A stretch of DNA of 19,435 nucleotides, taken from contig JAJRTR010000003.1 of the NCBI GenBank assembly GCA_024278215.1, positions 1 through 19,435 on the forward strand. Reading direction: 5' to 3'. This DNA comes from a bacterium. GTDB lineage: Bacteria; UBP15; UBA6099; JAJRTR01. Numbering within the stretch: position 1 is the first letter of the stretch; every line of letters begins with the position of its first letter. This document shows, one piece after another, positions 1 through 19,435 of the stretch. The position numbers were made by a program, and so were the translations under genes. Below the pieces are notes generated by a model. The model was not told the origin of the DNA, did not search any database, and saw only the letters and a list, made by a program, of their open reading frames with translations.

Positions 1-85
1 AAGAAAACCGCGCAACAAAAAGACCGGTAACATTGCCGTCTGCAAGTGTTGAACATAGCATCACCGGAGATGTACAGCTGTGATT

Positions 86-104
86 CAGAAATTGCGAATT
101 TCTG
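86..104. repeat. Perfect 8-bp inverted repeat, 3-nt centre
   Basis: CAGAAATT and AATTTCTG flank a GCG centre (arms 86-93 and 97-104). It lies beyond the 3' end of the oxidative-stress operon in a stretch (1-297) where I see no gene. No clear U-tract follows on either strand, so it could be an operator or a weak terminator for something outside the window. Function unknown. Confidence 0.4.
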
Positions 105-228
105 TCGCTAATTCTTGACACCCTTTATTACATCTCCTTTCGAAAAATAAAATTTCAACTCATGCTACGTTGCTTATGTCATCCCGCATACCCAACCGGC
201 ACGTGAAAAATACAGCATAGGAGACAAT

Positions 229-264
229 GCCCCGCCCGTAAACTCCGAGTCCACCGGGCGGGGC
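229..264 (-). terminator. GC-rich hairpin ending the superoxide reductase operon
   Basis: A perfect 10-bp stem (GCCCCGCCCG at 229-238, CGGGCGGGGC at 255-264) closes a 16-nt loop, 34 bp beyond the superoxide reductase stop. The minus-strand sequence after the stem is not a clean U-run, so it may be an RNA-stabilising or inefficient terminator rather than a canonical intrinsic one. Its place at the end of the five-gene operon supports a 3'-end role. Confidence 0.6.
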
Positions 265-297
265 AAGTCGATGAAAATATCCGGGGATACTGACTTA

Positions 298-672
298 TTA
301 TGCTTTCCAGTTGCCGTGTAGGTTGCAGTATGCCCTGACCGTTACCGCATCGCCCGTACCGCAGAATTCCGCTTCCGGAGCCGCTCCGGGACTGAGGAAA
401 CGTGTTGTCACCTTGTCGCCGTCTATCACTTCGATCCATTCGATGTAATGTTCGTCGAGCATCGGGTGGGCCGCTTCGCCCACTTTAACTTTGATCCCGT
501 CGTCCGTCTTTTCGACGACCGGCACATGTTTCTCGACTGCCGCGTCGACAGTATTCTCCGCCTGTAGCGTCATCGACTGGCCGCAGCAGATAAGGGTTCC
601 CTTTCCGCCATGCACCAGTTCAACGATATTTCCGCATACGTCACACTTATAAATCTCAAGTTTTTCAGCCAT
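298..672 (-). CDS. dfx: Desulfoferrodoxin (two-iron-centre superoxide reductase)
   Basis: Reduces superoxide to hydrogen peroxide in the cytoplasm without making oxygen, using electrons from rubredoxin-type donors. The 124-residue protein has the N-terminal desulforedoxin domain with Fe(Cys)4 ligands C10, C13, C29 and C30. The catalytic Fe(His4Cys) centre follows: E47, K48 and H49 (EKHVP), H69, H75, C116 and H119 (YCNLHG). Spacings and length match two-centre desulfoferrodoxins of sulfate reducers. I chose the ATG at 672 because it starts the family-typical N-terminus and follows an AAAGGGG ribosome site; a longer in-frame ORF to 738 has no such support. It is the last gene of the ECF sigma/rubrerythrin operon and is separated from the ferritin-like gene by 125 bp containing hairpins. 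Confidence 0.96.
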
Positions 673-757
673 ACAAAAACCCCTTTCGCGGCGTCTGCCG
701 CTTTTCATCTGTTCATTTCCGACCCGGTCTAAATCCACCGGTTTATCGCATCATCCC

Positions 758-788
758 GAATCCGGCAATAGAAAGCAGCGCCGGATTC
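758..788 (-). repeat. Intra-operon hairpin between ferritin-like and superoxide reductase genes
   Basis: Perfect 9-bp arms GAATCCGGC (758-766) and GCCGGATTC (780-788) enclose 13 nt, just after the ferritin-like stop codon. There is no U-tract, so a processing or mRNA-stability element is more likely than full termination. A second small stem (688-692 with 697-701, 4-nt loop) sits just upstream of the superoxide reductase ribosome site. Confidence 0.5.
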
Positions 789-797
789 CATAATTCT

Positions 798-1253
798 TCA
801 GTTTTCCGTCGTCACATTGTCGTCGTACTCGATCTCGAAACGCAGCTTGTGTTTCGCTTCCTCCTGCGCAAGGCTCAGGAATATGTTTTTGAGATTCTCA
901 TCCTCGCTCGCCTCCGCCAGGTCGCTGTAGAGCTTGAACGCGGCTTTCTCGGCCTTCATCGCGATTATGAGGGCATCCTGGTAATCCATATTCGGGCTCG
1001 GCTCGGCGTCCGTCAGATAATCTCCTATTTTAAGATCAAGAACCTTGCCCGGAGCACCCGCCAGAATCTTACCCGACTTCACTGCTTCAAGTTTTTTCTT
1101 ATGACCTTCTTCTTCTTTTGCGAAATCCAGGAAAACCTTTTTCATCCACGCTTTTTCAACCTTCTCCGACAGGTCCCTGTAGAACTTCGCCGCTTCCTCC
1201 TCATTCCCTATTGCAAAATCAAGCACTTCGTCAACCGATTTCCATTCGTTCAT
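798..1253 (-). CDS. Ferritin-like di-iron (rubrerythrin-family) protein without rubredoxin domain
   Basis: A 151-residue four-helix ferritin-like protein of the COG1633 type. Two pseudo-repeated halves each supply a di-iron motif: NEEEAAKFYRDL near 17-28 with KEEEGH at 46-51, and MKAEKAAFKLYSDL near 99-112 with AQEEAKH at 129-135. These Glu and His residues are the expected metal ligands. There is no C-terminal rubredoxin domain, so it differs from the rubrerythrin encoded 42 bp upstream. Likely cytoplasmic, acting in peroxide reduction or iron handling; which one cannot be read from sequence. The ATG at 1253 follows AAGGAG at good spacing. It is the fourth gene of the oxidative-stress operon. 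Confidence 0.88.
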   Translation of the reverse strand: MNEWKSVDEVLDFAIGNEEEAAKFYRDLSEKVEKAWMKKVFLDFAKEEEGHKKKLEAVKSGKILAGAPGKVLDLKIGDYLTDAEPSPNMDYQDALIIAMKAEKAAFKLYSDLAEASEDENLKNIFLSLAQEEAKHKLRFEIEYDDNVTTEN

Positions 1254-1295
1254 ATTCGTTCTCCTTAATGATGTGTTTGAAAATATTTTACCCGA

Positions 1296-1868
1296 TTACC
1301 AGTTTTCGCCAAGAATTTCAAAGTAAGCCTGCGGATGCGCACAAGCCGGACAAGCCCCGGGCGCTTCCTCTCCCGTGTGCAGATAACCGCAATTGCGGCA
1401 GCGCCATGTTACCTTCTTGTCGCGTTTGAAAACAGTACCCGCCTCGATATTCGCGGCCAGGTCCAGGTAACGCTTCTCGTGTTGCTTTTCCGCTACAGCG
1501 ATAGACTCGAATATTATAGCGATCGCATCGAATCCTTCTTCGCGCGCAACTTTGGCGAATTCCGGATACATGATCGTATGCTCATGGTTTTCGCCTGCCG
1601 CCGAAGCCTTCAGATTATCCAGCGTGCTCGCTATCGTACCCGCCGGGAAAGCGCCTGTGATCTCGACCTCGCCGCCCTCGAGCAGCTTGAAAAGCCTTTT
1701 CGCGTGCTCCTTCTCCTGGTTTGCCGTTTCCGTGAAAATGTCGCTGATCTGCGCGTAACCTTCCTTTTTCGCCTTGCTCGCGAAATAGGTGTACCTGTTC
1801 CTCGCCTGCGACTCGCCCGCGAATGCCGCCATAATGTTCTTCTCTGTCTTTGTTCCCTTGAGTTCCAT
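1296..1868 (-). CDS. rbr: Rubrerythrin
   Basis: A non-haem di-iron peroxidase that reduces hydrogen peroxide to water using NAD(P)H-derived electrons via rubredoxin-type carriers. The 190-residue length is typical. The N-terminal ferritin-like domain carries E19 (FAGESQARNRY), E52 and H55 (NQEKEH), the E93/E96 region (GENHEH), and E127 with H130 (AEKQH). The C-terminal rubredoxin domain has C157, C160, C173 and C176. The ATG at 1868 is preceded by AAAGGAG. It sits directly downstream of the ECF sigma gene (56 bp) and upstream of the ferritin-like and superoxide reductase genes. The product of superoxide reductase, peroxide, is therefore the substrate of its operon partner. Confidence 0.96.
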   Translation of the reverse strand: MELKGTKTEKNIMAAFAGESQARNRYTYFASKAKKEGYAQISDIFTETANQEKEHAKRLFKLLEGGEVEITGAFPAGTIASTLDNLKASAAGENHEHTIMYPEFAKVAREEGFDAIAIIFESIAVAEKQHEKRYLDLAANIEAGTVFKRDKKVTWRCRNCGYLHTGEEAPGACPACAHPQAYFEILGENW

Positions 1869-1924
1869 TCCGATCTCCTTTTGTGGTTTATTTTATTTGT
1901 TAATAATTGTACTCGATAGTCAAC

Positions 1925-2470
1925 TTATGCGAAACATTTTACATAAATATCTTTAAGAGTCCTTCGTGCCCTGAAAATGCGCGATTTCACTGTCCCTACC
2001 GGCACGTCGAGAATCTTCGCTATCTGGTCATACGAATAACCTTCGAAGTGATAGAGCGAAAAAGGCAACCTGTATGTGTCGGTCAGTGAATACAGAGCTT
2101 CCTCGAGCCGTTCGTCGATGTGTGTGCTGAAAAAAACGACTTCGGGACTGTAAGAATACAGAGTGTCGGACATTTCAGTCGAGTGGTATGTTATATTGTC
2201 GCACTCTCCCGTCGAGAAATCGCATACCGCCTTATTGCGACGCCTGTTGACATTGTTGATATGCGTGTTCAGCATGATCCTGTTCATCCAGGCGCGGAAG
2301 TTCGTGCCTTTCTCGAAACTGTTCCAGTGCTTGTACGCCTTGAAGACGGTATCCTGCAACAGGTCTTCCGCATCCTCACTCTTGCGCGTCAGGCCGACGG
2401 CACGCGCCCAGAGCTTATCCTTTTCCGTCTCCATCAGATGGCTGAACTCTCTGTCTCTTGTCGCGTTCAT
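1925..2470 (-). CDS. ECF-type sigma-70 family RNA polymerase sigma factor
   Basis: A 181-residue two-domain sigma factor. Region 2 spans roughly residues 10-85 and includes DAEDLLQDTVFKAYKHW and FRAWMNRIMLNTHIN. Region 4 spans about 118-175, with LPFSLYHFEGYSYDQIAKIL followed by the DNA-recognition segment VPVGTVKSRIFRARRTL. There is no sigma 1.1 or region 3 and no C-terminal extension. The ATG at 2470 has GGAAGG upstream and overlaps the stop of the preceding small gene by the ATGA arrangement, implying coupled translation. It heads an operon of oxygen-defence enzymes, so it probably governs an oxidative-stress regulon. No anti-sigma factor with transmembrane or HxxxCxxC zinc motifs is visible beside it. 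Confidence 0.93.
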   Translation of the reverse strand: MNATRDREFSHLMETEKDKLWARAVGLTRKSEDAEDLLQDTVFKAYKHWNSFEKGTNFRAWMNRIMLNTHINNVNRRRNKAVCDFSTGECDNITYHSTEMSDTLYSYSPEVVFFSTHIDERLEEALYSLTDTYRLPFSLYHFEGYSYDQIAKILDVPVGTVKSRIFRARRTLKDIYVKCFA

Positions 2471-2724
2471 AACTTCACCTTCCTTTCAGTACTACGTATT
2501 TCCACCGTTTCGCTCTTTTTATTCGATTCCCATATTCCCTTTTCTTTGTGTTTCAGTTTTTCCTCTTCGGCACGAGCCCTGAGCTTGTATGCGCAGTCGC
2601 GCACCATTCCATATAAGACGCCGCAACTATCGTCTGTTCGAGCGTCGTCGCCCTCATCAGCCAGGACCATCAACTCCCTGGAAAGACTTATGACTCTTTC
2701 GATATTACAGTTGTAATCTTTCAA
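2467..2724 (-). CDS. Small uncharacterised protein co-translated with the ECF sigma factor
   Basis: I do not recognise the family by name. The 85-residue product is soluble, highly charged and predicted mainly helical. An N-terminal half carries ELMVLADEGD and a CGVLYGMVRD segment, and the C-terminal tail is rich in Lys and Glu (from about residue 50). Cysteines are C6, C34 and C45, and there is no HxxxCxxC zinc anti-sigma motif or membrane helix. It starts at a TTG (2722-2724) with a strong AAGGAG site, and its TGA overlaps the sigma ATG. First position and translational coupling suggest a partner or modulator of the sigma factor, possibly a non-classical anti-sigma or thiol sensor. This is inference from context only. 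Confidence 0.75.
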   Translation of the reverse strand: MKDYNCNIERVISLSRELMVLADEGDDARTDDSCGVLYGMVRDCAYKLRARAEEEKLKHKEKGIWESNKKSETVEIRSTERKVKL

Positions 2725-3104
2725 ATCCCTGTCTCCTTCGGAATTGTGCTGATTCTTTCTGACATTGACGAATAAAGTTCAATTATCATGCCGACCTGCC
2801 TACATCCGCAAATAAAGTTGTCGGGGTCTTGAAAAAACGGGGTTTTAACAGCGTTTTTAATTATTCACAGGAGGCGCTTGCAGCACTTTATCAAAATCGC
2901 CCAACATGTCTCTTTTCGAGACATATATTATCTGTGGCAAGTAAAATGGCGACACTTTTTCACACATCGCTATGTAGATGAGCCAGGGAGGTATAGCAGT
3001 ACGTAACGACAGAAAAGAGAGCGGTGAACAAATAATGTCCAACAATAATTATGAGACACTTATGCCTTGTGAGACATAAAAGAGGGTGAAGGCAGGTAGT
3101 CGGT
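2725..3104 (-). other. Intergenic control region upstream of the ECF/oxidative-stress operon
   Basis: No convincing gene in these 380 bp. It holds a TGTCTC-N5-GAGACA palindrome (inside 2906-2924) and two more GAGACA copies at 3053-3058 and 3071-3076. Two AATAAAGTT direct repeats lie at 2771-2779 and 2811-2819, read as AACTTTATT on the transcribed strand. An A/T-rich hairpin of AAAAACG and CGTTTTT arms lies near 2832-2857. A near-sigma54 element (CGGCATG-N4-TTGA, about 2779-2793 on the minus strand) lacks the canonical -12 GC. These are candidate control elements for the operon starting at 2724; none is proven by sequence alone. Confidence 0.45.
2906..2924. promoter_or_regulatory. Palindrome ATGTCTC-N5-GAGACAT, candidate activator site
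   Basis: Perfect 7-bp arms (2906-2912 and 2918-2924) separated by 5 bp. The half-site GAGACA recurs at 3053-3058 and 3071-3076, 18 bp apart. The spacing to the downstream operon start is typical of upstream activating sequences for sigma54-dependent activators, and such an activator is encoded next door. Assignment to that protein is inference. Confidence 0.45.
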
Positions 3105-4865
3105 TCACATATCATCAATAAAACGATATAGTGTGGCGCGAGCAACGCCAAGCAGCTTCGCCGCGCGCGACTTGTTGCCTCCGGTACTTTCAAGAGCAGC
3201 GCGAACCGAGTTCTCATCGAGTATCCGCCTGCGCCCCGGTTTTATGGTGGTGGCGGCATCAGGTCTGACACATACCTCCGGCGGCAGGTGTATCGGTTCG
3301 ATCAAATCGCCCCGGCATTTTACAAGCGCGAACTGTATGGCGTTCTGCAATTGCCGCACGTTGCCGGGCCAGTAGTAATCCAGAAGAACGTCCACGGAAT
3401 CAGCGGAAAAACGCACCTCTTTACTGTCCGAATCGGATGACATGGTTTTTAAAAAATGCTCGGCGAGCAACAGGATATCGTTGCGCCGTTCACGAAGCGG
3501 CGGAAGTGTGACAGGCACCACGCAGAGCCGGTAGTAAAGGTCTTCTCGAAAAACGCCTTTTTCCATGAGATTCTTCAGGTCCCTGTTGGTTGCGCTGATC
3601 GCCCGCACGTTCACTTTAATGATTTTCTCGTCGCCGACGCGCTCGATGGTGCCTTCCTGTAGTACGCGAAGGAGTTTCACTTGGATAGAAAACGGCATTT
3701 CTCCGATTTCGTCGAGAAAGATAGTGCCGCCGTCCGCCAGTTCGAAGCGCCCTTTTTTGTCTCTGACGGCACCGGTGAACGCGCCCCTGACATGGCCGAA
3801 AAGTTCGCTTTCTATCGTCCCTTCAGGTAGAGCGCCGCAATTCACAGGCACAAAGAGATTGCCCGCGCGACGGCTCTCATTGTGTATCGCAGCCGCTACC
3901 AGTTCCTTGCCGGTTCCGGTTTCGCCCTGGATCAGCACCGGCGCGTCACTCTCTGACAGGTCGCGGATAAGGTTGAACACTGCCTGCATTTTATGGTCTT
4001 TCCCGATGATTCCGTCAAACTGGCGTGTGTCCTCGAGGCGGCTTTCGAGTTCGACTATTCGTGTGGTGTCCTTGAAAGACGCGATCACTCCGACGGTAGC
4101 GCCCGTCTCGTCGTACATAGGTACTACGGACATTTCAACGCGCCGCTTTTCGCCGTCTCGCGTGAGCATTTCCACCGGGTATGCCCTGTGGTCAAATTCG
4201 GCGACCGCATTGCCCCGGAAACTGCATTTTCCGCCGCAGAAACCTTCGGGAAATGTTTCGTGGCAATCATGCCCCACTACCTGATCCGCCGGATGGCCGG
4301 TTATTCTTTCGGCAGCTTTATTGAAATGCAGGATACGTCTATCGAGATCGTGAACGATTATTCCATCCGTTAAATTATTGAGGACTGTGCTGAACTGTCT
4401 CTTCATGGAAAGTATTACATCGTAGTAGCCTCTTTCGAAAAAATCGAATACGAGTTGCCTGATACGGTCTCGCGAGTTGCGAAACACCTCGATGATTTCC
4501 TCATCGGTACCGGTCGCGGAGGCAGGGTCCGGCAGGTTCCAGGGGATGACGGGCGGAGTGCCCGGCAGCGGCGGACAGTTTTCCCTCGCGTGATTACACA
4601 GAGTAATAACTGCATCGAAAGCGATTGAATCAAAACTCTTCATATCTCTGGTTTTATGGTTCGAAATATCAATGCCGATTTCTTTCATGACAGTGACGGC
4701 AAGTGGATTTACGCTTGCGGCGGGGTCTGTCCCCGCGCTGATTGTCTCCACACCATCCGGCGACGCCCCGCGTGCGAACGCTTCGGCCATCTGGCTGCGG
4801 CACGAATTCCCCGTGCATAGAAATAGAACTCTATTCATTTTTATGTTTTCAGTCACACTTTCCAC
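3105..4865 (-). CDS. Arsenate reductase/LMW-phosphatase domain fused to PAS-sigma54-dependent activator
   Basis: A transcriptional activator with a complete ArsC-type domain at its N-terminus. Residues about 11-145 carry the P-loop C17-TGNSC-R23 (CX5R), the redox cysteines C90 and C97 of thioredoxin-coupled arsenate reductases, and the general acid D113 (LPDPA). A PAS domain follows (about 155-275) with clustered C201, C210 and C214. The AAA+ domain (about 284-510) has Walker A GETGTGKE, the sigma54-contact loop GAFTGA (361-366), Walker B GGTIFLDE and the arginine-finger region. The C-terminal Fis-type helix-turn-helix ends at 586. Start choice is uncertain. The GTG at 4865 has GGAAG upstream, whereas the ATG at 4838 gives the usual ArsC N-terminus (MNRVLFLC) but has a poor ribosome site. 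It is monocistronic and flanked by citrate synthase and the oxidative-stress operon. Confidence 0.93.
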   Translation of the reverse strand: MESVTENIKMNRVLFLCTGNSCRSQMAEAFARGASPDGVETISAGTDPAASVNPLAVTVMKEIGIDISNHKTRDMKSFDSIAFDAVITLCNHARENCPPLPGTPPVIPWNLPDPASATGTDEEIIEVFRNSRDRIRQLVFDFFERGYYDVILSMKRQFSTVLNNLTDGIIVHDLDRRILHFNKAAERITGHPADQVVGHDCHETFPEGFCGGKCSFRGNAVAEFDHRAYPVEMLTRDGEKRRVEMSVVPMYDETGATVGVIASFKDTTRIVELESRLEDTRQFDGIIGKDHKMQAVFNLIRDLSESDAPVLIQGETGTGKELVAAAIHNESRRAGNLFVPVNCGALPEGTIESELFGHVRGAFTGAVRDKKGRFELADGGTIFLDEIGEMPFSIQVKLLRVLQEGTIERVGDEKIIKVNVRAISATNRDLKNLMEKGVFREDLYYRLCVVPVTLPPLRERRNDILLLAEHFLKTMSSDSDSKEVRFSADSVDVLLDYYWPGNVRQLQNAIQFALVKCRGDLIEPIHLPPEVCVRPDAATTIKPGRRRILDENSVRAALESTGGNKSRAAKLLGVARATLYRFIDDM

Positions 4866-4884
4866 AATTTAACAACTTCCATTC

Positions 4885-4913
4885 ATAATGCCTGATTTGT
4901 GCTGTTCAGTCAA
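4885..4913 (-). promoter_or_regulatory. Sigma70-type promoter of the ArsC-PAS-sigma54 activator gene
   Basis: On the minus strand a TTGACT -35 box (4908-4913) and a CATTAT -10 box (4885-4890) are separated by 17 bp. The predicted start, near 4878, is so close to the GTG at 4865 that it would clip that codon's ribosome site. This slightly favours initiation at the internal ATG (4838) or a different transcription start. Confidence 0.5.
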
Positions 4914-5024
4914 CATATAATATTCGCGGAGATTGTGCAACACAAAAGTGATAATGAGATGGAGAAAGCGGAATATTTCAGTTTATGCAAACCCGGGGAG
5001 GACTCTGAGTTCGATATTCAACAA

Positions 5025-6212
5025 TCATCTTGTTTCTCTGTCGTCGATATGCGGATATTCGCAGCCGTCCGGGCCGCAGTAATCACCTGTGTAGTCGGCT
5101 CTGGGCCTGTAAAGCTGGGGTTTCGGCTGTGCTTCTGCAAACTTTTCTTCAATAACATGGGCAGTCCAGCCGGCGATTCTCGATAATGCGAATATCGGCG
5201 TGTAGACATTCGGCTCTATTCCCATGTAATAGTAAACCGACGCACTGAAGAAATCGACATTGGGAAAAATATCACGGCCCTTGAGGTCCAGAAAATGTTT
5301 CTTTGTGGATTCCATAATCTGAACTGTCATGTCATACCATCGCGTATCGCCTGTTCTTTTCGCGAGCCGCTCACTCATGGGTTTGAGAATAAGCATCCTG
5401 GGATCGTCGGTTTTGTAAACAGCATGACCCATGCCGAATATTTTACCGCCGGATTCGAGTTGTGAGCGCACCCATGAATCAATCGCGGCAGGGTCTTTAA
5501 TATCCAGAAGCATGTTCATTACTTTAGTATTTGCGCCGCCGTGCAGCCTGCCGCCCAGCGCGCCGACGGCGGCGGAGATGGAAGCATAGATACTCGCCTG
5601 AGTGGACGCTACCTGCCGGGCGGTAAAGGTAGATGCGTTGAAAGTGTGGTCGGCATGAAGTATAAGGCAAAGGTCGAAGTCTTTCGCAGTGTCGGGATCA
5701 GGTTTTTCGCCGTGCAGCATGTAAAGGAAATTGGCAGCGTGATCGAGTTCGGGGTCGGGATGAATAATTTGCAGCCCCTTTTTAATGCGTTCCCAATAGG
5801 CAACAATTGTGGGGAGCTTCGAGATGAGTGAAACCGCCCTGTAGAGATTTGTTCCCTTTGTGTCGTCATCCGGCAAGTCGTCGTAGTCGGCAAGTGCAGC
5901 TGTCGCAGACTGGAGAACATCCATGGGCGCGGCGTTTTTCGGTCTTTCGGCTATGTTGCTAACCAGCATATCGGGCAGATCGCGATTTTTACGGAACTCC
6001 TCATCGAGTGATACGTACTCATCTCTCGACGGCAGATACCCATATATCAGAAGAAAAGCAACTTCCTCGAATGTCGAGCGTGTCGCGAGATCATTTATGT
6101 TATATCCACGGAACAGAAGGTTGCCCGTTTCCGCTTCGACCTTGCTGATGCGTGTGTCCGCGACCGTCACGCCCCGGAGCCCGATATTCTTCACTTCAAT
6201 ATTATCCGTCAT
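5025..6212 (-). CDS. gltA: Citrate synthase
   Basis: Condenses oxaloacetate and acetyl-CoA to citrate in the cytoplasm. The 395-residue protein is of the shorter bacterial/archaeal type. Catalytic and substrate-binding elements are present: the LHADHTFNAS segment with H186 and H189, GGRLHGGAN with H224, FGMGHAVYK with H263, and the catalytic aspartate D320 in PNVDFFSA. The ending QLYRPRADYTG is typical, followed by an extra short tail containing CGPDGC. The ATG at 6212 has a strong GGAGGTGG ribosome site. It lies 14 bp after the TIGR02757 gene, probably co-transcribed. A 2-methylcitrate synthase activity cannot be excluded, but no other methylcitrate-cycle gene is present in the window. Confidence 0.95.
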   Translation of the reverse strand: MTDNIEVKNIGLRGVTVADTRISKVEAETGNLLFRGYNINDLATRSTFEEVAFLLIYGYLPSRDEYVSLDEEFRKNRDLPDMLVSNIAERPKNAAPMDVLQSATAALADYDDLPDDDTKGTNLYRAVSLISKLPTIVAYWERIKKGLQIIHPDPELDHAANFLYMLHGEKPDPDTAKDFDLCLILHADHTFNASTFTARQVASTQASIYASISAAVGALGGRLHGGANTKVMNMLLDIKDPAAIDSWVRSQLESGGKIFGMGHAVYKTDDPRMLILKPMSERLAKRTGDTRWYDMTVQIMESTKKHFLDLKGRDIFPNVDFFSASVYYYMGIEPNVYTPIFALSRIAGWTAHVIEEKFAEAQPKPQLYRPRADYTGDYCGPDGCEYPHIDDRETR

Positions 6213-6226
6213 GCTCCACCTCCGTA

Positions 6227-6997
6227 TTATTCTTCGAGGTTCATGATTCCCGGCCTCGTGAGCGCGAAATCATATTTTGCGGGGTCGCCGGGACAAATAT
6301 TTCTGAATGCAGCAGTTACTTCCAGCGCAGTTTTCAAATCCGCCTGTTTCCTTGTCGTTATGCCCATCGCCAAGCTAATCCTGTGTATATGCGTGTCCAC
6401 CGGCACCACAAGAGCGGAAGCGGGGATACTGCTCCACACTCCGGGGCAGACATTATCCTTGCGCACCATCCAGCACAGATAAAGATTCAACCTTTTACAT
6501 GCGCTTCCGCGCCCCGGCGACGGCAGAAGAAATTTCAACTCGTTTCCGCCGGACATCTCAGCGACAAAACCTTCGAGCGCCGGTATCACCGTTTCATGCT
6601 CATCACGGTAGCAACTAAAAAAACAATTTTCGAGCGAGCCATGTTTTTTTAATATTGTTCTCACACCGCACAACATTCCGGCGACATGTTCGCCTGTGGT
6701 AAATCGGTGCTTGAACCCAGCCAGCTTCTTTCTTGTACCGGAAGGCGACGTGCCGCGAATAAACTCCACTGGATGCCGTCCCATGACATCGAGTACACGG
6801 GCGACACTCGCTTTTATCTGCGCAACCCGCCCGTAAGCCAGCGAAGATACGATCAGCCCCACTACTTCACGGTCCGCCGCACTGTCGTACTCATAGACAA
6901 ACTTCAGCGGGTCCGAAGATATATATTCTTCTCTGTTATATCTCCTGTAAAGTTTCTCAAGAGTTTTCTTGTTGAAATGCGCAGGCGTAAATTCCAT
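6227..6997 (-). CDS. TIGR02757 (DUF2400) family protein
   Basis: A conserved family of unknown function that shares features with helix-hairpin-helix DNA glycosylase folds. From the ATG at 6997 the protein has 256 residues. Recognisable features are the early SDPLKFVYEY and SSLAYGRVAQIKASV segments, a KRLNLYLCWMVR helix and the VPVDTHIHRISLAMGI motif, followed by DFALTRPGIMN near the C-terminus. The family-typical start MEFTPAHF is preceded by AGGA at suitable spacing; an upstream in-frame start at 7042 adds 15 residues without support. It is followed closely by citrate synthase, an association that gives no clear functional hint. A nucleic-acid-related role is suggested only by family resemblance. 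Confidence 0.85.
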   Translation of the reverse strand: MEFTPAHFNKKTLEKLYRRYNREEYISSDPLKFVYEYDSAADREVVGLIVSSLAYGRVAQIKASVARVLDVMGRHPVEFIRGTSPSGTRKKLAGFKHRFTTGEHVAGMLCGVRTILKKHGSLENCFFSCYRDEHETVIPALEGFVAEMSGGNELKFLLPSPGRGSACKRLNLYLCWMVRKDNVCPGVWSSIPASALVVPVDTHIHRISLAMGITTRKQADLKTALEVTAAFRNICPGDPAKYDFALTRPGIMNLEE

Positions 6998-7082
6998 GTT
7001 ATTGTTCCTGTTTACTCCCGTCCCGACATATAGATAATACACAAATATTCACGGAGTCTCTTCAATATATATAACAGGGATG

Positions 7083-7094
7083 CTATTCGAATAG
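7083..7094. repeat. Perfect 12-bp palindrome CTATTCGAATAG
   Basis: It lies in the gap between the octahaem cytochrome terminator and the TIGR02757 gene, about 90 bp upstream of the 6997 start codon. It could be an operator for the TIGR02757-citrate synthase unit. No convincing -35/-10 pair could be fixed around it. Confidence 0.35.
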
Positions 7095-7120
7095 TTTCAA
7101 AAAACGGAAATATCAACTAC

Positions 7121-7152
7121 AAAAAAACCGGCCGCGATGAACAGCGACCGGT
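7121..7152 (-). terminator. Rho-independent terminator of the porin-NapC-HAO operon
   Basis: On the minus strand ACCGGTCGC (7152-7144) pairs with GCGGCCGGT (7135-7127), with one T.G wobble in nine pairs and an 8-nt loop. A run of seven T residues overlaps the end of the stem. It lies 28 bp past the octahaem cytochrome stop, a textbook position. Confidence 0.88.
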
Positions 7153-7179
7153 CTTATAATATTTCGAGATTCAGTGATT

Positions 7180-8541
7180 TTATTCCGGGCCGGAATTCAT
7201 AACAGTACTAAGTTCTTCGATCTTATTGTTCTTGATCCTGTAGTCATAGATATCTTCCATATCCTTGTAGACCTGGAATATCTGGAAGAAACCGTGCCAT
7301 TGTGTATAATCGGCTCCGAACATGGCGGTGCCCTGCCTGGCGCGGCGGCCAGTGTGATGCCACAAATAATAATTGAGTTCCTGGAAACCGTCACTCCATG
7401 GATCGTCCTTCAGGAGGTTTTTACTCTTGAGGTCATTCTTCATGGCAGTAGCTTTATCAAAGTAGAAATTGTAGAGATCGACCGCGTTGTCCAGATTGGA
7501 TCTCTGGACATCGGTATGTGTTTTTGCATGGCAATTGCTGCAAACCTGCCGCATCAGCTTATCGCCTTTCTCGCCGTTGCCGCGTTCGCCGGACCTGACA
7601 ACGCTTCTGGGGTGAACAAGGTCCCATTTCAATCTTTCATTTATATTATGAGTAGTATTCAGATCACCGATGCCACTCATGTGACATGTGGCACAAGTGG
7701 GCGCAGTGTAATCGCCCGGCTCCCATACGCCGGGGGCGCTGTCCCATTTCCATTCGTCTCCGTGAGCGAGGAACTGCTGCCCGTGTTTGCTGCTGAGGTA
7801 AATCTCGATGTCCGGATGATCCGGGCCGAGGTGGCAGCTCGCGCAGGCTTCGGGTTTTCTGGCTTCTTTGAGGTCGAAGTTGTGGCGTGTATGGCAGACT
7901 GTACAGTTTCCGATGCCACCGTCGGGATACCGTTCACCGATGCCGCCGGGCCATGTATTGTTTATCGGCCTGTTGTCCGGGCCGAGTTGCACCTCGCCGC
8001 CGTGGCAGGACTGGCATCCTGCCGCCCTCACAGTGCTGACGGAAGGAGCGTCTTTATCATTACCTGCGAAAACGCCGCCTTCCAAATGGTACATCAGTTT
8101 CTGGAATTTATCTTTTTCGAGAACCGGCACGCCAGCGAGTCGCGCGTGTCCGCTTTTCGAGAACTGCTCGACTTCCGCCGGATGGCAGCGTGCGCAAGTT
8201 TTCGGCGACACCATAGGAGAGATGAAAATCTTACTGCCCTTTATCCCCTCGCACTGGCCTGCCATGGGCGAACTCTTTTTCACGGAATGGCAGTCGATGC
8301 AGGAAACCGCCGCATGGGACATGCGACCGCTTTTCCATGACTCGACGATGCCGGGTGTTTTCTTCGCGTGGCACTCGACACACTTCGCCGCGTCTTTCGT
8401 GTATCCCTGGTCGATTGTTATTTCGCGCAGACCGTCAAGGTTCAGCGAACCGTTCTTTTCGGCTGCCCATAGCACGGAAAAAGCTGCCGCTACCATGAAC
8501 ACTGTCACAAGGACAATAAAAAGTTTTCTCGCTCTTGCCAT
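7180..8541 (-). CDS. Octahaem cytochrome c of the hydroxylamine oxidoreductase (HAO) family
   Basis: A periplasmic multihaem enzyme of 453 residues. The signal peptide is residues 1 to about 26 (basic start, hydrophobic core, LWA-A cleavage region). Eight CxxCH haem sites start at C54, C81, C116, C176, C213, C233, C283 and C334. Spacing and local motifs such as [20 protein letters not shown] with SSKHG, and CHAKTHTDV match the HAO family. In organisms that pair this protein with a NapC/NrfH-type cytochrome, as here, it is generally thought to work reductively on nitrite, NO or hydroxylamine. Y412 in DYTQWHG lies in the C-terminal region where the cross-linked catalytic tyrosine of true HAO occurs; its equivalence needs an alignment. 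The ATG at 8541 follows AAGGAG. It is the last gene of the operon. Confidence 0.9.
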
Positions 8542-8608
8542 ATCTTTCTCCTTATGCGGTTTTATAAATTCATATATCTTACCCTGCCTGCGGGTTCTTG
8601 AAAACAGT

Positions 8609-9133
8609 TTACTCCCGTATGTTGTCTGCGCTCATGAAATCCGCGACATCGCCATGACCGGCTTCATCATGACACGTAACACACGTCATGCTCGTCTCGC
8701 CGAGTTTATACTGATTATGCGCCCGGTAAGCCTTGAGCGGTATGCCTTGCGCCACCAGTTCGACATGACATTTCCTGCATCCGGTGTGGTACGTGTATTC
8801 TTCGCTGTCTTCGAGATTCGCGATCCAGTCCGTCTTCCTGCCGGTAATGTGCGCCCAGGTATCGTTCGCTCCGGACTTCCCCTTGGCCAGCATGTATGCC
8901 AGGGTACCGGTGTGAGGCAGGTGACAGTCGACACAGACAGCTTTCACGACACCCTTGTCTTTCATACCGTGCGAAGTCTCGCTCCACGAATCGTAAAAAG
9001 GCTGCATCTCGTGGCAGGACGCGCAATATTCAGGTGTGCTTGTATACTCGACAGCCGAGTAAAAAACCAGCGACGATATTCCGATAACGATCAGAATAAC
9101 GAACAGCTTTATAAATATCGCTCGATTAAACAT
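8609..9133 (-). CDS. NapC/NrfH-family tetrahaem membrane quinol dehydrogenase
   Basis: Oxidises menaquinol in the membrane and passes electrons to a periplasmic multihaem partner. The 174-residue protein has an N-terminal membrane anchor (about 8-27) and four CxxCH sites starting at C37, C67, C119 and C151. The first site continues as CASCHEM, giving the methionine (M43) that ligates haem 1 in NrfH-like proteins. It lies 67 bp upstream of the octahaem HAO-family gene and 21 bp after the porin, so the octahaem protein is its likely electron acceptor. The ATG at 9133 has AGGA close upstream. The TonB-like or NrfA-type genes that accompany nrfH elsewhere are absent here. Confidence 0.92.
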
Positions 9134-9154
9134 TATTCCTGCCCATTATATACA

Positions 9155-10564
9155 TTATCGAAAATCTTTCAAAAGCTGGAGGTAACCCCAGTCGGAATCG
9201 TCCGATGACGCGCCATTAATATTGTCAATAAAATCTCCTGTGAAGAATCGTGAATATCCTGCCTGGAACTTGTAACCCTTCGGGCAGGTGTACTTGAGAG
9301 TGAGATCGAGCTCGGAACCGACATCCGTGCCTGCCGCGCCGGTCGCGTCTGTCATGTTGGCCGCGCCGGACGCTTTGTACCATGAGTCGGTCGATTCGTC
9401 GAGTTTGAATTTGTGGTAGTCGAGTTGTGTCGACACGCCCCGGCCGAGGTCGCCGCCGATGCTGAGGCGCAGGTTTTTCATATTCTTCCAGCCCTGATAA
9501 TCTATGAAACCGTATTTGCCGTGGTTTGTCGGGTATAGCTGGTCGAATGTTTTGCTCTTCGTCGCATCGTCGTCGCCGGAAGCGAAGTTATATTCCGAAC
9601 CGATCCATAATTTGCTCGCGCCGGGAAACGCATACTTCATGCCGATGTGCCACGCAAGCGCGTCGTGATCCTGGCCGCCGGTGTCGCCGCTCTGGATGTC
9701 CACTTCCCAGTCGAGACTCAAGCCGTTATCGAAGTTGAGTTTTGTAATATTGCCGAATGTGTAGATTTTCGTTTTGTCGACGCCCGTCGCGTCGGCGTCC
9801 TTAAACAGAACATACAGTGACGGCTTGAGGATACGACTACTGCTCCAGTTGTAGACAAGCCCGTACAGATTGGTGTCGTCGGTCGCAGTTGTAGCGCCTT
9901 CGACAGCTTTAAGCGCGTAGATGTCGAACATGCCGGAAGCAGTGGGAGCCAGGAGCCGGACACCGTCGAACGCGCGACCGTTGTTGCTCCATCCGAAAGA
10001 GCCCACGAGGCGCTGACTGCCCAGCGTAACTTCCTGTCGACCTATGCGCAGCGTGCGGCCTTCGCCCAGCTCGACGAATCCCTGGTGGAGATCGACATTG
10101 TCAATTGAGCCTGCCGCGCCTGTGAGCAACTCACCGCCCCATATTCGAGTGTCCTGGAGTTGCACAAAGTAACGCGCTTCGGATGCTCTGCCGTCGATGT
10201 CGAGCCTGATGCGCTGACCTGTGAAATCATTGTGGTCCTGCGTCAGGTCGCTGAAGTCGGAGTTCGACTTGAATTCGCTTCTGAAACGTATCTGCGCCGA
10301 AAATTTCATCGGAGGCGGGGCGGGAACCCTGCGCTCCGCTGCCCTGGCTGCCCCTGCCGCTTTTTTGCAGGGCCGCTGTACGTCCGTCTGCGCTTTCGCG
10401 GCTGCTTCGGCCGCTACTTCTCTCGCTTCGTCTTCTGTGAGTATTCCCTTCTCGACAAGTATCCTTATCAAAACGTCATTATTACATCGAGATGGCGACG
10501 CTTCGATTCTGAAACCTGCAAAACCAAATAACATGATACAGATTAAGACAAAAACCTTTTTCAT
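9155..10564 (-). CDS. Outer-membrane beta-barrel porin (alginate-export-like family)
   Basis: A 469-residue predicted outer-membrane protein. It has a signal peptide (MKKVFVLICIMLFGFAGF, cleavage near IEA-S) and a short helical region (about 25-70) with LVEKGILTEDEAREV, common at porin N-termini. An Ala/Pro-rich linker is followed by a long alternating beta-strand region rich in aromatic residues and Asp/Gly turns that resembles the Alginate_exp barrel. It ends in a phenylalanine-containing terminal strand (LQLLKDFR). The ATG at 10564 is chosen for the signal peptide and GGAGGT ribosome site; an ORF extension to 10759 runs through the leader and promoter. It is first in the operon with NapC-like and octahaem cytochromes, suggesting uptake of their anionic substrate or release of product. 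The substrate is unknown. Confidence 0.85.
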   Translation of the reverse strand: MKKVFVLICIMLFGFAGFRIEASPSRCNNDVLIRILVEKGILTEDEAREVAAEAAAKAQTDVQRPCKKAAGAARAAERRVPAPPPMKFSAQIRFRSEFKSNSDFSDLTQDHNDFTGQRIRLDIDGRASEARYFVQLQDTRIWGGELLTGAAGSIDNVDLHQGFVELGEGRTLRIGRQEVTLGSQRLVGSFGWSNNGRAFDGVRLLAPTASGMFDIYALKAVEGATTATDDTNLYGLVYNWSSSRILKPSLYVLFKDADATGVDKTKIYTFGNITKLNFDNGLSLDWEVDIQSGDTGGQDHDALAWHIGMKYAFPGASKLWIGSEYNFASGDDDATKSKTFDQLYPTNHGKYGFIDYQGWKNMKNLRLSIGGDLGRGVSTQLDYHKFKLDESTDSWYKASGAANMTDATGAAGTDVGSELDLTLKYTCPKGYKFQAGYSRFFTGDFIDNINGASSDDSDWGYLQLLKDFR

Positions 10565-10612
10565 TGCTACTACCTCCGGTAAATGATAACAGCTTAATAA
10601 TATATCTTCAGG

Positions 10613-10627
10613 ATAACCGGCGGTTAT
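10613..10627. repeat. 15-bp palindrome in the porin operon leader
   Basis: ATAACCG and CGGTTAT flank a single G (arms 10613-10619 and 10621-10627) in the roughly 150-nt untranslated leader of the porin operon, about 50 nt before its start codon. It could be an RNA hairpin or an operator half. Confidence 0.4.
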
Positions 10628-10696
10628 ATCTATGGTAATGCATTTGCCGGTATTAAATATCCTCAAAAACAGCTTGTGTTGTTCTGCGAATATAGT

Positions 10697-10712
10697 TGAT
10701 TCTTTTGGTCGA
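10697..10712 (-). repeat. 16-bp inverted repeat, copy at the 5' end of the porin transcript
   Basis: The minus-strand sequence TCGACCAAAAGAATCA occupies about the first 2-17 nucleotides of the transcript predicted from the promoter at 10720-10749. It is the exact reverse complement of the sequence exposed in the hcp terminator loop (10873-10888 read on the minus strand). Confidence 0.8.
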
Positions 10713-10719
10713 TTGGGGC

Positions 10720-10749
10720 ATTCTACCGTAAATAAAATTGTTTTGTCAA
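10720..10749 (-). promoter_or_regulatory. Sigma70-type promoter of the porin-NapC-HAO operon
   Basis: On the minus strand a perfect TTGACA -35 box (10744-10749) is 18 bp from a TAGAAT -10 box (10720-10725). The predicted start is near 10713, giving a leader of about 150 nt before the porin ATG. Confidence 0.72.
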
Positions 10750-10760
10750 TATGATTCACA
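10744..10760. promoter_or_regulatory. Candidate CRP/FNR-family site over the porin promoter -35
   Basis: The inverted repeat TGTCAAT-N3-ATTCACA (arms 10744-10750 and 10754-10760) matches itself at six of seven positions. It is centred roughly 39 bp upstream of the predicted start, near the position used by class II CRP/FNR activators. The half-site resembles those of HcpR/FNR-type regulators of nitrosative stress, but no such regulator is encoded in this window. Confidence 0.4.
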
Positions 10761-10839
10761 TTAAAAATAATTCATGTTCTTTCGAGATAATATACAATTC
10801 GCAGCAGCACAATGTTGCAATCGAGCCGTTGAGATATAT

Positions 10840-10906
10840 AAAATAAAACTGGAGCGGTTGCTGCATCTGTTCTCGACCAAAAGAATCATTCCGCAGTCCG
10901 CTCCAG
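10840..10906 (-). terminator. Long-stem terminator of the hcp operon with a 40-nt loop
   Basis: On the minus strand CTGGAGCGG (10906-10898) pairs perfectly with CCGCTCCAG (10857-10849), followed directly by TTTTATTTT (10848-10840). It lies 54 bp after the hcp stop. The 40-nt loop is unusually long for an intrinsic terminator. Its centre holds the 16-nt sequence complementary to the start of the porin operon transcript. Confidence 0.8.
10873..10888 (+). repeat. 16-bp inverted repeat, copy in the hcp terminator loop
   Basis: TCGACCAAAAGAATCA on the plus strand, so hcp RNA carries the complement TGATTCTTTTGGTCGA inside its terminator loop. It is identical over 16 bases to the minus-strand copy at 10697-10712, whose centre is 176 bp away. 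Confidence 0.8.
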
Positions 10907-10960
10907 CTTCTTACACTTTCAGTTGTTTTTTACTCAGACATTCATTGCTCTGCCGATAAC

Positions 10961-12607
10961 TCATCCGGCGAGGCAAGCTTTCAGGTCCTCTTCTACTGTA
11001 CTTATCGGCGCGATGTTGAACTTCTCGACAAGGATATTCAGAGCGGCGGGAGTAACGAAAGCCGGCAGGCTGGGTCCGAGTTTGATGTTCTGTATGCCCA
11101 GGTGCAGCAGGCTGAGAAGGATAGCAACCGCCTTCTGCTCGTACCATGAAAGGATCATCGAAAGAGGAAGATCGTTGACGCCGCAATCGAAAGCGCCGGC
11201 GAGCGCGACTGCTATCTGGACAGCCGAGTAGGCATCGTTGCACTGGCCGCAATCGAGCAGGCGCGGGATGCCGCCGATGTCGCCGAATTCGAGTTTGTTG
11301 AAGCGATACTTACCGCAGGCAAGTGTCAGAATCACACAGTCGTCGGGCACTGCTTCGGCAAATTCCGTGTAGTAGTTGCGGCCCGGTTTCGCACCGTCGC
11401 AGCCTGCCACGAGGAAGAAATGCTTGATTGCGCCGCCCTTGACGGCTTCGATGACTTTGTCGGCCACGCCGAGCACCGCGTTGCGTGCGAAACCGATGGT
11501 GATCGTTTTGTCCGGGCCGTCTTCGGCGAAACCGTCCGCCGCCAGTGCGGCTTCGATCACAGGCGCGAAGTTCCTGTCGGAAATGTGCGTCACGCCGGGC
11601 CAGCCCACCAGTCCGCATGTGAAGATTCTCGCGTTATATGTCTCTCGCGGTTTCTGGATGCAGTTTGTCGTCATCAGGATCGCGCCGGGAAATGCTTCGA
11701 ATTCCTTTTTCTGGTTCTGCCACGCGCCGCCGTAGTTTCCGGCGAGGTGGCTGTATTTCTTCAGTTCGGGATATGCGAGCGCAGGAAGCATTTCTCCATG
11801 TGTGTATACGTTGATGCCTTTGCCTTCCGTCTGCTTCAGCAGTTCTTCGAGGTCTTTGAGATCGTGGCCGCTCACGAGTATCGCTTTGCCCTTCAGCGGC
11901 TCGATGCGCACCTGTGTCGGCTCGGGATGCCCGTAGGTGCCTGTGTTCGCCGCGTCGAGTATCTCCATCACCTTCAGGTTGACTTCCCCGCATTTCAGAC
12001 ATAAGCCGAGCAGTTCGTCAACCGTCGGATTTTCCTTCGTCAGGAAAGCAAGCGCCTCGTGCATAAACGCAAACACGCTTTCGTCTTCCTGTCCGAGAAT
12101 CTGCGCGTGGTCCGCATAGGCTGCGACACCTTTGAGCCCGTAGGTGAGGAGTTCCTGGAGACCGGTGATGTCTTCGCCCAGCGACTCCTTACGTTTTTCG
12201 ATGCCTACAGCCCTGCCCTGTTCCACCATGCCCTGGATGTCGGCGGCCGGTCTGCATGAATCGGGCCTGGCCGGAATCGCAGGTTCCTTACCCGCGCCTT
12301 TACAGGCGTCTTCATACAGCTTTTGCGCCCTGTCGGTCAGTTCGTCACATTTCAGGATCAGTCCCTTGAAACGCTCCGGATCGAAATTCACATTCGTCAG
12401 GGTCGAGAACAGTGCCTCGGCGATGAAAACATCTATCTCGTGGTCTTTCGCCCCGAGCTGCCGCGCTCCGTGCGCGTATGTCGCAAGGCCTTTCAGCCCG
12501 TGCACCAGCAGGTCCTGCATCTCGGCAGTGTCGCTGTTCTTGCCGCATACACCGACTTTCGTGCATCCGGTTCCTTTTGAAGTCTGTTCACATTGATAAC
12601 AAAACAT
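10961..12607 (-). CDS. hcp: Hydroxylamine reductase / NO reductase (hybrid-cluster protein)
   Basis: Cytoplasmic Fe-S enzyme that reduces NO or hydroxylamine in nitrosative-stress defence. The 548-residue protein has the N-terminal [4Fe-4S] ligands C3, C6, C15 and C21 in the CX2C-X8-CX5C spacing of anaerobe-type Hcp. Hybrid-cluster ligands are all visible: H248 (VSGHDL), E272 (THGEML), C316 (TTNC), C403 (VAGCDGAKPGR, the persulfide position), C431 (LACGKYRF), C456 (DCGQCND), E490 and K492 (WYEQKAVA). It is the last gene of the five-gene operon, and its ATG directly abuts the stop of the HD gene. No Hcr-type flavin reductase is adjacent, so the co-encoded ferredoxin proteins are the likely electron donors. 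A strong terminator follows. Confidence 0.97.
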   Translation of the reverse strand: MFCYQCEQTSKGTGCTKVGVCGKNSDTAEMQDLLVHGLKGLATYAHGARQLGAKDHEIDVFIAEALFSTLTNVNFDPERFKGLILKCDELTDRAQKLYEDACKGAGKEPAIPARPDSCRPAADIQGMVEQGRAVGIEKRKESLGEDITGLQELLTYGLKGVAAYADHAQILGQEDESVFAFMHEALAFLTKENPTVDELLGLCLKCGEVNLKVMEILDAANTGTYGHPEPTQVRIEPLKGKAILVSGHDLKDLEELLKQTEGKGINVYTHGEMLPALAYPELKKYSHLAGNYGGAWQNQKKEFEAFPGAILMTTNCIQKPRETYNARIFTCGLVGWPGVTHISDRNFAPVIEAALAADGFAEDGPDKTITIGFARNAVLGVADKVIEAVKGGAIKHFFLVAGCDGAKPGRNYYTEFAEAVPDDCVILTLACGKYRFNKLEFGDIGGIPRLLDCGQCNDAYSAVQIAVALAGAFDCGVNDLPLSMILSWYEQKAVAILLSLLHLGIQNIKLGPSLPAFVTPAALNILVEKFNIAPISTVEEDLKACLAG

Positions 12608-13375
12608 TTACTTTGCCTCCTCATCCTTTATATAAATTTTTTTTGCAATCTTTTTCCCGGTTTCCGTTCTGAACAATTTTTCGATTTTCTCGTTCAACTC
12701 CTGTGTACCGCGGCCCTCGAAGCGCTCGGGGATATTCACGATCAGGTCGGCATCCCATATCACTTTGAACTCGGGGGTTATCTCGCACCGCGCGCTGTGA
12801 TGGTTGCCCACGATATCGCACACGTCGTATATCGTCTCGGTGTCGAGTCCGACTTCTTTCATTATTCTTTTAGCAATATCGGGCCCCTCGATCTCCTGGT
12901 ACTTCGCGGAGTTCGAACCATGTTTTCGCTCGGCTTCCTGTATGCCGATGTCGTGAAGAATCGCGGCGGCCAGCACCACTTTCGGGTTGCCGCCTTCCTC
13001 TTTCATGATCTCCTCGGCATACTCGAGCACCGACAGCGCGTGCGTGATCCGCTTCTGGTCGTCGCCGAACTCGTTTTTCATCGCTGCTATCAATTCGTCC
13101 ACCTGGGTCTCACCACCCACAGTCGCGTTCTCCCGCATCTCCTTCGGATCGTAACCAAGGCACTCTTTCGCGTGCTCGCACCATTGGGCACACCCGAGAC
13201 TCAACTTCGGATTTTTTACAAGTGTACCGCAATGCCTGCACCTGCGCGTCGCGTCATCCTTGAAAAACTCGATCTCCCGCCCGCAGCCGGCGCATGTCAC
13301 ATCGTAGATGTCGCCGGGTTTCCAGAAAGCCGTATCCTGTCCCGGACATTTTGATTTTGTCGAATCTATTCCCAT
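12608..13375 (-). CDS. HD-domain protein with N-terminal cysteine-rich metal-binding region
   Basis: Predicted metal-dependent phosphohydrolase of 255 residues. An N-terminal zinc-ribbon-like region holds C28-xx-C31 and C46-xx-C49. A second cluster, C62-x3-C66-x5-C72 (GCAQWCEHAKECLG), resembles an Fe-S site. The HD domain follows at about 107-215: H112 (THALSVLEYA), H141-D142 (AAAILHDIGI), H192/H193 (VGNHHSA) and D208/D210 (IWDADLIVN). The ATG at 13375 has GGGAGGT overlapping the end of the previous gene; its TAA directly touches the hcp ATG. Tight coupling to Hcp and an Fe-S regulator suggests a redox- or NO-sensitive nucleotide hydrolase or an Hcp accessory factor. The substrate is unknown. 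Confidence 0.85.
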   Translation of the reverse strand: MGIDSTKSKCPGQDTAFWKPGDIYDVTCAGCGREIEFFKDDATRRCRHCGTLVKNPKLSLGCAQWCEHAKECLGYDPKEMRENATVGGETQVDELIAAMKNEFGDDQKRITHALSVLEYAEEIMKEEGGNPKVVLAAAILHDIGIQEAERKHGSNSAKYQEIEGPDIAKRIMKEVGLDTETIYDVCDIVGNHHSARCEITPEFKVIWDADLIVNIPERFEGRGTQELNEKIEKLFRTETGKKIAKKIYIKDEEAK

Positions 13376-13377
13376 GT

Positions 13378-14214
13378 TTACACCTCCCCGTTTCTACGGA
13401 TCCAGTAATCCGCAAACCTTTCTCCGTCTTCAGAATTTTCGATGAAGCCGTTAACAATCGAATCTATTTTGCCGATCAACTCTTCCGGTGTCGCCGCGCT
13501 GCCCGCGACTTCCGCCAGATGCGGGTGGCGGCCAAGCTTGCCGCCCGTCAGGATGCGCACACGCGGCCCGGAAAGACTTATGCAGCCGTTCGGACATATA
13601 TCCCGACACGCTATGCAGCCCCGGCAGGCCGACAGGTCGAATACAGGCGGCCCGCCCTCCACTGTTATCGCTTCGTCAGGACACTCGTCCCCGCAGGCCC
13701 CGCACGTCATACAGTCCGCGGGGTCGACATCCGGCTCCACGTATCCCACTATCCCGAAATCCGCTATCTGCGGCCTCGAACATCCGTTGGGACACCCGGA
13801 TATCGAAATCTTCAGCTTATGGTGATACAAAATCTTATCGCCGCGGACCCTTTCCCGAAGTTTCTCACTCACCCCGGATTCCGCGATCCAGTCCTCTATC
13901 GCTTTTCTCCATTCAGTCGTTTTTATCAAAACATTCGGGCAGCCGCTCAGTTCGTTGTGGCATGATTCAACAACCACCATCCCGACTCCCGGCACATTGT
14001 CCATCGGCACCATTCTTTTTAGTTCATCGTCGGATTTATTACCGGCGACGGCTCTGAAACGAGCTTCTGCTTCCCTGAAATCTTCAATGGTTACACGGTC
14101 GCGCCCGCTTTTGCGCACCCGCTCGCCGACTTTCCTGCGCACCATGCCGCGAACAAAAAACGGCACTTTCGTCAGCGCTTTCTCAGCTTGTTTTTCCCAT
14201 AATATTTCAGGCAT
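13378..14214 (-). CDS. PCP_red / sirohaem-type [4Fe-4S] / double ferredoxin fusion protein
   Basis: A 278-residue redox protein with three recognisable parts. Residues about 5-55 match the small PCP_red domain (WEKQAEKALTKVPFFVRGMV). Residues about 75-155 resemble the sirohaem/[4Fe-4S] half of nitrite and sulfite reductases, with C85-x6-C92 and C141-x3-C145 (SGCPNGC). Residues about 165-210 hold two [4Fe-4S] ferredoxin motifs: C168, C171, C174, C178 and C197, C200, C203, C207. The usual sirohaem first motif is CX5C; here it is CX6C, and the protein is about half the size of a full reductase. It may be a minimal reductase or an electron carrier to Hcp. The ATG at 14214 follows GGGAGAA; the stop is 2 bp from the HD gene. 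Confidence 0.85.
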   Translation of the reverse strand: MPEILWEKQAEKALTKVPFFVRGMVRRKVGERVRKSGRDRVTIEDFREAEARFRAVAGNKSDDELKRMVPMDNVPGVGMVVVESCHNELSGCPNVLIKTTEWRKAIEDWIAESGVSEKLRERVRGDKILYHHKLKISISGCPNGCSRPQIADFGIVGYVEPDVDPADCMTCGACGDECPDEAITVEGGPPVFDLSACRGCIACRDICPNGCISLSGPRVRILTGGKLGRHPHLAEVAGSAATPEELIGKIDSIVNGFIENSEDGERFADYWIRRNGEV

Positions 14215-14253
14215 ATTTCAGATGTTCTCCCATAATGTTATGTAAATGTTCCG

Positions 14254-14997
14254 TCAGGCGATCTTTCCTTCACTCAGCACTTCGCCCTTTGGACTTATAA
14301 CCATTTCCCTCAAAGGAAGTTCCACACCGGCGCGCTGCACCGCCTGCTCCGCCGCATGTACGAATCCGCGGCAGCACGGAACCTGCATACGCACTACAGT
14401 TATTGACTTCAGACCTGCAAACTTCACCAGTTCGGCGAGCCTTTCGATGTGCGCTTCGAGATCGTCCAGCTTCGGACATCCCATTGCCACAGCTTTGCCC
14501 GGCAGAAGCCCCCTGTGCAATTCGGGATATGACGCGCCCGCGCAGTCCGCCAGCAGAAGCAGGTCCGCGCCTTTCAGGAACGGCATATCCGGCCCCAGAA
14601 GTTGCAACTTTATCGGCCAGTGCCCCAGGCCGGATGCTATCTCGCCTTCCTGCTCCGTGCAGCCGCAGGAGTCTTCATTCTTCAATGTCATCGCCGCCGT
14701 TCCGGGACAACCACAGGCCAGGGGCTCAGCTTCCACCGCCTTTTTTGCTTCTTCGAGCCTCTTCGCGCGCTCCATCGCTACTTCCTCGTCGAACTCGTCC
14801 GCTTCACGCTCGATCACCGTCAGCGCACCCTCCGGGCAACTACCCAGACACGCCCCGAGCCCGTCACAATACACGTCGCCTACCAGCTTAGCCTTGCCGT
14901 CCACAATCTCCAGCGCACTCTCGGCGCAGTCGATAATACACAGCCCGCAACCCGTGCATTTCTCTTCGTCTATCTCAATTATTTTTCTTGTCGCCAT
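14254..14997 (-). CDS. Ferredoxin-domain Fe-S protein, probable electron carrier of the hcp operon
   Basis: A 247-residue cytoplasmic protein. The N-terminal ferredoxin domain has a complete motif C14, C17, C20, C24 and an incomplete second one C44, C50, C54, where the expected middle Cys is L47 (CDGLGAC). One centre is thus likely [3Fe-4S] or uses a remote ligand. A helical charged linker (about 65-90) follows, then C95/C97 (CGCPG), C111/C113 (CGCTE) and a C-terminal alpha/beta domain with C152, C174 and C208-C209. The ATG at 14997 is chosen for the MATRKIIEIDEEKC start and GGAGG site; the ORF extends to 15087 into the preceding gene without support. Its place between the Rrf2 regulator and the sirohaem-type protein suggests it feeds electrons to Hcp. 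Confidence 0.87.
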   Translation of the reverse strand: MATRKIIEIDEEKCTGCGLCIIDCAESALEIVDGKAKLVGDVYCDGLGACLGSCPEGALTVIEREADEFDEEVAMERAKRLEEAKKAVEAEPLACGCPGTAAMTLKNEDSCGCTEQEGEIASGLGHWPIKLQLLGPDMPFLKGADLLLLADCAGASYPELHRGLLPGKAVAMGCPKLDDLEAHIERLAELVKFAGLKSITVVRMQVPCCRGFVHAAEQAVQRAGVELPLREMVISPKGEVLSEGKIA

Positions 14998-15049
14998 AAA
15001 TTCAGCCTCCAAAATATATATTTTCAACACATTTTTCCTCGTGATCCTG

Positions 15050-15490
15050 TCACGCTTTTTCCGCTGCCTGAAAGTCGGCGAAAACATACGAAATCTGCGA
15101 AAGAGCCGTATTGCTCAGGTTATCCCTCACCTTATCATCCACACTTGTAAGCAAATCCCCCAGAATGCAGTTGCCCGGCGCGCATATCTTTTTCTTCAGA
15201 AGGCATTTTGTTGTCTCAAGTTTTCCCTCGATCGCCTCGAAAATATCCAGAAGCGTAATGTCTTCCGGCTCCCCGGCAAGCGTGACACCACCCCTGGGCC
15301 CCCTGACGGACTCCGCCAGCCCCGCCTTCACCAGCCGCTGCACAACCTTGCTTAGATGGTTGTCGGAAACATTCAGAATACTTGCCATTTCCCTTGTGGA
15401 AACAGGATCAGCGCTTTTCTGCGCCGCAAGAAAAGCCATCGAATGCATCGCCAGAGAAGCCGCTTCGGATATGTTGATAACATTTGCCAA
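15050..15490 (-). CDS. Rrf2-family Fe-S transcriptional regulator (NsrR-like)
   Basis: A 146-residue regulator with an N-terminal winged helix (about 8-75: STREMASILNVSDNHLSKVV, then the wing RGPRGG). Three cysteines, C96-x6-C103-x4-C108, sit where IscR and NsrR bind their Fe-S cluster. NsrR-type proteins sense NO, which fits control of the hcp operon it heads. It begins at a TTG codon (15488-15490) with AGGAG seven bases upstream; the nearby ATG is out of frame. The gene has a consensus promoter with a palindrome covering the -10 box, so autorepression is likely. It is 52 bp from the ferredoxin-type gene, presumably in the same operon. Confidence 0.92.
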   Translation of the reverse strand: MANVINISEAASLAMHSMAFLAAQKSADPVSTREMASILNVSDNHLSKVVQRLVKAGLAESVRGPRGGVTLAGEPEDITLLDIFEAIEGKLETTKCLLKKKICAPGNCILGDLLTSVDDKVRDNLSNTALSQISYVFADFQAAEKA

Positions 15491-15515
15491 TTGTCGTCTC
15501 CTTACCTCTTTATTG

Positions 15516-15535
15516 GTATTCTGGTACCAGTATAC
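15516..15535. promoter_or_regulatory. 20-bp palindromic operator at the Rrf2-hcp operon promoter
   Basis: GTATTCTGGTACCAGTATAC is symmetric at nine of ten base pairs, centred between 15525 and 15526. It spans the -10 box and the predicted transcription start, an ideal repressor position. The divergently symmetric form and the adjacent Rrf2 gene suggest the regulator binds here. Confidence 0.7.
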
Positions 15536-15557
15536 TCCTTATTGACCACTCTGTCAA
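15529..15557 (-). promoter_or_regulatory. Consensus sigma70 promoter of the Rrf2-to-hcp operon
   Basis: On the minus strand a perfect TTGACA -35 box (15552-15557) and a TATACT -10 box (15529-15534) are 17 bp apart. The predicted start is near 15522, about 30 nt before the TTG start codon. Confidence 0.82.
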
Positions 15558-15707
15558 GATGATTTTGAAAATAAAATACACTGTACGGAAAGAATGCTCG
15601 AACCGGCACCATGTTTTTCTTTCGGACGCACCCTACACATGCGTTTCGACTCATAGGGAACAAAAATACCTTATTATTTCTCGTGCCATTTCCGTGTTGA
15701 CTCGAAG

Positions 15708-17258
15708 CTATATTATCGTGCAGGCTGTTATTTCCTGCGACAATCCTTTTAACCGGTGAGAGCCGCATTTTATATGGTGGGTATCCTGATCATATAGGCG
15801 TTTGTGGTGTGCGTGTGTAATGAGGATACTGTCTTTATCCGCCTTCACTTCCAGTCTCGCGGCAGTGATGACAGGTATGCCTATGCTTGTGAATATCATA
15901 CGTTCATCATTGCGAAACACACCTGACCTGACAACTCCTGACGCGATGCCGATCCTTACGTGCAGATGTTTATCTTCAGAAGTGTTTGTATTATGTTTTC
16001 TGAACTCACTGATTATTTCCCTTGCTGCATTCACCGAATGCTGCGGATGCTGCACTACTTCAGATTCCGCAAGTGTTTGCAGGCCGAACACAACCATTGC
16101 TCCGTCACCCATGAACTTATCTACATATCCAGAATACTTCGGGACAACAGCAGTAACGATTTTTGAAAAAGCTTCCACATATTCCTTTGCCTCATCAGGG
16201 CTCATTGATGATATGCGCATAGTTGAATCCACAATATCAATGAACATAATTGACAGGTCCCTGTCCCTGGCTTCCTCGAGCCCCATGGCTATCCTTTCTC
16301 CAAGGCATGCAGTTCCGTATGTCATCTCACGCAGTTTATCAAATTCAAGTTCTTTCAAATATTGATCATGAATATCGAACAACTGTCCCTGAATACTCTC
16401 TCCGTCGAAAGCAATAGCTCCGCCCCACACATGCCAGCGGATACTTCCATTTATATTGAGTTCAATATTTCTTGTGTTTCTGAATGTAGTGGAATCGTCC
16501 CGTCCCGATACTGTCAATTTCTCATGGAACGCATCTGTTTCTTCTTTTTCGACTCCGAAATGATACAGCGCATCTCTTATGCTTCCGAAATCCGACGTCT
16601 GTAATAGTCGTTTAAATGCGCCGCCAATGAAGAGGATCGTCCCGTCTCGCTTCGCGCGATACATCAACGGCACTGCATCATTGATAAATTCCGTCATTGA
16701 AATCTGCTCGGTTATGTCGCAGCCGGAAACCAAAATCGTTTTTTCGTCATCGAATGCACGAAACACATAACGCAATACGATATCTCCGGTATTCTTAATC
16801 GCCGTAAATACTTCTCCCGCCTCAAACAGGTTCTTTATTTCATCCGGATATCCATCCGGAAGCATCCTGTACGCATCGTCCGAATCAAGCCCCAGGAGAG
16901 AAAGGTATTCACCCGCAGTCGGATTCATATATATTACACGTCCTGTTTCATCCAGTTTCATCACAATTTCGGGATTAGCTCTTGGAAACCTGAAAAGGCT
17001 CCTTTGCTCTCTTCGCGCCACCATTCGGCGGCTGATGCTCGTTACAATAAATGGTATGAGGAATGGAATCAGAAAACGACCGGCCGCATGGGGGGGAGCT
17101 TTCGCCCAGTCTTCGATCAGCCCGGAGAAGTAGCTTAAGTTTAATATCAGCTGTTCTTCCATATAAAAAAACAAATGGATCGACGAACCTATCAATATTG
17201 AAGCAAGCCAGGGCTTCCCGAAAACATATTCTAACAGATGCCATTCACTCTTTTTCAT
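15708..17258 (-). CDS. Membrane PAS-PAS class III nucleotidyl cyclase-like protein
   Basis: A 516-residue signalling protein. Two N-terminal hydrophobic segments (about 16-45 and 61-78) anchor it in the membrane. Two PAS-like domains follow (about 95-185 and 190-300). The C-terminal class III cyclase homology domain (about 333-516) has the metal-binding aspartates D341 (FIDIVDST) and D385 and the lysine K381 (KFMGDG). However, the usual IGDxVNxAAR motif reads IGIPVITAAR: I461 replaces the adenine-recognising Asp/Thr and I464 the transition-state Asn, while R468 is kept. It may be a degenerate receiver or an enzyme of altered specificity. The ATG at 17258 has a moderate AAGG site. The gene stands alone; 218 bp separate it from the Rrf2 gene and 184 bp from the glycosyltransferase. 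Confidence 0.87.
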   Translation of the reverse strand: MKKSEWHLLEYVFGKPWLASILIGSSIHLFFYMEEQLILNLSYFSGLIEDWAKAPPHAAGRFLIPFLIPFIVTSISRRMVARREQRSLFRFPRANPEIVMKLDETGRVIYMNPTAGEYLSLLGLDSDDAYRMLPDGYPDEIKNLFEAGEVFTAIKNTGDIVLRYVFRAFDDEKTILVSGCDITEQISMTEFINDAVPLMYRAKRDGTILFIGGAFKRLLQTSDFGSIRDALYHFGVEKEETDAFHEKLTVSGRDDSTTFRNTRNIELNINGSIRWHVWGGAIAFDGESIQGQLFDIHDQYLKELEFDKLREMTYGTACLGERIAMGLEEARDRDLSIMFIDIVDSTMRISSMSPDEAKEYVEAFSKIVTAVVPKYSGYVDKFMGDGAMVVFGLQTLAESEVVQHPQHSVNAAREIISEFRKHNTNTSEDKHLHVRIGIASGVVRSGVFRNDERMIFTSIGIPVITAARLEVKADKDSILITHAHHKRLYDQDTHHIKCGSHRLKGLSQEITACTII

Positions 17259-17344
17259 AGAGCCCGCCTTTTTTACCTTGATATTGTCTTGTGATTTCTG
17301 CCCGATGTGAGCATATTATCTATATCCAATACCGTTTACTTAAG

Positions 17345-17376
17345 CTTGTCATTCCGGGCCGAGCCCTGGAATCAAG
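17345..17376. repeat. Imperfect palindromic intergenic repeat (TCATTCCGGG type)
   Basis: CTTG-tc-ATTCCGGGC-cga-GCCC-t-GGAAT-CAAG forms a near-continuous hairpin between the cyclase-like and glycosyltransferase genes. The core resembles short palindromic elements found in many copies in diverse bacterial genomes. Genome-wide copy number would confirm this. Confidence 0.5.
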
Positions 17377-17442
17377 GAGTCAGAATGTCAGGGGTGGCTT
17401 ATGGGATGGTATGGTTTTGTGCTTAAAAGACCGGTATTGACT

Positions 17443-18117
17443 CTATCTCACATCGTCATACAACTTCTTAATTCTATCGGCAGACATTCCCAGACGATAT
17501 AAAATCATACACAACAACATAGTGAGATAGGTTTTTACAACTCCCTTTTCAACAAACCTCCGAGCGGAAACAATCGCAACGGAATTCAGAAATATGATTC
17601 TTCCCCGTTTCTTAAGGTTCCTTGTAAACTCAACTTCCTCCATCAGTGGAATATCAGGGAATCCGCCAATCTCATCGAACACGTTTTTTCTTACAAAGAT
17701 GCCCTGGTCTCCAGCGATAATCCCGAATAAATGGAAGTTGGTATATGTGTAAAAACCCGCTGGCCGCAACAAGAGATTCCTGTTGTCATAGCATCTCCTG
17801 AAAGTCCCGCCCACAATATTGCAGTCTTGCAGAGATTCACATATTTCAGATATTGCATCCTCTGGAATTATGGTATCGGCGTGTAGAAATAACAGCGTGT
17901 TGCCGGAAGCAGCCCGTGCTCCCTCGTTCATCTGTATTCCCCTGCCCTTCGGGCTGCTTATCGTTCCGGCGAATGCAGACGCGATTTCAACGGTTTTGTC
18001 AACACTTCCCCCATCAGCAACAATAATTTCACATTCCCCCTTCATTCGAGACAGGCGGGCGAGAGCTTCACCTATTATTTCCTCTTCATTCAGCGTTGGT
18101 ATTATTATTGAAACCAT
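17443..18117 (-). CDS. TIGR04283-type family 2 glycosyltransferase
   Basis: A 224-residue GT-A glycosyltransferase. The nucleotide-sugar-binding start SIIIPTLNEEEIIGEAL is followed by VADGGSVDKT and the LHADT motif (DXD-like, metal/nucleotide site) at about residues 79-83. A GGTFRR segment, AGDQGIFVRKNVFDEIGGFP and a MEEVEFTRNLKKRG segment match the TIGR04283 family, also named rSAM/selenodomain-associated or arsenosugar-type transferase 2. A hydrophobic stretch (about 195-210) near the end suggests membrane association. Its ATG overlaps the TVP38 stop codon by one base (TAATG), so translation is coupled. The acceptor is unknown. Confidence 0.9.
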   Translation of the reverse strand: MVSIIIPTLNEEEIIGEALARLSRMKGECEIIVADGGSVDKTVEIASAFAGTISSPKGRGIQMNEGARAASGNTLLFLHADTIIPEDAISEICESLQDCNIVGGTFRRCYDNRNLLLRPAGFYTYTNFHLFGIIAGDQGIFVRKNVFDEIGGFPDIPLMEEVEFTRNLKKRGRIIFLNSVAIVSARRFVEKGVVKTYLTMLLCMILYRLGMSADRIKKLYDDVR

Positions 18118-18797
18118 TAACCTATATCTCGCTTTTTAGCTATCCTTTTTACAGCAATGGGAATCATCATGACGCCTAATAAAAGAAGTAGCGGCACCGC
18201 AAATTCTTTCGACAGAATATCACTTAATGATGTTATGTTTGAAATTGAATTGCCGAAGTTTGCAAAAGCGAATGTCGCCGGAATTATCGGAATCATAGTT
18301 GCAATAAGATGGTCACGGAATGAAATATTACTCAATCCTGCTGCATAACTTAACGGATCAAATGGAGCAAAAAAACGCAGGTAAAAAACAATATTAAACC
18401 CCTCGCGGTCCATGAGTTCCTCGAACTTGTGAAGTTTCCCTTTCAAGATTTTCTGCACGTATACACGGCCCATATACCTTGCGATAATGAAAGCAAGAAT
18501 GGCGCTTAGTATGGCACCGATATAGTTATAAAGGCCACCGGGCCATGTCCCGAACGCCAGACCTCCGGCAAGGGAAAACACGCTGGATGGGAACAGCACA
18601 AGAGGACGCAGTGTGTAGAGCGTGATAAAAACAATAGGTGCCAGAACCCCGAATGCTATTATCCTGTCCCTGATTGATTCCGGCGAAAAAGACCTGATGT
18701 CATAATGCACCGAAACAAAAATAGCTGCCGCCACGGCAAAAAGTATAAATGCAAGTTTCCATTTGTTTGATTTACCTTCGGTTGCCAGATTCGTCAT
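18117..18797 (-). CDS. TVP38/TMEM64 (DedA-like) family integral membrane protein
   Basis: A 226-residue polytopic membrane protein. Hydrophobic segments lie at about 14-30, 47-66, 70-88, 92-110, 160-185 and 199-217. The family signature is visible: the FPSSVFSLAGGLAFG region, a GAILSAILAFIIARYMGR helix and FYLRFFAPFDPLSYAAGLSNIS, with the conserved Arg and Pro positions of the SNARE-associated Golgi protein (PF09335) domain. The family is linked to lipid scrambling or transport across membranes. The ATG at 18797 has GAGGAG upstream. It overlaps the glycosyltransferase start and follows an oxidoreductase fragment, a pairing common for this family. Confidence 0.92.
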   Translation of the reverse strand: MTNLATEGKSNKWKLAFILFAVAAAIFVSVHYDIRSFSPESIRDRIIAFGVLAPIVFITLYTLRPLVLFPSSVFSLAGGLAFGTWPGGLYNYIGAILSAILAFIIARYMGRVYVQKILKGKLHKFEELMDREGFNIVFYLRFFAPFDPLSYAAGLSNISFRDHLIATMIPIIPATFAFANFGNSISNITSLSDILSKEFAVPLLLLLGVMMIPIAVKRIAKKRDIG

Positions 18798-18803
18798 GTC
18801 CGG

Positions 18804-18881
18804 CTACTCCTCACCATCCTCAGTATGTTCATCATCGAATTCTGGTTTGAATGGCCATATTTTATTTTTGAGGTTCTTCAT
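18804..18881 (-). CDS. Possible 25-residue small ORF (doubtful)
   Basis: An ATG (18879-18881) opens 25 codons ending in TAG: a basic/aromatic start (MKNLKNKIWPFKPEF) and an acidic tail (DDEHTEDGEE). It starts three bases after the oxidoreductase stop and ends in the TVP38 ribosome site, so it could serve translational coupling. The ribosome site of its own is poor, and no homology can be judged. It may be a chance ORF. Confidence 0.22.
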   Translation of the reverse strand: MKNLKNKIWPFKPEFDDEHTEDGEE

Positions 18882-18884
18882 GCC

Positions 18885-19295
18885 TTAAGCAAGCGTATCA
18901 ACAAAATACAAGTCTGCCGCTTTTCGTATACCCATTGTGAAAGTGGGATAGGCATGTATCAGACCTGACAGTTTGTAGACGGGAATCCTGTGCTTCATCG
19001 CAAGGCAGATTTCCGACATCATATCCCCTGCGCGGGAGGCGACTATTGTGGCCCCAAGTATTTTCCCGGACCATTTGAATGTGACTATTTCGATAAATCC
19101 TGCTTTCTCACTTTCGGTTATTGCCCGGTCAAGATCGGATAACTCGTATCGGTATGTGTGGACTTTGGCAGAGCCGTATCTTTCCTCCGCTTCCTTCTTG
19201 AGCATTCCCACATGTGCAATTTCCGGGTCCAGGAAAGTTGTCCATGGCACAACACTGTAATCCATCTTCGACTTAATATATGGAGCCAGTTGCAA
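18885..19295 (-). CDS. C-terminal fragment of a FAD-dependent pyridine nucleotide-disulphide oxidoreductase, probably truncated
   Basis: Only the dimerisation domain of a mercuric-reductase/dihydrolipoamide-dehydrogenase-like protein is present, 136 residues against about 450-500 for the family. Recognisable parts are MDYSVVPWTTFLDPEIAHVG, GKILGATIVASRAGDMMSEI and the C-terminal HAYPTFTMGIRKAADLYF. In the last, the usual HxxPTxxE dyad Glu is Met. The reading frame continues upstream of the TTG at 19295 to a TGA at 19329-19331, then enters a palindromic repeat; no FAD- or NAD-binding domain is encoded in the remaining bases. The gene is probably disrupted by the repeat, or the window end is an assembly junction. 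It precedes TVP38, a frequent partner. Confidence 0.75.
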   Translation of the reverse strand: MQLAPYIKSKMDYSVVPWTTFLDPEIAHVGMLKKEAEERYGSAKVHTYRYELSDLDRAITESEKAGFIEIVTFKWSGKILGATIVASRAGDMMSEICLAMKHRIPVYKLSGLIHAYPTFTMGIRKAADLYFVDTLA

Positions 19296-19323
19296 AATTA
19301 TGTTCGAAGCGAGGTCGAGCGAA

Positions 19324-19419
19324 ATTGTTCAGAGCAAGGCGGAGGTGTAAAATCCTCGCAGGCGTACTTGTAGAGTACGTCGAGGACGATTTCGCGCCAA
19401 CAACGCAGCTATGGACAAT
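19324..19419. repeat. Nested palindromic (REP/MITE-like) element
   Basis: Outer arms starting ATTGTTCAGAGC (19324) and ending in GCTATGGACAAT (19419) are imperfect inverted repeats. Inside them, AAATCCTCG and CGAGGACGATTT, then GCGTACT and AGTACGT, form a long central hairpin with a loop near 19370. The total is about 96 bp. Such structures are typical of small non-autonomous mobile or REP-like repeats. It abuts the broken oxidoreductase frame. Confidence 0.6.
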
Positions 19420-19435
19420 AGCAGCCGACCGCAGC

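Follow-up and report, generated by a model that had tools for sequence, protein, structure and literature searches.

A single-copy 16-bp inverted repeat between the hcp terminator and the predicted start of a porin-cytochrome operon is most likely of neutral origin

A perfect 16-bp inverted repeat places one arm at the apex of the hcp terminator hairpin and the other at the predicted first nucleotides of the mRNA for a porin, a NapC-type cytochrome and an octahaem cytochrome. On balance, we believe that this single-copy, non-mobile repeat is most likely without function, the product of coincidence or of a template-switch copy. A regulatory pairing of the two RNAs ranks second, and we give it clearly less weight; these weights are our judgement and were not computed. 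The window referred to below is the whole stretch of 19,435 nucleotides that was analysed.

Results

The repeat and its setting

The sequence-only reading had reported exact complementarity over 16 nt, and both 16-mers are indeed present, TGATTCTTTTGGTCGA at 10697-10712 and TCGACCAAAAGAATCA at 10873-10888, with a spacer of 160 nt. On the minus strand an intrinsic terminator comes after the hcp operon, and the next 160 nt hold the promoter and beginning of the porin operon:

10961 to 12607, minus strand: hcp, hybrid cluster protein/hydroxylamine reductase (above the NCBIfam equivalog cutoffs)
10837 to 10911, minus strand: hcp intrinsic terminator, with stem arms at 10898-10909 and 10846-10857, an extended apical hairpin and a U-tract
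10873 to 10888, minus strand: Arm 2, TGATTCTTTTGGTCGA in the hcp sense, at the apex of the hcp terminator hairpin (exact match and fold)
10720 to 10749, minus strand: porin-operon promoter TTGACA-18-TAGAAT (11 of 12 matches; start predicted at 10713/10714)
10697 to 10712, minus strand: Arm 1, TCGACCAAAAGAATCA in the porin-operon sense, at about +2 to +17 of the predicted mRNA (exact match)
10565 to 10713, minus strand: leader of the porin-NapC-octahaem mRNA, about 150 nt, with the Shine-Dalgarno sequence GGAGG just 5' of the ATG at 10564
9155 to 10564, minus strand: outer-membrane porin of the Alginate_exp family (PF13372, E 1e-49)
8609 to 9133, minus strand: NapC/NrfH-type tetrahaem cytochrome (4 CxxCH)
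7180 to 8541, minus strand: HAO-type octahaem cytochrome (8 CxxCH)

hcp is the final gene of an operon containing an Rrf2 regulator. The promoter of this Rrf2-to-hcp operon, TTGACA-17-TATACT (15529-15557, minus strand), overlaps a palindrome, TTGACAGAGTGGTCAA, which is near the HcpR consensus TTGACnnnnGTCAA (PMC1274295) but has a spacer two bases longer. Elsewhere in the window, a sigma-54 activator (3105-4865, minus strand) has PAS and Fis-type HTH domains together with an N-terminal low-molecular-weight phosphatase/arsenate-reductase-like domain, an unusual fusion.

The hcp 3' UTR is predicted to fold at -38.5 kcal/mol (z -3.9) and, judged by this modelled fold and the U-tract, the terminator is real. 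The open 40-nt loop that had been attributed to it did not hold up: the region is predicted to be an imperfect extension of the stem, in which only UUGGUC and one bulged A of the 16-mer are unpaired, and about nine or ten of its 16 nt are base-paired within the hairpin. A genome survey for long-loop terminators returned numbers too small for statistical treatment; under its strict stem rule even the hcp terminator escaped detection.

TTGACA-18-TAGAAT is the only minus-strand promoter found between hcp and the porin gene. Its earlier description as near-consensus stands, whereas the placing of the arm at transcript nucleotides 2-17 is a prediction, the alternatives being +2 to +17 and +3 to +18. 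An imperfect 17-bp palindrome, TGTGAATCATATTGACA (10744-10760, minus strand), overlaps the -35 element of this promoter, with its centre near -40; it resembles CRP/FNR-type sites, at a non-canonical spacing. In the porin leader (10565-10665, minus strand) a hairpin GGAUA..ACCGGC / GCCGGU..UAUCC is predicted, and its CCGGU could instead pair with ACCGG adjoining the Shine-Dalgarno sequence. The leader has no Rfam match and as a whole folds no better than shuffles. Rfam scans of the window, and of the intergenic region at a permissive threshold, returned no meaningful match.

Copy number and chance expectation

Counted genome-wide, exact copies of the 16-mer in the 4.55-Mb assembly are these two only, and the same assembly holds no further site with one mismatch or none. 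Six more sites have two mismatches; at least four of them lie inside long open frames and one is a ribosome-binding site. A near-match on contig C146 was considered as a further copy and rejected as an ordinary ribosome-binding site. The word is not palindromic and lacks dyad symmetry. No second copy of the 400-nt region was found across this genome, and a search with the 192-bp segment gave no significant match, either in the rest of the genome or in six same-order genomes. The repeat ends abruptly, the similarity of the sequences flanking the arms being no greater than chance (anchored p 0.42 and 1.0). An extension past 16 nt was also rejected: an extra CTGCG-AA match is present and is not significant.

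Background rates for inverted pairs were taken from 1.54 Mb of stretches of this genome. When the 393-nt region was simulated 20,000 times with a Markov model, a match of 15 nt or more never arose and one of 14 nt arose seven times. Over the 1.54 Mb, a second-order Markov model predicted 0.67 pairs of 15 nt, and its six runs produced no pair of at least 16 nt; extrapolation at fourfold per base puts chance pairs of 16 nt or more at about 0.2 per 1.54 Mb and about 0.6 per genome. The real sequence of the sampled 1.54 Mb contains 47 pairs of at least 16 nt. Ends of multi-copy elements account for 44 of these and the remaining three are single-copy, the hcp-porin pair included; one of the other two is nearly a hairpin and the other lies in a stretch with more repeats of the same word. 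The sequence-only reading had called chance very unlikely, which is upheld for the 393-nt region and weakened for the genome: the 16-nt match is locally rare, yet not improbable as a one-off per genome.

Relatives

The source genome is the sole member of its family among the genomes searched, and its closest six genomes are kin at the level of order only. Three of the six carry hcp, at about 70-74% identity. Two of these three have an unrelated next gene and a short-loop terminator after hcp, and the third has an ordinary GC-rich terminator there. No orthologous hcp-porin junction was found in 60 relatives, in the whole phylum (7 genomes) or in a wider collection of genome contigs. Relatives of the octahaem protein, reaching 71% identity across most of their length, occur in distant lineages, where the porin-hcp junction is missing.

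Predicted RNA interactions

An interaction prediction for the hcp 3' UTR against the porin leader, which had been proposed as a check, came out favourable. The 16-bp duplex is predicted at -23.4 kcal/mol, with an opening cost of 6.6 at the terminator apex and 0.3-1.3 in the leader, for a net of about -15.5 kcal/mol. Among the gene starts of the window, the porin leader is by a wide margin the best partner of the apex (-25.0 kcal/mol, the others ranging from -6.2 to -16.9, accessibility not counted); the apex does not show unusually good pairing to the leader of the operon that carries it. Ranked on raw duplex energy, 310 of 18,240 genome segments are equally good or better partners for the apex, mostly, we infer, because they are richer in G+C. 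The suggestion that folding of read-through RNA controls termination found no support, as the minimum-energy fold of that RNA (pseudoknots aside) lacks the long helix. Genes for Hfq and RNase Y are present in the genome, in which RNase E/G models find nothing and RNase J was not found with TIGR00649.

Discussion

We infer both the neutrality and the origin of the repeat. It would have arisen by chance, or through a template switch in replication that left a short inverted copy, and it would have persisted because both copies lie in tolerated places, one at the tip of a terminator hairpin and one at the distal 5' end of a long untranslated leader. Perfect reverse-complement copies have been documented as products of template switching (PMC8794818). 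Those cases share the perfect copy and the abrupt ends with the present repeat, although they form hairpins in RNA genes whereas the copies here are 160 nt apart. Abrupt ends are as expected of a short copy or of coincidence, and the expectation of about 0.6 chance pairs per genome, together with the two other single-copy pairs in 1.54 Mb, also supports a neutral origin. That no copy occurs elsewhere, and that hcp in the relatives has an ordinary terminator and a different downstream gene, points the same way. Against neutrality, the local match is beyond simulated chance, the two gene sets are biochemically coupled, the predicted pairing is strong and better than at any other gene start of the window, and the arms occupy two suggestive places at once, the terminator apex and what are predicted to be the first nucleotides of a transcript. 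The argument from placement is post hoc, however; many alternative placements would seem meaningful too.

If the repeat acts as RNA, the hcp 3' UTR, whether within the mRNA or processed into a small RNA, would pair through the terminator apex with nucleotides 2-17 of the porin-NapC-octahaem mRNA, the UUGGUC loop pairing first and the full 16 bp following. Since the porin start codon at 10564 is about 150 nt downstream, this pairing would miss the ribosome-binding site, and with that site about 130 nt away the likely effect would be on the stability or decay of the porin-operon mRNA. The outcome would be that the hydroxylamine-forming enzyme is made dependent on transcription of the hydroxylamine-consuming one. 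We regard such pairing as possible but unlikely. The fuller proposal is that the hcp terminator apex serves as antisense to the 5' end of the mRNA from the adjoining operon, hcp transcription thus setting the lifetime of that message; it would couple neighbours at the RNA level through a terminator loop and an mRNA 5' terminus, and we regard it as slightly less likely still.

Biochemistry lends the pairing some appeal. In the proposed reverse-HURM route a NapC-family cytochrome and HaoA convert nitrite to hydroxylamine, which Hcp then removes (PMC3701875), and the claim that both operons handle reactive nitrogen is supported, the NapC and octahaem HAO-type module and Hcp corresponding to successive steps of this route, with a putative nitrite-reductase role for the octahaem protein. 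The cheaply opened 5' end of the leader, the strength of the predicted duplex, the rank of the porin leader among the gene starts and the presence of Hfq and RNase Y are likewise consistent with pairing, and there are precedents. In Streptomyces coelicolor, s-SodF forms an 18-nt pairing with the 5' end of sodN mRNA (PMC3919588); there, as here, a 3' UTR is the perfect complement (18-19 nt in that case) of the extreme 5' end of a functionally related gene's mRNA, a feature that we find for a target 5' end that is itself predicted. The present case differs in that the genes are adjacent, the ribosome-binding site is some distance off and the pairing is predicted. In RepG/tlpB of Helicobacter pylori (PMC8295292) the pairing element also lies in a terminator loop and the target in an mRNA leader, but RepG is an independent transcript whose C/U-rich loop acts on a G-repeat. 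RoxS/yflS of Bacillus subtilis (PMC5419742) is a further precedent and differs in that RoxS is a stand-alone conserved small RNA that acts against RNase J1; given that neither RNase E/G nor RNase J was matched, the RoxS mechanism may not apply here as such. What weighs against pairing is that more than half of the 16-mer is tied up in the terminator hairpin, that 310 segments do equally well or better, and that a search for an internal promoter for a separate small RNA found none.

Readings in which the repeat acts as DNA fare less well. A recombinase might flip the 160-bp segment between the arms. In the assembled state the porin promoter faces its own operon and the hcp terminator is intact; in the flipped state the promoter would face hcp, the terminator would be broken and hcp transcription would continue into the porin operon. 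Invertons that lie between genes and contain a promoter have been described as a class (PMC11892184), and as in invertible promoters (PMC8748976) perfect inverted repeats here lie either side of an intergenic promoter, which ends right at an arm, before a gene for a surface protein. In silico, inversion does reverse the promoter and abolish the terminator hairpin, and the genome encodes five tyrosine recombinases, on other contigs. The window contains no recombinase gene, however, the genome has no second such site, and one boundary of the segment falls inside a well-formed terminator, so we consider an invertible promoter improbable. More improbable still is the shared DNA operator that had been suggested, two non-palindromic copies 176 bp apart through which a regulator represses or loops the porin promoter. 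The copy predicted at +2 to +17 would be in a possible roadblock position, but the word's failure to recur makes an operator unlikely: no other genomic site has one mismatch or fewer, those with two mismatches lie mostly inside open frames, none is at the hcp operon promoter, and the word has no dyad symmetry.

A relic of a MITE-like mobile element, 192 bp long with 16-bp ends, is disfavoured, and we judge it very unlikely. Elements of similar size are abundant in the genome, and one family likewise has ends beginning TGATTC. Yet the segment is single-copy, shows no similarity to the families in 0.8 Mb and has no target-site duplication, its flanks being ATAGT and TTCCG as against GTAT, GAAT or TTAT in the 178-bp family; moreover, the terminator stem would have one arm inside the element and one outside. 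At least four multi-copy MITE-like families, of about 178, about 143, 76 and 93 bp, are present in the genome. The family of about 178 bp, with GAGCCAATTGCAAAATT at its ends and target duplications of four bases, has a density of about one copy or more per 20 kb; that of about 143 bp has TGATTCGTGTGTAATAAGTC ends. The right end of the window (19283-19435) lies within a copy of the 178-bp family that is about 90% identical to another copy, and the contig probably ends there because of this repeat.

In conclusion, the repeat is sound and its place is suggestive, and selection is not demonstrated by these data. If it is non-functional, as we think most likely, it is a caution that, in a genome with thousands of intergenic regions and a dense population of inverted-repeat elements, a perfect 16-bp pair at a suggestive spot is to be expected now and then. 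If the pairing were true, it would provide a compact check on hydroxylamine, a toxic intermediate, in which two successive enzymes are linked by RNA and a terminator serves as the regulator.
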